In this document: piece after piece, positions 1-64,000 of the stretch
Layout: every line of letters begins with the position of its first letter
Numbering within the stretch: the first letter of the stretch is position 1
Source: an uncultured Roseicyclus sp.
GTDB lineage: Bacteria > Pseudomonadota > Alphaproteobacteria > Rhodobacterales > Rhodobacteraceae
Length of the DNA stretch: 64,000 nucleotides
Direction: 5' to 3'
Assembly (NCBI GenBank): GCA_947494975.1
Contig: CANLXA010000002.1
Location: 62,001 to 126,000 of the forward strand
Notes under the pieces: model-generated
What the model was told of the DNA's origin: nothing
Seen by the model: the letters and a program-made list of their open reading frames with translations, nothing else
Databases searched by the model: none
Made by a program: the position numbers and the translations under genes

Positions 1-225
1 TGGGTGGTTGTTGTGACCGGCAGCCGGATCGTGGCCAACGCGGCCTCCAACTTCCAGATCGTGCCGGGCACCAATGACCTGATGCAATGGTGGTTCATTC
101 TCACCGTGCCATTGTCCTTCGTCTTCCTCGTCGCTCGGGTGCTGGAGAACTGGTTCGAGGACCTGCGCAATTTCCGGTCGGGTGATCCCCTGATCGAGCA
201 AGCCGTGATCGGGGGTGACACATGA
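1..225 (+). CDS. TRAP transporter small permease (DctQ-type), 3' end only
   Basis: The C-terminal 74 residues of a protein whose start lies before the window. A hydrophobic segment (WWFILTVPLSFVFLVARVL) followed by a charged tail matches the last membrane helix of DctQ small permeases, which pair with a DctM large permease and a periplasmic binding protein in sodium-driven solute uptake. The assignment rests mainly on the next gene: the stop codon overlaps the dctM start in an ATGA, so the two are translationally coupled. The binding protein is not in view, so the substrate is unknown. Confidence 0.8.
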   Translation, partial: WVVVVTGSRIVANAASNFQIVPGTNDLMQWWFILTVPLSFVFLVARVLENWFEDLRNFRSGDPLIEQAVIGGDT

Positions 226-1598
226 CCGATGGCACTCTCATCACGCTGTTGTCCTTGGGTGTCACGGCCCTGTTCATGCTTGGCGTGCCTGTGTTTCTGG
301 TGATCGGTTACTGGGTCATTGGCATGTCATTCCTGTTGGGTCTGCCGCTCGACAATATCGCCGCCGCCCTGTCGCGCGTCTTCACCGATGGCTTTGCGCT
401 GCTGGCGATGCCGCTGTTCATTCTGACGGGGGACCTCATCAACCGCTCGGGCATAGCCCGGAGACTCACCGACTACGCCTATGCCTGCCTTGGATGGATC
501 CGGGGTGGCTTGGCGATGGCCGCGCTTGGCGCGTGTGGCCTGTTCGCGGCGATCTCGGGCTCGAACTCGGCCACCACTGCGACCATCGGTTCCATGCTGC
601 ATCCGGAAATGGTGAAGGGCGGCTATGACGAGCGCTTCTCCGCCGCCACCGCGGCTGCGGGCGGCACGGTGGGCATCATCATCCCGCCGTCGATCATCTT
701 CATCGTATACGGCTTCCTGATGAACCTGCCGATCTCCGACCTCTTCGTGGCGGGCATCATTCCCGGCTCGTTGATGGTTCTCGCCATGATGCTCGCGTGT
801 TTCATCGTGTGCTTCAAAAACAAGTGGGGCCACATCATCAACCTCGACATCATCCGCGTGATGAAGACGGGCGTTGGCGCATGGTTGGGCTTCTTTGCCA
901 TCGGTCTTGTACTCTGGGGCATCTATACCGGCAAGTTCTCCCCGACCGAGGCGGCCGGCGTGACCGTGGGCTTCTGCGTGATCGTCGGCTTCCTGTGCCT
1001 GGCCATAACCAAGCTCATTTCCCTCCGCCGGCCGGAATTCGCGGAACGCGAGGAGCGTCCGGTGGATGAACGCAGCTTCTGGGGCATGTTGGTCGTGAAC
1101 GGTTTTGGCCCATTGGAACTTCCGTCAATCACCATGCGTTCGGCTCAGATCACCGGTATTCTCGCGCCGCTGATTGCCGTTTCGGTGGTCATGCAGCAGA
1201 TCCTTTCGGTTCTGGGAGCGCAGGCGTTCCTGACGGACTTTGTCACGTCAATGGGCGGCTATTATGCGGTGCTGTTTACCGCGATGGCCATCGTGTTCGT
1301 CTGCGGCATGGTTTTGGAAAGCTTACCGGTGACAATCATCCTCGCGCCCATTCTTGCGCCGATTGCCCATGATATCGGGGTGGAACCCGTGCAGTTCGCG
1401 GTGATCTTCCTGGTCGGCGCATCGATCGGGTTTATTACGCCGCCCTACGGCCTCAACCTCTATGTGGCGTCGGGTGTGACAGGTGTTCCGTACTTCAAGC
1501 TGCTCCGCTACACATGGCCCTACCTGATCGCGCTGATCTCGATCTGGATCATCGTGGCGCTGGTGCCGTCGTTGTCGACGATGCTGCTGCCGGAATAA
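222..1598 (+). CDS. TRAP transporter large permease (DctM-type)
   Basis: A 458-residue polytopic inner-membrane protein with about a dozen hydrophobic segments. Family hallmarks are GSNSATTATIGS (about residues 113-124), IIIPPS (about 152-157) and, near the C terminus, FITPPYGLNLY. It is the main translocation subunit of a tripartite TRAP importer for organic acids or similar solutes. It is somewhat longer than the usual 425 or so residues because of a hydrophilic insert at about residues 265-300 (RRPEFAEREERPVDERSFWG). It overlaps the small permease gene by 4 bases and is followed 14 bases later by an IclR regulator that probably controls the transporter. Confidence 0.95.
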   Translation: MTDGTLITLLSLGVTALFMLGVPVFLVIGYWVIGMSFLLGLPLDNIAAALSRVFTDGFALLAMPLFILTGDLINRSGIARRLTDYAYACLGWIRGGLAMAALGACGLFAAISGSNSATTATIGSMLHPEMVKGGYDERFSAATAAAGGTVGIIIPPSIIFIVYGFLMNLPISDLFVAGIIPGSLMVLAMMLACFIVCFKNKWGHIINLDIIRVMKTGVGAWLGFFAIGLVLWGIYTGKFSPTEAAGVTVGFCVIVGFLCLAITKLISLRRPEFAEREERPVDERSFWGMLVVNGFGPLELPSITMRSAQITGILAPLIAVSVVMQQILSVLGAQAFLTDFVTSMGGYYAVLFTAMAIVFVCGMVLESLPVTIILAPILAPIAHDIGVEPVQFAVIFLVGASIGFITPPYGLNLYVASGVTGVPYFKLLRYTWPYLIALISIWIIVALVPSLSTMLLPE

Positions 1599-1612
1599 CG
1601 AGGAGGCCGTCG

Positions 1613-2398
1613 ATGGACGGGGAGAGTCCGAAAGAGACGATACCCACCAATCTTCGATTGTTGCTTGTCTTGGAAGAAGTGGCCCGGTCCGGTGTGCCGA
1701 TCACGCCTACCGAGGTGAATGCAAAACTGGAGTTGCCGAAGCCGACGATCCATCGCCTTTTCGCCACCTTGGAAGAGGAGGGCTTCTTGCAGCGCGATAT
1801 GGACGGGCGGACCTATTCGCCCGGCCCCAGAATGCGCATCCTTGCGGCCAGCACGCTATCCTCGCTGCGTATCCGAACGGCGCGCCAAGCGATCCTGAAA
1901 CGGCTCAGTACCGAGATCGGCGAGACTTGCAATATCGCCATGCCGGACCGGGACGCGATGATCTATCTTGAGCGGGTTGAGACGGAATGGCCGCTGCGTA
2001 TCCAACTGCCACAGGGCACTCGCGTGCCACTGCATTGCACGGCAAGCGGCAAGCTCTACCTCAGCACCCTAGCGCCCAATCACCTGCTGCGGTTTCTCAA
2101 CGCGATCGAGCTGGGGCAGCATACCGAGAACACGATTACGGATCGCGACGCTCTGATGGCCGAACTCGACGTGATACAGCGGCAGGGCTATTCGCTGGAC
2201 CGCGAGGAGTTCATGCCCAGTATGATCGCGGTGGCGGTGCCCGTTCTCGATAGCAATGACCGGCTGATGGCAACGCTTGCATTTCACGCGCCCACCCAAC
2301 GCTTCGATATCGACCGTGCGCTCCAACACCTGGAGGCGCTGCGCACGGCATCGGGTGAATTGAGCCTGTTGATTTCGAGCGACGACGGGACTGCGTGA
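1613..2398 (+). CDS. IclR-family transcriptional regulator
   Basis: A 261-residue protein with an N-terminal winged helix-turn-helix (about residues 10-70; PKPTIHRLFATLEEEGFL is the recognition region) and a C-terminal IclR effector domain (about 85-255; HCTASGKLYLSTL and a late SLDREEFMP motif). The start at ATG 1613 follows an AGGAGG ribosome site at 1601; the frame is open further upstream, but that part lies inside dctM. IclR proteins sense small carboxylic acids or sugars. The position 14 bases after dctM suggests it regulates the TRAP operon. A link to the amino-sugar genes that follow in the opposite orientation cannot be excluded. Confidence 0.92.
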   Translation: MDGESPKETIPTNLRLLLVLEEVARSGVPITPTEVNAKLELPKPTIHRLFATLEEEGFLQRDMDGRTYSPGPRMRILAASTLSSLRIRTARQAILKRLSTEIGETCNIAMPDRDAMIYLERVETEWPLRIQLPQGTRVPLHCTASGKLYLSTLAPNHLLRFLNAIELGQHTENTITDRDALMAELDVIQRQGYSLDREEFMPSMIAVAVPVLDSNDRLMATLAFHAPTQRFDIDRALQHLEALRTASGELSLLISSDDGTA

Positions 2399-2468
2399 CG
2401 GGGTCGGCGCGGCGCGATAGCATATGCGGCGACCTGACGGGTCCGCAGCGCAGGTCCGCATCCAAACA

Positions 2469-3623
2469 TCAAACGATGCGTTGACCGCCCTGCCAGATCG
2501 CAGCGCATTTTGGTGCATAGTGCTTTATGTGCAATACGTCCGCCCGCGCGCCCGGTTTCAAGGTGCCGATCTCATCCGCGACCCCGGCCACAGTCGCAGG
2601 GTAGCTTGTGGCCATGGCAAGCGCCGTGTCCTCGCTCACATGTCCCCAGCCGATCAGGTTTCTTGTGGCTTGCAACAGGTCAAGGTCCGCGCCCGCCAGC
2701 GTTCCGTCCTCAAGCGTCAACCGCCCATCGCCGCGTCGGACCATGCGACCATTGATCGTGAAGTGATCCCTTTCCGATCCTGCCAGCGCCATCGCATCGC
2801 TCACCAAAAAGATGACGCCCGGGCCCATCTTCGCGGCCAGCGCGGCGCGGATCGTTGCCGGATGTACATGGATCCCATCGGCGATAAGCCCGGCGGATAA
2901 GGACCCATCCGCAAGGGCGGCCCCCACCAGGCCCGGCTCACGGTTGCCCAACTGGCTCATGGCATTGAACAGATGCGTTACGCAACGCGCACCCGCGGTA
3001 GAGGCCGCGTAACACGTGCCGTAGTCCGCATCGCTGTGACCGAGCGATACCAGCACACCGGACCTTGCAAGCGTTGCAATCTGATCTGGTGTCACGGTCT
3101 CGGCCGCCAATGTGACCTTCAGAATCGGCAACCGGTTCGCCGCTTCGCATAGAAGCTCAAGGTCGCTGTCTTCCATCTTCCGGATCAGGCCGGGGTCATG
3201 AGCGCCTTTGCGGGGGATAGACAAATGGGGCCCTTCCAGATGCAATCCGATGATCCCCGGAATGCCGACTTCAATTGCATCCGCCACCGCGTCGATCGCG
3301 GCCTCGACGCGCGCGGGCGTATCTGTGATCAGGGTCGGCAGGATTGATGTCGCGCCCAATCTCGCATGGGCGCTGGTCATGATCTGCAAAGCGGCTACGC
3401 TTTGATCGTCGTTGAACATCACGCCGCCGCCGCCATTCACCTGCAAGTCTACAAAGCCGGGTGACAGGATCCCCCCGTTCAGGTGCATCACCTCCGCGTC
3501 AGCTGGTATCTTATCGTCCGGCACAACTGCGCCGATGCGCGCCCCCTCCATGACAAGTGCGCAATTCGATTGCATTTGCGCTCCATCGAAGATGCGGGCT
3601 CCTGTCAACGCGGTGCGGATCAT
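2469..3623 (-). CDS. nagA: N-acetylglucosamine-6-phosphate deacetylase
   Basis: A 384-residue amidohydrolase that converts GlcNAc-6-phosphate to glucosamine-6-phosphate and acetate in the cytoplasm. Visible motifs: FVDLQVNGGGG (about 57-67), the metal-ligand stretch GLHLEGPHLS (about 126-135, Glu130), GHSDADY, THLFNAMSQ and the catalytic-Asp region VSDAMALAG. Length is normal for the family. It is last in a leftward operon (sugar kinase, GntR regulator, SIS isomerase, nagA) and its start overlaps the isomerase stop by 4 bases. Its product feeds the isomerase, and its substrate comes from the kinase or from MurQ encoded divergently. Confidence 0.95.
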   Translation of the reverse strand: MIRTALTGARIFDGAQMQSNCALVMEGARIGAVVPDDKIPADAEVMHLNGGILSPGFVDLQVNGGGGVMFNDDQSVAALQIMTSAHARLGATSILPTLITDTPARVEAAIDAVADAIEVGIPGIIGLHLEGPHLSIPRKGAHDPGLIRKMEDSDLELLCEAANRLPILKVTLAAETVTPDQIATLARSGVLVSLGHSDADYGTCYAASTAGARCVTHLFNAMSQLGNREPGLVGAALADGSLSAGLIADGIHVHPATIRAALAAKMGPGVIFLVSDAMALAGSERDHFTINGRMVRRGDGRLTLEDGTLAGADLDLLQATRNLIGWGHVSEDTALAMATSYPATVAGVADEIGTLKPGARADVLHIKHYAPKCAAIWQGGQRIV

Positions 3624-4651
3624 ACCGTTTCCGTCACCTTCTTGAGGTGTCTGGGCGCGTCGGGGTTAATGCCGCGCTCACCGGCCACTTTCTCGATCAT
3701 CGCGTAAAACGAGACGATCAGTGCGATGGGGTCCGTTAACCCGTGGCCCGTGCGCACGAAGGGCAAAGCCGTGGCGCTCTTCGCCCGATCAGACGTGATG
3801 AAAACATTCGCGCCCTTTGCGGCGATCTGATCCGCGACCTCGACCACCGAGGCCTCCGACGCATCACCACTCGCCAAACACAGGATCGGAAAGCCGGATC
3901 CGACGATGGAGACGGGGCCGTGAAGGACCTCGGCGCTGGAATAGCTTTCAGCGTGGATCTGGCAGGTTTCCTTGAACTTCAACGCCGCCTCGTTCGACAT
4001 GGCCCATGATGGGCCACGCCCAAGCGTGAACAGCGACGGGGCCGCACCAATTGCGTTGCGCAAATCGGGCCAATCCAGGGCCGTGGCCTGATCCAGTGTG
4101 TCCGGCAACGCCCGAAGGGCTGCCCGCAACCTGTCGTCGTCCCGCCATTCGGCAAGCAGGATCAAACCCGCCACGGCGGAGGTCACGAACGTTTTCGTGG
4201 CCGCAACGCTGCGCTCGGGCCCGGCATGGATGTCGATGGTGCGATGAGCGGCTTCAGCCAACGCAGAAGACGCGTCATTCGTTATCGCGATGGCGAAACT
4301 GCCACCATCGGCCGCCGCCCGGGTCATCGCCACGATGTCCGGGCTTTTGCCCGACTGCGACACCGACAGGCTGATGGATTGCCCGAGATTCAGTGACGCG
4401 CCGTAAATCGATGCCACCGATGGGCCGATGGACGCCACAGGCAGGCCCAATTCAAGCTCGAACGCGTATTTCAGGAAGGTGCAGGCGTGATCTGACGAGC
4501 CGCGCGCCACCGTCACCGCAAAGCGCGGTTCCGTTTCACGTGCTGCTGTTGCGATTTCGCTGATGGCGGCGGCCCCCCGTGTCAGGAGCCGGTCAACGGC
4601 GCCGGGGATTTCGAGAACCTCCTGGCGCATCTGTGTCGGGGTGTCGGTCAT
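3620..4651 (-). CDS. SIS-domain sugar-phosphate isomerase/deaminase (GlmS-isomerase-like, NagB-II/AgaS type)
   Basis: A 343-residue protein with two SIS domains and no N-terminal glutaminase domain. Sugar-phosphate-binding motifs are seen in the first domain (VARGSSDHAC, VSQSGKSPDI) and an SSAEVLHGP stretch typical of the GlmS isomerase half occurs in the second. The likely role is conversion of glucosamine-6-phosphate to fructose-6-phosphate and ammonia, standing in for classical NagB, which is absent here. It lies 14 bases after the GntR gene and overlaps nagA by 4 bases. A related deaminase or ketose-aldose isomerase activity is possible, but the neighbours favour the GlcN-6P step. Confidence 0.88.
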   Translation of the reverse strand: MTDTPTQMRQEVLEIPGAVDRLLTRGAAAISEIATAARETEPRFAVTVARGSSDHACTFLKYAFELELGLPVASIGPSVASIYGASLNLGQSISLSVSQSGKSPDIVAMTRAAADGGSFAIAITNDASSALAEAAHRTIDIHAGPERSVAATKTFVTSAVAGLILLAEWRDDDRLRAALRALPDTLDQATALDWPDLRNAIGAAPSLFTLGRGPSWAMSNEAALKFKETCQIHAESYSSAEVLHGPVSIVGSGFPILCLASGDASEASVVEVADQIAAKGANVFITSDRAKSATALPFVRTGHGLTDPIALIVSFYAMIEKVAGERGINPDAPRHLKKVTETV

Positions 4652-4665
4652 TGCAGGCAGCCTTT

Positions 4666-5415
4666 CTAGAGGCGCAGTTCAGCTACGAAATCGTAGGCGT
4701 CACCGCGATAGATGGATTTGACGAATTCGATCACCCGGCCCGAGGCAAGGTGTGACAGGCGTTCGATTTTCAGGCCGGCCGCCCCTTCCGGAACGCCAAG
4801 AAGGGCTGCGTCGTCTTCGCCCAGATTGATTGCAGAGATCTTCTGAACCGCCGACACAGGCCGATTTCCCGCGCGCTCCAACACATCGTAGAGCGAGGAC
4901 GTCACCTCCAGCGGATTGGGCAGGATATCGGTCGGCAGCGAGGCGCGTTCGATGGCCAAGGGTCGGCCATCGGCCATCCGCAAACGGGCCAGGCGTGAAA
5001 CGGACGCGCCGGGCGGGAGGGCAAGGGTCTCGACCTCATCGGCGGAGGGAAGGCACACGCTTTGTTCAAGCATCCGGACTTCGGTGGTCATGCCGCGCCG
5101 GGCCATATCTTCGGAAAACGACGTCAGCTGCGACAGGCTTTGCTGCAGCCGCTCGGCCTTTTCGGTGACGAAGGACCCTGAGCCTTGGCGCTGGACAATA
5201 TCGCCACTGTCGACCAACGCCTGAATGGCCTTGCGCACGGTCACGCGGGACAGATCGGTCAGATGCCCCAACTCCCGTTCAGAAGGGAGGGCACTTCCCG
5301 GCGCAAGGATGCCGGATTCGATCGCCGCGCTGAGTCGTTCGCGGAGTTGCAGGTAGCGCGGGCCTGATCCGGATTCGATCGGCGGTCCGTCTTTCAGGAA
5401 GTCGGTGATGGTCAT
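4666..5415 (-). CDS. GntR-family regulator, HutC subfamily (UTRA domain)
   Basis: A 249-residue regulator: N-terminal winged helix-turn-helix (about residues 20-85; RVTVRKAIQALVDSG and the wing QRQGSGSFV), then a UTRA ligand domain (about 95-245). HutC-type regulators such as NagR bind GlcNAc-6P or GlcN-6P and repress amino-sugar genes until induced. The start overlaps the stop of the upstream kinase by 4 bases, so regulator and enzymes are co-translated. A TTAGA-N6-TCTAA inverted repeat over the murQ -10 box is the most obvious candidate target, which would let this protein control the divergent transporter operon and probably its own. Confidence 0.92.
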   Translation of the reverse strand: MTITDFLKDGPPIESGSGPRYLQLRERLSAAIESGILAPGSALPSERELGHLTDLSRVTVRKAIQALVDSGDIVQRQGSGSFVTEKAERLQQSLSQLTSFSEDMARRGMTTEVRMLEQSVCLPSADEVETLALPPGASVSRLARLRMADGRPLAIERASLPTDILPNPLEVTSSLYDVLERAGNRPVSAVQKISAINLGEDDAALLGVPEGAAGLKIERLSHLASGRVIEFVKSIYRGDAYDFVAELRL

Positions 5416-6293
5416 GCCAGTTCTCCCATGCGGGCGAAGTCAGCTGCAAGCATCAACGCGCCATCCAGTGCGGAGCCTTTAGGGGCCGTGAGATAGTCGG
5501 CGATCTCGCGCGGAAGGAACGGCGCATAATGCGGGGCGAGGCCACCGATGGGGCAGATCGGCTCGCCCGCGCGCCAGCCAAGATGGTCGAGATGTTCCGA
5601 GATGACGGCGGCGCCGCTTTGCATCAGGGCCGTCCCTTGGGCGTCACCGGCCGCGGCCGCTGCAACGATGCGCGGCGCGAAGGCGGCAAAATCGGCGGGC
5701 GTCGCGGCCTTGGCGAAGGCTACGATGCCCCGTGCCCCTCCCAAGTCTGACAGGATGGCATCCGTCAGGGGGGAGCGTTTGGCGAGGTGGTCTTGCGTGG
5801 ACAGGGTGCGCCTAAGAAGCGCGCGTCCGAGCCATGCGCCGGAGGCTTCGTCGGCCAGTTCAAACCCCCATCCGCCGATCAGACGGGTACGCCCATTGGC
5901 GCGTCGTCCGAAAAAGGAACCGGTACCAAGGCCGACAACGCAGCCGTCAGTGGCCCCCAACGCGCCCACAAGGGCGGTCCGCCGATCATCCTCGACCCGC
6001 ACTTGATCGAGCGGGAGGGCAGAGGCGATGTCGCGTGCATCGTCAGTGTCCACCAAGCCGGCTAGGCCAAGGAAGGTCGGGCAATCTTGCAAGCGGTCTG
6101 GAGCCAATCCCGCTTTGTCCCACAGCGCTGCGAGCCCTTCGGTCAAGGTGGCCAGCGCCCCGGCACGATCCGACGCCACATTGGCGCTTCCGCGCTCAAT
6201 CTCGACCCGGCCGGACGGGCCAAGCAGGGCGAAGCGGCACCGGGTGCCGCCTCCGTCTACGCCGATCACGGATTGTCTTGGTGGGTGTGTCAT
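5412..6293 (-). CDS. BadF/BadG/BcrA/BcrD-type ATPase, likely GlcNAc/MurNAc kinase
   Basis: A 293-residue actin-fold kinase. The N-terminal phosphate loop GVDGGGTRCRFAL (residues 11-23) and GLGTGSFFGRR in the second half are typical of the N-acetylglucosamine kinase/BcrA group, which includes eukaryotic NAGK and clostridial MurK. It is first in the leftward operon with gntR, a SIS isomerase and nagA, and is divergent from murQ. The natural reading is ATP-dependent phosphorylation of imported GlcNAc and/or MurNAc at O6. Because MurQ needs MurNAc-6P and no PTS or AnmK is seen, a MurK-like dual specificity is an attractive inference that the sequence alone cannot prove. Confidence 0.85.
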   Translation of the reverse strand: MTHPPRQSVIGVDGGGTRCRFALLGPSGRVEIERGSANVASDRAGALATLTEGLAALWDKAGLAPDRLQDCPTFLGLAGLVDTDDARDIASALPLDQVRVEDDRRTALVGALGATDGCVVGLGTGSFFGRRANGRTRLIGGWGFELADEASGAWLGRALLRRTLSTQDHLAKRSPLTDAILSDLGGARGIVAFAKAATPADFAAFAPRIVAAAAAGDAQGTALMQSGAAVISEHLDHLGWRAGEPICPIGGLAPHYAPFLPREIADYLTAPKGSALDGALMLAADFARMGELA

Positions 6294-6399
6294 GATGTGA
6301 CCAATACAATACCAGTAAGGGGAATGCCAGACAAAATCTCATCTTTATAGTCCAATTATGCTCCAAAACTGCCAAATCACGGGCAGTGAAAGAAAAGGC

Positions 6400-6429
6400 T
6401 TGGCATAAAGGTATTAGAAAGGTATCTAA
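6400..6429 (+). promoter_or_regulatory. Predicted murQ promoter with overlapping operator
   Basis: TTGGCA (6400-6405), a 17-base spacer and TATCTA (6423-6428) form a good sigma-70-type promoter about 22 bases before the murQ start. An inverted repeat TTAGA-N6-TCTAA (6414-6429) covers the spacer end and the -10 box, where a repressor would block polymerase. The GntR/UTRA protein encoded at 4666-5415 is the obvious candidate. A ribosome site AAGGGG lies at 6439-6444. The promoter for the divergent kinase operon must lie in the same 157-base gap, where an AATACAATACC stretch near 6303 could be a second site. Confidence 0.6.
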
Positions 6430-6450
6430 ATTGAAACCAAGGGGATTCGC

Positions 6451-7344
6451 ATGACACAGCGCCGGACAGAGCAACTGCACGAGGCCGCGATAGGTCTCGA
6501 TGCTTTGCCGTCGGGCGAGGTGGCGGCGACGCTCGCCCAAGGGCAGATTGACGGGTTGGCTGTCATTGGCGGCGCTACGGCCGAACTGGCGGAGGCGGGC
6601 GAGCAGATGGCGCGCACCCTGCAAGCTGGCCGGCGGTTGCACTACGTCGCTGCGGGATCATCGGGTTTGATGGCGATGGCCGATGCCTGCGAACTGGCCG
6701 GAACCTTCGGGATCGAGCCCGCACAAGTTGCGATTCACATGGCAGGTGGCATCCCGACGGATGCGTCCATGCCCGGCGATACCGAAGATGCCACCGCGGA
6801 TGCTGCCAAGGCTGTTGATGCGATGACGGCAGGGGACACGGCCCTCCTGCTCAGTGCATCCGGCTCGACACCGTTTGTTGTCGAGGTTGCTGAACTGGCC
6901 CGCAAAAAGGGCGTGGCGCTCATCTGTATCGCCAACACGCCCGGCTCACCGCTTCTGGCGATGGCCGATGTGGCGATCTGCCTGCCGACGCCGCCTGAGG
7001 TATTGGCGGGGTCGACCCGGATGGGCGCAGGCACTGCGCAAAAGGCGGCACTGAACATCATGTCGACCATCATGGGGATGGTGATGGGCCATGTGCACGA
7101 TGGGATGATGGTCAATGTCAAAGCCGACAATTCCAAGCTGCGCGCGCGCGCAGCCGGGATGGTTGCGACCATCGCCAAGGTCGACGCCACCACAGCGGAA
7201 ACATGCCTTGAAGCCGCCAATGGCGCTGTGAAGCTCGCCGTCCTGATGGCGGTCGGGGCCCAGGATTTGAACGACGCCACCGCTCGCCTTTCGCGGGCTG
7301 ATGGCCGCCTTCGTGCCGCGCTTGCGGCCATGACCCGGACCTAA
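6451..7344 (+). CDS. murQ: N-acetylmuramic acid 6-phosphate etherase
   Basis: A 297-residue SIS-fold enzyme that cleaves the lactyl ether of MurNAc-6P to give GlcNAc-6P and D-lactate in peptidoglycan recycling. Family motifs can be aligned: HYVAAGSSGLMAMADACEL (the Glu matches the catalytic acid region of MurQ), GDTEDATADA (second conserved Glu region), LLSASGSTPFV, and the GSTRMGAGTAQK stretch. The SGR motif of E. coli MurQ reads SGL here. It is first in the rightward operon with an ABC importer 13 bases downstream. Its product GlcNAc-6P is the substrate of NagA, encoded divergently. Confidence 0.93.
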   Translation: MTQRRTEQLHEAAIGLDALPSGEVAATLAQGQIDGLAVIGGATAELAEAGEQMARTLQAGRRLHYVAAGSSGLMAMADACELAGTFGIEPAQVAIHMAGGIPTDASMPGDTEDATADAAKAVDAMTAGDTALLLSASGSTPFVVEVAELARKKGVALICIANTPGSPLLAMADVAICLPTPPEVLAGSTRMGAGTAQKAALNIMSTIMGMVMGHVHDGMMVNVKADNSKLRARAAGMVATIAKVDATTAETCLEAANGAVKLAVLMAVGAQDLNDATARLSRADGRLRAALAAMTRT

Positions 7345-7357
7345 GGGAGGAAACCGA

Positions 7358-8614
7358 ATGTCCAGAACCAAACTCACCGCTGGCCTGTTGGCCACCACAA
7401 TGCTGGTTGGCACTGCTGCATCCGCGCAGGATGTGGCGCTGACGATCGAAAGCTGGCGCAATGACGACCTGACGCTGTGGCAGGACGTGATCATCCCGGC
7501 CTTCGAGGCCGAACATCCCGGCATTTCGGTGCAATTCACCCCCTCTGCACCCGCGGAGTACAACGCGGTGCTGAACTCCAAACTGGATGCGGGTTCGGCT
7601 GGCGATCTGATCACATGCCGTCCGTTTGACGCCTCGCTGGCCCTGTACGAAGCCGGCCATCTGACGGATCTCAGCGATCTGGACGCAATGGCGAACTTCT
7701 CGGATGTGGCGCAATCGGCGTGGCAGACCGACGATGGCTCCGCCACGTTCTGCATGCCGATGGCTTCGGTCATCCACGGCTTCATCTATAACGCGGATGC
7801 TTTCGCGGAGCTTGGCCTCGAAGAGCCCACCACGGTCGACGAATTCTTCGCCGTCCTCGACGCGATTGAAGAAGACGGCACTTACATCCCGATGTCGATG
7901 GGCACCGCCGACCAATGGGAAGCGGCCACCATGGGCTACAACAATATCGGCCCAAACTACTGGCGCGGTGAGGAAGGCCGCCTTGCACTGATCGCTGGCG
8001 AACAAAGCCTGACCGATCCGGAATGGGTTGGCCCGTTGGAGCAACTGGCCCGCTGGGGTGACTATCTCGGCCGCGGATACGAGGCGCAGACATACCCCGA
8101 CAGCCAGAACCTCTTCACCCTGGGTCGCGCGGCCATCTATCCCGCTGGCAGCTGGGAGATTACCGGCTTCAACGCCCAGGCTGATTTCGCCATGGGCGCG
8201 TTTGCCCCTCCGGTTCCGAATGCGGGCGACGAGTGCTACATCTCGGATCACACCGATATCGCCATCGGCCTGAACGCGGCCTCGCCCAATGCGGATGCGG
8301 CGCGCACTTTCCTGAACTGGGTGGGTTCGGCGGAATTTGCCGAAATCTACGCCAACGCCTTGCCCGGCTTCTTCCCGCTCAGCAACGCGGAGGTGACGCT
8401 TGAGGATCCGCTGGCGCAGGAGATGATTTCCTGGCGCGCAGAGTGCAACAGCTCGATCCGGTCCACATACCAGATCCTGTCACGTGGCACGCCGAACCTC
8501 GAAAACGAGACGTGGAACGCGTCCGCCCAGGTGATCCGCGGCGCAGAAAGCCCGGCCGATGCGGCCGCGCGCCTGCAGGAAGGCCTCGCCTCCTGGTACG
8601 AACCACAGCAGTAA
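7358..8614 (+). CDS. ABC transporter sugar-binding protein (extracellular solute-binding family 1)
   Basis: A 418-residue periplasmic protein. The first 23 residues form a Sec signal peptide ending in TAASA before QDV. The mature part follows the family 1 carbohydrate-binding pattern: ESWRNDDLTLWQDVIIPAFE near the start, NSKLDAGSAGDLITCRP, and repeated aromatic residues suited to sugar stacking. It lies 13 bases after murQ and ahead of two permeases and an ATPase, so it probably captures MurNAc, GlcNAc or a muropeptide-derived saccharide. The ligand itself cannot be read from the sequence. Confidence 0.92.
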   Translation: MSRTKLTAGLLATTMLVGTAASAQDVALTIESWRNDDLTLWQDVIIPAFEAEHPGISVQFTPSAPAEYNAVLNSKLDAGSAGDLITCRPFDASLALYEAGHLTDLSDLDAMANFSDVAQSAWQTDDGSATFCMPMASVIHGFIYNADAFAELGLEEPTTVDEFFAVLDAIEEDGTYIPMSMGTADQWEAATMGYNNIGPNYWRGEEGRLALIAGEQSLTDPEWVGPLEQLARWGDYLGRGYEAQTYPDSQNLFTLGRAAIYPAGSWEITGFNAQADFAMGAFAPPVPNAGDECYISDHTDIAIGLNAASPNADAARTFLNWVGSAEFAEIYANALPGFFPLSNAEVTLEDPLAQEMISWRAECNSSIRSTYQILSRGTPNLENETWNASAQVIRGAESPADAAARLQEGLASWYEPQQ

Positions 8615-8700
8615 CCCTCCCTTTACTGCGATCGTGATCCGGGTGGCGACGTTCGCCCGGATCACCACCAAACTCACCTGAACCTGATCCGGAGGCTGTC

Positions 8701-9615
8701 ATGCGCCAATCGCGTATCAAATGGCATATCATCGTGTTCCTCGCGCCCGCGGTGCTTGTCTACACGGCGATCATGATCGTGCCGCTCTTCAACACGCTCC
8801 GCCTGTCTCTCTTCACCGAGGTTGATCAGGAACGCGTCTATGTGGGCTTGGAAAACTTCCGCACCCTCTTTGGCGACCCACGCTGGTCTGAAAGCTTCTG
8901 GAACGCACTGGGAAACAACTTCTGGTTCTTCTTCATCCATATGCTGGTGCAGAATCCCATCGGCATCCTGCTGGCCGCGCTTCTCAGCAACCCGCGCCTG
9001 CGCTTCAGCGCGCTCTACCGCACCGCTATTTTCGTGCCGACGATCCTCAGCTTCGTGATCGTAGGCTTCGCCTGGAAGCTGATCCTGTCGCCGATCTGGG
9101 GCATCGCGCCCGAGATGCTGGACGCCGTTGGCCTAGGGTTCCTGTATCAGCCCTGGTTGGGGTTGGAGGAGACGTCGCTGACGACGCTTGCCCTGATCTC
9201 CGTCTGGCAATTCATCGGTATCCCGATGATGCTGATTTATGCCGCGCTCCTGTCGATCCCCGATGAAATCCTGGAAGCGGGCGAATGTGACGGCATCACC
9301 GGCATGTCCGCCTTCTGGAAGATCAAGCTGCCGCTGATCCTGCCCTCCATCGGGATCATCTCGATCCTGACCTTTGTCGGCAACTTCAATGCCTTCGACC
9401 TGATCTATGCCGCTCAAGGCGCGCTGGCCGGGCCGAACTTCGCAACCGATATCCTCGGCACCTTCATGTACCGCACCTTCTTCGGCTTCCAGTTGCAACT
9501 GGGGGATCCGCATATGGGCTCTGCCATCGCGTCGGCCATGTTCGTCATCATCCTGATCGGGGTCTGTTTCTACCTGTTCGCCATCCAATCCCGGATGCGC
9601 CGGTATCAGTTCTGA
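8701..9615 (+). CDS. ABC transporter permease, carbohydrate type 1 (MalF/UgpA-like)
   Basis: A 304-residue inner-membrane protein with six predicted helices and the cytoplasmic EAA loop (DEILEAGECDGITGMSAFWK) that docks on the ATPase. It begins 86 bases after the binding-protein gene, a gap that could hold a hairpin tuning the binding-protein to permease ratio, and a GGAGG-type site precedes the ATG. With the following permease it forms the translocation channel of the amino-sugar importer. Confidence 0.93.
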   Translation: MRQSRIKWHIIVFLAPAVLVYTAIMIVPLFNTLRLSLFTEVDQERVYVGLENFRTLFGDPRWSESFWNALGNNFWFFFIHMLVQNPIGILLAALLSNPRLRFSALYRTAIFVPTILSFVIVGFAWKLILSPIWGIAPEMLDAVGLGFLYQPWLGLEETSLTTLALISVWQFIGIPMMLIYAALLSIPDEILEAGECDGITGMSAFWKIKLPLILPSIGIISILTFVGNFNAFDLIYAAQGALAGPNFATDILGTFMYRTFFGFQLQLGDPHMGSAIASAMFVIILIGVCFYLFAIQSRMRRYQF

Positions 9616-9626
9616 GGAGTGGACAG

Positions 9627-10466
9627 ATGAATAAAGCCCGCCGCAATCCGTTCAACCTCGCCGCAGCGCACGGTATCCTGATCGTCTACACGATCATCGC
9701 GCTGTTCCCGGTCTTCGTGATCCTCATCAACAGTTTCAAAGAGCGTCGGTCGATCTTTCGCGAACCATTGGCCCTGCCGCATTCTGAGAGCTTCTCGACC
9801 GTCGGCTATGAGACCGTGTTCAATCAGGGCGATTTCTTCCTCTACTTCCAGAATTCGCTGATCGTGACCGTCGCATCCCTGTTCTTCGTCTTGCTTTTCG
9901 GGGCCATGGCAGCTTTCGCGCTGGCCGAATACAAGTTCAAGGGCAACACGCTGATGGGCCTTTACCTCGCGCTCGGCATCATGATCCCGATCCGCATTGG
10001 CACCGTTGCGATCCTCGAAATGATGGTGGCGACGGGTCTGGTGAACACGCTCTGGGCGCTGATCCTTGTCTATACCGCGCAGGGCCTGCCCTTGGCGGTG
10101 TTCATCCTCAGCGAATTCATGCGGCAAGTTTCCGACGACTTGAAGAACGCGGGCCGGATCGACGGGCTCAGCGAATACACGATCTTCTTCCGCCTCGTCC
10201 TGCCGTTGGTCCGTCCTGCCATGGCCACCGTCGCCGTGTTCAACATGATCCCGATCTGGAACGACCTGTGGTTTCCCTTGATCCTCGCCCCGGCGGAAGA
10301 GACCAAGACGCTGACACTTGGCTCCCAGGTCTTCATCGGCCAATTCGTGACCGATTGGAACGCGGTTCTCTCCGCACTCTCCATGGCGATCCTGCCGGTC
10401 ATGGTCCTCTACGTGATCTTCTCACGCCAACTGATCCGCGGCATCACATCTGGCGCGGTGAAATGA
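9627..10466 (+). CDS. ABC transporter permease, carbohydrate type 2 (MalG/UgpE-like)
   Basis: A 279-residue inner-membrane protein with six predicted helices. The EAA loop reads DLKNAGRIDGLSEYTIFFR, with the conserved Gly-Leu-Ser, and the short N-terminal region is typical of MalG-like partners. It starts 11 bases after the first permease stop behind a GAGGAGT site, and an ATPase gene follows 31 bases later. It is the second half of the heterodimeric channel for the sugar bound by the protein encoded at 7358-8614. Confidence 0.93.
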   Translation: MNKARRNPFNLAAAHGILIVYTIIALFPVFVILINSFKERRSIFREPLALPHSESFSTVGYETVFNQGDFFLYFQNSLIVTVASLFFVLLFGAMAAFALAEYKFKGNTLMGLYLALGIMIPIRIGTVAILEMMVATGLVNTLWALILVYTAQGLPLAVFILSEFMRQVSDDLKNAGRIDGLSEYTIFFRLVLPLVRPAMATVAVFNMIPIWNDLWFPLILAPAEETKTLTLGSQVFIGQFVTDWNAVLSALSMAILPVMVLYVIFSRQLIRGITSGAVK

Positions 10467-10497
10467 GCCTTGCCTTTATCCTTGGGAGTGTCCCGAC

Positions 10498-11523
10498 ATG
10501 ACTGCTTTGACCCTCAAAAACGTCAATAAATCCTTTGGCAAGGTGCAGGTGCTGCACGATATCAATCTGGAGGTTGAGGATGGCGAATTTGTTGTCTTCA
10601 TCGGCCCCTCCGGCTGCGGGAAATCCACGCTGCTGCGGGTCATTTCCGGCCTTGAGGATGCGACAAGCGGAGAGATCACCATTGGCGGCGATGTCGTCAA
10701 CTCCGTCCCGCCCGCCAAACGTGGCATTGCTATGGTGTTCCAATCCTACGCGCTTTACCCGCATCTGACGGTGAAGGCGAACATGGCCCTTGGCCTGAAG
10801 CAGGAACGCCGACCCAAGGATGAGATCGAGGCGCGTGTGGCGGAGGCTGCGCGGATGCTGTCGCTTGGCGATTACCTCGATCGCCGCCCGTCCGAATTGT
10901 CCGGCGGTCAGCGTCAGCGTGTCGCCATTGGGCGCGCCGTGGTGCGCCAGCCCAAGCTGTTCCTCTTCGATGAACCCTTGTCGAATCTCGACGCCGCACT
11001 GCGCATGAACACCCGCATCGAAATCGCGCGTCTGCACCGCACGCTCGACGCCTCCATGGTCTATGTCACCCACGACCAGACCGAAGCGATGACGCTGGCC
11101 GACAAGATCGTCGTGCTGCGCGATGGCCGGGTGGAACAAGTCGGCTCCCCCATGGAGCTCTACAACAACCCGGCCAATCAGTTCGTAGCTGGATTCCTGG
11201 GCGCTCCATCGATGAATTTCCTTCCTGCCGAGCTGGTCGGTGGATCGCCAGGCACCAAGATCGGTATCCGCCCCGAACATATGCGCCTTGGGGCTGATGG
11301 GCCCATCAAGGCTGTTGTCAGCCATGTCGAGAACCTTGGTGGTGATACCAACGTCTTGGCTGAACTGTCGGACGGGACGCAGGTGACGGTGCGCCTTTTC
11401 GGGCAACACCAGATTGCGCCGGATCAGGCCACCACAATCGTGTATGACGAGGCCGACTCGTTTCTGTTCGACCGGGACGGCCACCGTATTCGCAACGACG
11501 CGCCGGTTGTGGCATCGGTTTGA
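10498..11523 (+). CDS. ABC transporter ATP-binding protein (MalK/UgpC-like)
   Basis: A 341-residue cytoplasmic ATPase. Walker A GPSGCGKST (36-44), Q-loop FQSYALYP, signature LSGGQRQR (about 135-142), Walker B LFLFDEPLSNLD and the H-loop VTHDQ are all intact. The C-terminal 110 or so residues form a TOBE/MalK regulatory domain with IGIRPEHMRLG. It energises the two permeases before it. It is the last gene of the operon; a CCGGGCC/GGCCCGG hairpin follows 28 bases after the stop. Confidence 0.95.
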   Translation: MTALTLKNVNKSFGKVQVLHDINLEVEDGEFVVFIGPSGCGKSTLLRVISGLEDATSGEITIGGDVVNSVPPAKRGIAMVFQSYALYPHLTVKANMALGLKQERRPKDEIEARVAEAARMLSLGDYLDRRPSELSGGQRQRVAIGRAVVRQPKLFLFDEPLSNLDAALRMNTRIEIARLHRTLDASMVYVTHDQTEAMTLADKIVVLRDGRVEQVGSPMELYNNPANQFVAGFLGAPSMNFLPAELVGGSPGTKIGIRPEHMRLGADGPIKAVVSHVENLGGDTNVLAELSDGTQVTVRLFGQHQIAPDQATTIVYDEADSFLFDRDGHRIRNDAPVVASV

Positions 11524-11547
11524 TAGCCCGATAGGACGGCTGGAAGA

Positions 11548-11578
11548 GCCACCGGGCCAGGGCCCGGATCGCAGTGGC
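11548..11578 (+). terminator. Hairpin after the sugar ABC operon, possible terminator
   Basis: CCGGGCC-AG-GGCCCGG (11552-11567) is flanked by outer complementary GCCAC (11548-11552) and GTGGC. It lies in the gap between the ATPase stop and the tRNA-Gln gene on the other strand. No U-tract follows on either strand, so factor-independent termination is not assured. Almost the same core recurs at 46431-46446. Confidence 0.35.
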
Positions 11579-11628
11579 GTGCCAGACGCCGCCACGCGTC
11601 GATGCGAGCTCGGATCTGCGGAAGGATG

Positions 11629-11703
11629 TGGCTGGGGTGGTAGGATTCGAACCTACGGTACACGGTACCAAAAACCGCTGCCTTACCGCTTGGCTACACC
11701 CCA
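11629..11703 (-). tRNA. tRNA-Gln(UUG)
   Basis: On the minus strand a full cloverleaf can be drawn: acceptor stem TGGGGTG/CACCCCA, a D arm with AGCCAAGCGGTAAGGC, anticodon stem GCGGT/ACCGT around loop TTTTGGT with anticodon TTG (plus-strand 11669-11671), T arm with GGTTCGAATCC, discriminator G and an encoded CCA (11629-11631). It reads CAA and, by wobble, CAG codons. Confidence 0.97.
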
Positions 11704-11778
11704 ACTGTGCCGGGGGGGATACGATGCTCCGCGTGCGGGATCAAGACCTAGAACGCGTTTTCTGGCTATGGATTTCCG

Positions 11779-13098
11779 CTATTCCTGCGGCGCTTCCTTA
11801 CGGAGCAGGTCATCATCGGGCAGCGCCTCGCGCTCTGCCTCGATGATCTCGTCCAGGGCGGCGGCCTCATCGGTCCCCACGGGCTGCGCCTCGACCTGAA
11901 CCGGAGGGGCGATGGTGCGCCCGTCATTTGCCGGCTGCGGCTGCGCGGGGGCCGCCCCCAGAAGCCGGTAGGTCGGCTCGGGCAGGGATATGCCCGCCTC
12001 CTCCAGGCGCGCCTTGACCACGCGGATCGCCTCGCCCTTGGCCATCCCGATCCCGGTTTCATGCTGCTTGATCCAGCCCGCGGCTGTGATGTCGATAGTG
12101 GAGGGGCCGAGGCCCTCAACCCACACGCCGGGCCCGGGCGCGTCCAGAACAAACGGCAATTCTTCCAAGGCAGCCAGCATGATCCGCTGCACCTCGGCGA
12201 TATCAGAGGCCGGATCGACGCCGACCAGAAATGTGAACCGACGCTCGTCGTTGCGGGTGTAGTTGATGATCTTGGCCTTGAAGACCGTTGAGTTGGGGAT
12301 GCGAATGTGGTTGCCGTCGAGGCTCAGCAGGATCGTCGCGCGGCTGGTCAGGCGGATCACGTGGCCCATATCGCCTTCGATCTCCACAAGGTCCTTTGGT
12401 CGGAAAGGTTGCCGGATCGACAGCATGATCGACGAAATGAAGTTCTCCACCGTATCGCGCACGGCAAACCCGATGGCGAGGCCGACGATACCGGCTGCGC
12501 CGAGGATCGTGCTCAGCAGCGCCGTGGCGTTTATCAGGTCGAGCGCTAGGACAACCCCGAGCACCACGAAGGACAGGCGGACAAGCTGCCGGTAGATGTC
12601 GGCGATGAAGGCATTGGGAGCAATCCGGTCCCACGGCCAGCTGCGCCGCGCCAGCCAGAGCCCAAAAAGGATCATCAGGATCCCGGCCGTCGCGGCCACG
12701 AGGATCAGGGGCGAGAAGGCCACGAATTGTTCGAGCCGAGCCTGCATCCGTTCAACCGCCGGATTGAGGCGCTCGACGACATCGGTGCTCTCGCGGACCT
12801 GGTTTTCGATCGCCACCACGCCTTCGACGCGTGCCACCAGATCGTTCAGCGCTTCGATCCGGCCGGCATCCAGCGCCGTGCCGCGCAGGGTCACAATCCC
12901 ATCTGCAACCGATACCGACACGCCCCCGTATCCTTCCAATTGCCGCAAGATGTCGCGGATCCGGTCCGCAATCGCCGCGTCCTGTTGCAGATCACTTTCG
13001 ATCGCGATGGCGCCATTGGGTTGGCTGCCTTCGGTTTGGGCCTGGGCGGCGAGTGGGAAAAGGCAGAGAAAAAGACAGACAGAAAAAATCAGGCGCAT
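11779..13098 (-). CDS. Mechanosensitive ion channel (MscS family) with N-terminal BON-like domain
   Basis: A 439-residue membrane protein. A signal peptide (about residues 1-21, ending AAQA) precedes a periplasmic BON-like region (about 40-100; VSVADGIVTLRGTALDAGRI). Three or four helices follow, then the MscS pore/beta domain with AIGFAVRDTVENFISSIML, PFRPKDLVEIEG and IPNSTVFKAKIINYTRND. A proline/alanine-rich acidic tail ends the protein. It opens under membrane tension to release osmolytes on hypo-osmotic shock. The start at 13098 is chosen for the signal peptide; the frame is open further upstream into kdsA. The kdsA stop lies 5 bases before this start, so the genes may be co-transcribed. 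Confidence 0.92.
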   Translation of the reverse strand: MRLIFSVCLFLCLFPLAAQAQTEGSQPNGAIAIESDLQQDAAIADRIRDILRQLEGYGGVSVSVADGIVTLRGTALDAGRIEALNDLVARVEGVVAIENQVRESTDVVERLNPAVERMQARLEQFVAFSPLILVAATAGILMILFGLWLARRSWPWDRIAPNAFIADIYRQLVRLSFVVLGVVLALDLINATALLSTILGAAGIVGLAIGFAVRDTVENFISSIMLSIRQPFRPKDLVEIEGDMGHVIRLTSRATILLSLDGNHIRIPNSTVFKAKIINYTRNDERRFTFLVGVDPASDIAEVQRIMLAALEELPFVLDAPGPGVWVEGLGPSTIDITAAGWIKQHETGIGMAKGEAIRVVKARLEEAGISLPEPTYRLLGAAPAQPQPANDGRTIAPPVQVEAQPVGTDEAAALDEIIEAEREALPDDDLLRKEAPQE

Positions 13099-13103
13099 GG
13101 GTC

Positions 13104-13937
13104 TTACAATCGAACGGGGTTGGCTTTTGCAACAGAATCCAACGCCATGAGCGTTGTTATGACCCCGCCCATATCGTCCAGCCGGATCATGTTGGGCCCG
13201 TCGGACGGTGCGTTGTCGGGGTCTTGATGGGTCTCCAGAAACACGCCGCCAATGCCAAGCGCGACGGCGGATCGCGCGATGACAGGCGCAAATTCCCGTT
13301 GCCCGCCAGACGATCCGCCAAGCCCGCCCGGCTGCGCAACCGCATGGGTAGCATCCATGATCACGGGATAACCGGTCTTCGCCATCTCTGGCAGGGACCG
13401 CATATCGGCCACCAGCGTGTTGTAGCCAAAGGAGACGCCCCGTTCCGTGAGCAGGAGGCGCGTGTTCCCGGTGCTTTCCACCTTTGTGACCACATTCGCC
13501 ATATCCCATGGCGCCAGGAACTGGCCCTTCTTGATGTTGATCGCGGCACCGGTTTCGCCGGCCGCCACAAGAAGGTCCGTTTGGCGGCAGAGGAAGGCGG
13601 GGATCTGCAGGATATCCACGGCTTGTGCCACCGGCGCGCATTGGTCCGGTATGTGGACATCCGTCAAGACAGGGCAGCCAAATTCATCCCGGATGGCTTG
13701 CAGGATCGACAGACCAGCCTCCATTCCAAGGCCCCGCTGTCCTCCCAGGGATGTGCGGTTGGCCTTGTCATAACTGCCCTTGAAGACGAATTGCGCGCCG
13801 GTTTCGGCACAGATCTGCGCCATTTGGTCGGCAATCATGCGCGCGTGGTCGAGGCTTTCGAGCTGACAGGGCCCCGCAATCACCGTCAGAGCCGCGTCGT
13901 TGCCGACGCGAAGTGGGCCGATCTCTACCGTTTTCAT
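13104..13937 (-). CDS. kdsA: 3-deoxy-8-phosphooctulonate synthase (KDO-8-P synthase)
   Basis: A 277-residue TIM-barrel enzyme that condenses phosphoenolpyruvate and arabinose-5-phosphate to KDO-8-phosphate, the precursor of Kdo in LPS and capsule linkers. Signature stretches: IAGPCQLES near the N terminus, FKGSYDKANRTS, DVHIPDQ, NIKKGQFLAPWDM, ERGVSFGYNTLV, VIMDATHAVAQPGG and FLETHQDPDNAPSDGPN. The start is ATG 13937. It lies 37 bases downstream of the KpsE-like capsule export gene, which fits with Kdo being needed for Kdo-linked capsules. Confidence 0.96.
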   Translation of the reverse strand: MKTVEIGPLRVGNDAALTVIAGPCQLESLDHARMIADQMAQICAETGAQFVFKGSYDKANRTSLGGQRGLGMEAGLSILQAIRDEFGCPVLTDVHIPDQCAPVAQAVDILQIPAFLCRQTDLLVAAGETGAAINIKKGQFLAPWDMANVVTKVESTGNTRLLLTERGVSFGYNTLVADMRSLPEMAKTGYPVIMDATHAVAQPGGLGGSSGGQREFAPVIARSAVALGIGGVFLETHQDPDNAPSDGPNMIRLDDMGGVITTLMALDSVAKANPVRL

Positions 13938-13974
13938 GTCCGTCCCCGGGGGCCAAGGCCCCGGTCGATGCGTG

Positions 13975-15720
13975 TCAGGAGCTGACCTGTTCACGCAGGA
14001 TCGAGGCGGTCATCGATACCAACAGGTAGATGCCAGAAAAGACCACAAGTGCAAGAAGCGTATTTTCGAACGCCTTGGGATAGGCCGCCTCATCGGGGGC
14101 AACCGGGAACACACCCATGGAAATATAGAGCGTCTGCCTGTTGGCTTCCGTCCGCGCGCCTTCCATCGCCTGCAAGGCCTCGGTCAGCATCAATTGGCGG
14201 GTTTCCAGATCCGCCCGGGCAATGACCAGTTCGGACTGGATCCGCGCCAGCGAGACTTCTCCCTGCGCCTCTTCGGTCAGTGAACCGCGCAGATCGGAAA
14301 TGACCGCCTCCAACCGGGCGATATTGCTCTGCGCCACCTCAACCCGGGTGGCGTTCGGGCGGTCGGCCGCGGTGATCTCGGCCAGACGCAACCGTTCTTC
14401 GGCCAATTGCATCTCGAAGGTCGCGATCTGACTGAAGACCTGGCTCACTTCTGCCTCGGCCGACAGAACGCCACGTTGCTCCTGCAATTGCAGAACGCGC
14501 ATCTGCGCCGCCAGGGATCGTTCTTCGGCCTCTTCAAAGCTTTCCCGCGCGCCGGACATCTGGTCTTCGCGCAAACGCGATGACATCTGGTCTACCCGCT
14601 CTTCGGCGTACCCGATCAGTGCCTCGGAAAAGGCCTGGCTGGTTTCGGGATCGGCGGCCAGAACTTCCATGCGGACAAGGCCCTCCGTCGGGTCATAGCC
14701 GATCGTGAGGCTGCGCAGATAGGCGCTGTACATCTGCTCCACCGACGCATCGGCGTCCAGCCGGTTCAGCGGATCCATGTTCTCCGACGAAAAATGCCCC
14801 CGGAAATCAAGCTCCTCATCCAGGCGCAGCATTGCTTCGCGGCTTTCAAGGTAGCTTTGCACGGTCACGGATTCCTGCACCGTCGCAAAGCTCGCCCCCC
14901 CGAGCAATCCGCCAAGCCCACCGCCCCCGGCGCCACCGCCTTCGGCCTTCTGGATGACGAATTCGGTGTGTGTCGCGTAAAGCGGTGTTGCCACCGCATA
15001 ATAATAATAACTGACCAGGATTGTCGGCAGCAGGACGAAAAGTGACAGCCGCGTGGCCAGTTGGACAAGCTTGCGCCGGCGGCGCCGGGCAATGTCGCGT
15101 TGGACGTTGATGATCTCCGCAGCCCGGCTTTCGGCACTATGTGCACCGCCCGGTGGTGCGACGGGTGCCGGAACGGCGGGTATCTGGCCAGTCGCCGCGC
15201 GGGCCGGCAATTGCGCCTTGGCCGCGCCTGCGGCTGCCGTTGCATCCGTGGCGTTGGGGTCGTTGACCACCAGTTCCAGCATGCTGGATTGCCCAAACGG
15301 ATCGATGCCGCGCTTGCGCAGCAACCGGATGGCATCGAAATCTGACGAAGCCTGCAGCCCGTGTTTCTGCGCGATACGGCGGGCCATGCGCAATTGGCGG
15401 CCGGTCAAACCTTCGGTGCGGATGGCGGCCAGTTCCTCTTCCACACCAGTTCCCGTGGTCGCAGTGGCCTCGGCCTGTTCGAAGGCTGCAGATCCCGGGA
15501 ATGCCATGTTGCCAAAGCCATCCTCGGTCACGTTCGGCAGGGCGTTGTCGTCGGCAGGCGCGGTCGGTTCAACGCGCTCTGCGGTACCGGGGGGTGGGGG
15601 CGTCACGTCAACGGGTGCGTCTTGTTCAGCCGCCGCTTCCGCCCGGCGAGTTTCGCCGGTGGGCGCAACAGCGTCGCTTCGTCGGATGCGAAACTTTCTA
15701 GCTTTGGGTTTCGTAGTCAT
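13975..15720 (-). CDS. Capsule polysaccharide export inner-membrane protein (KpsE/WcbD-like) with long N-terminal extension
   Basis: A 581-residue protein. Residues 1-100 are low-complexity (Ala, Pro, Glu-rich). A predicted helical region at about 100-150 (GLTGRQLRMARRIAQKHGLQ, RLLRKRGIDPFGQSSMLELV) follows, then a linker, a basic patch (RRRRRK, about 212-217) and TM1 (about 221-243). A long periplasmic region with coiled coil (about 400-500) leads to a C-terminal TM (about 555-575): the KpsE/polysaccharide co-polymerase topology. KpsE proteins bridge the KpsMT exporter to the outer-membrane KpsD. The start is ATG 15720, 23 bases inside the KpsT-like gene. Most KpsE proteins lack the 200-residue extension. 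Confidence 0.9.
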   Translation of the reverse strand: MTTKPKARKFRIRRSDAVAPTGETRRAEAAAEQDAPVDVTPPPPGTAERVEPTAPADDNALPNVTEDGFGNMAFPGSAAFEQAEATATTGTGVEEELAAIRTEGLTGRQLRMARRIAQKHGLQASSDFDAIRLLRKRGIDPFGQSSMLELVVNDPNATDATAAAGAAKAQLPARAATGQIPAVPAPVAPPGGAHSAESRAAEIINVQRDIARRRRRKLVQLATRLSLFVLLPTILVSYYYYAVATPLYATHTEFVIQKAEGGGAGGGGLGGLLGGASFATVQESVTVQSYLESREAMLRLDEELDFRGHFSSENMDPLNRLDADASVEQMYSAYLRSLTIGYDPTEGLVRMEVLAADPETSQAFSEALIGYAEERVDQMSSRLREDQMSGARESFEEAEERSLAAQMRVLQLQEQRGVLSAEAEVSQVFSQIATFEMQLAEERLRLAEITAADRPNATRVEVAQSNIARLEAVISDLRGSLTEEAQGEVSLARIQSELVIARADLETRQLMLTEALQAMEGARTEANRQTLYISMGVFPVAPDEAAYPKAFENTLLALVVFSGIYLLVSMTASILREQVSS

Positions 15721-16357
15721 ATAACTGCTTCGCCTCTTCCAGCGTGTCGAACTCATAGAGCTTACCGTCCCTGAGGACAGCAGCACGACGCGCGAATTTC
15801 TCCAGCGTTTCGGCCTGATGCGACACGATGACAACCGTCGCATTCTTGAGCCGCTCTGCCAGAATGTTGCCCGCGCGCCGATTGAACTCGGCATCTGTGG
15901 ATGCGGGCATCCCTTCATCAATCAGGTAGATATCAAATTCCAGCGCCAAGAGGAGCGAGAAGTTGAATCGGCTGCGCATACCGCTGGAATAGGTTCCAAG
16001 CGGCATGTCGAAGTATTCCTCGATGCCGCACACCCAGCGGCAGAACGCCTCCACGTAGTCGGGATCAAGGCCGTAGAGCTGCGCGATATAGCGGCAGTTT
16101 TCCATGGCCGACAACTTGGCGATCAAACCGCCCATAAAGCCGAGCGGAAAGGAAATCCGGGCGTTGCGCGTGATTTCTCCTTCATCGGGTTTCTCCAGCC
16201 CGCACATCATCTTGATCAGGGTGGTTTTGCCCGTGCCGTTGGGGGCGAGAATGCCCATAGAATAGCCAATATCCACGCGAAACGAGGCACGGTCCAGGAT
16301 CACCTTACGGCGCTCACCGGTCCAGAAGGATTTGGAAACCCCCGAAAACTCCAACAT
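15698..16357 (-). CDS. Capsule polysaccharide ABC exporter ATPase (KpsT-like)
   Basis: A 219-residue ATPase of the polysaccharide export family. The signature motif YSSGMRSR, Walker B YLIDEGM and H-loop IVSHQ match KpsT. The Walker A loop is APNGTGKT (about 38-45), with Ala in place of the usual first Gly. It should power export of a capsule through a KpsM permease, but no kpsM lies next to it: upstream is a 246-base gap, then an unrelated permease. Its 3' end overlaps the KpsE-like gene by 23 bases, so the two are co-translated. Confidence 0.92.
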   Translation of the reverse strand: MLEFSGVSKSFWTGERRKVILDRASFRVDIGYSMGILAPNGTGKTTLIKMMCGLEKPDEGEITRNARISFPLGFMGGLIAKLSAMENCRYIAQLYGLDPDYVEAFCRWVCGIEEYFDMPLGTYSSGMRSRFNFSLLLALEFDIYLIDEGMPASTDAEFNRRAGNILAERLKNATVVIVSHQAETLEKFARRAAVLRDGKLYEFDTLEEAKQLYDYETQS

Positions 16358-16603
16358 CGTTTAGCCGCCCAAATATGCCTGCCAGCGCGCGCTCTCTGAG
16401 TATGGCACGTCACCGATCCTGGAAACATAATGCCCCATTTTGGCGGTATTATGTCCGGAAATCCGGCCAATTCACAGGGAAAATTGCGTCAAATGAGGCA
16501 AGAATGCGGCGGTCCGCCTATGCAAGGCGGCCCGCATACGCGAGCGTCTCAGGCCCATGATCCCCGCCGGGAGGCCGCGGCCCGCGGGCATTCGTTCTCC
16601 CGC
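16358..16603. other. Intergenic region between capsule and metal-permease genes
   Basis: No convincing open frame. It should contain the promoter of the leftward capsule genes. A CCGCCT-ATGCA-AGGCGG hairpin near 16514-16530 sits just beyond the permease stop on the minus strand and could help end that transcript, though no U-run follows. Confidence 0.5.
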
Positions 16604-17629
16604 TCACGCGATCATGTTCCAAACCAGGCCCGCGATGATCGCGCCGGTCAGTGCCAGCCCAAGATAGGCCACGAACACGCGCGGCTTGACCAGCGCCCAG
16701 ACCGCGACCGCGGCGGGAATGCAGCTGACGCCGCCCGCGATCACGAAGGCCATGGCCGCTCCGGGGCTCATCCCCTGTTCCATAAGCCCGGCAATCAGCG
16801 GCACGGCCGCGTAGCCGTTCAGATAGGCGGGCGCGCCGACAAGAGCGCCGAGAAAGATTGGCCCGATGCCGTCGCCGCCGATAACCTGCGCGATCAGTTC
16901 CGCCGGAACATAGGCGATCAGGAGCGATTGCAGGAGATAGGCAAACAGAAGCCATTTGCCGAGGAATAGCAGATTGTCCCAACTGGTCCGTCCAAAGATG
17001 CTGCGCCGGTCGCTTTCTTGCCAGAACCGCCAGTTCAGGGTCAGTTTCTTGGCGCTGCAACACCCGCCCGTGGCCGGTTGGGCCCGCAACGGGTCGGCAA
17101 AGACGGGGCTGGCGGCCAGCAGTTTCACAGTGACCCCGCCCATAATCCCCAAGCCGACGGCGGCGACCGTTTTGGCGACGGCAAAGTCGATCCCGATGCC
17201 GCCTGCGGTGATGGAGAACATGGCCGGATCCATCAGGGGGGAGGCCAGCCAGAACGCCATGACCGCGCTCAACGGGGCGCCTGCCGCCAGAAGCGCGGCC
17301 ACGAAGGGGATCACCTGGCACGAACAGAAGGGTGAGAGCCCACCCACCAAGGCCCCCATGAGGATCATCCGAGTCTCGCGCCCCTGAAAGGCACCGTCCA
17401 GCAACCGTTCGGACCCGGTCGCTTTCATGAAACCGATGGCGAGCACGGCAATCACAATGAAGGGCAGCGTCCCCCAGAAATGCTCAAGCGTTTCTTCAAT
17501 GGTCGGGATCACGGCGGGGCGATCGAAAAAGGCCAGCACGCCCAGGATCAGAACCCCCGTCAGGGCGACCTTGTCGATCCGCTCCCACAGATGCGGCAAC
17601 GGGCGTGGAGGAAGGGTCTGGTCAGCCAT
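16604..17629 (-). CDS. Predicted permease of the ArsP/SO_0444-like family (PF03773 type)
   Basis: A 341-residue inner-membrane protein with about eight to ten helices. The diagnostic motif SPFCSCQVIPF sits in an early helix hairpin, and a second half-repeat contains ALVGAPAYLNGYAAVPL. A loop with GGCCSAKK adds a further Cys pair. Family members export metals or metalloids (organoarsenicals, copper or zinc). The start ATG 17629 overlaps the stop of the upstream ArsR regulator by 8 bases, a tight translational coupling that supports a metal-responsive efflux unit. Which metal is moved is not visible. Confidence 0.88.
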   Translation of the reverse strand: MADQTLPPRPLPHLWERIDKVALTGVLILGVLAFFDRPAVIPTIEETLEHFWGTLPFIVIAVLAIGFMKATGSERLLDGAFQGRETRMILMGALVGGLSPFCSCQVIPFVAALLAAGAPLSAVMAFWLASPLMDPAMFSITAGGIGIDFAVAKTVAAVGLGIMGGVTVKLLAASPVFADPLRAQPATGGCCSAKKLTLNWRFWQESDRRSIFGRTSWDNLLFLGKWLLFAYLLQSLLIAYVPAELIAQVIGGDGIGPIFLGALVGAPAYLNGYAAVPLIAGLMEQGMSPGAAMAFVIAGGVSCIPAAVAVWALVKPRVFVAYLGLALTGAIIAGLVWNMIA

Positions 17630-17972
17630 TTTGGGCTCCATGTGCATGATGATCATGTCCGCCGGCATCAGCGCAGCATTCGGCGATCAGGAAGGCCGAG
17701 AGCGCTTCGATCGCGGGGTGATCGACGCGGGACAGGATGCGGCGACCATCTTTTTTCTGCGCGACAAGCCCGGCCGACACCAATTGTTTCAGATGGTGTG
17801 TCAAAACCGATCCGGTCACGCCAACCGCCTCGCCCAGTTCTCCCATCGGAAGGCCCGATGGCCCTGCCCGCACAAGGCGGCGCACGATGGCAAGCCGTTG
17901 TTCCGAGCCAAGCGCGGCAAAGGCGGTGGCGGCAAGCGTGAGTTCGGGTGGAGAGAGAGGTGTATGTTCCAT
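17622..17972 (-). CDS. ArsR/SmtB-family metal-responsive repressor
   Basis: A 116-residue winged-helix regulator: LGSEQRLAIVRRLV, then GELGEAVGVTGSVLTHHLKQLVSAGLV as recognition helices and a wing with KKDGRRILSR. The C terminus carries a probable metal site, ECC followed by GGHDHHAH, so the sensor is likely of a C-terminal (alpha5) type. A perfect 16-base palindrome begins 2 bases upstream of the start codon. It is the first gene of the pair with the permease at 16604-17629, and autoregulation with metal release is the expected mode. Confidence 0.92.
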   Translation of the reverse strand: MEHTPLSPPELTLAATAFAALGSEQRLAIVRRLVRAGPSGLPMGELGEAVGVTGSVLTHHLKQLVSAGLVAQKKDGRRILSRVDHPAIEALSAFLIAECCADAGGHDHHAHGAQNG

Positions 17973-17974
17973 GA

Positions 17975-17990
17975 TTCTATAATTATAGAA
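17975..17990 (-). promoter_or_regulatory. Palindromic operator/-10 region of the arsR-permease unit
   Basis: TTCTATAATTATAGAA is a perfect 16-base palindrome ending 2 bases before the arsR start codon. On the minus strand it contains a consensus -10 TATAAT, with GTGGAT 16 bases upstream as a weak -35. ArsR repressors bind such A/T-rich palindromes over the promoter. The spacing places transcription start at or next to the ATG, so the message may be leaderless. Confidence 0.65.
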
Positions 17991-18047
17991 ATAACGAAAT
18001 GAAATCCACCCCTTTTCGTCGCAGCCTGCGCCGTTAAGTTCGGGCCC

Positions 18048-18644
18048 ATGTCAGATGCCGATGCCCTCGCCCAGGATCTGCGCGCGTGCCGCCTGTGCGT
18101 GGACCGTTTCGCGGCGACCCACACAGCCCATGCCCCGCGTCCGGTTGTGTGGTTTCACCCCGGCGCCCGGATCCTGATCGCAGGGCAGGCGCCGGGCATG
18201 AAGGTGCATCATTCGGGCCAGCCCTTTACCGACCCGTCCGGGGATCGGTTGCGCGACTGGATGGGTGTGGATGAGGGAACGTTCTATGACAAGGATCGGG
18301 TTGCCATCCTGCCGATGGCGTTTTGTTTTCCCGGTTATGACGCCAAGGGGTCCGACCTGCCGCCGCCCAAGATCTGTGCCAAGACCTGGCGCACACCTTT
18401 ACTCGACGCGTTGGGGGAGGTGCGGCTGACCCTTCTGGTGGGTGGATACGCACAAGCCTGGCATCTGGGCGACAAAGCCAGTGTAACCGCCCGCGTGACC
18501 CGGTGGCGCGACCATGCGCCCGAGAGCTTCCCCTTGCCCCACCCGTCGTGGCGCAATACGGCGTGGCTGAAACGCAATCCGTGGTTCGAGGCCGAGCTCT
18601 TGCCGGTGCTGCGCGCCCGAGTGGCTGAGGTGCTTGCCGAATGA
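18048..18644 (+). CDS. Uracil-DNA glycosylase superfamily protein
   Basis: A 198-residue protein with the superfamily A motif GQAPGMKVHHSGQPF (about residues 46-60) and a B motif HPSWRN near residue 165. A CRLC pair near the N terminus and further cysteines resemble the family 4/5 glycosylases that hold a 4Fe-4S cluster, but the complete ligand set is not clear. Uracil excision during base-excision repair is the likely activity, and a relative with another function is possible. It overlaps the following SseB-like gene by 4 bases (ATGA) and is divergent from arsR. Confidence 0.85.
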   Translation: MSDADALAQDLRACRLCVDRFAATHTAHAPRPVVWFHPGARILIAGQAPGMKVHHSGQPFTDPSGDRLRDWMGVDEGTFYDKDRVAILPMAFCFPGYDAKGSDLPPPKICAKTWRTPLLDALGEVRLTLLVGGYAQAWHLGDKASVTARVTRWRDHAPESFPLPHPSWRNTAWLKRNPWFEAELLPVLRARVAEVLAE

Positions 18645-19420
18645 CCCCCCTGGATATCGCCCATGCCGCCATGGACGCGAACCCCGACAGCACGGAAATG
18701 CGGCTGGCCTGGTTTGACCGGCTGGCCGGGTCGGAGATGTTCCTTCTTCTGGAGGCAGAGGCGGGGGAAGACAGCGTGAGGCCCAAGGTTTTTTCGGTCG
18801 ACGGGGCCGATCTTGTCGTCGCGTTCGATCGCGAGGAACGCCTGTCCGATTTTGCAGGTGAGGCTGCGCCTTATGTGGCGCTCTCGGCTCGGGTTCTGGC
18901 GGGGATGTTGGCCACTGCGGGGCTGGGTCTGGCCGTGAACCTCGGGACGGAGGCCGAAACCGTGCTCGAGGGGGATGCCGTTGGATGGCTTTCCGGCACC
19001 TTGTCGCAAGAGCCGGAACGGGTGGAAGAACGCCCCGACGAGGTTCTGCCCCCCGACGGTCTGCCCGACACGCTGCTGACCGCGCTCGACGCCCGGTTGG
19101 CGGCGGCGGAAGGGCGCGCGAAACTTGCCTATCTGGTCGCGACGCGGTTCGACACCGGCAGGCGGGGGCATTTGCTGGCCTTTGTCGGGGCGGTGCCCGG
19201 CGCGGAAGGGGCGCTGGCCCAGTTGGTGGGTGAGGCGCTCAGCTTTTCGGGGCTGGAAGCCGCCAGCCTTGATGTCGGCTTTTTTGCCGCCAGTGATCCG
19301 ATCTGTGCGCGGCTGGCCAAGGTCGGCCTGCGGTTCGACCTGCCCGAGCCGTTCCTAACGGACGCGCCAGCGCCCTCTGCTCCGGGGAGCGACCCGGATC
19401 GCCCACCGCGCCTGCGTTGA
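18641..19420 (+). CDS. SseB-like protein
   Basis: A 259-residue protein whose N-terminal 110 or so residues (RLAWFDRLAGSEMFLLLEAE; KVFSVDGADLVVAFDREERL) resemble the SseB N-terminal domain, and whose C-terminal part (LAYLVATRFDTGRRGHLLAF) resembles its second domain. The molecular role of SseB in non-pathogens is unknown. It is translationally coupled to the glycosylase-like gene upstream. No signal peptide or membrane segment is seen, so it is probably cytoplasmic. Confidence 0.7.
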   Translation: MTPLDIAHAAMDANPDSTEMRLAWFDRLAGSEMFLLLEAEAGEDSVRPKVFSVDGADLVVAFDREERLSDFAGEAAPYVALSARVLAGMLATAGLGLAVNLGTEAETVLEGDAVGWLSGTLSQEPERVEERPDEVLPPDGLPDTLLTALDARLAAAEGRAKLAYLVATRFDTGRRGHLLAFVGAVPGAEGALAQLVGEALSFSGLEAASLDVGFFAASDPICARLAKVGLRFDLPEPFLTDAPAPSAPGSDPDRPPRLR

Positions 19421-19424
19421 GGCT

Positions 19425-20360
19425 TCAGTAGCCGAGGTCGCGATCCACCAGATGCAGGAATGGCTCGCCCGCCTCCCCCCGGCGAATATTCTCCGCGATC
19501 ATGCGGGACGCCGACGAAGGACGCGTTTCCGAGGCGATGTGCGGCGTGACCGTAACGGCGGGATGCGCCCAGAACGGATGGTCGGGCGGCAATGGTTCCT
19601 CCCGAAACACATCCAGCGTCGCGTGGGCGATGTGCCCGGCATCAAGCGCGTCCAGCAGTGCCTGGTCATCGATCAGTGGCCCGCGCCCGGGATTGATGAT
19701 CACAGCCCCTTTCGGCATCAACGCGAGGCGTTCGGCGTCAAGCGTGTTCTCCGTTGCCGGTGTGTCCGGCAGCAGCAGAACCGCGATGTCGCTGGTTGCC
19801 AAGATCTCCGACAACCCCGCTGCGCCATGATGCGTGGTGACGCCCGCCACCTCTTTTGGGGACCGTGACCAGCCCGACACCTGAAATCCGAACGGCATCA
19901 GCGCCGTCGCCACGGCACGCCCCAACGCGCCAAATCCCAGAACACCCACGCGCCTGTCGCGGGCGAGCGGCGGCACCTTGCCGCTCCGCCAGATGCCGTC
20001 TTGTCCGTGGATATGGGCATCCATCCCCAGATGATGCCGCAGCACGTGGCCCACGCACCATTCCACCATGCCGTTTGTCATGCCGTCATCGACCATCCGG
20101 GCCAGTGGAACGGTGAGGGTCGCATTGCCGACCACGTCCTCAACACCGGCCCATAGGTTCAACACTGCTTTCAAGCGCGTGAATGGCGTGAAATCCTGCA
20201 CCTTGGAATTGGGCGCATAGACCATGTAGTCCACGTCTTGCGGATCTGCCTCCGTCACCAGCCTGGCATCGGGCAAACCGACCTCGGCCAGAGCCGCGCG
20301 CAGATGCGGCGCGTAGATGTTCCACCGCTCGGGGCGGGCCGCGAATAGGATCGTGGGCAT
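19425..20360 (-). CDS. D-2-hydroxyacid dehydrogenase, glyoxylate/hydroxypyruvate reductase A-like
   Basis: A 311-residue NAD(P)H-dependent dehydrogenase. The Rossmann motif GVLGFGALGRAVA lies near the middle, INPGRGPLID and the catalytic-His region HPAVTVTPHIAS follow, and the catalytic Arg/Glu regions are present. Overall similarity is to GhrA, which reduces glyoxylate and hydroxypyruvate. It lies 22 bases after rodA on the same strand and may be read from the end of the elongasome operon, but its function is metabolic. Confidence 0.88.
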   Translation of the reverse strand: MPTILFAARPERWNIYAPHLRAALAEVGLPDARLVTEADPQDVDYMVYAPNSKVQDFTPFTRLKAVLNLWAGVEDVVGNATLTVPLARMVDDGMTNGMVEWCVGHVLRHHLGMDAHIHGQDGIWRSGKVPPLARDRRVGVLGFGALGRAVATALMPFGFQVSGWSRSPKEVAGVTTHHGAAGLSEILATSDIAVLLLPDTPATENTLDAERLALMPKGAVIINPGRGPLIDDQALLDALDAGHIAHATLDVFREEPLPPDHPFWAHPAVTVTPHIASETRPSSASRMIAENIRRGEAGEPFLHLVDRDLGY

Positions 20361-20382
20361 ATCAGGAGCTTTCTTGCAGGGC

Positions 20383-21522
20383 CTATCGAGCGCGGTGGAT
20401 ATGGGCGGATTGGACCAGCCCGAAGGCCACCATCAGAACCAGCATGGCCGACCCTCCATAGCTGACCAGCGGCAGTGGCACGCCGACCACCGGGGCCAGG
20501 CCCATGACCATCGCCATGTTGACGGCGAAGTAGAGGAAAAACGTGACGGCAATGCCCATGACAAGCAGCGACGCAAACCGGTCTCGCGCCATCAGGGCCG
20601 TGGCGATGCAGAAGATCAGGATCAGCACGTAAAGCAGTAGCAGCGACGCTGCACCGACAAAGCCGAATTCCTCGGCCAAGGTCGGGAAGATGAAGTCCGT
20701 ATGGCTCTCAGGCAGGAAATCGCCCCGGATCTGAGTGCCCTGCATGAAGCCGCGCCCGGTCCAACCGCCGGAGCCCAGGGCAATCTGGCTTTGTGTGATG
20801 TGATATCCTGCGCCAAGCGGATCGGATGACGGGTCGAGAAACGTGTCTATCCGCGCATATTGATAGTCGGCCAGCAGCGCCCAATCGGTGCCTCGGCTGG
20901 AAAAGACCGCCGTCACCGCGCCGATCCCGAGAGCGATCACACTGGCAAAATAGAGCCAGTGGACCCCGGCCATGAAAAGCACCGCGCCGCCGCCCATCAG
21001 GATCAGGAGCGAGGTGCCGAGATCGGGCTGAATGAAGGTCAGCCCCACCGGCACGCCGATGATCAGAAGCGGGATCGCGACGAAAAGCGGGTGGGACACT
21101 TTGCCAAGATCCAGCCAGTCGTAATAGGCCGCCAGCATCATCACCACTGTGATCTTCGCCATTTCCGACGGTTGCAGGCGCATGAACCCAAGGTCGATCC
21201 ATCGCTGTGCGCCGCCGCCCGTGGCGCCGAAGAACTCCACATAGAGGAGCAAAAGCAAGGACACGACGTAAGCCAGCACGGACATATTGCGCCAGAACCA
21301 GATCGGGACCATAGCCACGATCAGCATCGCAAGAAACCCCAGCGCAAAGCGCTGCATCTGTGTCTCGGCCCACGGGCTGAACGAGCCGCCGGCCACGGAA
21401 TAGAGCATCAGAAACCCGACGCTTGCCACGCTGACCAGCAATAGCGCCAGCGCCCAGTTCAGGTGCAGGATCTTGCGCCAGCCCGTGGGCGTGGATTTGA
21501 CGTTATATTCCAGAAAACTCAT
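20383..21522 (-). CDS. rodA: Rod-shape-determining SEDS glycosyltransferase
   Basis: A 379-residue polytopic protein of the SEDS family, with about ten helices. Conserved stretches include WIDLGFMRLQPSEMAK, FIQPDLGTSLLILMGG, LPESHTDFIFPTLAEEFGF and, near the end, PLPLVSYGGSAML. RodA polymerises glycan strands from lipid II together with PBP2. It lies 13 bases after mrdA as the last shape gene of the mre operon. Confidence 0.97.
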   Translation of the reverse strand: MSFLEYNVKSTPTGWRKILHLNWALALLLVSVASVGFLMLYSVAGGSFSPWAETQMQRFALGFLAMLIVAMVPIWFWRNMSVLAYVVSLLLLLYVEFFGATGGGAQRWIDLGFMRLQPSEMAKITVVMMLAAYYDWLDLGKVSHPLFVAIPLLIIGVPVGLTFIQPDLGTSLLILMGGGAVLFMAGVHWLYFASVIALGIGAVTAVFSSRGTDWALLADYQYARIDTFLDPSSDPLGAGYHITQSQIALGSGGWTGRGFMQGTQIRGDFLPESHTDFIFPTLAEEFGFVGAASLLLLYVLILIFCIATALMARDRFASLLVMGIAVTFFLYFAVNMAMVMGLAPVVGVPLPLVSYGGSAMLVLMVAFGLVQSAHIHRAR

Positions 21523-21535
21523 GCGCCGAGCCCCG

Positions 21536-23485
21536 TCATGCGCGCGTCAATTCGCGGCCCGAGGGCACGGGCGGGGTCTCGAAAATCGGCAGGCTGTCAT
21601 GCATCGCCTCGATCTCGCGGCGCTGCCCCACGGGGTACAGCTCCGGCGGGGGTACATCGCCGACCTGCGCGCGGAGCAGGATGTCCCGCCCGATCGGCGC
21701 CGCTGCGGTGGAACCACCGCCGCCATGTTCGACCAGGACGGACACCGCGTAGCGCGGGTTGTCAAAGGGCGCGAAGCCCACGAAAAGCGCATGATCGCGC
21801 CGTTCCCACGGCAGATCCTCGTTCCGGATGACGCCCGCTGCACGCTCCGCGGCAGTGATGTTCCGAACCTGACTGGTGCCTGTTTTCCCGGCAATCGCAT
21901 AGGCGTCGCCCATGGTTCGGCTGCGATACGCCGTGCCCCGGGGATCATTGCTCACCTGCCACATGCCCCGATGAACGAGCGCCAGATGGGCCGGGTCGAT
22001 GCCCAGACCGGGCGCGTCCTCGCCGCCTTGGCGCACCCCGTCGATGGAGCGGATCAACGACGGCTCCAACGCGCGGCCCGAGGCGATGCGCGCCGTCATC
22101 ACCGCCAGGTGCAGCGGCGAGGACAACACGAAGCCCTGCCCGATGGACGCGTTGAGCGTGTCGCCCACAACCCATTCTTCGTCAAAGCGGCGGCGCTTCC
22201 AGTCCATCGTGGGGGCAAGGCCCTCGGCAATGCCCGAAAGCGGCAGATCATGGCGTACACCGCAGCCAAGCCGCCGCGCCATGGCCGAGATATTCTCGAT
22301 CCCGACGCGCTGTGCCAGTTCGTAATAGTAAACGTCACAGGACTGGCTGAGGCTCTCCAGCAGGTTCATCCGCCCATGTCCGCCCCGCCGCCAGCAATGG
22401 AACCGGCGATTGCCGACCTCGATGGATCCGGCACAGGGGATGGTCTCGTTCGCCGTGATGAAGCCGCCTTCCAGTGCGGCAAGGGCCACGACCATCTTGT
22501 AGGTGGAGCCCGGCGGATAGAGGCCCTGCGTGGCCTTGTTGGCAAGGGGGCGATAGGGATCCTCGTTCAATCCCGCCCATTGCGTGGTCGAGATACCGCG
22601 CACGAAAAGATTCGGATCGAAGGTGGGCGCGGAGGCGATGGCCAGCACCTCGCCGCTCACGCAATCCATCACGACCGCCCCGGCGCTTTCGCCGCTCATC
22701 CGTGCCTCAACGTAGTTTTGCAGGCCTGCATCCACGGTTAGCTGCACATCGCCGCCCGGCGTGGCGGGATCGCGGTCCACTTCGCGCATCACCCGGCCCG
22801 ACGCATTCACTTCCACGCGGCTGGTGCCCGCGCGCCCGCGCAGGACGTCTTCCACCTTGTCTTCCACGTTGTAGCGGCCAACCTGGAAGTCCGGGATCTG
22901 CAGCACGGGATCGGTATCGCCGGTCTGTTCCAGATACCAATCCGACACCGGGCCGACATACCCCACCACATGGGCGAAATCCGCCCCAAGTGGGTAGGCG
23001 CGGCTCAACCCCACCTCGGGGTTCACGCCGGGCAGGGCAGGGGCGTTGACCGCAACCGACGACATCTCTTCCCAGCTCAGCCTGTCGGCGATGGTGACCG
23101 GTACAAATCCGGGGCGGCGGCGGATCTCCTCGCGGGCGCGTTCCAACGCGCGCAGATCCATGTTTACCAGCCGGGCAACCTCGTCGAGCACGGCATCCAC
23201 GTCGCCCGCGTCCTCACGCACCAGCGTGATCCGGTAATTCTGTTCATTCCCCGCCAGAAGCACGCCCGACCGGTCAAAGATGAGGCCCCGTTCGGGGGGC
23301 AACAGCCTGAGGTTGATGCGGTTTTCTTCGGCCAACAGGCGAAAATCATCGGCCCGTTCGACTTGCAGATACCGCATCCGCCCGGCCAGAACCGCGCCGG
23401 TTCCCACAAACACACCGCCGACGATCAGGCTCCGACGGCCGATCATGCGTGCACTGTCCTCGATCTCTTTCTGGGTTTTCTTCAT
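21536..23485 (-). CDS. mrdA: Penicillin-binding protein 2
   Basis: A 649-residue class B transpeptidase. A membrane anchor (about residues 17-36), pedestal domain, and a transpeptidase domain with the active-site Ser in PPGSTYKMVVAL, SQSCDVYY as the second motif and GKTGTSQVR as the third. It cross-links peptidoglycan made by RodA during side-wall elongation. Spacing to rodA is 13 bases and to mreD 15 bases, as in other proteobacterial mre operons. Confidence 0.97.
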   Translation of the reverse strand: MKKTQKEIEDSARMIGRRSLIVGGVFVGTGAVLAGRMRYLQVERADDFRLLAEENRINLRLLPPERGLIFDRSGVLLAGNEQNYRITLVREDAGDVDAVLDEVARLVNMDLRALERAREEIRRRPGFVPVTIADRLSWEEMSSVAVNAPALPGVNPEVGLSRAYPLGADFAHVVGYVGPVSDWYLEQTGDTDPVLQIPDFQVGRYNVEDKVEDVLRGRAGTSRVEVNASGRVMREVDRDPATPGGDVQLTVDAGLQNYVEARMSGESAGAVVMDCVSGEVLAIASAPTFDPNLFVRGISTTQWAGLNEDPYRPLANKATQGLYPPGSTYKMVVALAALEGGFITANETIPCAGSIEVGNRRFHCWRRGGHGRMNLLESLSQSCDVYYYELAQRVGIENISAMARRLGCGVRHDLPLSGIAEGLAPTMDWKRRRFDEEWVVGDTLNASIGQGFVLSSPLHLAVMTARIASGRALEPSLIRSIDGVRQGGEDAPGLGIDPAHLALVHRGMWQVSNDPRGTAYRSRTMGDAYAIAGKTGTSQVRNITAAERAAGVIRNEDLPWERRDHALFVGFAPFDNPRYAVSVLVEHGGGGSTAAAPIGRDILLRAQVGDVPPPELYPVGQRREIEAMHDSLPIFETPPVPSGRELTRA

Positions 23486-23500
23486 GGGGTGATCAGATTC

Positions 23501-24028
23501 TCAAAACGCCTCGAGCTCGGCCGGGCCGAGTTTACGCAAACCAAACACATATTTCGAGACGGCCACGACCGCCGGATAAACAAGGATCGTCACGATGCCT
23601 TGGGCCAAGGTAAGCCCCAGCGGATCAACATCCACCAGCAGGATCCAAAGCGCCATGCGGTTGAGCAAGACCATGCCGATCACGGCCCCGGTCACCGCCC
23701 CCCATTCCACGAGGAAGGGAAACTCCGTCATCGTCAGGCGCCGACGCCGCAGGCTTTCGCAGGCCAGGATCACCAGAAGGGTCCAGAGCCCCGGCGGGCG
23801 CAGGAACAGGAAATCGGCCAGCACGAACACGATCAGGACGAGGCCAAGGGGCACGACAGCGGGTTGGCGCACAAGCCAGGCGAATGTAAGCAAAACAAGC
23901 AGATCCGGCCCTGGCACGCCGCTTGCAGCCAGGTTCAGGGGCAGGAGCTTCATGGTCATCAAGAAAAGCGCCACGACCAGAAACAGCATCCGGTAGGTCC
24001 AGACATGGCGGGTGGATACGGCGCTCAT
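23501..24028 (-). CDS. mreD: Rod-shape-determining protein MreD
   Basis: A 175-residue protein with about five or six hydrophobic helices and few recognisable motifs, as usual for MreD. The assignment rests on topology, size and position between mreC (4-base overlap) and mrdA. MreD links MreC and the cytoplasmic MreB filament to the RodA-PBP2 synthase. Confidence 0.88.
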   Translation of the reverse strand: MSAVSTRHVWTYRMLFLVVALFLMTMKLLPLNLAASGVPGPDLLVLLTFAWLVRQPAVVPLGLVLIVFVLADFLFLRPPGLWTLLVILACESLRRRRLTMTEFPFLVEWGAVTGAVIGMVLLNRMALWILLVDVDPLGLTLAQGIVTILVYPAVVAVSKYVFGLRKLGPAELEAF

Positions 24029-24966
24029 GGGGCCGCCTCCGCTTCGGCACGGGCCGCATCGACCGGAACCAGCGTATCGTCTTCCCCAATTTCCATACCG
24101 GGGGGCGGCCAGGGCGGGCCGATCAGGCTTCCGGGGTCATCCAGCGTGGTGCCCGGATGGCTCCGCATCACGCGCATGAAGTTCAGCCGCTGCAAGTCGG
24201 CGGACAGGCGCGCGCGCAGGCGTCCGTCGGAGGTGAACACCACTTGGCCAACAAGCAGGCCGGGCGGGAACAGCCCGCCATCCCCGGAGGTCACGATCCG
24301 GTCGCCCGCGGCCACATCGGCCGGATCTTCCACGAAATCGAGGGTTGGCGTGGAGGTGTTGTCTCCCATCAGCAGCGCTTGCTGGCCCGACGGCTGGATC
24401 GTCACCGGGATGCGGCTCGCGGCATCGGTCAGCAGCAAGACACGGCTCGTCCGCTGCCCCACACCAGAGATCCGGCCGACGACGCCAAGGCCATCCATGG
24501 TGGCCCACCCATCAAGAATCCCGTCTCGCGCACCCACATTCAGCAGGACCGACCGCCGGAAGGGTGACCCGCTATCGGCCAGCACGATCCCGGTCACGAA
24601 GGTCAGTTCCGGGTCGAGCTGCACGCGGTTCAGGTCCAGCAGCCGCGCGTTTTCCTGCTCTAGCTGCAACGCCGCTTCCCGCCACGCGCGCATTTGCTGC
24701 AATTCCCGGCGAAGTTCCTGATTTTGCTCGAACAAACGCGCGTAGCTTTGGAAATCCTCTGCCATGCGTGCGATACCCGTCACCGGCGCCATCACCCATT
24801 CCATATTCGGCACATAGCGGTCGATGATAGCGGCGCGAATGCGCTCCACGCGCGGGTTATCAATCCGCCATAACAGCACAAGCGACAACAAGAACAGCAC
24901 CAGCACCGCCAGCAGCAAGCGCCGGACGGGGCGGGAGTAGGAATCGTCATAGCTGTCCCGGGCCAT
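24025..24966 (-). CDS. mreC: Rod-shape-determining protein MreC
   Basis: A 313-residue bitopic protein: short cytoplasmic N terminus, one helix (RLLLAVLVLFLLSLVLLW, about residues 15-32), a coiled coil (about 68-105; YARLFEQNQELRRELQQMR) and a periplasmic beta domain with DGLGVVGRISGVGQRTSRVL. An acidic Ala/Glu-rich tail ends the protein. MreC activates PBP2. It overlaps mreD by 4 bases and follows mreB after 81 bases. Confidence 0.95.
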   Translation of the reverse strand: MARDSYDDSYSRPVRRLLLAVLVLFLLSLVLLWRIDNPRVERIRAAIIDRYVPNMEWVMAPVTGIARMAEDFQSYARLFEQNQELRRELQQMRAWREAALQLEQENARLLDLNRVQLDPELTFVTGIVLADSGSPFRRSVLLNVGARDGILDGWATMDGLGVVGRISGVGQRTSRVLLLTDAASRIPVTIQPSGQQALLMGDNTSTPTLDFVEDPADVAAGDRIVTSGDGGLFPPGLLVGQVVFTSDGRLRARLSADLQRLNFMRVMRSHPGTTLDDPGSLIGPPWPPPGMEIGEDDTLVPVDAARAEAEAAP

Positions 24967-25047
24967 CGGTCGCCTTTCGGGTCGTCAGACGGTTTGAAGC
25001 GCAAGCTGATAGGTGTGGAGCGGTTTTCGGATCAACGTGCGCGACGC

Positions 25048-26130
<1,083 letters not shown>

Positions 26131-26251
26131 TCACGAGGACGCCCACCTGAGACTCGGCATATAGACGTTAGGCCCCCGTTGCCGCAAGGGGCGCGGACGG
26201 ATGGGATCGGCGCGGGACCGCTGCTCCGATGGTCAACAAGTCGCGGATAAG

Positions 26252-27022
26252 TTAGTCGGGGCAGCGTACACTCCACCAAATCTCGGTTCTGTCGAAATCG
26301 GGTTCCGGCTCGAACCGAAGCCTTGATTTCGACCAAACCCAACAAATGCTTCGACCCTCTACAAGTAACACGGCATGGTACGTGTACATTTCCCGAAAAG
26401 GCCCTCCCACGTTAATGCGAGTGTCCTGCCCCAGATCGAGGCCGCGCAGATCGCGCCAATGCGTAGGGTGTTCGTAAGTCTCATGGTCTCCGATCAGAAT
26501 TCGATACGGCGCGCCATCAGCAATACTCAGTGCCGAACGATTGACAGAAGAGTATGACACAAGTGACCAACCCGCGATTGCCAGAACTGCGCCAATGGAG
26601 ATCATTGTCAGGATCGAGTAGTTCGGGGCGCGGAAGCGCAAGCTCTCTCCCAAGAAGATCAATCCCGCCAATACGCAGATCAGATAGAGCAATTGCCTGA
26701 GTTGCGCAGCTTCGGTATCCATCAGGGCAATTGGAAAGACCCCAAGGAAAGCTGCTGGCAGTAGCGCAAGAAGCGCAATCCATCTGGCGGCGGCCCAGCC
26801 TTGCCCGGGAATTGCCCAAAGAACAAATCCCAAAGGAAATGAATAGGCGAACAGTAGGTTTCCCAAAACGGATAGGATAATGAGACCCGCCTCGGCGCTA
26901 CCGACGTATTCCGGCACCGGCCACAGGTGTTCCTGACGAAGGATGCCGAACCAGATCAACGAAAGCGATATGAGAGGCACCCAAAAAATGGGTGCCCCGA
27001 GCGCCTTGAGTCTACCCCACAT
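26252..27022 (-). CDS. Hypothetical membrane protein, A/T-richer than its neighbours
   Basis: A 256-residue protein of unknown function. About six hydrophobic segments occupy residues 10-165 (FWVPLISLSLIWFGIL, LILSVLGNLLFAYSFPLGFV and others), followed by a soluble, tryptophan-rich C-terminal domain (about 170-256; HPTHWRDLRGLDLGQDTRIN, SRLRFEPEPDFDRTEIWW). Codon use is visibly less GC-rich than leuA and mreB on either side. Its ATG lies inside the last 11 bases of leuA in another frame, so it may be translated by coupling to leuA. Probably a later insertion into a conserved neighbourhood. Confidence 0.75.
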   Translation of the reverse strand: MWGRLKALGAPIFWVPLISLSLIWFGILRQEHLWPVPEYVGSAEAGLIILSVLGNLLFAYSFPLGFVLWAIPGQGWAAARWIALLALLPAAFLGVFPIALMDTEAAQLRQLLYLICVLAGLIFLGESLRFRAPNYSILTMISIGAVLAIAGWSLVSYSSVNRSALSIADGAPYRILIGDHETYEHPTHWRDLRGLDLGQDTRINVGGPFREMYTYHAVLLVEGRSICWVWSKSRLRFEPEPDFDRTEIWWSVRCPD

Positions 27023-28571
27023 CCTTGTAAGACACTTCCTTCACATCCCCGCCGGTCTTCTCGCGCCGCACGATCAGCCGGTTGAGCGCGTTCACATAGG
27101 CCTTCACGCTCGCCACCACGGTATCGGTATCCGCCGACTGGCCGGTGGCGATCCGCCCGTCTTCCTCGATCCGCACGGTCACGGTCGCCTGCGCGTCCAT
27201 ACCCTCGGTCACGGCGCTCACCTGATAGAGCTGCAACCGCGCCTCGTTGGGGTAGATCGCCTTGACCGCGTTGAACGCCGCATCCACCGGCCCGTCGCCC
27301 TGCGCCGTCGCCTGATGGTCCTTGTCGCCCACCCGCAGGGTGATGTCCGCCGATTGCGGCGCCTGCGTGCCGCAGACCACGCGCAGGAACTTCACCTCCA
27401 GATGTCCGTCCCCGTCACTGCCCGCATCCGTCACCAGCGCGATCAGATCGTCGTCGAACACCTCCTTCTTGCGATCCGCCAGCGCCTTGTAGCGCACGAA
27501 CAGGTCGTTGAGCTGGTTGTCCCCCAGCTCGTAGCCCAGATCCTTCAGCTTGCTCCGCAACGCCGCCCGTCCTGAATGCTTGCCCATGACGATATTCGTC
27601 TCGGCCAGGCCCACATCCTCGGGCCGCATGATCTCGAACGTATCGGCGCTTTTCAGCATCCCGTCCTGATGGATGCCGCTTTCATGGGCGAAGGCGTTCT
27701 TGCCGACAATCGCCTTGTTGGGCTGCACGTTGAAGCCCGACACCGTGGCCACCCGGCGGCTCAGATGCATGATCCTGGTCGAGTCGATGCCCGTCGTGTA
27801 CGGCATGATGTCGTGGCGCACCTTCATCGCCATCACGACCTCTTCCAGCGCGGTGTTGCCCGCGCGCTCCCCCAGCCCGTTGATGGTGCATTCGATCTGC
27901 CGCGCGCCGCCCGCGACGGCAGCCAGAGAGTTCGCCGTCGCCATGCCCAGATCGTTATGGCAGTGCGTGGCGAAGATGATCTCATCTGCGCCCGGCACTT
28001 CGGCGATCAAACGCCGGATCAGGTCGGCGCTTTCCACTGGTGCGGTATAGCCGCAGGTATCGGGGATGTTGATCGTCGTGGCGCCTGCCTTGATCGCGAT
28101 TTCCACCGTGCGGGCCAGATAATCCCATTCCGTGCGGGTCGCATCCATCGGCGACCATTGCACGTTGTCACACAGGTTGCGGGCATGGGTGACGGTCTCA
28201 TGGATCCGGTCGGCCATCTCGTCCTTGGTCAGGTTCGGGATCGCGCGGTGCTGCGGCGACGTCCCTATGAAGGTGTGGATGCGGGGGGATTTCGCGTGCT
28301 TCACCGCCTCCCATGCCCGGTCGATATCCTTGAAGTTCGCGCGCGCCAGCCCGCAGATCGTGGCATTCTTCGCGTTCTTGGCAATCTCCGAAACGGCGGC
28401 AAAGTCACCCTCGCTCGCAATCGGAAAGCCCGCTTCGATGATATCGACGCCCATTTCGTCAAGCAGGCCGGCAATCTCCAGTTTCTCGTCATGGCTCATG
28501 GTCGCGCCGGGGCTCTGCTCGCCGTCGCGCAGGGTAGTGTCAAAAATCAGGACTCGGCTGTCATTGGTCAT
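27012..28571 (-). CDS. leuA: 2-isopropylmalate synthase
   Basis: A 519-residue enzyme that condenses acetyl-CoA with 2-ketoisovalerate in the first committed step of leucine synthesis. The catalytic DTTLRDGEQSPG (residues 11-22), HCHNDLGMATANSLAA and the metal-binding NGLGERAGNT are intact. The C-terminal LeuA regulatory domain (about residue 400 onward) that mediates leucine feedback is present. A leader peptide gene and hairpins lie upstream at 28612-28730, suggesting translation-linked control by charged tRNA-Leu. An AAGGAA ribosome site precedes the start. Confidence 0.97.
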   Translation of the reverse strand: MTNDSRVLIFDTTLRDGEQSPGATMSHDEKLEIAGLLDEMGVDIIEAGFPIASEGDFAAVSEIAKNAKNATICGLARANFKDIDRAWEAVKHAKSPRIHTFIGTSPQHRAIPNLTKDEMADRIHETVTHARNLCDNVQWSPMDATRTEWDYLARTVEIAIKAGATTINIPDTCGYTAPVESADLIRRLIAEVPGADEIIFATHCHNDLGMATANSLAAVAGGARQIECTINGLGERAGNTALEEVVMAMKVRHDIMPYTTGIDSTRIMHLSRRVATVSGFNVQPNKAIVGKNAFAHESGIHQDGMLKSADTFEIMRPEDVGLAETNIVMGKHSGRAALRSKLKDLGYELGDNQLNDLFVRYKALADRKKEVFDDDLIALVTDAGSDGDGHLEVKFLRVVCGTQAPQSADITLRVGDKDHQATAQGDGPVDAAFNAVKAIYPNEARLQLYQVSAVTEGMDAQATVTVRIEEDGRIATGQSADTDTVVASVKAYVNALNRLIVRREKTGGDVKEVSYKDVG

Positions 28572-28620
28572 ATCGTGTTCCTTAGCGGTATATTGAGGTG
28601 TCTCCGGCGCTGTCCCTCCC

Positions 28621-28650
28621 CTGAGCGGTCGCGCCGAAAGGCACGCTCAG
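28621..28650 (-). promoter_or_regulatory. leuA attenuator-like hairpin
   Basis: On the minus strand CTGAGCG (28650-28644) can pair perfectly with CGCTCAG (28627-28621) around an inner TGCC/GGCG stem. The 5' arm covers the stop codon of the leucine leader peptide. The next bases, GGGGAGGGAC (28621-28612), can instead pair with the leucine-codon run GTCTCCTCC with one mismatch. That gives the mutually exclusive pairings expected of a ribosome-controlled attenuator. No U-tract follows, so the switch may act on Rho or on leuA translation rather than intrinsic termination. Confidence 0.6.
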
Positions 28651-28730
28651 AGGCGGCTAAGGAGGAGGAGACCAAGCAGCGCGCGCGCGGCGGGGGCCGC
28701 GGCAGGTGTGATATGAATACGCTTGGTCAT
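28647..28730 (-). CDS. leuL: Leucine leader peptide (27 codons) upstream of leuA
   Basis: A short open frame 76 bases before leuA encodes MTKRIHITPA followed by an Ala/Arg stretch and then LLGLLLLSRL before the stop. Seven of the last ten residues are leucine, using CTG, CTT, CTC, CTC, CTC, CTT and CTC. This is the layout of an amino-acid leader peptide: ribosomes would stall at the leucine run when charged tRNA-Leu is low and so change the folding of the adjacent hairpin. No clear Shine-Dalgarno site precedes the ATG, so it may be leaderless or weakly translated. Not expected to have a function as a protein. Confidence 0.8.
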   Translation of the reverse strand: MTKRIHITPAAAPAARALLGLLLLSRL

Positions 28731-28822
28731 GTCTATGAAATGACCGATCCGGCCCCTTTTGAAAACCCCTAATCGGGTCAGTGTGGTTGACCGTTGCCAC
28801 GCCACCCCTACCTCGCCTTGTC

Positions 28823-29488
28823 ATGATTGATGCATTGGTGATCGGGGCGTCCGGCGGGATCGGGCAGGCCATGGCCGCGGAAATGGGCGCACGTGGCGGC
28901 AACGTCACTGGGCTCTCGCGGTCGGTGGACGGGTTTGATGTGACGGATGCGGCACGGGTGGACGAGGTGTTGGGTGCGCTCGACGGGCCATTTCAGACAA
29001 TCTTCGTGGCCACCGGTATCCTCGCGCCCAAGGGCGGCGCGCCGGAGAAGCAGCTCACCGCGATGGATGCGTCCGCCATGGCCGAGGTGTTTGCCGTGAA
29101 CACGATCGGCGTGGCCAATATCCTGCGTCATCTTCCGCGCCTGCTGCCCAGGAAAACCCGATCCGTGACCGGCATCCTGACGGCCCGGGTCGGGTCCATC
29201 GGGGATAATCGCATCGGCGGCTGGCATTCCTACCGCGCGTCCAAGGCGGCGGCGAACATGCTGGTCCGCGGCGCGGCGATCGAGCTTGGCCGGACCCATC
29301 GCGATGCGATCGTCGTGTCCCTGCACCCCGGCACCGTTGCCACGCCCTTCACCGCCGACTATGCCGCCACCAACAAAACCGTGCCAGCGGATGAGACCGC
29401 CCGGATGCTGTGCGACCTGATGGAGCGGCTTCGCCCCGATCAGACCGGCGGCTTCTTCGATTATTCCGGGGCCGTGATCCCATGGTAG
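28823..29488 (+). CDS. Short-chain dehydrogenase/reductase
   Basis: A 221-residue Rossmann-fold oxidoreductase. The cofactor motif GASGGIGQAMA (about 8-18), a catalytic YRASKAA and the PG motif LHPGTVATPF are present. Substrate unknown. Its stop overlaps the start of the photolyase gene by 7 bases, a coupling that suggests a linked role, for example in light or oxidative stress. ATG 28823 is chosen over an upstream in-frame GTG. Confidence 0.88.
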   Translation: MIDALVIGASGGIGQAMAAEMGARGGNVTGLSRSVDGFDVTDAARVDEVLGALDGPFQTIFVATGILAPKGGAPEKQLTAMDASAMAEVFAVNTIGVANILRHLPRLLPRKTRSVTGILTARVGSIGDNRIGGWHSYRASKAAANMLVRGAAIELGRTHRDAIVVSLHPGTVATPFTADYAATNKTVPADETARMLCDLMERLRPDQTGGFFDYSGAVIPW

Positions 29489-31008
29489 GGCGTCTTGTCC
29501 TGATCCTCGGCGATCAGTTGACCGACCAGATCTCCGCCTTGCGGGAGGCCGACAAAGGCAGCGATATCGTCGTGATGGCCGAGGTCGCCGATGAAGCCGC
29601 CTACGTGCCCCATCACCCAAAGAAGATCGCGTTCCTGTTCGCGGCGATGCGCAAATTCGCGGCGTCGCTGTCAAATGACGGCTGGCAGGTGCGCTACACC
29701 AGGCTGGACGATCCCGACAATGCAGGCTCCATCCCCGGCGAGTTGCTGCGCCGGGCCGAGGAGACTGGCGCCAAGGAGGTGATCGCGACAGAACCCGGGG
29801 AATTCCGCCTGATCGCGGCGCTGGAGGAGTGCCCGGTGCCGGCGCACCTGTTTCCCGACGATCGGTTCCTGTGCTCCCACGCGGAATTCGAGGCCTGGGC
29901 TGACGGCCGGAAAGAGCTTCGGATGGAGTATTTCTACCGCGAGATGCGCCGCAAGACCGGTCTTTTGATGGATGGCGACAAACCCGAAGGCGGCAAGTGG
30001 AACTACGACCACGACAATCGCAAGCCCCCGCCCGGCAGTGTTGACGCCGCGCCCATGCAATTCACCCCCGATGCCGGGGTGGAGGAGGTCCTGGATCTGG
30101 TTGGGGCCCGGTTCGGCGACAATTTCGGCACCCTGCGCCCGTTCTGGTTTGCGACCGAGACCGGGCAGGCGCGGCGGGCACTGACCCATTTCATCAAGAC
30201 GGCCCTTCCGCGCTTCGGGGATTTTCAGGATGCCATGATGGCGGACGAAAAATTCCTCTACCATTCGATCCTCTCGATGTATCTCAACGCGGGCCTTCTG
30301 GGCTGGCGCGAGATCTGCGATGCCGCGGAGCAGGCCTACCGGGACGGCCACGCGCCGCTGAATGCCGTTGAGGGCTTCATCCGCCAGATCATCGGATGGC
30401 GCGAATACATGCGCGGCGTCTATTTCCGTGAGGGCCCCGATTACACCAGCCGCAACGCGCTCAATCATCAACGCGGCCTGCCGGGCTTCTACTGGGATGC
30501 CGAAACCGATATGGCGTGCCTCTCCGCCGCGGTCGCGCAGACACGAGATGAGGCCTATGCCCACCACATCCAGCGCCTGATGGTGACGGGCAATTTTGCG
30601 CTTCTGGCCGGGATCGACCCCCACGAGGTGCACGAATGGTATCTTGCGGTTTACGCGGATGCCTACGAATGGGTCGAAGCGCCGAACGTGATCGGGATGA
30701 GCCAGTTTGCCGATGGCGGGATCGTGGGCTCCAAACCCTATGTGTCGGGCGGCAACTACATCAACAAGATGTCCGATTACTGCAAAGGCTGCGCCTATGA
30801 CGTGAAGGTCAAGCGCGGTGAGGGGGCCTGTCCGTTGAACTACCTCTACTGGGCGTTTCTGGACCGCCACAGGGACCGGTTCGGCAAGAATCCCCGCATG
30901 GCCCAGATGTATCGGACCTGGATGCGGATGTCCGATGAGAACCGCGCTGAAACCTTGGAAAGCGCAGCGGGCTTTCTTGCGAAATTGGGGCGCGGCGAAC
31001 GGGTTTGA
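29482..31008 (+). CDS. Iron-sulphur bacterial cryptochrome/(6-4) photolyase (CryB/PhrB-type)
   Basis: A 508-residue flavoprotein. The N-terminal domain begins LVLILGDQLTDQ, typical of photolyase-related proteins that bind a ribolumazine antenna, and the C-terminal FAD domain contains HHIQRLMVTGNFALL. The cluster pattern CKGC-X12-C (in SDYCKGCAYDVK then EGACPLNYLYW) plus an upstream Cys in DMACLSAAV matches the four 4Fe-4S ligands of Agrobacterium PhrB. It repairs (6-4) photoproducts or acts as a blue-light sensor, as reported for CryB in Rhodobacter. The ATG overlaps the dehydrogenase gene by 7 bases. Confidence 0.95.
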   Translation: MVGRLVLILGDQLTDQISALREADKGSDIVVMAEVADEAAYVPHHPKKIAFLFAAMRKFAASLSNDGWQVRYTRLDDPDNAGSIPGELLRRAEETGAKEVIATEPGEFRLIAALEECPVPAHLFPDDRFLCSHAEFEAWADGRKELRMEYFYREMRRKTGLLMDGDKPEGGKWNYDHDNRKPPPGSVDAAPMQFTPDAGVEEVLDLVGARFGDNFGTLRPFWFATETGQARRALTHFIKTALPRFGDFQDAMMADEKFLYHSILSMYLNAGLLGWREICDAAEQAYRDGHAPLNAVEGFIRQIIGWREYMRGVYFREGPDYTSRNALNHQRGLPGFYWDAETDMACLSAAVAQTRDEAYAHHIQRLMVTGNFALLAGIDPHEVHEWYLAVYADAYEWVEAPNVIGMSQFADGGIVGSKPYVSGGNYINKMSDYCKGCAYDVKVKRGEGACPLNYLYWAFLDRHRDRFGKNPRMAQMYRTWMRMSDENRAETLESAAGFLAKLGRGERV

Positions 31009-31047
31009 GATGTGGTAACGTGCCGGAAACGATGCGGAGAACACCAG

Positions 31048-31482
31048 ATGGCCCAAGCCCAGAACAAAACCCAGGCCACCGATGCCGATGTCACTGATTT
31101 CCTGGAGGCTGTTGAGCATCCGACGCGGCGTGCCGACGGGCTGGCGCTTGATCAGGTGTTCCGCAAGGTCACCGGCTTCACCCCCCGCATGTGGGCCCCG
31201 TCGCTGGTGGGCTATGGCAGCTATCACTACGTCTATGACAGCGGTCGGGAGGGTGATTTCCTCGCCACGGGCTTTGCGCCGCGCAAGGCGAACCTGTCGA
31301 TCCATATCATGCCCGGTTACCAGGATTATTCCGAAATCCTGTCCCGGTTGGGCAAGCACAAGATCGGGAAATCGTGCCTCTACGTGAACAAGCTGGCCGA
31401 TATCGACGTCAACGTTCTGGAAGAGCTGATCGCGGCAGGGCTCCGTGATCTTGCGGGGTATTGGCCGGTTCGAGCGACCTGA
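31048..31482 (+). CDS. DUF1801 (YdhG-like) protein
   Basis: A 144-residue small cytoplasmic protein with the fold signature of DUF1801: YGSYHYVYDSGREGDFLATG, a central LSIHIMPGYQD and KHKIGKSCLYVNKLADID. No known biochemical role. ATG 31048 follows a CGGAGA site; the gene lies 39 bases after the photolyase and may share its transcript. Confidence 0.85.
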   Translation: MAQAQNKTQATDADVTDFLEAVEHPTRRADGLALDQVFRKVTGFTPRMWAPSLVGYGSYHYVYDSGREGDFLATGFAPRKANLSIHIMPGYQDYSEILSRLGKHKIGKSCLYVNKLADIDVNVLEELIAAGLRDLAGYWPVRAT

Positions 31483-31546
31483 ACCGACAGGCTCAAGCCC
31501 CGGTCAGGCACCGCGCCCCATCTGCGCCCCTGTTCCACTCGAAAGG

Positions 31547-32698
31547 TCACGCAAGTTTCCTGGCCTGTTCCGGTGCGTGTGACGGTCCGGATTGTTCGCC
31601 GCCGCCGATCCGCCCTGGCAGGATCATCCTGAAACGCGCGCCGGGCAGCTCCGCCTGCGGGACATCATGCACCACTTCGAACGCGCCGCCGCGACTGCCC
31701 AGAAGCTGCGCGATGGAGGCGAGGCCGAACCCGTGGCTGCCCTCGCGTTTATGGCCGCGCCGCGTCAGCTCGGCCAGTGTCATGCCCTCAGGCAGGCCTG
31801 GCCCGTCATCGGCGACATCGATGATCAATTGCCCCCGCCGCCGATCTTCCGACGCTTCAACCGAGATCCGCGAGCGGCAGTATTGGGCCGCGTTCGACAT
31901 CAGGTTCCGGATCGCCATTTGCACGACAACTTCATCACAATGGACGTGCAGGTCCGGGACGGTGATGTCCATGTTCATTTCCGGATCGACCATCGCGGCG
32001 ATGTCGGCGCAAAGGCGCCCCAGATCGACGTCGGTTTCGGGACGCGAGCCCTGCTGCATGCTGCGCCCTCGTTCGAGGGTCGAGGTGATCTGCGTCAATG
32101 CCTCATCGACCGTTTGCGAGCACAGGCGCAGGAGTTCGGTCTTGCCGTCCCCCATATCCTCGAACTGATCGAGCACAAGGTCGATCAGGCTCGACACCGT
32201 GGCCAGCGGGCTGCGCGCATCATGGGCTGCCATGGTGGAGAATAATCGCAACTCGTCGAATTGGGCGGTCAACTCGGCCATCGCCTCGGCCGACGCGAAT
32301 TCGCGGTTCTTGCGGTCGGTGATTGCAATGGCCACTCCCAGGATCACCTGGCCCGAAAACCCGGCCGGTTTCGACAAGGTGGTTTCCCACCACGTATCGA
32401 CCCCATCGAGCAGCAGGCATTCCTCATACGATACGGGCTCCGTCCGGTCGAGGCATTGCCGGTAATTGCCCTCCAGCCGGGCCGCTGCGCGCGCCGGAAA
32501 CACCTCGGCCGCCGTCCGCCCGGCCAGAACCGATGGCGTCAGCCCCGTGACCCGCCCCAGAGCGGCATTGGAATGGACGAATTCAAGGCGGTCATTATCG
32601 AGAGTTTGCAACACGAACATGGGCAAATCGATCCCGTCGACCCATGTCAGCAGACGGGCCATGGCCAATTCATCGGATTGTCCGTGTCTCATATTCAT
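31547..32698 (-). CDS. PAS-domain sensor histidine kinase
   Basis: A 383-residue soluble histidine kinase. A PAS domain (about residues 20-130; DRLEFVHSNAALGRVTGLT) comes first, then the dimerisation/phosphoacceptor helix with His159 in MAAHDARSPLATV, then the ATPase domain with NLMSNAAQY (N box), DVADDGPGLPEG (G1) and GFGLASIAQLLG (G2). No membrane segment, so it senses a cytoplasmic signal. No response regulator lies next to it; the partner is elsewhere. Confidence 0.92.
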   Translation of the reverse strand: MNMRHGQSDELAMARLLTWVDGIDLPMFVLQTLDNDRLEFVHSNAALGRVTGLTPSVLAGRTAAEVFPARAAARLEGNYRQCLDRTEPVSYEECLLLDGVDTWWETTLSKPAGFSGQVILGVAIAITDRKNREFASAEAMAELTAQFDELRLFSTMAAHDARSPLATVSSLIDLVLDQFEDMGDGKTELLRLCSQTVDEALTQITSTLERGRSMQQGSRPETDVDLGRLCADIAAMVDPEMNMDITVPDLHVHCDEVVVQMAIRNLMSNAAQYCRSRISVEASEDRRRGQLIIDVADDGPGLPEGMTLAELTRRGHKREGSHGFGLASIAQLLGSRGGAFEVVHDVPQAELPGARFRMILPGRIGGGEQSGPSHAPEQARKLA

Positions 32699-32800
32699 CT
32701 CGACATACTACGCTGCCATGCCTCTGGCTCCGGTGTTAGAGGATTTGCCTTAACGGAAGGTTTCGCCGAGGGCACGACGAACCCGTCAGAACGACAGGCG

Positions 32801-33205
32801 CTATTCCCACCATCGATCGATCCGGGCGATGTCGTCATCGGACCAGCCGAAATGATGTGCCAGTTCGTGGATGAAAACGTGGCTAACCAATTCGGCAAGG
32901 GTCACGTTCCCGCGGTCCACCCATTCATCCAGGATCGCACGGCGGAAAAGCCAGATCGTGTCGGGGCCTTCGGGCTGATCCATGGTGGACTTCAACGGCA
33001 GCGGGATGCCGTCGTAAAGCCCCGTCAGCTCGAACGGGCTTTCAAGCTCCACCTCCTGCAACATCGCCGGGTCCGCGAAATCCTCCACCCGGATGACAAC
33101 CTCCGCCGCGGGCCCGGCCCAGGGCGCGGCCAGCGCGGCACGCGCGGCATGGGCCAGCTCTTCGATCGTGGCCAGATCCGGGGCGATTTGATGGGCGGTC
33201 TCCAT
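32801..33205 (-). CDS. Zincin-type metallopeptidase (PF06262-like)
   Basis: A 134-residue protein with the zinc-protease motif HELAHHFGWSDDDI near the C terminus (His113, Glu114, His117). Size and motif position match the small minimal-zincin family found widely in actinobacteria and alphaproteobacteria. Substrate unknown. No signal peptide. It is divergent from gltX. Confidence 0.88.
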   Translation of the reverse strand: METAHQIAPDLATIEELAHAARAALAAPWAGPAAEVVIRVEDFADPAMLQEVELESPFELTGLYDGIPLPLKSTMDQPEGPDTIWLFRRAILDEWVDRGNVTLAELVSHVFIHELAHHFGWSDDDIARIDRWWE

Positions 33206-33276
33206 GGGCCCGATATGGACAAAACGGGGGTGACATGAAAGAGGAAGGCCCGCATTCCACGAAAGGTCGCGCCCCC

Positions 33277-34602
33277 ATGCCCGTCGTTACCCGTTTCGCG
33301 CCATCGCCCACCGGTTACCTTCACATCGGCAACTTGAGGGCTGCGCTGTTCAATTATCTGATCGCGAAGAAGGCGGGCGGGGAGTTTATCTTGCGGTTGG
33401 ACGATACCGATCCCGAACGCTCCACGACGGCGTTTGCCGATGCGATCAAGGAAGACCTGGAATGGCTCGGCATGGGCTGGGACAGGCTGGAGCGTCAATC
33501 GGACCGGCTGGATCGCTATGCCGCTGCGGCCGATACGCTGCGAGACAAAGGCCGGTTCTACGAGGCATGGGAAACGCCGACGGAACTGGACCTCAAGCGC
33601 AAGAAGCAACTGAACATGGGCCAGCCGCCGGTTTATGACCGGGCGGCACTGGCACTCTCGGACGGGGAGAAGGACGCACTCAGGGCCGAGCGCGGGCAGG
33701 GTGTGTGGCGCTTCAAACTCGATCATGAGCGGATCGAATGGACCGATGGCATCCTCGGGGATCTGTCGATCGATGCGGCCTCCGTCTCCGACCCGGTCCT
33801 GATCCGCGCCGACGGTCAGGTGCTCTACACGATCGCATCGGTGGTCGATGATACCGATATGGGCGTCACCCACGTGGTGCGCGGCTCCGACCATGTGACG
33901 AACACCGCCACGCAGATCCAGATCATGGCAGCACTTGGCCATACGGCCCCGGCCTTCGCCCACCATTCGCTGTTGACCGGCCCTCAGGGCGAAGCTCTGT
34001 CGAAGCGGTTGGGCACGCTGGCGCTGCGTGACCTCCGCGAGGGTGGCATGGAGCCCATGGCCCTGCTATCGCACATGGCGCGGATCGGATCGTCGCAGCC
34101 AGTGGACCTTGTGGGATCGGTGGACGAATTGGCCGAGGGGTTTGATCTGGCGCATTTCGGATCGGCGCCGACCAAGTTCGACGTGGAGGATCTGTGGCCA
34201 CTGACCGCGCGGGTGCTCCATGAAACACCCTATGACGAGGTGTCGGACGAGATCGCCGCGCTGGGTGTGCCGGACGAGATCGCGCCGGCCTTCTGGGACG
34301 TGGCGCGGGCCAATATCAGCACACGGGCCGAGATCGCGGAATGGTGGGCACTGTTCCGCGACGGGGCGACACCGATAGTGGCGGAGGAGGACAAGGCCTT
34401 CGTCGAACAGGCCTTCGCGATGCTGCCGGATCTGCCCTATGACGCCGAAACCTGGAGTCACTGGACCAGCGCCGTGAAAGAAGCCACGGGACGCAAAGGC
34501 AAGGGGCTGTTCATGCCGTTGCGCAAGGCCGTGACAGGTCGGGAACGCGGGCCGGAAATGGCCGATGTCATGCGCTTGCTGCAGGTGAAGCCCACGCTCT
34601 GA
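33277..34602 (+). CDS. gltX: Glutamate-tRNA ligase
   Basis: A 441-residue class I aminoacyl-tRNA synthetase. The HIGH motif lies in APSPTGYLHIGNLRAALF and the KMSKS equivalent is EALSKRLG. Many alphaproteobacteria have two GluRS copies, and the relatively short length suggests this is the second type. ATG 33277 (MPVVTRFAPSPTG) follows GAAAGG; an in-frame ATG at 33235 would add 14 residues that look unrelated to the family. Confidence 0.95.
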   Translation: MPVVTRFAPSPTGYLHIGNLRAALFNYLIAKKAGGEFILRLDDTDPERSTTAFADAIKEDLEWLGMGWDRLERQSDRLDRYAAAADTLRDKGRFYEAWETPTELDLKRKKQLNMGQPPVYDRAALALSDGEKDALRAERGQGVWRFKLDHERIEWTDGILGDLSIDAASVSDPVLIRADGQVLYTIASVVDDTDMGVTHVVRGSDHVTNTATQIQIMAALGHTAPAFAHHSLLTGPQGEALSKRLGTLALRDLREGGMEPMALLSHMARIGSSQPVDLVGSVDELAEGFDLAHFGSAPTKFDVEDLWPLTARVLHETPYDEVSDEIAALGVPDEIAPAFWDVARANISTRAEIAEWWALFRDGATPIVAEEDKAFVEQAFAMLPDLPYDAETWSHWTSAVKEATGRKGKGLFMPLRKAVTGRERGPEMADVMRLLQVKPTL

Positions 34603-34713
34603 GCCGATATCGCGCGCCGGGCCGGGTCAGGTTTTTCGCGCGATTGGCGTCTTTCCCGGACGACACCGCCGCGCTACGTCGGTCATCGAAGCCATCCACC
34701 GGAGCGCAGATCC

Positions 34714-35184
34714 ATGCTTGCCGTCGAAAACGTTCAGGATTACCCCCGTCCGCCGGATCTTCAGCCCGCCGGCACGCGCCTGCGCGCAGTATTTGCGGAG
34801 CTGACCGTGGCCGACAGCATGGACGGCCTGCGGGTCTTGGAAACCCATCACGCGCCAAGCTACTACATCCCGCCCGCCGATGTGGTGATGGCGGCCCTTG
34901 TCCCCACCTCGCGTGAGACGTTTTGCGAGTGGAAGGGGCGCGCGGTCTACTACGACCTGATCGTGAATGGCCGCCGGTCCCGCAATGCGGCCTGGAGCTA
35001 TCCGGCCCCCACAGCCCGGTTCGCGGCCTTGCGGGATCATGTGGCGTTCTACGCGACATCCCTGGATGCCGCCTATGTGGGGGAGATCAAGGTCCAGCCG
35101 CAGCCGGGTGATTTCTACGGGGGGTGGGTGACGCCGAACCTCACCGGCCGGATCAAGGGGGCCGTTGGCACGCTGCATTGGTAG
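34714..35184 (+). CDS. DUF427 protein
   Basis: A 156-residue protein with the DUF427 pattern: VLETHHAPSYYIPPADV, CEWKGRAVYYDL, WSYPAPTARF and YGGWVTPNLTGRIKG. The family is thought to be small beta-rich cytoplasmic proteins without a proven activity. It follows gltX after 111 bases, in which an ATCGCGCG/CGCGCGAT inverted repeat (34609-34644) is seen. Confidence 0.88.
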   Translation: MLAVENVQDYPRPPDLQPAGTRLRAVFAELTVADSMDGLRVLETHHAPSYYIPPADVVMAALVPTSRETFCEWKGRAVYYDLIVNGRRSRNAAWSYPAPTARFAALRDHVAFYATSLDAAYVGEIKVQPQPGDFYGGWVTPNLTGRIKGAVGTLHW

Positions 35185-35195
35185 GGGCCTGTCGC

Positions 35196-35729
35196 CTAGC
35201 TGGCCGCGACCGTGGCGTGAAAGAGATCGGCGGCGATATAGCGGGTGATCTCCGTCCAGTTGTCCGGATCCAGAAGCGCCAGCACACCGTCATCCACCGC
35301 GTAGCCGTAGCGCAGGACGTCCCCGGTCGCGAGGTGGAAGGTCAGGTGGGCGCCATCGGCCTCAAGGTCTGCGTGTTTCTCGCGGATCCACAGGCTGTGG
35401 CCGCCATTACGCAGCGCCCAGATGCCGATGAAGGTCTGTGGTGCAACCGGATTGGCCGTCAGGATGGTCAGGCCGTGATCCTCGGTGAAATCCCAGCCGT
35501 CCCCCGTGGCATCTTCGCGCCATGTGCCAACGGGCGTCTCACCCTCCCCCTGCGCCCGCGAAAACCGGCGGCCGCCCCAGATCATCGCAGCGCCATTCTC
35601 CTCGAACCGGACCGGCTCATCCGGATCGGCAATGTGATAGCTGCCATCACCCTCAACCTCATAGGTCTGGGGCTCACCGGGCAAAAGCCAGATGCCGATA
35701 AGGTCCGGATCGATGTGAAGGCTGCTCAT
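35196..35729 (-). CDS. Hypothetical protein
   Basis: A 177-residue protein I do not recognise. It is rich in aromatic and acidic residues and has internal repetition: IGIWLLPGEPQTYEVEGD near the start and FIGIWALRNGGHSLWIREK in the middle look like two related beta-sheet units that each begin with IGIW. No signal peptide or membrane segment. The start at 35729 is chosen because the open frame upstream overlaps the next gene and looks non-coding. Confidence 0.7.
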   Translation of the reverse strand: MSSLHIDPDLIGIWLLPGEPQTYEVEGDGSYHIADPDEPVRFEENGAAMIWGGRRFSRAQGEGETPVGTWREDATGDGWDFTEDHGLTILTANPVAPQTFIGIWALRNGGHSLWIREKHADLEADGAHLTFHLATGDVLRYGYAVDDGVLALLDPDNWTEITRYIAADLFHATVAAS

Positions 35730-35799
35730 ATCCGCAACATGGCATGGATTGGCGGGCCTGTTAATGCAGGCGTCGTGCGCTTGCGGCGGAGTGAGTCCG

Positions 35800-36279
35800 T
35801 TAGGCCACAAGGTCGGCCGGGATCAGCCGAAAGGCCTTGCCGAATCCGCCATTGAGAAGCGCCGATATGGGGCGGAACCGGACCAATCGGAAGTCGCCGA
35901 AATCGTAATAAAGCTGTGCCTTGGGATAGAGGTCCAGGTAATGTGCCCGCAGAGCGGCCTTGTCCGCGGTTTCCGCCCTGGCCTGAAGGGTCAGCCGGGG
36001 ATGGGTCAGCGGGTCGCCTTTCGCGCCCGGCTCCCCGATCAGGACGGAACAGGCGGGGTTGGCGTCCATCGCCGCGGTATGGGTCGACAGGGTCGAAATC
36101 AACGTCAGTGGCACATGGTCCGGTCCGGGCACAAGGGCGATCCGGGTCACGACCGGATCCCCGGTTTCCGGGTCTAGAACGCCGAGGGCGGCAAAGCGCG
36201 TGCGCGTGATCAGGTCGCGCGCCAGCGCACGGGCCGCGTCATCGGTGGGGCGAATGGGATCTGCGGGGCGCTCGGACAT
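35800..36279 (-). CDS. Pyridoxamine 5'-phosphate oxidase-related (HugZ-like) flavin/heme-binding protein
   Basis: A 159-residue split-barrel protein: RFAALGVLDPETGDPVVTRIA, PLTLISTLSTHTAAMDANPACSVLIGE and YYDFGDFRLVRFRPI fit the PNPOx-like/HugZ family, whose members bind FMN or heme. It lacks the C-terminal DUF2470 domain of full-length HugZ, so heme degradation is only a possibility. Confidence 0.85.
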   Translation of the reverse strand: MSERPADPIRPTDDAARALARDLITRTRFAALGVLDPETGDPVVTRIALVPGPDHVPLTLISTLSTHTAAMDANPACSVLIGEPGAKGDPLTHPRLTLQARAETADKAALRAHYLDLYPKAQLYYDFGDFRLVRFRPISALLNGGFGKAFRLIPADLVA

Positions 36280-36338
36280 GGCGCAAGGCTATCAGGCGGC
36301 GGGCAGGGTGGCGAGGCACCGCCCGCGCCCGGCCGTCG

Positions 36339-37067
36339 TCAGAATTCGTGCCACAGCGCAAGCGAGACACCGACGCTGTCGCTGCCTTCCAACGCCGCGC
36401 GCGCGCCAAGGCGGACGGAGGTGCCGGGCCGGATTTCGAAAATCACCGATGGCGACGCCGTGACCAGCAGATCGGCCCCCGGCCATTCCTCGGCCTTGAG
36501 CGAGAAGGTGCCCGCCAGACGATCCGACAGCCGCAGACCGACCGTGCCCTCAAGCTGCCAGATCGTGTCCTGATCCTCGGTGTCGTAGAGCGCCACCGCA
36601 TCCAGAACCATCCAGCCGCCGTCATGCTCGAACGGCATATACCACACGCCGCCACCGCCATCGCCGAAGCCGCGTCCGATGGAGGCGCCAATGCGGACCA
36701 GCGCGTGGGGATCATCCTCACCCACCTCGCGCGCGCCGAACCCGCCGTCGATGGCCATCTGCCAGGTCGCGTCCGGCGGCGTGATCGTGTAGCGCAGGAA
36801 GGCGACGGCCTGCCGACTGATCTCGCCGCTGCCGATATCCGCGCCAAGGGTCAGGCTGCGGCCAAGACCAACCTCGCCATAGGCGCTGACATAGGTTTCG
36901 GGCTCCCACAGACCGACCGCGATGTCGGATGGGGCTTCTTCGGCCGAGATTCGCAGGGAAACAAACACATCGCCCGCCTCACGGGCCCACGGCCCGGCGG
37001 AGACGGGCGCGCATAACAGCACACCCGACAGGCTCAGACCCAAAACCGTGACCCCTGCGCAACGCAT
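36339..37067 (-). CDS. Exported beta-rich protein, probable outer-membrane protein
   Basis: A 242-residue protein with an N-terminal signal peptide (about residues 1-24, ending PVSAG). The mature part alternates polar and hydrophobic residues in short strands separated by Gly/Asp turns, and the last residue is Phe (SLALWHEF), the usual C-terminal signature for beta-barrel insertion by BAM. No family recognised. Confidence 0.72.
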   Translation of the reverse strand: MRCAGVTVLGLSLSGVLLCAPVSAGPWAREAGDVFVSLRISAEEAPSDIAVGLWEPETYVSAYGEVGLGRSLTLGADIGSGEISRQAVAFLRYTITPPDATWQMAIDGGFGAREVGEDDPHALVRIGASIGRGFGDGGGGVWYMPFEHDGGWMVLDAVALYDTEDQDTIWQLEGTVGLRLSDRLAGTFSLKAEEWPGADLLVTASPSVIFEIRPGTSVRLGARAALEGSDSVGVSLALWHEF

Positions 37068-37254
37068 GGAAGCGATTAGGGGGGCCGATGGTTAACAAAT
37101 CCCTAACGCGCCTTGCTTGGCCCGCGGCGGGCCGGGCAGTGTGACGGTCAAGCCGCATGCCGTGTCTGGGGGATTCGCGTGTCTGGTGTCATTTTTTAAC
37201 TGATGCTTTGGTTTTCCCCGTTACGCGTCTGCGCCTGCGGAGGATGTTTAACCA
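37068..37254. other. Divergent intergenic region
   Basis: No gene seen. It separates the leftward exported protein from a rightward gene that starts with GTG at 37255 behind CGGAGGATG, so both promoters should lie here. No convincing operator was found. Confidence 0.5.
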
Positions 37255-38094
37255 GTGAGCGAGTTGATTGGAGCGATCCGTTCGGCCCTGTCGGAGACCG
37301 AAGCGCTCCCGGCCCAGAGCAATCATTTCGGCGTCACGTTTCGCCCCACATCCGGTATTCTCGCCGGCCATCTGGTGACGGCCTATCGCAGTGGTCGCGA
37401 TCCGGACGTGCAGGAATTGCTGGCGCGCCGTCACGACGCCTATGTCGATTGCCTGCGCCTGGCCGGTATCCGCGTGCCCGATACCGCGTTCCGGCTTCTG
37501 GACGAGGCCGGATCGCAGCGGGCCGTGATTGTTCAACAGGCGGTCGACCATGACCGGATGCTTGTCACGATGATGCGCCGCGCAAGTGCCGAGGCCGCGA
37601 TTGATCTGCTGGATCAGGTCGCGGTCGAGGTGGTGGAATTCTGGCGCCGGGTAGCGCAGCGCCCCGAACGGATCGGGTTCAACGCCCGCGTCGAGCGGTT
37701 CGCAATGGACGCGGACGGGCCGGTCTTTCTCGATACGTTTCCGCCGCTGATCTCCTACAATCGCGACGAGATCGGGCAGTTGATTCAGCGCTTCGCCGAT
37801 AGCGGCCTGATCCGCGGGTTGGGAAAGATCCTGCCCGGTCGGGTGCGGGATTTTCAGGACCGCTGGTATACGCCCGCGGGGTCCCTCTCCACGCTGATCG
37901 ACGGCGCCTTGCGAGTCCGGCCCAACGATCAAGGCCTGATCCTCGACTGGGCGGATAATTTTGCATCCCGGCGCCTCGAAGGGCCGTGGCGCAATGCGGT
38001 GCAGGCCAATCTCGCCCGGCAGGAACGGCGCCTGCGCGCCGGTCCGCGCGGGTGGAGTGCGCTTGTCGGTGGCCGTGATCACCCCCATGCCTGA
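37255..38094 (+). CDS. Conserved hypothetical protein, possibly kinase-like
   Basis: A 279-residue protein with a GTG start behind a GGAGGATG site. I do not recognise the family. A stretch in the middle, GFNARVERFAMDADGPVFLD followed by TFPP, resembles the catalytic/metal-binding loop of aminoglycoside-phosphotransferase-like kinases (an Asn and a later Asp before Pro-Pro). Earlier, VTAYRSGRDPD could be an ATP-side lysine-less loop, so any kinase relation is weak. The trmL gene follows 22 bases downstream on the same strand. Confidence 0.65.
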   Translation: MSELIGAIRSALSETEALPAQSNHFGVTFRPTSGILAGHLVTAYRSGRDPDVQELLARRHDAYVDCLRLAGIRVPDTAFRLLDEAGSQRAVIVQQAVDHDRMLVTMMRRASAEAAIDLLDQVAVEVVEFWRRVAQRPERIGFNARVERFAMDADGPVFLDTFPPLISYNRDEIGQLIQRFADSGLIRGLGKILPGRVRDFQDRWYTPAGSLSTLIDGALRVRPNDQGLILDWADNFASRRLEGPWRNAVQANLARQERRLRAGPRGWSALVGGRDHPHA

Positions 38095-38116
38095 CGGGCC
38101 GGCCCCGAAAGAGACC

Positions 38117-38575
38117 ATGAAAATCGTGCTGGTGCACCCTGAGATCCCGGGCAATACGGGCACGATCGGGCGCACCTGCGTGGCGCTCGATCTGGAGTTG
38201 ATCCTGATCCACCCTTTGGGTTTCGACCTGTCGGAAAAGGCCGTGCGGCGTGCCGGGCTGGATTACTGGCAACATGTCCGGCTCCGCGAATACGAAAGCT
38301 GGTCCGCGTTCCTCGCCGATCGGGCGCCACCGGACGACCACTTGTTCCTGTTCGAACAAGACGGCGCGGGGGGCACCGTCTATGCCCCGGATTACCCGCC
38401 CGATGCCTATCTGATCTTCGGCAGGGAGACCAAGGGCCTGCCGGCCGAGGTTCTGGAGGGCCGTGCCAACCAGACCTTCCGCCTTCCGATGCGCTCCCCC
38501 CATATCCGATCGCTGAACCTCGCAAATGCCGCCACTGCGGTGATCTACCAGGCGATGCGGGCATATCTGGAGTAG
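38117..38575 (+). CDS. trmL: tRNA (cytidine(34)-2'-O)-methyltransferase
   Basis: A 152-residue SPOUT methyltransferase with the trefoil-knot motifs HPEIPGNTGTIGRTC, LIFGRETKGLP and RSLNLANAATAVIYQ. TrmL uses S-adenosylmethionine to methylate the wobble base of some tRNA-Leu species. ATG 38117 is chosen since homologues start with MKIVLVHPEIPGN. Length is normal. Confidence 0.95.
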   Translation: MKIVLVHPEIPGNTGTIGRTCVALDLELILIHPLGFDLSEKAVRRAGLDYWQHVRLREYESWSAFLADRAPPDDHLFLFEQDGAGGTVYAPDYPPDAYLIFGRETKGLPAEVLEGRANQTFRLPMRSPHIRSLNLANAATAVIYQAMRAYLE

Positions 38576-38692
38576 CCCAATGCAGGGGCGGGCATGGTTT
38601 TCGAGGCGCCGGATCAACCGGGCTGAACCCCGCCCCATGTCGTGCTAGCGTGCGGAGAGACCTGCGCTCGCGCTCAACGGGATGGACAAAAC

Positions 38693-39007
38693 GTGCCAGA
38701 CGAACAGAAGACGGAATCGGCCCAATCCGACAGGGATGCCCTGGCCGCAGAGGTGCGCGCGCTGCATCAGGAGCTGACCTTTCTGCGCAAACACAAGATG
38801 TTCCGCATCTATCAATCGGTGCCCCGGGCGATGTTTTTCAAGCTCGCGTCCGGCATGGCCGTGGGGCTGGGAACGGTGATCGGGGCCACGTTCCTGTTGT
38901 CGATCATCGTCTGGGGGCTGAGCCAGATCGAGTTTCTGCCGATCATCGGCGAATGGGCGTCCCAGATTGCGCGTGAGATCGAGGGGACACTCAATCCGGG
39001 CGAATAG
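38693..39007 (+). CDS. Small membrane protein (DUF5665-like)
   Basis: A 104-residue protein with a probable GTG start. An N-terminal helix (ALAAEVRALHQELTFLRKHK, about residues 18-37) could form a short coiled coil. One strong membrane segment follows (GMAVGLGTVIGATFLLSIIV, about 55-74). The pattern resembles the DUF5665 family, which has no known role. Confidence 0.78.
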   Translation: MPDEQKTESAQSDRDALAAEVRALHQELTFLRKHKMFRIYQSVPRAMFFKLASGMAVGLGTVIGATFLLSIIVWGLSQIEFLPIIGEWASQIAREIEGTLNPGE

Positions 39008-39087
39008 ATCGCGGCTGCTTGTGACGCGGGTCCGTGCCCCTACATGAAACGGGAGCCCACACCCGATCCAAGTTGAGGAGAGCCGCC

Positions 39088-39336
39088 ATGCAATGTCCCG
39101 TCGATGGAACCACCCTTGTGATGACCGACCGCCAGGGGGTCGAGATCGATTATTGCCCGCAATGCCGGGGCGTCTGGCTGGATCGGGGTGAGTTGGACAA
39201 GATCGTCGAGCGCTCGGCCCCCGAAGCGCCGCGCGCGGCGGCTCCGGCCCCGCAATCCCGTGGCGGCTATGACGAGGGCCACGCGCCCCGCAAGAAACGC
39301 CGCGGATCGTTCCTGGATGACATCTTCGATTTCTAG
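39088..39336 (+). CDS. TFIIB-type zinc-ribbon protein
   Basis: An 82-residue protein with a zinc ribbon, CPVDG near the N terminus and CPQCRGVWLDRGELD as the second knuckle, followed by a basic linker (RKKRRGS) and an acidic DDIFDF end. The family is common in bacteria and probably binds nucleic acid or protein. A GAGGAGAG site precedes ATG 39088. Confidence 0.88.
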   Translation: MQCPVDGTTLVMTDRQGVEIDYCPQCRGVWLDRGELDKIVERSAPEAPRAAAPAPQSRGGYDEGHAPRKKRRGSFLDDIFDF

Positions 39337-39365
39337 GACACGGCTGGCGGGGCGCGCCAGCGGTC

Positions 39366-40466
39366 CTACCGATCCCGTAGCAGCCGCTCGAACAGCGTAA
39401 AATATTGTGCGCCGATCCGGTCCCACCGGTAATGGGCCTGCGCAATCTCCTGCATCCTCGCCCCCGCATGCTCCGGCGACGGCCCGCGCAGGAGGCGCGC
39501 CAAATCGGCGCCATCACCGAAGTAAGCCGCCGCATCGCGCGTGGTCTGGCGGTTGAAGACGCAATCGAAGGCCAGGATCGGCAGGCCCAGATGCATCATC
39601 TCGACAAGTGCAGGGTTGGTGCCGCCCGCGGAATGGCCATGCACATAGGCCCGCGCCCGACGTCGGATCGCGTATCGCAGGTCCGGCGCGTGGACGGGAT
39701 CCAGCAAACGAAGATGCGGACGGTCCGCGAACCGCGCACGCAACTTGCGGCCAAAGCGGCTATCGTTCCAGTTTCCAACGAAAACAAGCGGGCTTTGGCA
39801 GGCATCGAACGCCTGAAGGATCATCTCGGGATTGTTCTCCGGAACGATCCGGCAAAGCGCCAGCGCATAATCGTCCGGCAGTCCCTCCGGCAGTGCGCTG
39901 GCTCCCACCGGCGCTTGCGTCGCGTGGTCGCCGCCATAGGCAATAACCTCCGGCGTCACGCCATGGCCCTGCCACAGGTGCGCGGCGATGGCGGGATGAT
40001 CGGCAATCACCGCATCGGAATGGCGGACGGCCAGCGCCTCCGACCGCTTCAGGATCGCCTTGGCCGGGCCTGACCACTTACCACGCCGCCACTCCAGACC
40101 ATCCATATGGGTCACGATCTTGGTGCGTCCGCGCGGCAGAAACGGGAACACCATGGCCCCGGACACACCCAGCATCAGGGCAATATCGACCTTCTGTCGG
40201 ATTGCCTGGCGCAGCGTCGACGCGTCGTACAGCACGCTCGATGCACCATTGGCGCGAAACGGCGAATAGATCAGATCGGCGGTCTCGAACCGGCGCGGAT
40301 GGGAGCTGTATGCCGGGCCGCTGCAAAAGACCGACAGGCGTTCCGGCCGGCCTGCGGCGGCATGGTAGCGGACAAGATGCTCCGCAAGTGTTTCAAATCC
40401 TCCGTAATTCGCCGGTACGCCGACCGAGCCAAGAATGGCGATATGTGCCCGGTTTTCTTCCGTCAT
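39366..40466 (-). CDS. Glycosyltransferase (DUF1972/GT4-type, rhamnosyltransferase-like)
   Basis: A 366-residue GT-B glycosyltransferase. The N-terminal AILGSVGVPANYGGFETLAE is typical of the DUF1972 group that contains beta-1,4-rhamnosyltransferases of capsule synthesis. The C-terminal nucleotide-sugar site has GHSAGGTNPALVEMMHLGLP. It is probably cytoplasmic or peripheral and adds a sugar to a lipid-linked repeat unit. The divergent neighbour is an undecaprenyl-phosphate sugar transferase, so the two likely act in one polysaccharide pathway. Confidence 0.9.
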   Translation of the reverse strand: MTEENRAHIAILGSVGVPANYGGFETLAEHLVRYHAAAGRPERLSVFCSGPAYSSHPRRFETADLIYSPFRANGASSVLYDASTLRQAIRQKVDIALMLGVSGAMVFPFLPRGRTKIVTHMDGLEWRRGKWSGPAKAILKRSEALAVRHSDAVIADHPAIAAHLWQGHGVTPEVIAYGGDHATQAPVGASALPEGLPDDYALALCRIVPENNPEMILQAFDACQSPLVFVGNWNDSRFGRKLRARFADRPHLRLLDPVHAPDLRYAIRRRARAYVHGHSAGGTNPALVEMMHLGLPILAFDCVFNRQTTRDAAAYFGDGADLARLLRGPSPEHAGARMQEIAQAHYRWDRIGAQYFTLFERLLRDR

Positions 40467-40706
40467 TTCAGATCTTTACACGCTTTCTCGGCGTTTTTCC
40501 GGGGTCAGGGGCCCCGAAGAAGCTCAAAACAATGCGGCCATTCGGGGGCCAATAGCGAAAACTAGCGCAAATCCTCTTTGCGAGGGGTTAACCAGATGTT
40601 CAGCGCGCCCCGATTACGAAATCGGCCTGTCGGATTGTGCATCGGAGTGCGCAGCCGAAGCAAAACCCCGCCCGTGACCGGTCGGGGCACTGGCTTGGGG
40701 AATACC
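40467..40706. other. Divergent intergenic region between polysaccharide genes
   Basis: It holds the promoters of the leftward glycosyltransferase and the rightward sugar transferase. The sugar-transferase frame is open back to 40578, with an ATG at 40596, so a longer N terminus of up to 43 residues is possible. CGCAAATCCTCTTTGCG (40563-40579) is a short inverted repeat of unknown use. Confidence 0.45.
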
Positions 40707-41372
40707 ATGACGATTGTGCCTGATTTTGATCAGACCATCGCGCGTCCGGTCCGATGGACGGACCGGCGCCGGGATGCGGTTGGCGGCTCAGGGCTCTATT
40801 GGCGGGCCAAGCCGATAATCGACGTGATCGGCGCCCTGGTTCTGCTGCCCGGCGTGCTCGGCCTGGCCGGCCTGCTTTGCGTGCTCAACCCACTCTTCAA
40901 TCGAGGGCCGCTGTTCTACCGGCAGGTACGGATGGGCCAGAATCAAGCCCCATTCACGGCACTGAAGTTTCGGACAATGGTCGCCACGGGCCGCGAACGC
41001 GGTCCCCGTGACATTGTGGAAGCCGACCGCATCACGCCGCTTGGCGGGCTGCTGCGCCGCGCCGGGCTCGATGAACTCCCCCAGGCCATCAACATCCTGC
41101 GCGGCGAGATGAGCCTGATCGGCCCGCGCCCGGATTGCCTGCACCACGCCCAAACCTACCTGCACGAAATTCCTGATTACCGCCATCGCCTCCATGTCCG
41201 TCCGGGGCTCAGCGGGCTGGCGCAGGTCAAGCTCGGCTATGCAGTTGGTGTGGAGGCGACGCGGGCCAAGGCGCAGGTGGATCTGGAGTATATCGCAAAA
41301 GCGGGCTTCGCCCTCGACGCCTACGTCGCGTGGAGGACCCTTGTGACGGTGATCACGGGCGGCGGGGATTAG
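40707..41372 (+). CDS. Undecaprenyl-phosphate sugar-1-phosphate transferase (bacterial sugar transferase)
   Basis: A 221-residue monotopic membrane transferase. A membrane segment (PIIDVIGALVLLPGVLGLAG) precedes the catalytic block GQNQAPFTALKFRTM and RRAGLDELPQAINILRGEMS, then GPRPDC and RPGLSGLAQV. It moves a sugar-phosphate from UDP-sugar to undecaprenyl phosphate to start a polysaccharide repeat. ATG 40707 follows GGGGAA; see the preceding gap for longer starts. Confidence 0.92.
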   Translation: MTIVPDFDQTIARPVRWTDRRRDAVGGSGLYWRAKPIIDVIGALVLLPGVLGLAGLLCVLNPLFNRGPLFYRQVRMGQNQAPFTALKFRTMVATGRERGPRDIVEADRITPLGGLLRRAGLDELPQAINILRGEMSLIGPRPDCLHHAQTYLHEIPDYRHRLHVRPGLSGLAQVKLGYAVGVEATRAKAQVDLEYIAKAGFALDAYVAWRTLVTVITGGGD

Positions 41373-41405
41373 GCGGACGCCCGCGCCACCCCTCCCGGGC
41401 GTGCC

Positions 41406-42146
41406 TCATGCGCTGAAGAACGTGCACGCCCCATCGGGATCGATTCGGGCCGCCGTCAATCGGCCGCCATAGACGGCGCCGGTATCCACCGCGATCCGGC
41501 CAGCCTCGGCAAAGGGGGCGTCAAACGGCTGATGCCCGAAGGCCACCCATTGCCCGTCGCGGCGCGGCTTCTTCAGGAACCGTTCGGTCCCCCAGACAAG
41601 CGCAAGATCGTCCTGCGCGTCCATGGCCACGGTTGGATCAGCCCCCGCATGGACAACCCAAAGCGTGCCGGATTGCCACGATGTCGCCAGCCCCGCGACC
41701 CAGTCCACGAGTTCCTGCCCCATCGCATCGCGCAGGTCCGCGGCCAGCGCCAGAAGCTCGTCGGAGGAGGTAAGATCAACCGTCGAGGCGTTCGGCACAT
41801 CGAAACTCGTCAGCGTCTGCAACCCGCCATGATGCAGCCAGCGTTTGGCCCGTCCGGTCGGGTTCTCAAGGAAATCAAGCATCATCCGCTCATGGTTCCC
41901 CATCAGCGCGCCGACCACATCCGGATGGTTCCGGTTCGCCTGAGCCACGAAACGCAGGACATCGGCACTGGCGGTGCCGCGATCAACGTAATCCCCCACA
42001 AACACGATCCGGCATGCCACATCCGTCGCGGCTGCAATATCGTCATCGATCTGCCGCAGGAGCGCGCCAAGCTGGTCGATGCAGCCGTGGATATCGCCGA
42101 CCACGTAGACCCGGTCTTTCGGTGCAGGCGGCTGCCAGCGCGGCAT
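41406..42146 (-). CDS. PPP-family metallophosphoesterase
   Basis: A 246-residue enzyme with the three family motifs GDIHGC (about residues 18-23), GDYVDRG (about 51-57) and GNHE (about 83-86), followed by HAGAD and FGHQPF. Such proteins are protein phosphatases or diadenosine tetraphosphate hydrolases, and the exact substrate is not clear. It is convergent with the sugar-transferase gene. Confidence 0.9.
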   Translation of the reverse strand: MPRWQPPAPKDRVYVVGDIHGCIDQLGALLRQIDDDIAAATDVACRIVFVGDYVDRGTASADVLRFVAQANRNHPDVVGALMGNHERMMLDFLENPTGRAKRWLHHGGLQTLTSFDVPNASTVDLTSSDELLALAADLRDAMGQELVDWVAGLATSWQSGTLWVVHAGADPTVAMDAQDDLALVWGTERFLKKPRRDGQWVAFGHQPFDAPFAEAGRIAVDTGAVYGGRLTAARIDPDGACTFFSA

Positions 42147-42340
42147 GATTCTCTTCCTTCAAATACGCAACTCTCCCTAACCCGCGCTCGGTCGGATTGC
42201 ATCTGCCGCTTGAAGCGCGCCGCTACTATTGTTGCGTCTGGTGAACACCCGGTGAACGCGTCGTTGAGCACGCGTCTGCGGGTCAACACGGCCGCAGCTC
42301 GACGCGACGCGCCGCATGCATCAACGGGCCGGGCCGACAG

Positions 42341-42889
42341 CTACATCATTTCGCAGGGCAGGTGGGCCGATGCCGGCAGGGCCGCGTAGGTCACGCCGCT
42401 GATATCGTGGCGCCCCGTGGCTTTCGCGTGGGCGTCAATCGCCCGCCGCAGGGCGTCCTCACCCAGATACGGGCGCAGGACCTCCAGATCCAGAAGCGCG
42501 CGGCAGGCCGAGACCGCCTGTATCGGTCCGCCCGACGTCGCATCTTCGCCATGGGGGACAATCCCATAACCCGCCCCATCCCCCGGATCCGCCCGCAGGA
42601 GGGCACATGACAGTCCCGCGCGCGCTTCCCGCAACAGGGCTTCATGGGGGGCGAATTGCGCCTCCGCCACGGCCAAATCCTGCCTCAGCGCCTGCAGTTC
42701 CCGTTGGCGCGCGGCCTTCAGATCGGCTTGCAGATTGGCCAGATGATCCAGCGCGTCTGCGGCCTGGCCCATTGTCAGTGACGGATCGTCCGCCAACGCC
42801 TTGGCCCGCGTTACATACCGTTCGGTCCGCACGGCCAGAAGAGCGGGCGAGGCGTCAGGAGCGGGCGTATTGGACAGATCGTTGGGCAT
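42341..42889 (-). CDS. Hypothetical protein with coiled coil
   Basis: A 182-residue protein I do not recognise. The N-terminal half is helical and likely coiled coil (about residues 40-95; LANLQADLKAARQRELQALR). The C-terminal half is compact with three cysteines and ends LPCEMM. No signal peptide. A 194-base gap without a gene separates it from the phosphoesterase downstream. Confidence 0.65.
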   Translation of the reverse strand: MPNDLSNTPAPDASPALLAVRTERYVTRAKALADDPSLTMGQAADALDHLANLQADLKAARQRELQALRQDLAVAEAQFAPHEALLREARAGLSCALLRADPGDGAGYGIVPHGEDATSGGPIQAVSACRALLDLEVLRPYLGEDALRRAIDAHAKATGRHDISGVTYAALPASAHLPCEMM

Positions 42890-42937
42890 GTCCCGACAGT
42901 CCGTCGATTCCGGTTAACAGCCGGTTACCGGAGTCCA

Positions 42938-43384
42938 TCAAACTGTCGGTGTCGCGCCGCAATTGCGGAAGGCCTCAACGGCCGGGGCGGCGCCCTCCAG
43001 CGACACGCTGAGCGCCGCTTCGCCGCTGAACCCGGTGGCCGTCTCGTTCCGGGCAAGCCCGTTCAGGACGTTGCCAAACCCCCGATCGGACACGCTCAGC
43101 GATTGCCGGTCGGGGCTCAGCACATGGCGATCGGTGGTGATGGCATTGGGGGCCTCACCGCTGAACAGGATGCCGAAACTCCCCGCAACGGGCCAGGGAT
43201 CGGGGCCCGTCAGGGTGATCGTGTAAAGCGGCACCGCCGGATCGAAGGTCAGCCGGACAGCCACATCCCCCTCGCTATGGGTCAGGATGCACAGCGGGCC
43301 GTCGACCTCCAGATCCCAGGCCGATGCCAGCGACGGGATGGCAACAAACGCGGCAGTGATGGCCGATAGGCGGTACGATCGCAT
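42938..43384 (-). CDS. Hypothetical exported protein
   Basis: A 148-residue protein with a signal peptide (about residues 1-22, ending SLASA before WDL). The mature protein is beta-rich and carries two cysteines (PLCILTH and FRNCGATP) that could form a disulphide in the periplasm. No family recognised. Confidence 0.7.
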   Translation of the reverse strand: MRSYRLSAITAAFVAIPSLASAWDLEVDGPLCILTHSEGDVAVRLTFDPAVPLYTITLTGPDPWPVAGSFGILFSGEAPNAITTDRHVLSPDRQSLSVSDRGFGNVLNGLARNETATGFSGEAALSVSLEGAAPAVEAFRNCGATPTV

Positions 43385-43466
43385 TCCGGGCTCCCCTTTG
43401 GGCTTGGGGAAAGACTAGGGCGTGCGCCGCTATCGGCCAATACCGCTTGCGACTGCGCCGATCCGG

Positions 43467-43991
43467 TCAGGGTTCGCCCAGATATTCCAGCTCATCGTCG
43501 TCAAAGGCGTCCTCGAACACGTCATCGGCCAGGTCGTCCGGGACAACAGCCTGCATCTCGCGGCGCGCGCTCGGCTCGCGCCAGGCCAGGCCACCGGGGA
43601 AGATCAGGATCATCGTCGCGATCAGGGCGAGGGCTGAGGCGATGGGCCAGAACAGGCCCGAAACATCCTGCGACAGCACGCCGTCCAGCGCCGCACCGGC
43701 CAGGAACAGCCCGCCGATCACGGCAAGGCACCACGCGCCGCCGATGATCTGGAACGGCACGCGAAGGACGGTCGGCACCGTGCGGTGCATCATCCGGTCA
43801 TGGTATTGCGGTAGCAGGAAAAACAGCGTCATCGTCAGGCAGAACAGGGCCGATCCCGCGCCGAATTGCGCCGCCGGTCCAAGACCCGGCCAGCCGACGC
43901 TGATCCCCGCGATCCACGCGACGGACGCGATCAGGCCCAACACGCCGACAACGCGCGCCAGCAGGTCGCTCAGAAGCAGGCTCCAATTCAT
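43467..43991 (-). CDS. Hypothetical membrane protein
   Basis: A 174-residue protein with four hydrophobic segments (LLARVVGVLGLIASVAWIAG; GAGSALFCLTMTLFFLLPQY; IIGGAWCLAVIGGLFLAGAA; LFWPIASALALIATMILIFP), then an acidic cytoplasmic tail (about residues 145-174; DDVFEDAFDDDELEYLGEP). Unknown function. ATG 43991; upstream frame overlaps the divergent gene and is not counted. Confidence 0.72.
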   Translation of the reverse strand: MNWSLLLSDLLARVVGVLGLIASVAWIAGISVGWPGLGPAAQFGAGSALFCLTMTLFFLLPQYHDRMMHRTVPTVLRVPFQIIGGAWCLAVIGGLFLAGAALDGVLSQDVSGLFWPIASALALIATMILIFPGGLAWREPSARREMQAVVPDDLADDVFEDAFDDDELEYLGEP

Positions 43992-44114
43992 CACATACCT
44001 CGATACAGCCGCAGATCGCGGGAATATCCCATGGCTTTCTGGCATTTTTTGGGCGGCACGCTGCGGGCCCGGCATGGCCTTGCGATCCCGCCTGCCGTGG
44101 GCAAGGGTGCCGTC

Positions 44115-44468
44115 ATGACCCGCGATGACTTCAACAGGTTCTGCGGCAGCCTCAAGGCGACGTCCCATGTGGTGCAATGGGGCAATTCTGATGTCTGGAA
44201 GGTGGGCGGCAAGCTGTTTGCCGTGGGGGGCTGGACCGACGGGAAGGACGCCTTCACCTTCAAGGTCGGCGACGTGGCGTTCGAGGTGCTGCCCGAGCAG
44301 CCGGGGATCCGGCCCGCGCCGTACCTGGCGTCGCGCGGCATGAAATGGGTGCAGGTCTATGAAGAGGGCGCGATGAGCGAGGCGAGCCTGCGGGAGCATA
44401 TCGAGGCGAGCTATGAGATGGCGGTGGAGAAGCTGACCAAGAAGCTGAGGGCGGAACTGGGGGTCTGA
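44115..44468 (+). CDS. MmcQ/YjbR-family protein
   Basis: A 117-residue protein matching the double-wing MmcQ/YjbR fold: TRDDFNRFCGSLKATSHVVQ, KLFAVGGW, RPAPYLASRGMKWVQV, then a C-terminal helix. Members are thought to bind DNA, but their role is unknown. The start at ATG 44115 fits the family. A perfect 18-base palindrome lies 6 bases after the stop. Confidence 0.88.
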   Translation: MTRDDFNRFCGSLKATSHVVQWGNSDVWKVGGKLFAVGGWTDGKDAFTFKVGDVAFEVLPEQPGIRPAPYLASRGMKWVQVYEEGAMSEASLREHIEASYEMAVEKLTKKLRAELGV

Positions 44469-44474
44469 GCGATC

Positions 44475-44492
44475 TTGTGCAAGCTTGCACAA
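44475..44492. promoter_or_regulatory. Perfect 18-base palindrome upstream of the NYN gene
   Basis: TTGTGCAAGCTTGCACAA is fully self-complementary. It lies between the MmcQ-like stop and an A/T-rich run (44507-44565) that probably contains the promoter of the NYN nuclease gene. It fits a binding site for a dimeric regulator better than a terminator, because no loop or U-tract is present. The TGT-N10-ACA spacing is also that of NifA sites, but nothing here relates to nitrogen fixation. Confidence 0.5.
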
Positions 44493-44618
44493 CGCCGTTA
44501 AGTACCTGAAATATATAAATATAACTGTTTTCTTTTACTTTTGATTAAGCATGATCAATGGACCATGTCTGGAGTGCGGCGCCCTAACCTTGCCACACTG
44601 AGCCGGTAGAACGGTCTG

Positions 44619-45134
44619 ATGCCTAATCTCTCCGACACCGCCGTTCTTGCCATCGCGGGCGCCTGTCTTGCTGCGCTTTTGCTGTTACTCCTCCTCCGCA
44701 GGCGGAGAAAGCGCGGCAGGCCGGTGGTTATCGACGGCTCGAACGTGATGCACTGGAACGGGGATCGTGCGAGTCTTGCGACGGTACGAGAGGTCATCGC
44801 GCGGTTGCAGGCCCTGGGATACGCGCCGGGCATCATCTTTGACGCGAATGCAGGCTACAAACTGGCGGATCGGTACTTGGACGACCGGCATTTCGCGAAG
44901 CTTCTGAACCTGCCGAGCGACCGGGTGCTGGTGGTGCCGAAGGGCGACCCTGCCGACCCGACCATTCTATCGGCGGCGCGTGATATGGGCGCGCAGGTGC
45001 TGACCAATGACCGGTTCCGCGACTGGGCCGGGGATTTTCCCGAGGTGAAGGTTGCGGGGCATCTGGTGCGGGGCGGGTTTCGGAATGGGGCGCTGTGGAT
45101 TGACGAAAAGGCGCTGAACGGGGTGGGGTCTTAG
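44619..45134 (+). CDS. Membrane-anchored NYN-domain ribonuclease-like protein
   Basis: A 171-residue protein. One N-terminal membrane segment (about residues 8-26, AVLAIAGACLAALLLLLLL) is followed by a basic RRRRKR stop-transfer and a PIN-like NYN domain. Acidic residues of the metal site are seen in VVIDGSNVMHW (Asp39), IIFDANAGY and LTNDRFRDW. NYN proteins related to Zc3h12a cut RNA. The membrane anchor would put the nuclease at the inner face of the membrane. The substrate is unknown. Confidence 0.88.
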   Translation: MPNLSDTAVLAIAGACLAALLLLLLLRRRRKRGRPVVIDGSNVMHWNGDRASLATVREVIARLQALGYAPGIIFDANAGYKLADRYLDDRHFAKLLNLPSDRVLVVPKGDPADPTILSAARDMGAQVLTNDRFRDWAGDFPEVKVAGHLVRGGFRNGALWIDEKALNGVGS

Positions 45135-45181
45135 GCGGGAGGCCGCTCTATTCGCTGCTCGGTCAAGTGAGGCATTTAGCG

Positions 45182-45346
45182 CGTTAACAGCGGCTGCAAG
45201 CCGCCGCGCCATCGACGGGCCGCCCCCCGGCACGTCGATTTGGTTCAGGTTGGTGCTTCGTTCGTTCTGTGGAGGGGCTTGGCTGGCATTAAGTGCCTAG
45301 GAAGGACCGTTGGATCGCCATGCCGCGGCCCGTCGATGGCGCGGGA
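45182..45346 (+). repeat. Dispersed intergenic element, copy A
   Basis: A GCGGCT-GCA-AGCCGC hairpin is followed by a left arm CCGCGCCATCGACGGGCCGC (45204-45223). A middle arm around CGTCGAT (45233-45239) comes next, then the conserved core (CGATTTGGTT, TTGGTGCTTCGTT, TTGGCTGGCATTAAGTGCC). A right arm at 45325-45344 is the perfect 20-base complement of the left arm. The left arm can therefore pair with the middle or the right arm. The same order and core recur in copies B and C. No open frame spans it. Confidence 0.75.
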
Positions 45347-45400
45347 GAAAATGTGAGATCTTAGCGACCTAAGAATGGAGCTATCTGGTCAGTCATGCCA

Positions 45401-46156
45401 CTAATTCTGAAATTTGTGGCCAGACTCCGTCCACCAAGATGCTTTCATCCCGGGTGCAAGATTTGGCAGTGCAAGCAATGTGTCAATTTGCCCAAAGTGC
45501 GAAAAGGAACGACCAATCATTGCGTCAGATATTCCTGCCGAAAACACTGCGGGATCTTCTTCCCCAACGACCATTCGAACCGCTGTCTCCGATGCCTGGT
45601 TCAATATTGCCGCCATTTCCTGCTCACCAATGGGAGCAATGCGCCATCTAAAGGTGGCGAAAAGGCCGCCTGAAATTCTCCAGCAACATATGATGTTTTT
45701 TGTGAGCCAGATGCGGGAGTTCCAATCGCGTGGGTCTGTCGAACTAAAAAAGACGGCGACTTCGGTGCAGCCGCCATTTGGCGGATAGGGAAGCCGGAAT
45801 GACTTAGGGTTCAATGCGGCTTGAGAGCGGGCGCCGCGCGTAATCGGAATGAATCGAATGCTTAAGGCTTGGCTATGTTCTACGGTTTGAAGTGCAGCTT
45901 CACGTCGCCATTTGACGATTTCACGTCTTCCGGCGGGCCTCGGCGGACTGTGTGACGCAAGTTGGCTCGTCAAAGCCCATCTGCAATCGCCACTTGCGTG
46001 CAAGCTAATCTTGGAAGTCGCAGAGACACCTTTGGGCGCGAGATATATGTCAGCACCATTCCTCCATACGGTCCAAGAATCCGAGTACGGAATGTCCTTT
46101 TCCGAAACTTGAAAGCGGAAACGGCTTTCGTCAGACTTCCCTTTTGATTTTACCAC
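45401..46156 (-). CDS. Hypothetical protein, A/T-rich, between two repeat copies
   Basis: A 251-residue protein with a GTG start behind a strong AGGGAAG site. I do not recognise it, but it looks genuinely coding: no stops over 750 bases in A/T-rich DNA, ordered motifs (DSWTVWRNGADIYLAPKGVS, KISLHASGDCRWALTSQL), hydrophobic SRIWLTKNIICCW, and a late EEDPAVFSAGISDAMIGRSF. No signal peptide or clear membrane helix. Base composition differs sharply from its neighbours. It is flanked by direct copies of the dispersed element (45182-45346 and 46196-46386), so it may be horizontally acquired cargo. Confidence 0.75.
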   Translation of the reverse strand: MVKSKGKSDESRFRFQVSEKDIPYSDSWTVWRNGADIYLAPKGVSATSKISLHASGDCRWALTSQLASHSPPRPAGRREIVKWRREAALQTVEHSQALSIRFIPITRGARSQAALNPKSFRLPYPPNGGCTEVAVFFSSTDPRDWNSRIWLTKNIICCWRISGGLFATFRWRIAPIGEQEMAAILNQASETAVRMVVGEEDPAVFSAGISDAMIGRSFSHFGQIDTLLALPNLAPGMKASWWTESGHKFQN

Positions 46157-46195
46157 GTATCTTCCCTTTCCCAGCCCGGAACAGCAGCTTCCGCT

Positions 46196-46386
46196 GCCCG
46201 GGCCATCGCCTGCCCGTCCCGGCGGGCTCCCTCTCGGCATCTTTTGCGTTGCAAAAGAGTCTGTCGGGCAGCGGGCGATTTGGTTGGGTCGGCGAGACGG
46301 ATAGATGTCACACGGACCTGGCTGGCATAAAGTGCCTTTCAGATCTGTCGGTTCGCCACCCCACGGGCAGGCGATGGCCCTCCGGT
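46196..46386 (+). repeat. Dispersed intergenic element, copy B
   Basis: Left arm GGGCCATCGCCTGCCCGT (46200-46217) and right arm ACGGGCAGGCGATGGCCC (46363-46380) are perfect complements. A middle arm CGGGCAGCGGGCGAT (46265-46279) can also pair with the left arm with a small bulge. The conserved core follows the middle arm: CGATTTGGTT, then GGCTGGCATAAAGTGCC. A CTTTTGC-GTT-GCAAAAG hairpin sits between left and middle arms. The arm sequence differs from copy A but complementarity is kept. Confidence 0.72.
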
Positions 46387-46503
46387 GATTCCTGACGCGC
46401 CAAGCCCTGCGCTCTTTGCTTTGATCCGACCCGGGCCGAGGCCCGGTCTACCGAAGAACTGACAAGCCCCGGTGTTCGGGCAGGCGGTGGCCCTCTGTCG
46501 CAC
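46387..46503. other. Gap downstream of uvrB with hairpin and partial arm repeat
   Basis: No gene. CCGGGCC-GA-GGCCCGG (46431-46446) is a strong short hairpin that could help end the uvrB transcript, although no U-run follows. CGGGCAGGCGGTGGCCCTC (46478-46496) nearly duplicates the right arm of copy B, as if another element end were inserted or duplicated here. Confidence 0.45.
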
Positions 46504-48696
46504 TTACCGCCCCCGCCGCGCCTTGCCGCCGCGCATCCCGCCGCGGCCACCGGTGCTCCGCCCGCCTGCCTTCTGCGCGCCCTCCACGGCGGCCTCCACC
46601 GCCGATTGACGCGCCAGCGGGTCGTCGGCAATCGCCAGTTCGACCGTTTCCAGCCGTTTGACCTCGTCGCGCAGGCGCGCCGCTTCTTCGAATTCGAGGT
46701 TCTCGGCCGCCTTGCGCATCTGGTCGCGCAACCCGTCGAGATGGGCTTGCAGGTTCGCGCCCACCAGCGGTTTGTCGACCTTGGCGGTCACGCGGTTCAG
46801 GTCCACGTCGCCCTTGTAGGTGCCCATCATGATGTCATCGACGTTCTTCTTGATCGTCGCGGGCGTGATGCCGTGTTCCTCGTTATAGGCGATCTGCTTG
46901 GCGCGCCTGCGGTCGGTTTCGCGCATGGCGCGTTCCATGGAGCCGGTGATGCGGTCGGCATACATGATCACGCGGCCTTCGGCGTTGCGCGCGGCGCGGC
47001 CGATGGTCTGGACCAGAGAGGTTTCGGAGCGCAAGAAGCCTTCCTTGTCGGCATCGAGGATCGCGACCAGCCCGCATTCGGGGATATCGAGGCCCTCGCG
47101 CAACAGGTTGATCCCGATCAGCACGTCGAAGGCGCCCAGGCGCAGGTCACGCAGGATCTCGATGCGTTCCAGCGTGTCGATGTCGGAGTGCATGTAGCGG
47201 ACGCGGATGCCCTGTTCGTGCATGTATTCGGTGAGGTCCTCGGCCATGCGCTTGGTGAGCGTGGTCACGAGCGTGCGGAAGCCGTCGGCGGCGACCTTGC
47301 GGACCTCGTCGAGCAGATCGTCCACCTGCATGTCGACGGGGCGGATCTCCACCTGCGGGTCGAGAAGGCCGGTGGGGCGGATCACCTGTTCGGTGAAGAC
47401 GCCGCCGGCCTGCTCCAATTCCCAGGCCTGGGGCGTGGCCGAGACGAAGACGGATTGCGGGCGCATGGCGTCCCATTCCTCGAATTTCAGGGGGCGGTTG
47501 TCCATGCAGGACGGCAGGCGGAAGCCGTGTTCGGCGAGCGTGAACTTGCGCCGGTAGTCGCCGCGATACATGCCGCCGATCTGCGGCACGGAGACGTGGG
47601 ATTCATCGGCGAAGACAAGCGCGTTGTCGGGGATGTATTCGAACAGCGTGGGGGGCGGTTCGCCGGGGGCGCGGCCGGTGAGGTAACGCGAATAATTCTC
47701 GATGCCGTTGCAGACGCCGGTGGCCTCCAGCATCTCCAGATCGAAATTCGTGCGCTGCTCGAGGCGCTGGGCCTCCAGCAACTTGCCTTCGCCGATCATC
47801 TGGTCGAGCCGCATCTGAAGCTCGGCTTTGATGCCCTTCATGGCCTGCTGCATCGTGGGGCGGGGCGTGACGTAGTGGGAATTGGCGTAGACGCGGATCT
47901 TTTCGAACGTGTCGGTTTTCTGGCCGGTCAGGGGGTCGAATTCGGTGATGGTTTCCAGCTCCTCGCCGAAGAAGCTGAGCTTCCAGGCGCGGTCTTCAAG
48001 GTGGGCGGGCCAGATCTCGAGGCTGTCGCCCCGCACCCGGAACGTGCCGCGCTGGAAGGCCTGATCGTTGCGGCGGTATTGCTGGGCGACGAGATCGGCG
48101 ATCACCTTGCGCTGGTCGTAGTCGCGCCCGGCGAAGAGGTCTTGCGTCATGGCGCCATAGGTCTCGACCGAGCCGATCCCGTAGATGCAGGAGACCGACG
48201 CCACGATGATCACGTCGTCACGTTCCAGAAGGGCGCGGGTGGCCGAGTGGCGCATCCGGTCGATCTGTTCGTTGATCTGGGATTCTTTTTCTATGTAGGT
48301 GTCGGACCGCGCCACATAGGCTTCGGGCTGGTAGTAATCGTAATAGGACACGAAATACTCGACCGCGTTTTCGGGGAAGAAGCCCTTGAACTCCCCGTAA
48401 AGCTGCGCGGCGAGCGTCTTGTTCGGCGCGAGGATGATGGCGGGGCGCTGGGTTTCCTCGATCACCTTGGCCATGGTGAAGGTCTTGCCGGTGCCGGTCG
48501 CGCCCAGAAGGACCTGATCGTGTTCGCCGTCCAGCACGCCCTGGCTGAGCTCCTTGATCGCGGTGGGCTGGTCGCCCGCCGGTTCGAAATCGGAATGCAT
48601 GATGAATCGCTTGCCGCCCTCCATCTTCAGATGGGCGCGGATGGCATCGACGGCGCGCCCGGTCTCGGGCATCTGTTCGGGCGAGTTGTTGTGCAT
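46504..48696 (-). CDS. uvrB: Excinuclease ABC subunit B
   Basis: A 730-residue helicase-like repair protein that verifies damage after UvrA loading and recruits UvrC. Walker A GATGTGKT (65-72), the beta-hairpin region [16 protein letters not shown], helicase motifs with [12 protein letters not shown] and QTIGRAARN, and a C-terminal UVR motif (about 655-690; [20 protein letters not shown]) are complete. A basic Gly/Arg tail ([13 protein letters not shown]) ends it. No obvious alphaproteobacterial LexA box was found upstream. Confidence 0.98.
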
Positions 48697-49084
48697 GGGG
48701 CTCTCTCTTGCGGAGGTCTATAGAATGGAGCCTCCGGCGCTGCCTGCAAGGGGGCAAACTGTCAGCTGGTGACAGCATGGTGTCAGGAGGCTGGCACGGG
48801 CGTTAACGATTTGCCCATGAATATGGTACAAAAGGTTAACAAAATAAGGGGAATTTTGCCGACTAAACCTTTGCGTTGCCAGCCGCGTAGGCGTAGACCT
48901 GAAGGGCAAGCAGCAGAAGCGGTTGCCGGCCCTTGGCCGTACCCACCCACCCCTCGCTCCCACGGCCAGGGCTGGCAACCAACTCTCCCCCCCAAGTACA
49001 TCGCTGATCCGACCAAATGTATCGCCCATCCAAACCGGGGCAATCTGTGCTAGGCCTTTGCGTGTCTTGTGCAATGCGAAGAAT
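48697..49084. other. Divergent intergenic region with a large imperfect hairpin
   Basis: No convincing gene in 388 bases. It should contain the uvrB promoter and that of the rightward secreted protein. The prominent structure is a long inverted repeat at 48921-48980: GGTTGCCGGCCCTTGGCCGT and ACGGCCAGGGCTGGCAACC, complementary apart from one mismatch and one bulge, around a 21-base pyrimidine-rich loop. Confidence 0.6.
48921..48980. repeat. Large inverted repeat (about 19-base-pair stem)
   Basis: Arms at 48921-48940 and 48962-48980 pair with one mismatch and one bulge around a loop of CCCACC-rich sequence. It could be a terminator-like RNA hairpin, a cruciform or a REP-like sequence. No U-tract follows on either strand. 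A second TTGCCAGCCG stretch shortly upstream echoes the right arm. Confidence 0.6.
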
Positions 49085-50260
49085 ATGATGCGTCTGATCC
49101 TGCCCTGTCTCGCCGCTCTGGCGCTCCCCGGCCTCGCCTGTGCCGATGCCGATCCACCCCGCCCCTTCGATGCCGGTGGCCCGCTGCAGATCAGCGGCCC
49201 GGCGGAAATTGTATTCGACTGGACCACTGACAGATGCGCCGATCACCATTTCGCCGACCTGCCAGTGCGCGCCTTTCGGGGCAGCGACAACCAGATCAAC
49301 CTGATCCTCGGCCACGATGTGACGCGGCGGATGGTCGGACCGGATTTCGACAGCCTGACCGTCTCATGTGACATCCTGCTGACCTCCACCCGGGCGCGGG
49401 ACCCCGACCAGTTCGCCAACATCGAATGGATCGCCGCCACCTATGCCGAAGGCGACACGATCCACGCGCTTTTGCACAACGAATACCAGGGCAATCGCTA
49501 CCCCGAATGCCAGACGGCGGATTACTTCAGCTGCTGGTACAATTCGATCACCTATGCGCGCTCCGAGGATGGCGGGGCCACGTTCGGCTACCCGGTCGCG
49601 CCGCCCGCTCACCTGGTGGCCTCCATCCCGGAACCCTACGCGCCCGACGAAGGCATCTTCGGCGCGTTCAGCCCGTCCAACATCCTCGCCCATGACGGGC
49701 ACTACTACGCCTTTCTCAAGATCCAGACCTATCCCCTTGGCACGCAGCACACCTGCCTGATGCGAACCGAGACTCTCGGCGATCCGGACAGCTGGCGCTA
49801 TTGGGACGGGGTCGGGTTCAACGGCCGTTTCGCCGATCCCTATCGCGATGACCTGCGCGCCATGCGCGCCACCACCTGCACCCCCGTCGCGCTCCCCCAG
49901 ATTGCGCAGATGTATGAAGGGGTGACGTGGAACACCGAGCTGCAGCAATTCATCCTGATCGGCACAAGCTCCGATCCGTCGCGCAATCCCGACCCGTTCG
50001 GGTTCTACTACGCGCTGTCCGACGACCTGATCACATGGGAGCCACGTGTGCCGCTTCTGGAGGTGCGCCTGCCCTGGCGGGCGACGGGGCGCGAGACGGT
50101 CTACCTCTACCCCACGTTGATCGACCACGACGCCGAGGGCGCGAATTTCGAGACCTCCGGCGCGGAGGCCTGGCTCTACTTCACCCGCCTCAATTTCGGC
50201 TCCGGCGACCTGGACCGGGACCTGATGCGTGTGCCGGTGCGGATCGGGGCGGGGGAATAG
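49085..50260 (+). CDS. Exported beta-propeller-like protein, possible glycosidase relative
   Basis: A 391-residue protein with a signal peptide (about residues 1-20, LPCLAALALPGLACA; the Cys near the end could also be a lipoprotein cue but lacks a proper lipobox). The mature part has repeated aromatic/Asp blocks such as ILAHDGHYYAFLK, SWRYWDGVGFN and GFYYALSDDLITWEPR that resemble blades of five-bladed GH43/GH32-type propellers. No catalytic triad can be assigned. Several Cys pairs suggest periplasmic disulphides. Enzyme activity is uncertain. Confidence 0.7.
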   Translation: MMRLILPCLAALALPGLACADADPPRPFDAGGPLQISGPAEIVFDWTTDRCADHHFADLPVRAFRGSDNQINLILGHDVTRRMVGPDFDSLTVSCDILLTSTRARDPDQFANIEWIAATYAEGDTIHALLHNEYQGNRYPECQTADYFSCWYNSITYARSEDGGATFGYPVAPPAHLVASIPEPYAPDEGIFGAFSPSNILAHDGHYYAFLKIQTYPLGTQHTCLMRTETLGDPDSWRYWDGVGFNGRFADPYRDDLRAMRATTCTPVALPQIAQMYEGVTWNTELQQFILIGTSSDPSRNPDPFGFYYALSDDLITWEPRVPLLEVRLPWRATGRETVYLYPTLIDHDAEGANFETSGAEAWLYFTRLNFGSGDLDRDLMRVPVRIGAGE

Positions 50261-50278
50261 GCGTAAGAGGTCGGGTTT

Positions 50279-50323
50279 GAGCCCAAAGTGCCGGACGCAA
50301 CGGCACGCTCAGAGGCCCCTTTT
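50279..50323 (+). terminator. Predicted factor-independent terminator
   Basis: GTGCCG-GACGCAA-CGGCAC (50288-50306) is extended by outer GAGC/GCTC and followed by GGCCCCTTTTC. It stands 18 bases after the stop of the exported propeller-like gene and would end its transcript. The segment GGCACGCTCAGAGGC is shared with the leuA attenuator region (28640-28654), probably by chance of similar stems. Confidence 0.6.
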
Positions 50324-50490
50324 CATCTAGAAGGCAAAGCGGGTGGCAGCGCCGCCGCCACTACCACTTTGCATCTCTGTCGTGTCTCTCAAAAACAACG
50401 TTGCACCCATTTGTTTGCGAATAGCGGAAACAAGTATTTCAGGCGTCCAAACCCGCCCTTACCGTTAGGTCAAACACCAGGTGTAACGTC

Positions 50491-51453
50491 ATGAATATTC
50501 AATCGATCACAAGTCGTGGACTTGCGGCGGCCATCATTGCGGTATCTGCACAAAGCGCCATCGCACAATCCGACCCGCTATCCACAGGCCGCGTTCTGGA
50601 ATTCAGCTATGGCAGCGAGATGGTCCTCAACACGCTGCAAGACCAGCTTACTACACCGAACAATTTTGGCGCCGGGCCATTCCCAGCGGGACCTACCACT
50701 CAGAGCACCAGGACATTGGACGTGGGCTCTGGCGAGCATTTCGCGCTTTCCTACAGCCAGGATCTGTTTGGATCCAGTCGGGCCTTCGTAGAAATATCCC
50801 ACAGTGAAACCAGCGGTGGTGGCTTGGCGGATGCGCGCGGATTGGGCGACACGACCTTCCCCGGCTCATGGGACGATGGCAATCTTATTAGTAACAGTAA
50901 CGTCGTCGCAATCGAATTACTCGATCGTCAAACATTGCTGACCGCCGGAGCTGAGGTTGCCTCTAATGCCGGATTTACGTTTTCCACTGGATTTCAAGTT
51001 GCATACCTTGAGCACGAGAGCCAGCTTGAGCGAAGCCCAATCCAACGATCCGCACTTATCGAAACGTCCAACCGCATGTACGGCTTCTTCGGGCGAGCCA
51101 TGCACTACACTTCGCTTGGTCATGGCGGCGGATTGCGGGTTACCGGAACCATTGGCGTGCTCGAAAACTCCTTCGACTACTATTATCTCAATACCGCCGG
51201 CGCATCTGTGACCCAGGAAATCTCCACTTCTGGAATCGACACAGTGTTTTCGGTTGGATTAACAGCCCGTTACGAACACTCGCTCACCGAGCGCACGATG
51301 CTGACCGCGGAAATTGGTTACGATGGCTTTTATGGCGTCGTGAATGGATTTGACACCTTCCTGGACCGACTTGGCACAGACACGGTCGCCCATATTGATC
51401 GCGATCACATCGGTTCGACTCACGTTTCATTGGGCCTTGTCCACCGCTTCTAG
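50491..51453 (+). CDS. Outer-membrane beta-barrel protein, unknown function
   Basis: A 320-residue protein with a signal peptide (about 1-25, ending SAIAQ). The mature sequence has many amphipathic strands with Gly/Asn/Asp turns and ends in STHVSLGLVHRF, with the C-terminal Phe recognised by the BAM complex. Composition is A/T-richer than most of the window. No family recognised; it could be a porin-like or adhesin-like barrel. The transcript begins in the preceding 170 bases. Confidence 0.75.
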   Translation: MNIQSITSRGLAAAIIAVSAQSAIAQSDPLSTGRVLEFSYGSEMVLNTLQDQLTTPNNFGAGPFPAGPTTQSTRTLDVGSGEHFALSYSQDLFGSSRAFVEISHSETSGGGLADARGLGDTTFPGSWDDGNLISNSNVVAIELLDRQTLLTAGAEVASNAGFTFSTGFQVAYLEHESQLERSPIQRSALIETSNRMYGFFGRAMHYTSLGHGGGLRVTGTIGVLENSFDYYYLNTAGASVTQEISTSGIDTVFSVGLTARYEHSLTERTMLTAEIGYDGFYGVVNGFDTFLDRLGTDTVAHIDRDHIGSTHVSLGLVHRF

Positions 51454-51936
51454 ACGCTATTTGGGGTCATTTCTCGAGAAGTCGGCAATCAGTGAATACG
51501 TTCGGCACGCCCTGCGCTTACTCGCGCTCCCAGACGAACATAGACTTGAAAGAACCGCTTGTGGGCAAGACGCCCAAGAGTTGTCCTTTGCACAACTGCA
51601 GCGAACGGCAGGTTTGTCCCGCATAGCCGGACATTTGGGCTTTGCCCCAGCGGGTTAACGGCGGCGAAGCCGCCCCGCCATCGCCGGGCCCACCCATGGC
51701 CCGGCGATTTGGTGAAGTTTGGTGCTTCGTTTCCATGGGGCGACGATTTGGCTGGCATGAAGTGCCATATTCAGAGGTTCGGATCGCCGGTCCTGGGCCC
51801 ATCGATTGCGGGGCTCAGCGCAGCCTCGAACGGCCCCTTCGTCGCACACCCGCCGCCCCCCCGCGACACCATTCCCGTTGCCAACGGGGCGCGCCTTGCC
51901 CATAAGATCGCCCAAGCTCGATCCGGAGGTCGCCCC
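51454..51936. other. Intergenic region carrying repeat copy C
   Basis: No gene recognised in 483 bases. The first 190 bases hold no clear feature apart from a TGCAGCGAACGGCAGG stretch near 51598, which resembles dispersed intergenic sequences I associate with roseobacters. Copy C of the element fills 51653-51815. The promoter and GGAGGT ribosome site of the complex I subunit gene come last. Confidence 0.55.
51653..51815 (+). repeat. Dispersed intergenic element, copy C
   Basis: Same order as copy A: GGCGGC-GAA-GCCGCC hairpin, left arm GCCATCGCCGGGCCC (51677-51691), middle arm GGCCCGGCGAT (51698-51708) that pairs perfectly over 11 bases with the left arm, core CGATTTGGT, TTTGGTGCTTCGTTT and TTGGCTGGCATGAAGTGCC. 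The right arm GGGCCCATCGATTGC (51795-51809) pairs with the left arm with three mismatches, so the outer pairing is decayed while the inner one is perfect. Confidence 0.72.
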
Positions 51937-52248
51937 ATGCGCGCACGTATCTACAAACCTGCGAAAACCGCCATGTCTTCGGGCACGGCGAAGACCAGGG
52001 AATGGGTGCTGGAATTCACCCCCGCCGCGGCGCGGGGGATCGATCCGCTGATGGGGTGGACGTCGTCATCCGACATGAATTCACAGGTGCGCCTGCGTTT
52101 CGAGACGGCCGAGGCCGCCCGAGATTACGCCCGGCACCATGGCATCGACGCGCTGGTGATGAAGCCCAAATCGCGCAAACCCAATATCCGCGCCGGTGGA
52201 TATGGCGAGAATTTTGCCACCAACCGCCGCGGTGCCTGGACCCATTGA
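51937..52248 (+). CDS. Complex I accessory subunit (NDUFS4-like)
   Basis: A 103-residue protein matching the alphaproteobacterial homologue of mitochondrial NDUFS4: [26 protein letters not shown], a central [20 protein letters not shown] and a C-terminal [15 protein letters not shown]. It stabilises the NADH-binding module of complex I. ATG 51937 follows GGAGGT. Confidence 0.95.
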
Positions 52249-52709
52249 GCGGGCTGACGATCGGACCGGTCGCGCCGGATGATCCGGCCTTGGCCGACCT
52301 GATCGCGCGGCATGCGGCCCATGGCGATGCCCATTATCCGGTGGACAGCAATCATCATCTGACCGGCCCCGAGATGGCCGCCAAGGGCGTGCGGCTTTTC
52401 GGGGGCTGGCTTGATGGAGAACTGGTGGCGATGGGCGGGTTTGCCCAGTGGCGCGATGGCGACGGCGAGGTGAAGTCCATGCATGTCTCCGATGCGGCGC
52501 GCGGGCAGGGGGCGGGGGCCGCGATCCTGGCGGCGCTGATCGACGCCGCCCGCGCCGAGGGTTTGCACGCGCTTTGGCTGGAAACCGGCAGCCGAGAGGC
52601 CTCCGCCGCCGCGCGCAGACTCTATGAACGGGCCGGGTTTGCCTATTGCGCGCCCTTCGGGGCCTTCACCGCCGATCCGGAAAGCGTGTTCATGCGCCGC
52701 GATCTTTAG
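52245..52709 (+). CDS. GNAT-family N-acetyltransferase
   Basis: A 154-residue acetyltransferase with the acetyl-CoA loop [20 protein letters not shown] and a terminal [15 protein letters not shown]. The most likely start is TTG 52245, which overlaps the TGA of the complex I subunit gene (TTGA), so it is translationally coupled. Substrate unknown. Confidence 0.85.
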
Positions 52710-52812
52710 ATCCCGGAGATCTGCGGCAGATGTCCGCCGGATGTACCGGCTCCCTATCGATGAAATGGGCCCGTGGACGGCCCGCCCCCCAGCCGCTAAA
52801 CCGGCGGTCAGC

Positions 52813-52889
52813 GGGCCCATAGCTCAACTGGATAGAGCAGCCGACTTCTAATCGGCAGGTTGAGGGTTCGAGTCCTTCTGGGCCCGCCA
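52813..52889 (+). tRNA. tRNA-Arg(UCU)
   Basis: Acceptor stem GGGCCCA/TGGGCCC, D arm AGCTCAACTGGATAGAGC, anticodon stem GCCGA/TCGGC around loop CTTCTAA with anticodon TCT (52847-52849), T arm GGGTTCGAGTCC, discriminator G and an encoded CCA (52887-52889). It reads AGA codons. Confidence 0.97.
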
Positions 52890-53103
52890 CGCCGCCCCGA
52901 ATCGGAGGTGAGTGCAGGGCCCGATTGCAGCGGGCCGAAGGTGCATGATCTTGCATCCGGGGCGAAATCCCGCTTGGAAACAGGCATTTGGCGGCTCAGA
53001 TGGCGCGAAAAAGTCGGCTTTGGAGTGTTCACAGCTTCGCGATATGCCTATACTGAGGAACAGTGGGCACGAAGGTGCCGAGCCAGATCCTGGGGGATGA
53101 TCG

Positions 53104-53385
53104 ATGATACGCTCCGAGCTGATCCAAAAGCTTTCAGACGAAAACCCGCATCTTTATCAGCGTGACGTCGAGCGGATCGTAAACGCGATTTTCGAAGAGA
53201 TTATTGACGCGCTCGCCTCCGGCAACCGCGTGGAACTGCGCGGCTTCGGCGCGTTTTCCGTCAAGCAGCGCGACGCCCGCATCGGACGCAATCCGCGAAC
53301 CGGCGAAAGCGTCGCGGTGGAAGAGAAGCATGTGCCTTTCTTCAAGGCCGGGAAGCTGCTACGCGACAGGTTGAACGGCCAGTAG
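53104..53385 (+). CDS. ihfB: Integration host factor subunit beta
   Basis: A 93-residue DNA-bending protein of the HU/IHF fold. The arm sequence [20 protein letters not shown] with its conserved Pro and the N-terminal [15 protein letters not shown] identify IHF-beta. It pairs with IhfA to bend DNA in recombination and transcription. The usual upstream neighbour sppA or rpsA is absent; tRNA-Arg lies upstream. Downstream genes of tryptophan synthesis follow on the same strand. Confidence 0.95.
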
Positions 53386-53434
53386 GGCGGAGCCTCGCGG
53401 TCCTTTGGGGGCCGATATGGCCTAGGAGGATGCG

Positions 53435-53803
53435 ATGAAAATTCTGCGCTTGTTGAAGATCCTGTTCCTCGTCGTGGTTGCGCTGGCGCTGGTCCTGCTG
53501 TTTTTCGCGAACAACGAGCCCGTCACCCTGAACCTGCTGCCCGATGCGATGGCAGAGGCGTTGGGCATTCCGAACGCGTTCACCACCTCGCTCTTCATCG
53601 TTGTGGTTGCGGCGCTTCTGGTGGGCATCGTGGTCGGCTTCGTCTGGGAATGGCTGCGCGAGCATCGTCATCGGGCCGAGGCCAAGACGCAGCGCCGCGA
53701 GGCCAACCGGTTGAGCCAGGAAGTCGCGACGATGAAAAACCGGTCGTCCGACACGCAGGACGATATCCTGGCCATCATCGACGACGCCAACGCGGCCCGC
53801 TGA
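53435..53803 (+). CDS. LapA-domain (DUF1049) membrane protein
   Basis: A 122-residue inner-membrane protein with two helices (about residues 5-25 and 48-70; the second followed by EWLREHRHR) and a C-terminal coiled coil (AKTQRREANRLSQEVATMK). The LapA family is linked to lipopolysaccharide assembly. It follows ihfB by 49 bases and an AGGAGG site, as in many alphaproteobacteria, and is followed by trpF after 3 bases. Confidence 0.9.
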   Translation: MKILRLLKILFLVVVALALVLLFFANNEPVTLNLLPDAMAEALGIPNAFTTSLFIVVVAALLVGIVVGFVWEWLREHRHRAEAKTQRREANRLSQEVATMKNRSSDTQDDILAIIDDANAAR

Positions 53804-53806
53804 GCC

Positions 53807-54448
53807 TTGCCTGACATCGCGATCAAATTCTGCGGCTTAAGCCGCCCCGAAGACGTGGTGGCCGCCGCAGAGGCAGGTGCGCGTTACGTTGGCTTTGTTT
53901 TCTTTGCGAAATCACCCCGCAACGTGTCGGTGGAGCAGGCCCGTGCCCTCGCGCTGGAGGTGCCGATGGGCATCGCCAAGGTCGCGCTGGTGGTCAACGC
54001 CGACGATGCCACGCTCGACGCGATCACGGCGCATGTGCCGCTTGATGTGCTGCAACTCCATGGCTCGGAGACGCCGGACCGGGTGGCCGAGATCCGGGCG
54101 CGCTACGGCCTACCGGTGATGAAGGCCGTGGGCCTGGCGGATGCGGCGGATCTGGCGGCGATCGATGCCTATTCCGAAGTTGCCGATCAGCTTTTGATCG
54201 ACGCCAAACCACCCAAGGATGCCGATCTGCCGGGGGGCAACGGGCTGACCTTCGACTGGCGGCTTCTGGCGGGCCGGAAATACTGGACGAAGCCGTGGAT
54301 GCTGGCCGGTGGCCTGACGCCGGAGAACGTGGCCGAGGCCGTGCGGCTGACCGGCGCGACACAAGTGGATGTGAGTTCCGGCGTGGAAGCCTCGCCCGGG
54401 GTGAAGGATGCGGATCGCATTGCCGCCTTCGCGGCGGCCCTGTCGTGA
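53807..54448 (+). CDS. trpF: Phosphoribosylanthranilate isomerase
   Basis: A 213-residue TIM barrel for the third step of tryptophan synthesis. Key motifs: [11 protein letters not shown] near the start with the catalytic Cys, [25 protein letters not shown] and [15 protein letters not shown]. It has a TTG start 3 bases after the LapA-like gene. Its stop overlaps the next gene in a GTGA. Confidence 0.95.
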
Positions 54449-54918
54449 CGCAGGGCGTTTCGTTCCGCCCGGCCATCGCCTCGGACGTGCCGGCCATCAT
54501 TGCCATGCTCCGCGAGGATCGCCTGGGCGCGGCGCGTGAGACCGCCCCGATGGACAGCTACGCGACCGCCTTCGCCACTCTGACGACCCAACCGCAGACC
54601 CGCATGATCGTGGGTGAACGGGAGGGGGAGGTTGTCGCCTTCTACCAGCTCACCATTCTTGATGGTCTGTCCCACCGGGCCATGCGGCGCGGCAATATCG
54701 AGGATGTTCGCGTGGCGGAGCGGCTGCGCGGGCAGGGCATCGGGCACGCCATGATGAACGACGCCGCCACCCGCGCCCGCGCGCTGGGCTGCGGCATGTT
54801 GCAGCTTGTGGCCCATGAAACGCGACAGGCGACGCATCGGTTCTACCTGTCTGCTGGCTTTACGGCGAGCCATGTGGGTTTTAAACGCTCTCTGTCCGAC
54901 CCGGAGGAAACGCAATGA
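54445..54918 (+). CDS. GNAT-family N-acetyltransferase within the trp operon
   Basis: A 157-residue acetyltransferase: [20 protein letters not shown], the acetyl-CoA loop [15 protein letters not shown] and [17 protein letters not shown] near the end. The GTG start overlaps the trpF stop and its own stop overlaps the trpB start (ATGA), so it is translationally locked between two tryptophan genes. Its substrate is unknown; see findings. Confidence 0.9.
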
Positions 54919-56141
54919 ACGAGCTTTTCAACAGCTTCATGACCGGCCCCGATGAAAAGGGCCGATTTGGCGATTTTGGCGGGCGGTTCGTGTCCGAGAC
55001 GCTGATGCCGCTCATCCTTGAGCTGGAGACGCAATACGAGCATGCGAAGACGGACGACAGTTTCTGGGCCGAGATGCATGATCTGTGGACGCATTATGTG
55101 GGCCGCCCCTCGCCGCTCTACTACGCCGAGCGCCTGACCGAACGGCTGGGTGGTGCGAAGATCTACCTCAAGCGCGACGAGCTGAACCATACCGGCGCGC
55201 ACAAGATCAACAACGTGCTGGGGCAGATCATCCTCGCCCGCCGCATGGGCAAGACGCGGATCATCGCGGAAACCGGCGCGGGCCAGCACGGGGTTGCGAC
55301 CGCGACGGTCTGTGCCAAGTTCGGGTTGAAATGCATCGTTTATATGGGCGCCACGGATGTGGAGCGGCAGGCCCCGAACGTGTTCCGGATGAAACTGCTG
55401 GGGGCGGAAGTTGTGCCGGTGACGTCTGGCCGCGGCACCCTGAAGGACGCGATGAACGATGCGCTGCGCGATTGGGTGACGAATGTGCGCGACACGTTCT
55501 ACTGCATCGGCACGGTTGCGGGCCCGCATCCCTATCCGGCGATGGTCCGCGATTTCCAGGCGATCATCGGCAAGGAGGCCAAGGAGCAGATGATGGCCGC
55601 CGAAGGCCGTCTGCCCGATACGCTGATCGCCGCCATCGGGGGCGGATCCAACGCGATGGGCCTGTTCTACCCGTTCCTCGATGACAAGGACGTGGCGATC
55701 ATCGGCGTTGAGGCCGGGGGCCATGGCGTGAACGAGAAGATGGAGCATTGCGCGAGCCTGACGGGCGGGCGGCCCGGCGTGTTGCACGGGAACCGGACCT
55801 ATCTTCTACAAGATGATGACGGTCAGATCCTGGAAGGCCATTCGATCAGCGCGGGGCTCGATTACCCCGGCATCGGCCCGGAACATGCCTGGCTGCACGA
55901 GATCGGGCGGGCGCAGTATGTGTCCATCACCGACAAGGAGGCATTGGAGGCGTTCCAGCTGAGTTGCGAGACCGAAGGCATCATTCCGGCGCTGGAGCCG
56001 TCCCACGCGCTGGCCCATGTCGCCAAGATCGCGCCGGAGCTGCCGAAGGATCACCTGATCTGCATGAACATGTGTGGCCGGGGCGACAAGGACATCTTTA
56101 CCGTCGCCCGCGCGCTGGGCTGGGAGATGGTGGGGGCCTGA
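54915..56141 (+). CDS. trpB: Tryptophan synthase beta chain
   Basis: A 408-residue PLP enzyme that condenses indole and serine. The PLP-lysine motif HTGAHKINN, the phosphate loop [14 protein letters not shown] and the C-terminal MCGRGDKD are intact. Standard length. trpA is not in the window directly after it, so the operon as seen is trpF-GNAT-trpB. Confidence 0.98.
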
Positions 56142-56315
56142 CTGGGCCCGGTTCAATCGGTCTTGGCCCGGTAGTCCTTTGGTTTAGGGAAGTGGAACGC
56201 GGGTTTACAGGGCGTGATCTAAACCCATAGTCGGTTTCCAGAGGCCGTATCGCTGCGGCACCTCGGGTTCTGCATGGCGCTTCGCCGTGCAGGACACACA
56301 CGAGGAGAAACCGAA

Positions 56316-56849
<534 letters not shown>

Positions 56850-56935
56850 TCGAGCGTTCGTCGCCATCCACTTGTGACGGGTATCAGCCCGCCGGCGTTC
56901 TGCGTCGGCGGGCACACCAACAAAGGGCAAGAGAC

Positions 56936-57340
56936 ATGCTGTCGCGACGCGGCTTCCTGATCGGTATCGGCGCCAGCCTTGTCACCGCCACACCAGCCTT
57001 GGCGCAGGACGACGCTGTCACTCAGTCGGTGCTGCGGCAATTGGAACAGCAGGGGTTCCAGGTGATCCAAGTCACGCGGACGCTGCTTGGTCGTGTTCGG
57101 ATCCTGGCGCGCCGCGGGCCTCTTCTACGCGAAATCGTTCTTGACCCGCGAAATGGTCAGATCTTCCGGGATCTCGTGACCCGCGAGGGAGGCGACGGTC
57201 CGCAGCAACCGCAGCTGCCGGATTATGACGACGAATACGACGAATACGACGATGACGACGATGATGACGAAGACCGCAGCGGCAGGGGTGGCGGTGATGA
57301 TGATGACGATGATGGCGGCGATGATGACGATGATGATTGA
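56936..57340 (+). CDS. Exported protein with Asp-rich tail, paralogue 2 (Tat-type signal)
   Basis: A 134-residue protein with a signal peptide carrying a twin-arginine motif, SRRGFLIG, and cleavage near residue 24 (ATPALAQ). The domain LEQQGFQVIQVTRTLLGRVR followed by REIVLDPRNGQIFRD aligns with paralogue 1 (both have EQQGF-x-x-I-x-V and an arginine/acidic pair before G-x-I). The tail from about residue 92 is Asp/Glu/Tyr, then Asp blocks separated by Gly. A GGGCAAGAG ribosome site precedes ATG 56936. Confidence 0.82.
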   Translation: MLSRRGFLIGIGASLVTATPALAQDDAVTQSVLRQLEQQGFQVIQVTRTLLGRVRILARRGPLLREIVLDPRNGQIFRDLVTREGGDGPQQPQLPDYDDEYDEYDDDDDDDEDRSGRGGGDDDDDDGGDDDDDD

Positions 57341-57364
57341 TGGGCAAAGCGTGGTGCGCCGCTG

Positions 57365-57865
57365 ATGCTCAATCGGCCGGGCCTGTTTGTCGCGATCCTT
57401 CTTGTGCAGGTTGTCTGCGCGGCCTTTTTCGTGTCCGACATGCTGTTTTCGATATTGCGGATTCCCGTCGACCCGGTGCCGTGGCGATACCGCGAGTTGA
57501 TGGAAATCGGGGCGGGGTTCGGCCTGCTTATCGGGGTCGGGCTGGGTGCCCTGCTGCTGCGAGCATCGGTCAGGCGCACCCGGCTTGTCGAGAATGCCCT
57601 TCGGGCCGCGTCTGGCGCCTTCATGGAGCTGGTCAGCGAACGCTTCGACGAATGGGGCCTGACCCCCGCGGAGCGAGATGTGGCACTTTTTGCGCTGAAG
57701 GGGTTTTCGTTGTCTGAAATCGCGCGGTTGCGCGACACGTCGGAGGGGACGGTGAAAGCTCAAACCAACGCGATCTATCGCAAGGCGGGCGTATCGGGGC
57801 GCCCGCAATTGCTGAGCGTCTTCGTCGAAGACCTGATGGGCGATGACTTGACGCCCGCCGCCTAG
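57365..57865 (+). CDS. Membrane-anchored LuxR-type transcriptional regulator
   Basis: A 166-residue protein with two membrane helices (about residues 7-30 and 45-67) followed by a LuxR-family helix-turn-helix (about 98-155; LTPAERDVALFALKGFSLSE and TSEGTVKAQTNAIYRKAGVS). There is no receiver domain or autoinducer-binding domain. The DNA-binding part must act from the membrane or after release. It starts 24 bases after the second Asp-rich gene, so it probably senses or controls those exported proteins. Confidence 0.85.
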   Translation: MLNRPGLFVAILLVQVVCAAFFVSDMLFSILRIPVDPVPWRYRELMEIGAGFGLLIGVGLGALLLRASVRRTRLVENALRAASGAFMELVSERFDEWGLTPAERDVALFALKGFSLSEIARLRDTSEGTVKAQTNAIYRKAGVSGRPQLLSVFVEDLMGDDLTPAA

Positions 57866-57971
57866 GGCATTGGCGCCGTGACGCCCGGGGTCGCACGGCT
57901 CGTTCGGATCGCGCGGAACGACCTGCCTGGAGGCGTGTGACCGCCTTGACGAATAGCAGGCGAAAGAGATT

Positions 57972-57988
57972 ATTGCTTATGAAGCAAT
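57972..57988. other. Short inverted repeat in convergent gap
   Basis: ATTGCTT-ATG-AAGCAAT is a perfect 7-base-pair hairpin between the LuxR-type gene and the convergent DUF2237 gene. It could terminate either transcript, although only short U runs follow. Confidence 0.4.
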
Positions 57989-58004
57989 GACTTGACCCAC
58001 GTGC

Positions 58005-58391
58005 TTAGGTCTCCGCCTCCACGGCGTGGGCTTCCAGAAGCTCCATCGGGATCACGTCCAGCGCCCGTCGGTGGGTGGCGGCGAGGTTCACGGGCGGAGC
58101 CACGCCTTCTTCGGCGGCTTGCAGCCACCGGCTGGCGCACAGGCACCAGGCATCGCCGGGCGCCAGACCATTGAACTGGTATTCCGGCCGGGGCGTCGAG
58201 AGATCATTGCCGACATATTTGGAGAAGGCGAGAAATTCCGCGGTCATGATGGAACAGACCGTGTGGGACCCGCGATCTTCAGCGCAGGTTTCGCAGGCCC
58301 CGTCGCGGAAGAAGCCTGTCAGCGGATCTGATGAACACGACTCGAGCGCCTCACCGAACACGTTGAGCGATGGAGCTTTCTTGAAGCCCAT
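58005..58391 (-). CDS. DUF2237 protein
   Basis: A 128-residue protein with the family pattern SLNVFGEALESCSSDPLTGF, DGACETCAED, VCSIMTAEFLAFSKYVGNDL and GDAWCLCASRWLQA. Six cysteines are conserved positions in DUF2237. Activity unknown. Start at ATG 58391 (MGFKKAPSLNV); the upstream frame runs into the intergenic gap. Confidence 0.9.
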   Translation of the reverse strand: MGFKKAPSLNVFGEALESCSSDPLTGFFRDGACETCAEDRGSHTVCSIMTAEFLAFSKYVGNDLSTPRPEYQFNGLAPGDAWCLCASRWLQAAEEGVAPPVNLAATHRRALDVIPMELLEAHAVEAET

Positions 58392-58435
58392 GGTCTGGCA
58401 CCTCCTGCGTGCAGGCAGGTCGTTCGAGGCGGTTT

Positions 58436-59503
58436 CTATCGCAAAGGTTGCGGATCGAAAAGCGTATTCAGCCAATGAATCCAACGGCCGTGAAAATCGA
58501 CACGTGCAAGCATGTTCCGGCGCGGCGCGCCACCGGCCCAAAGGTGGGCCATCAACCCGGCGCCCGGGGTTTCGTCATCCGTCTCCATTGCCAGATGCAG
58601 CAGCGGGGCATCGGAACCGGCCGCGCGCCCGGCATCGTGAAGGTCACGGTTGATCGCGTCGCGGGTTGCGGGCGGGAAGTATTGCGCGGCGATTGTCGAA
58701 TACACCACATGCAGCGCGCCGGGATGCCGGTGGGACAGGCGCGCTTTGAGCCAGGGCGCGGCGTCCCCCTGATCCGGCGGCCCGCCGGAGAGCGCGATGG
58801 CGGCGCGGGTGCGGTCCATGCGCTCGGGTTGATCGGGCCAGATATAGGCGAGCAGCCGCAGGGCATCCGAGGGCGCGGTGGGATCCAGAGGCGTCAGGTC
58901 CACCCCCGCGCGATCGATGACATGGATCGGGTGTGGCGTTGGCATCGGGCCGGACCAGTCCGGGGAAAGCCGCACGTCACTGGTCGGGTGCACGTGCAGC
59001 TCATCGCCCATCGCCATCGCAAACCGATCCAGCGACAGGTTCAGCCCGGCGCTTGCGCCCAGTTCGGACAGCACGACGGGGCGATCTCCAACCTTCTCCA
59101 AGGCCCACCATATGCCCGCGATCACCGCCGCGGCCCGGCGTACTTCGTTGGTTTGCGGCGGGCGGTCGAGCCACGCCATGATCCGCCCTTCATGGGTGAT
59201 CAACGCGGCCTGGACGGCCGACCAGAGCACCTCGTCGGGAACGTCATTCGGCGGATAGGCCGCGATCAGGCCGGCATCGGTGCCGTCGAGAACCAGACCG
59301 TGCAGCGCCCCGGCCAAACGCAACGGCACGGATTGCCCGGCGGCGCTCACGTCGCCATCCCACGCCAGGCACCGGGCGCCGACGGCCGTTTGATCGTCGA
59401 GCCGCGTTCCGATCAACGGCATCAGCCGGGCCATGAACGGGGAGCCGAGGCTTGCCGTTGTCTCACCTTGCCGGGCAAAGGCGGCGCGCAGGCGATCACT
59501 CAC
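58436..59503 (-). CDS. DUF2332 protein
   Basis: A 355-residue cytoplasmic protein of the DUF2332 family: LSELGASAGLNLSLDRF in the middle and YSTIAAQYFPPATRDAIN near the end are typical. The pattern ELGASAGLNL looks like a methyltransferase-type glycine loop, so a SAM-dependent role has been suspected, but none is proven. The start overlaps the pth stop by 4 bases. Confidence 0.88.
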   Translation of the reverse strand: MSDRLRAAFARQGETTASLGSPFMARLMPLIGTRLDDQTAVGARCLAWDGDVSAAGQSVPLRLAGALHGLVLDGTDAGLIAAYPPNDVPDEVLWSAVQAALITHEGRIMAWLDRPPQTNEVRRAAAVIAGIWWALEKVGDRPVVLSELGASAGLNLSLDRFAMAMGDELHVHPTSDVRLSPDWSGPMPTPHPIHVIDRAGVDLTPLDPTAPSDALRLLAYIWPDQPERMDRTRAAIALSGGPPDQGDAAPWLKARLSHRHPGALHVVYSTIAAQYFPPATRDAINRDLHDAGRAAGSDAPLLHLAMETDDETPGAGLMAHLWAGGAPRRNMLARVDFHGRWIHWLNTLFDPQPLR

Positions 59504-60192
59504 CGGAACCGGTCCACCAGCTTTTGCAGCGGGTTGCGGGTATCTGCGTCCGGTTGCGTTTGCGGCTCGGCGGGCACTGCCTTGGGTTCGGCTTTGGGCT
59601 TGGGTGCCGTGGTCGACGACCGTGGCGGGGCCACCCGCAGGGCCACGGCGTTCAGGAACTTGCCGCTATCGCCCTTGGCCAGATGCGGTGCGCCATCGGA
59701 TACGCCACGCAGGACATCATCGAGCCAATCGGCATCGGCCTTGGCAAAATCGCTCAGCACGTAGCCCGGCACGCGGTCCTTGTGGCCCGGATGGCCCACA
59801 CCCAGACGGACACGGTCGTAATGCGGCCCGATATGCTGATGCACGGAGCGCAACCCGTTGTGCCCCGCATGGCCGCCGCCAGCCTTCACCCGCACCTTGG
59901 CAGGCGCCAGATCGATCTCGTCATGCCAGACCGTGACATCGGTGGAGTCGAGCTTGTAGAACCGCATCGCCTCGCCCACCGACTGGCCGGACAGGTTCAT
60001 GAAGGTCTCGGGTTTGAGCAGCAGCACCTTTTCGCCATCAAGATTGCCTTCGCTGATCTGGCCCTGAAACTTCGACCGCCACGGCGCGAAGCCGTGATCG
60101 GCGGCGATCCGCTCCACCGCCATCCAGCCGATATTGTGCCGGTTGCCCGCATATTTGGCCCCCGGATTTCCGAGGCCGACCCATAATTGCAT
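59500..60192 (-). CDS. pth: Peptidyl-tRNA hydrolase
   Basis: A 230-residue hydrolase that recycles peptidyl-tRNA dropped by ribosomes. GLGNPGAKYAGNRHNIGW (residues 6-23) with the catalytic His19, KPETFMNLSG, WHDEIDLAP and GGGHAGHNGLRS are intact. It has a disordered Pro/Ala/Lys tail of about 40 residues at the C terminus. ATG 60192; DUF2332 follows with a 4-base overlap. Confidence 0.96.
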   Translation of the reverse strand: MQLWVGLGNPGAKYAGNRHNIGWMAVERIAADHGFAPWRSKFQGQISEGNLDGEKVLLLKPETFMNLSGQSVGEAMRFYKLDSTDVTVWHDEIDLAPAKVRVKAGGGHAGHNGLRSVHQHIGPHYDRVRLGVGHPGHKDRVPGYVLSDFAKADADWLDDVLRGVSDGAPHLAKGDSGKFLNAVALRVAPPRSSTTAPKPKAEPKAVPAEPQTQPDADTRNPLQKLVDRFR

Positions 60193-60301
60193 GGTTCCGC
60201 TCCTTATCGCCTGTCTGCCTGATATGGGGCCAATCGCCGTTTGCCAAGCCGCGCGGGCCCGTGGCAGGTTGCTGAGGCAAACACCCCGGGGGAGCGCAGG
60301 T

Positions 60302-61342
60302 ATGGACGAATTGCCGGAAAACATGCGGGCCCTGGTGCTGCATGAGGCGGGCAAGCCCCTGTCGTTTGAGAAGGTGCCGCGCCCCCGGGTGGGGGCGGGG
60401 CAGGTGCTTGTCCGCGTGGCGGCGTCGCCGATCAACCCGTCGGATCTGGCGATGCTGCGCGGTGAATACGGGCTTGGCTGGCCCTACCCGCTGATCCCCG
60501 GGCTGGAAGGCTCGGGGCAGGTGGTGGAGGCGGGGCCGGGCCTGATGGGGCGGTTCCTGCGCGGCAAGAACGTGGCGCTTGCGGCGGATAAGCAGGGCCT
60601 GTGGGCGGAGTATGCCGTCATTCCGGCCAGCCGCGCCCTGCCGCTGCCGCCGGATATGCCGCTGGCCGCGGGGGCCAGTTCTTTCGTCAATCCGCTGACG
60701 GCCATGGCGCTGGTGGCCGAGGTGCGGCGCGCCGGGCAATGGTGCGCGATATCCACGGCGGCCGGTGGGGCCTTGGGCGGGATGATCCGCAGACGCGCCA
60801 GGCAAAAGGGCGTCAAGATCATCAACATCGTGCGGCGGCAGGATCAGGTGGACGCCCTGCGCGCCGATGGCGCGCGCTATGTTCTGAATGAAACCGATCC
60901 TGCCTTCGACACGGATCTGGCGGCGATGTGCAAGGACCTGCGGTGCACGATGGCGTTTGACGCGGTTGGCGGCGCGCTGACCTTCCGGATGGCCGAGGCG
61001 CTGCGCGGACAGGGGCAGATCCTGGTTTATGGCGGGTTGTCGGGCAAGGCGATCAGCCTTCATCCCGGCACGATGATCTTCAAGGGCCTGACGGTGCGGG
61101 GCTTCTGGCTGTCGAAATGGCTGGCCGCGAAATCCGTGCCGCAGATGCTGCTGCTGACCCGCGAGGTGACCAAGAGCCTGCAAGGCGGGTTTGCCGAGAC
61201 ACAGATCGCCCGCGTGGTTCCGCTTGAACAGGGCGCGTCGGCCCCTGCCGCGTACGAAAATGCGATGAGCGCCGGGAAGATCCTGCTGTCGACCGGGGCT
61301 TACAAGCTGGGCCTGCCCGAATTCCAACCGGGCAGTCCTTGA
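60302..61342 (+). CDS. Zinc-independent MDR oxidoreductase (quinone-oxidoreductase-like)
   Basis: A 346-residue medium-chain dehydrogenase/reductase. An N-terminal GroES-like domain (VLVRVAASPINPSDLAMLRG) is followed by a Rossmann domain whose AAGGALGGMI loop binds NADPH. The zinc-ligand cysteines of alcohol dehydrogenases are absent, which fits quinone or enoyl reductases. Substrate unknown. ATG 60302 behind GGGGGAG; divergent from pth. Confidence 0.88.
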   Translation: MDELPENMRALVLHEAGKPLSFEKVPRPRVGAGQVLVRVAASPINPSDLAMLRGEYGLGWPYPLIPGLEGSGQVVEAGPGLMGRFLRGKNVALAADKQGLWAEYAVIPASRALPLPPDMPLAAGASSFVNPLTAMALVAEVRRAGQWCAISTAAGGALGGMIRRRARQKGVKIINIVRRQDQVDALRADGARYVLNETDPAFDTDLAAMCKDLRCTMAFDAVGGALTFRMAEALRGQGQILVYGGLSGKAISLHPGTMIFKGLTVRGFWLSKWLAAKSVPQMLLLTREVTKSLQGGFAETQIARVVPLEQGASAPAAYENAMSAGKILLSTGAYKLGLPEFQPGSP

Positions 61343-61384
61343 GCCGCGACGCCTGACCCCTTCCTCGCGCGAGACCGATTGCCG

Positions 61385-62083
61385 ATGCCCGACCCCCAAG
61401 CTGCCGATGCCGTCTATCGCCTGAACGGACTCGACCTGGCGGTGCCCGTGGGCCTTGCCAGTGACGGTATCGTGGCGAAGTTGGCCGATGGCACCTATGA
61501 GGCCGACGAGGCCCGCGCCGTGGATCGCTGTGTGCGCCCGGGCTTCCGGGTGTTGGAGCTTGGGGCCGGTCTTGGTTATGTCGGCGCGCTGGCGGCCAGG
61601 CAAACCGAACCGGCCAACGTCCTGTCGCTGGAGGCGAACCCCGACCTCCTGCCGGTGATCGCGGCCAATCATGCCCGCAACGGGGTGTCTGAGATCAGTA
61701 CGATCCACGCGGCGGTTGTGGGCCATGCGGCGGACGGGGCGACGGCCAGGTTTCATATCGCGGACGGCTTCACCGGGTCGCGCCTGGGGGCAAAAGGCGG
61801 CCGTCAGGTTGAGGTGCCGCTTGTCGGGTTCCACGATCTGCTGCGCGCACATCGCCCGCATGTGGTGCTGATGGATGTGGAAGGGGCCGAAGCGGAGTAT
61901 TTCGACCGGCCCTGGACATGTCCGCTCCGGTTTTGCGTCATGGAGATCCACCCCAAACGCTACGGCGCGGATGTGATCAAGAAGATCGTCGACCGGATGA
62001 GCGCGATGGATATGACCTACGATCCCGTCACCTCGCGCGGCAAGGTGCTTGGTTTCCGACGGGTCTGGAGCGAGGGGGCCTAG
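61385..62083 (+). CDS. FkbM-family methyltransferase
   Basis: A 232-residue SAM-dependent methyltransferase. Motif I reads RVLELGAGLGYVGAL (about 50-64), followed by LSLEANPDLLPVIAANHARN, LVGFHDLLR and VVLMDVEGAEAEYF, the FkbM signature in which the last motif carries catalytic acids. Substrates in this family are sugars or natural-product hydroxyls. It convergently overlaps the next gene by 4 bases. An in-frame TTG lies 6 bases upstream of the chosen ATG. Confidence 0.9.
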   Translation: MPDPQAADAVYRLNGLDLAVPVGLASDGIVAKLADGTYEADEARAVDRCVRPGFRVLELGAGLGYVGALAARQTEPANVLSLEANPDLLPVIAANHARNGVSEISTIHAAVVGHAADGATARFHIADGFTGSRLGAKGGRQVEVPLVGFHDLLRAHRPHVVLMDVEGAEAEYFDRPWTCPLRFCVMEIHPKRYGADVIKKIVDRMSAMDMTYDPVTSRGKVLGFRRVWSEGA

Positions 62084-62547
62084 GCCCGCTCGATCAGCCC
62101 GGCATAACACCCGTGACCCGCATTATGGGCGTGGATGTAGCGGATCGCTGGATTGGCCAGCATCTCGCGGATCACGGGCTCCGCCGCCGCCCCGTCGACA
62201 ACCCGGCCATCGGCGATCTTGTCGCGCGCATCGAAGCCCCGGAGCGACAGCAGGCGGCGGGCCATCACGGCGGGGACCTGATCGACGGCGTCGTATGTGT
62301 CGGTCGCGCCTTCGATCACGTAGATCGCATGGCTGGACCGGTAGGGGGAGTGTGCCGGTTGATGCATGTGGTTGAGCAACAACAGGGTCTCGCCCACCTC
62401 CGCATCGCGCATCTCGATCCGGTCGGGGTAACAATCGGGTTCGGTCGCGGTGACCCGCTCGGCGCCGTGGGTCGCAAGCTCCTCTTCGGACAAGCCAAAG
62501 AGGTGGGCGAAGGGTTCGGGCGACAGACCGCGGATTCGATAGGGCAT
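62080..62547 (-). CDS. DUF1203 protein
   Basis: A 155-residue protein with the DUF1203 pattern: IRGLSPEPFAHLFGLSEEEL, YPDRIEMRDAEVGETLLLLN, SPYRSSHAIYVIEGATDTYD and IHAHNAGHGCYAGLIERA. Histidines and a Cys near the C terminus are conserved and may bind metal. Role unknown. Confidence 0.88.
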   Translation of the reverse strand: MPYRIRGLSPEPFAHLFGLSEEELATHGAERVTATEPDCYPDRIEMRDAEVGETLLLLNHMHQPAHSPYRSSHAIYVIEGATDTYDAVDQVPAVMARRLLSLRGFDARDKIADGRVVDGAAAEPVIREMLANPAIRYIHAHNAGHGCYAGLIERA

Positions 62548-62637
62548 TGAGGTGGCTCCGGTTTGGGGGTGATGCCGGAAAGATGTCGCCCGGCGCCGCG
62601 CAACGCGACCCGGATGCTGCGCATTTTCAGTGGCGCT

Positions 62638-64000
62638 TCATTGATCCGGCTTGGGCAGGCAGGACGCATCGACCAGCACCGCCATGAGCCCGCGCCGCGC
62701 ATACGCGCCGCCTTCGACCTCCAACGGGATGTCTTCGAGCACCACACATGCCGCAGGTTTGTAGGTGCCGACCCACATCACGGGTCCGGCGGCGTTCTGC
62801 GGCGGCTGATACATCTGATCGAAGAAATGGCGGGCCGGGCCGGCGGGCCGGGCGCTGTAGACCGGAAGGGCATTGTCGCGCCCGGTATAAAGCAGATCGG
62901 CCACAACATCGCGATGATCCACGGCAATGGCCTCGGCCCGCGTCCGGTCCGCTGCATCGAGGATCTGGTACGACAGGTCCGCCCGGCCCAGATGGCGCGC
63001 CATCACGGGCCGGTCCCGATAGGTGATCACCTCCGGGGCCATGTAGAGCGTGACAACGCCGATCGCGGCCACACCATTGAGCGCAATGGCGGCGATCAGA
63101 ATCCAGCTCCGCCTCAATTGGCAGAGCCATCCGACGATCAGCGGCGTGGCCGCGAGAAAGGCGGGAAAGGCCCAATTTGCGAAGGCACCTGACACAAGCG
63201 CCTGCGCGCTGACCAGGGCGAGGATCGAGAGGGCAAAGGCCAGAAGGATACGGTCATCGGGCTGCTTTGGCCGGATCGTGAGCCAGATCAGACCAGCGGC
63301 CAGAAATGGACCGATTGCCAGAATCTGGCTCACCAGAAACGTCCCGAGATTGGCCAGGCTGATCCCCGCCATTGGTGCCGTTTCAGTCATCCAACCGGCG
63401 TTCTGTGCGAGGTGGCGGATGGTCACCAGCTCATTGCCGAGGTTCCACAGAAGGTTCGGGGCAAGCACGCACAGCGACGCTCCGACCATCAGCCCCGTCT
63501 TGCGCCACCCAAGGCGCGCCGCCGGCTGAACCCATGCCGCCATGGCGAGGCCCAGATAGAAGTAGAGCCCGGCATATTTCGCCATCGCGGCCATCCCGAC
63601 GAGAGCGCCAATCGCCACCGCGCGCGCGACGGTGATCTTTCGCCACGACGTGACGTAGAGCGCCAGCGCCGCCGCATAGAAGGGCGCCGCGACCGTGTCC
63701 GTTGAGATCATGTAGCTGCCAACGGCAACAATGGGCAGCGTCAGGTAGGCCAGCGCCGTCCAGAAGGCGGCGGTGGCACCATAGAGCCGCGCGGCGATCT
63801 GCACGAGGATCGCCGCCGTCATGCCATGCAAGATGGGCGCGGAGACCCGGATCCAGAATGTTGTGTCCTGACCCGCCAGATCGGTGACGCCGCGCAGCAG
63901 GTAGGCAATCAGCGGCGGCTTGGAGAAGTACCCGAATTCAAGATCCTGTCCCCAAAGCCAGTATTGCGCCTCGTCCACGAAAAGATCGGTCTGGTCAAAA
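62638..64000 (-). CDS. GT39-type glycosyltransferase (ArnT/PMT-like), 5' end missing
   Basis: At least 454 residues of an integral-membrane C-type glycosyltransferase; the start lies beyond the window (in-frame codons FDQTDLF precede VDEAQYWLWG at 63978). The acidic DEAQYW motif in the first periplasmic loop, KPPLIAYLLRG and about ten helices match ArnT/protein-mannosyltransferase-like enzymes that use polyprenyl-phosphate sugars. A periplasmic C-terminal domain of about 150 residues follows. The acceptor is unknown; lipid A or cell-surface glycans are likely. Confidence 0.9.
   Translation of the reverse strand, partial: FDQTDLFVDEAQYWLWGQDLEFGYFSKPPLIAYLLRGVTDLAGQDTTFWIRVSAPILHGMTAAILVQIAARLYGATAAFWTALAYLTLPIVAVGSYMISTDTVAAPFYAAALALYVTSWRKITVARAVAIGALVGMAAMAKYAGLYFYLGLAMAAWVQPAARLGWRKTGLMVGASLCVLAPNLLWNLGNELVTIRHLAQNAGWMTETAPMAGISLANLGTFLVSQILAIGPFLAAGLIWLTIRPKQPDDRILLAFALSILALVSAQALVSGAFANWAFPAFLAATPLIVGWLCQLRRSWILIAAIALNGVAAIGVVTLYMAPEVITYRDRPVMARHLGRADLSYQILDAADRTRAEAIAVDHRDVVADLLYTGRDNALPVYSARPAGPARHFFDQMYQPPQNAAGPVMWVGTYKPAACVVLEDIPLEVEGGAYARRGLMAVLVDASCLPKPDQ

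What the first reader, a model, noticed from the sequence alone, without database searches (positions are those of the whole stretch)
45182..51815. A dispersed intergenic element with a three-arm, mutually exclusive fold
Three copies (45182-45346, 46196-46386, 51653-51815) lie on the same strand and share order and core: a left arm beginning near GCCATCG, a middle arm, CGATTTGGT, a TTGGTGCTTCGTT stretch (A and C), GGCTGGCAT-N-AAGTGCC, then a right arm. The left arm can pair with the middle arm or the right arm. The arms differ in sequence between A and B, yet the outer pairing is perfect in each (20 and 18 bases). That is the mark of selected base-pairing or of ongoing repair between arms. In C the inner pairing is perfect and the outer one decayed. 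It could be a small RNA, a switch, a REP/MITE-like unit or a protein-binding cruciform.
Basis: seen in the sequence. Interest (0 to 1): 0.8.

Follow-up and report, generated by a model that had tools for sequence, protein, structure and literature searches.

The report
Dispersed four-arm hairpin element
The three matching stretches are copies of a discrete piece of non-coding DNA, about 170 bases long, that is scattered between genes in many bacteria of one family and keeps its folded shape while its letters change; it looks like mobile DNA, but what moves it is not known.

Summary
L-M and R1-R2 are palindromic units in inverted order, so L pairs with R2 and M with R1 (long hairpin), or L with M (clover). 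In 33 copies the long helices vary in concert. P1 occurs in 72 of 110 rows against 10 of 550 resampled stretches. A covariance model hits 13 of 13 genomes of the genus, 43 of 120 in the family, and 2 of 142 drawn class-wide, both of this family; one genome gives 143 rows. Copies avoid genes, lie about 40 nt past stop codons, and show sharp ends and no target-site duplication. In nine relatives the window's sites lack it, except one weak copy near B. Best reading: a REPIN-like non-autonomous mobile element. RAYT-type transposases, which define REPINs, were found in only 1 of 12 element-rich genomes, so it is not filed as a REPIN. No Rfam match.

The parts
45175..45347 (+). copy A, whole element (ends approximate)
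   Evidence: model R1 hit 45204-45345, 140 bits; P1 scan; end consensus of the family
45179..45209 (+). P1 bulged hairpin of A (stem GCGCG, bulge TTAACA, stem GCGGCT, loop)
45204..45223 (+). L arm of A
   Evidence: 20 bp perfect inverted match to 45325-45344
45229..45243 (+). M arm of A, ends in the conserved CGATTTGG
45250..45297 (+). core of A, TTGGTGCTT ... CATTAAGTGCC
45310..45324 (+). R1 arm of A
45325..45344 (+). R2 arm of A
46170..46386 (+). copy B, whole element (ends approximate), variant with an extra hairpin in the L-M loop
   Evidence: partial model hit 46274-46357, 32 bits; P1 scan; 18 bp outer pairing; fold z -5.46
46174..46203 (+). P1 bulged hairpin of B
46200..46217 (+). L arm of B
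46232..46267 (+). extra hairpin of the B-type variant
46363..46380 (+). R2 arm of B
51645..51816 (+). copy C, whole element (ends approximate)
   Evidence: model R1 hit 51673-51814, 128 bits; P1 scan
51650..51678 (+). P1 bulged hairpin of C
51680..51690 (+). L arm of C
51698..51708 (+). M arm of C, perfect pairing with L

Best explanation
It is a small non-autonomous mobile element, about 170 nt, of one family of Rhodobacterales, built like a REPIN: two palindromic units (L-M and R1-R2) in inverted order around a conserved core, with an extra bulged hairpin (P1) at the 5' end. SHOWN by sequence comparison: dispersal, structure kept while letters change, intergenic position just past gene ends, sharp ends, no target-site duplication, difference between relatives at the same sites, no detectable Y1 (RAYT/IS200-type) transposase in most element-rich genomes tested. 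INFERRED: that it moves at all, and that an unidentified enzyme encoded elsewhere recognises a single-stranded folded form (ssDNA at the replication fork, or RNA), copies it and inserts it in intergenic DNA. The clover form (P1, L:M, R1:R2) may be the recognised one and the long hairpin the stored one, as was proposed for REPINs. Tandem copies probably arise by later local duplication that includes flanking DNA.
For: Copy number: 13 of 13 genus genomes, 1-36 rows each with opposite-strand echoes counted; 43 of 120 genomes drawn from the family; 143 rows in G046, where 150 candidates were scored. Concerted change: 76 cells with both sides changed against 25.2 in shuffles, covariation score 0.197 against 0.086; among 26 representatives under 80% identity, pair 20:128 shows GC 15, TA 7, CG 1, AT 1 and 2 mismatches, and 34:120 shows GC 20, TA 5 and 1 mismatch. 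P1 in 72 of 110 rows against 10 of 550 resampled stretches, with many stem sequences; in 67 of the 72 the bulge fits an A-rich, CA-type motif that I chose after seeing the bulges. Sharp ends. 0 of 110 rows overlap a called gene by 60 nt or more; 7 of 83 classified lie between divergent genes, against 27 of 113 background gaps of 50 nt or more and 13 of 42 of 200 nt or more. In nine relatives compared, the model finds no copy at sites A and C and one weak copy (35 bits) near site B in G007. Copy C has a near-identical sister at G000:C1:1144422 that shares about 30 nt of 3' flank, of which 17 nt also occur at site C in G010, which lacks the element. Same-site replacement by another subfamily in the opposite orientation between two strains of one species.
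Against: No movement has been seen and no mobilising enzyme identified. No Y1_Tnp match at E <= 0.001 in G000, G009, G010 or G046. Reverse transcriptases show no clear association (17 of 43 against 22 of 77). Wobble counts do not say which strand or molecule folds: G.T against A.C is 44/83 in L:R2, 29/121 in M:R1 (85 of the 121 in two columns that are not real pairs) and 166/71 in the core. Two of five measures, and the same two, do not exceed shuffles (pairs with a change on both sides; further pair types). No fully clean empty site was found: in the best pair, G000 has other, P1-like residue where G010 has the element (by eye). The fold is only modestly better than shuffles for A and C (z -2.6).
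Confidence: 0.6

Rival explanations
1. A functional 3'-end element: a bidirectional hairpin that ends or protects transcripts and is kept for the host.
For: Median distance from the neighbouring gene end to the element is about 40 nt in both tandem classes; GC-rich stable folds.
Against: No T-run after the 3' end: T in 63 of 85 copies at the first base, 33 of 85 at the second, background after that; difference between close relatives at the same site; a terminator would not need the conserved unpaired motifs (inference).
Confidence: 0.13
2. A dispersed small-RNA or cis-regulatory RNA family.
For: Covarying helices with conserved unpaired motifs.
Against: No shared neighbouring gene family that I recognised in a flank-ORF comparison, apart from two locus pairs not followed up; all orientations (33 same, 22 opposite, 21 convergent, 7 divergent); no promoter-like site in 45100-46500, though only 0.5 were expected by chance; no Rfam match.
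Confidence: 0.09
3. A recombination site (folded single strand or cruciform) at which accessory genes are exchanged.
For: A and B bracket a gene; seven of nine relatives have a short junction or other genes there and two were not examined; two synteny breaks between plasmids lie near copies.
Against: Only 15 of 110 rows have another row within 1.5 kb (many loci reach only about 1 kb either side); the same gene junctions vary in relatives where the model finds no element. No recombinase was sought by name.
Confidence: 0.1
4. A conventional MITE moved by a DDE transposase of a resident insertion sequence.
For: Small, inverted-repeat, many copies, non-coding.
Against: No target-site duplication in 72 copies (best z 2.9 among 960 combinations); the outer ends are not a simple terminal inverted repeat. 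Insertion sequences of the genome were not searched for matching ends.
Confidence: 0.08

Closest known systems
REPINs (REP doublets forming hairpins) of RAYT-bearing bacteria, PMC3116915 (passages read)
   Same: Two palindromic units in inverted order around a spacer, extragenic, predicted long hairpin versus clover fold, tandem clusters that include flanking sequence.
   Different: Longer, with a 5' bulged hairpin and a long conserved core; Y1_Tnp found in only 1 of 12 element-rich genomes, and no copy near any of the four Y1 loci fetched; no GTAG-type tag seen by eye in the end consensus.
CGTC-tagged REPs of Alphaproteobacteria, PMC3733652 (passages read)
   Same: Small palindromes in Alphaproteobacteria for which no dedicated transposase is known.
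   Different: REPs in that paper are 20-40 bp, this kind with an unpaired CGTC tag and mostly CCA tails; our unit is about 170 nt, with four arms and other ends. The paper's main text does not contain the words Rhodobacter, Roseobacter, Ruegeria or Paracoccus.
ERIC, RUP, BOX and other small bacterial repeats (recalled; PMC2229807 seen in a search listing only)
   Same: About 100-170 nt, intergenic, able to form hairpins, thought non-autonomous.
   Different: Likeness was not tested; other lineages.
Mobile/repeat sequence candidates such as MRSC-65-2, PMC11109978 (passages read)
   Same: Structured, covarying, many copies per genome; judged selfish by its authors.
   Different: A single long stem with a UYCCGG repeat, in diverse phyla; here a four-arm unit found, as far as searched, in one family.

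Membership tests
REPIN | two palindromic units in inverted order forming a hairpin | tested here: met
   L:R2 and M:R1 pairing in 33 copies; L:M pairs in 93% of cells
REPIN | extragenic, many copies, tandem clusters | tested here: met
REPIN | RAYT (Y1_Tnp, PF01797) gene in the genome, flanked by copies | tested here: not met
   PF01797 in 2 of 13 genus genomes, both weak, one over the cut-off; in 1 of 12 element-rich genomes, G127; no model hit at E <= 0.1 in the four Y1 loci fetched
REPIN | GTAG-type tag at the palindrome end | tested here: not met
   by eye on the end consensus, about CCMAGC ... GGGGCTT
CGTC-tagged REP | 20-40 bp palindrome with unpaired CGTC tag and CCA tail | tested here: not met
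   unit length and ends, by eye, against passages of PMC3733652
MITE of a DDE insertion sequence | target-site duplication | tested here: not met
   72 copies, best z 2.9 among 960 combinations
MITE of a DDE insertion sequence | terminal inverted repeats shared with a resident insertion sequence | not tested
Rfam structured RNA | match to a curated family | tested here: not met
   window at gathering score: two tRNAs; eight loci of the host genome at E <= 1: a tRNA and a sub-threshold match on the same tRNA
Intrinsic terminator | GC-rich stem followed by a T-run | tested here: not met
   no T-run in the end profile; in 45100-46500, three terminator-like matches, 1.5 expected, one of them inside B
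Integron attC site | R and L boxes with extrahelical bases, used by IntI | not tested
   considered by eye only; GTTAAC occurs at some P1 bulges and not at others

The most novel reading that the evidence does not exclude
A non-autonomous element replicated by an unrecognised bacterial activity that reads a folded single strand (P1 bulge plus four-arm core) and is neither a RAYT nor a detectable reverse transcriptase; in effect a new class of structure-guided mobile nucleic acid whose four arms co-evolve freely in sequence.
Probability: 0.2. Interest if true: 0.8.

Novelty: new variant of a known kind. Interest (0 to 1): 0.5.

Why it matters
REPIN spread is attributed to RAYT transposases. A family with the same two-state architecture, with 143 model rows in one genome and no detectable RAYT there, suggests that some other activity can spread folded intergenic elements, or that the enzyme was lost in several lineages. 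The high-copy genome and the strain-level differences on Pseudosulfitobacter plasmids make that testable in marine bacteria.

Tried and rejected
Rejected or not supported: Rfam family; RAYT mobilisation in the present genomes; reverse transcriptase as a general partner; DDE-type insertion with a target-site duplication; a common neighbouring gene (from the first 25 clusters printed I judged by eye that most were antisense ORFs or orthologous or overlapping loci; two locus pairs, L039 with L050/L077 and L045 with L054, may share a real gene and were not followed up); phages (no match to copy A at E <= 0.01 among 50,697 records).

Inconclusive: which strand folds. Orientation along replicons: if each contig starts at its origin, 50 copies are co-directional with replication and 20 opposite in seven genomes. 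But local GC skew gives 13:12 in G009 and 7:4 in G001, and the skew profile of G009 is mixed. In G046, after merging tandem copies, contig C1 has 32 + and 7 -, C3 has 13 - and 3 +, while C2 (12:11) and C4 (7:6) are balanced. The G046 figures use 111 listed rows of 143. I treat all this as suggestive only.

Counting caveats: the 110 rows come from the best 150 of 176 model hits after removing overlaps; one row (L142:566-705:-) is an opposite-strand echo that I noticed afterwards, and some rows are orthologous pairs. In one search, 27 of the 110 had no neighbour called on one side. The gene caller found 28 of the 30 annotated genes of L141 and made one extra call (one search printed this before it stopped on an error; one search is the same caller). 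Its background gaps come from G000 and one plasmid, not from all the genomes of the copies. The alignments are fitted to the model, so they lean to the structure; one search used a plain MAFFT alignment. The 33 copies of the model were found by BLAST with copy A. 'Resampled' means first-order Markov resampling. I assume that searches drew the same 120 genomes; the lists agree where shown. Two of the 39 reverse-transcriptase genomes, G046 and G052, are below the family cut-off. In some searches stricter filters and few scored candidates make the counts lower bounds. My notebook says 2-36 rows per genome and 9 of 11 for G001 by GC skew; the calls say 1-36, and 7:4 by local skew (9:2 only under the origin assumption).

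Literature: eight searches listed no description of this family that I recognised; PMC8632094 and PMC2864571 mention other Rhodobacterales motifs (passages only). Most subscription papers are not held, and no supplement was read.

Full report
CHECKING THE OBSERVATION. Copy A has a perfect 20-bp outer pairing, B an 18-bp one, and C a perfect 11-bp inner pairing as its only run of 9 bp or more. Searching the host genome (G000, 4.55 Mb, 9 contigs) with A gives 14 places at E <= 0.001, itself included. A scan of the window finds it on the + strand at the three copies only, and once on the - strand; 20 first-order resamples of the window gave 16 such hits on both strands together, so the scan alone is moderate evidence.

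ANATOMY. From 5' to 3': about CCMA, P1 (stem, bulge such as TTAACA or AATCAA, second stem, loop mostly of three or four bases), L arm, short loop, M arm ending in CGATTTGG, a core with TTGGYGC and CATAAAGYGCC, R1 arm after GTTGGATCG, R2 arm, and an end about GGGGCTT. By eye, R1-R2 reads as the reverse complement of L-M, so the whole is two palindromic units in inverted order. That is why L can pair with R2 or M, and M with L or R1. The information content falls to background about 11 bases before the end of the first P1 stem strand and 2 bases after the last model position (85 best rows, of which those with a parsed P1 on the 5' side), so the unit is discrete, about 170 nt. B belongs to a variant with an additional hairpin between L and M.

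BASE PAIRING. On a plain MAFFT alignment of 33 copies (A3), the long-hairpin structure has 84.4% of cells paired (shuffled 76.4%), 76 cells with both sides changed (shuffled 25.2) and a covariation score of 0.197 (shuffled 0.086); sliding the partners lowers all of these. Two measures do not exceed shuffles: pairs with a change on both sides (13 against 11.6) and further pair types (28 against 26.6). Two columns of M:R1 (30:124 and 31:123) are mostly unpaired. The clover alternative scores lower but is also above shuffles (0.108 against 0.086, reached by 2 of 500). Thinned to 26 representatives under 80% identity, pairs 3-6 with 141-144, 20:128, 34:120 and others keep two to four Watson-Crick types. 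In G046, where the arms are of another sequence, the structure pairs in 85.7% of cells of 42 copies (shuffled 82.5%; covariation score 0.107 against 0.061), again with the same two measures not above shuffles, and on an alignment fitted to the model. P1 was tested in the 42 bases upstream of the model plus its first 10: 72 of 110 rows pass a strict score that does not ask for any bulge sequence, against 10 of 550 resampled stretches; 67 of the 72 bulges fit an A-rich, CA-type motif. Subfamilies exist with other arms. The folding energy alone is only modestly unusual (z -2.57, -5.46 and -2.58 for A, B and C as RNA, -3.30 for A as DNA). Repair between arms could also keep the arms alike; but M and R1 keep differences from L and R2 that are matched to each other at several pairs, which such repair alone would not favour (inference).

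DISTRIBUTION. The covariance model R1 (142 positions, from the second P1 strand to R2) finds matches in 13 of 13 genomes of the genus, 1 to 36 rows each; some rows are weak opposite-strand echoes of the palindrome. BLAST with copy A had found 17 of 41 genomes, the host's own included. In the family, 43 of 120 genomes (one per genus) match at E <= 1e-6. Of 142 genomes drawn over the class, 2 match at E <= 1e-5, both of this family. G046 has 143 rows at E <= 1e-5 out of 150 candidates scored, with tandem neighbours 229-373 nt apart among the 111 rows that I could read. Copies also lie on plasmids: copy A matches 92 of 72,556 records, 89 of Pseudosulfitobacter and 3 of Salipiger; one 79.7-kb plasmid holds five. 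None in 50,697 phage records. A named relative, Pseudaestuariivita atlantica, carries two in tandem.

CONTEXT. With a codon-usage gene caller that found 28 of 30 annotated genes on L141, 0 of 110 rows overlap a called gene by 60 nt or more. Of 83 rows with genes called on both sides, 33 lie between genes in the element's direction, 22 between genes against it, 21 between convergent and 7 between divergent genes (3 of these 7 are one tandem array). Gaps of 50 nt or more in eight long stretches were 67 tandem, 27 divergent and 19 convergent; of 200 nt or more, 20, 13 and 9. The element starts or ends a median of about 40 nt from the neighbouring gene end in the two tandem classes.

TURNOVER. Of the 12 relatives in the genus, nine were compared around sites A, B and C (G005, G008 and G009 were not). 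At A-B, four have short junctions (G002, G006, G011, G012), three have other genes (G001, G007, G010), and two have longer stretches that I did not examine (G003, G004). The model, at E <= 0.1, finds no copy in eight of the nine stretches and one weak copy (35 bits) near site B in G007. Between two strains of Pseudosulfitobacter pseudonitzschiae with flanks about 97.7% identical, one intergenic site holds an element of this family in one strain and a different subfamily (48 bits) in the opposite orientation in the other. Copy C and the copy at G000:C1:1144422 differ, by eye, at four places over the element and near flanks, and share at least 20 nt on the 5' side and about 30 nt on the 3' side; 17 nt of the 3' flank also occur at site C in G010, which lacks the element, so C looks like the donor. 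The best inter-species pair (L148/L153) is not a clean empty site, since G000 has P1-like residue there.

MECHANISM. No target-site duplication is seen in 72 copies, which speaks against a DDE transposase. Y1 transposases, which move IS200/IS605 elements and are thought to move REPINs, give no match at E <= 0.001 in G000, G009, G010 and G046 and are found in 1 of 12 element-rich genomes; no copy lies near the four Y1 loci fetched. Reverse transcriptases occur in 17 of 43 element-bearing and 22 of 77 other family genomes, no clear link. What is left, by inference, is a folded single strand recognised by an unidentified enzyme, or an enzyme lost since. Orientation along replicons gives mixed results (see Tried and rejected).

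COMPARISON. The closest described kind is the REPIN (PMC3116915, passages read), whose authors also drew a stable hairpin and a less stable clover and suggested the clover as the form recognised. The family works like a REPIN in architecture but fails the RAYT criterion, so I do not file it as one. CGTC-tagged REPs (PMC3733652, passages read) are an earlier example of palindromes without a dedicated transposase in Alphaproteobacteria, but they are short and end differently. I rate it a new variant of a known kind.

Noticed in passing
window 45134-46504 and 50260-51890: The gaps between the NYN-like gene and uvrB, and between a sialidase-like gene and a small conserved gene (names recalled from the translations, not searched), hold different genes in different relatives: two gene-exchange hotspots, with or without the element.
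   Followed up: partly
L005, L047, L050, L177, L260 flanks: By eye, a second short hairpin repeat with a GTAG-like tag (GTAGGGCGGGACAAGTCCCGCCC type) often lies beside the element, and in one G046 array it is part of the tandem unit.
   Followed up: no
L137:13976 and L146:1326: Short derivatives with P1 and one hairpin only, as if the stretch from M to R1 had been lost.
   Followed up: no
L039 with L050/L077; L045 with L054: Loci from different genomes around copies share an ORF cluster that may be a real accessory gene.
   Followed up: no
G007:C1 about 604370-605740 (L129): At the site of copy C, G007 has an ORF with many repeats of a motif like KFMAKFPFAHLVPG.
   Followed up: no
window 13969-13997, - strand: A further P1-like bulged hairpin not followed by the rest of the element; probably chance.
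   Followed up: no
G000:C4:326644-327249: The host genome has one reverse-transcriptase domain (E 8.6e-19).
   Followed up: no
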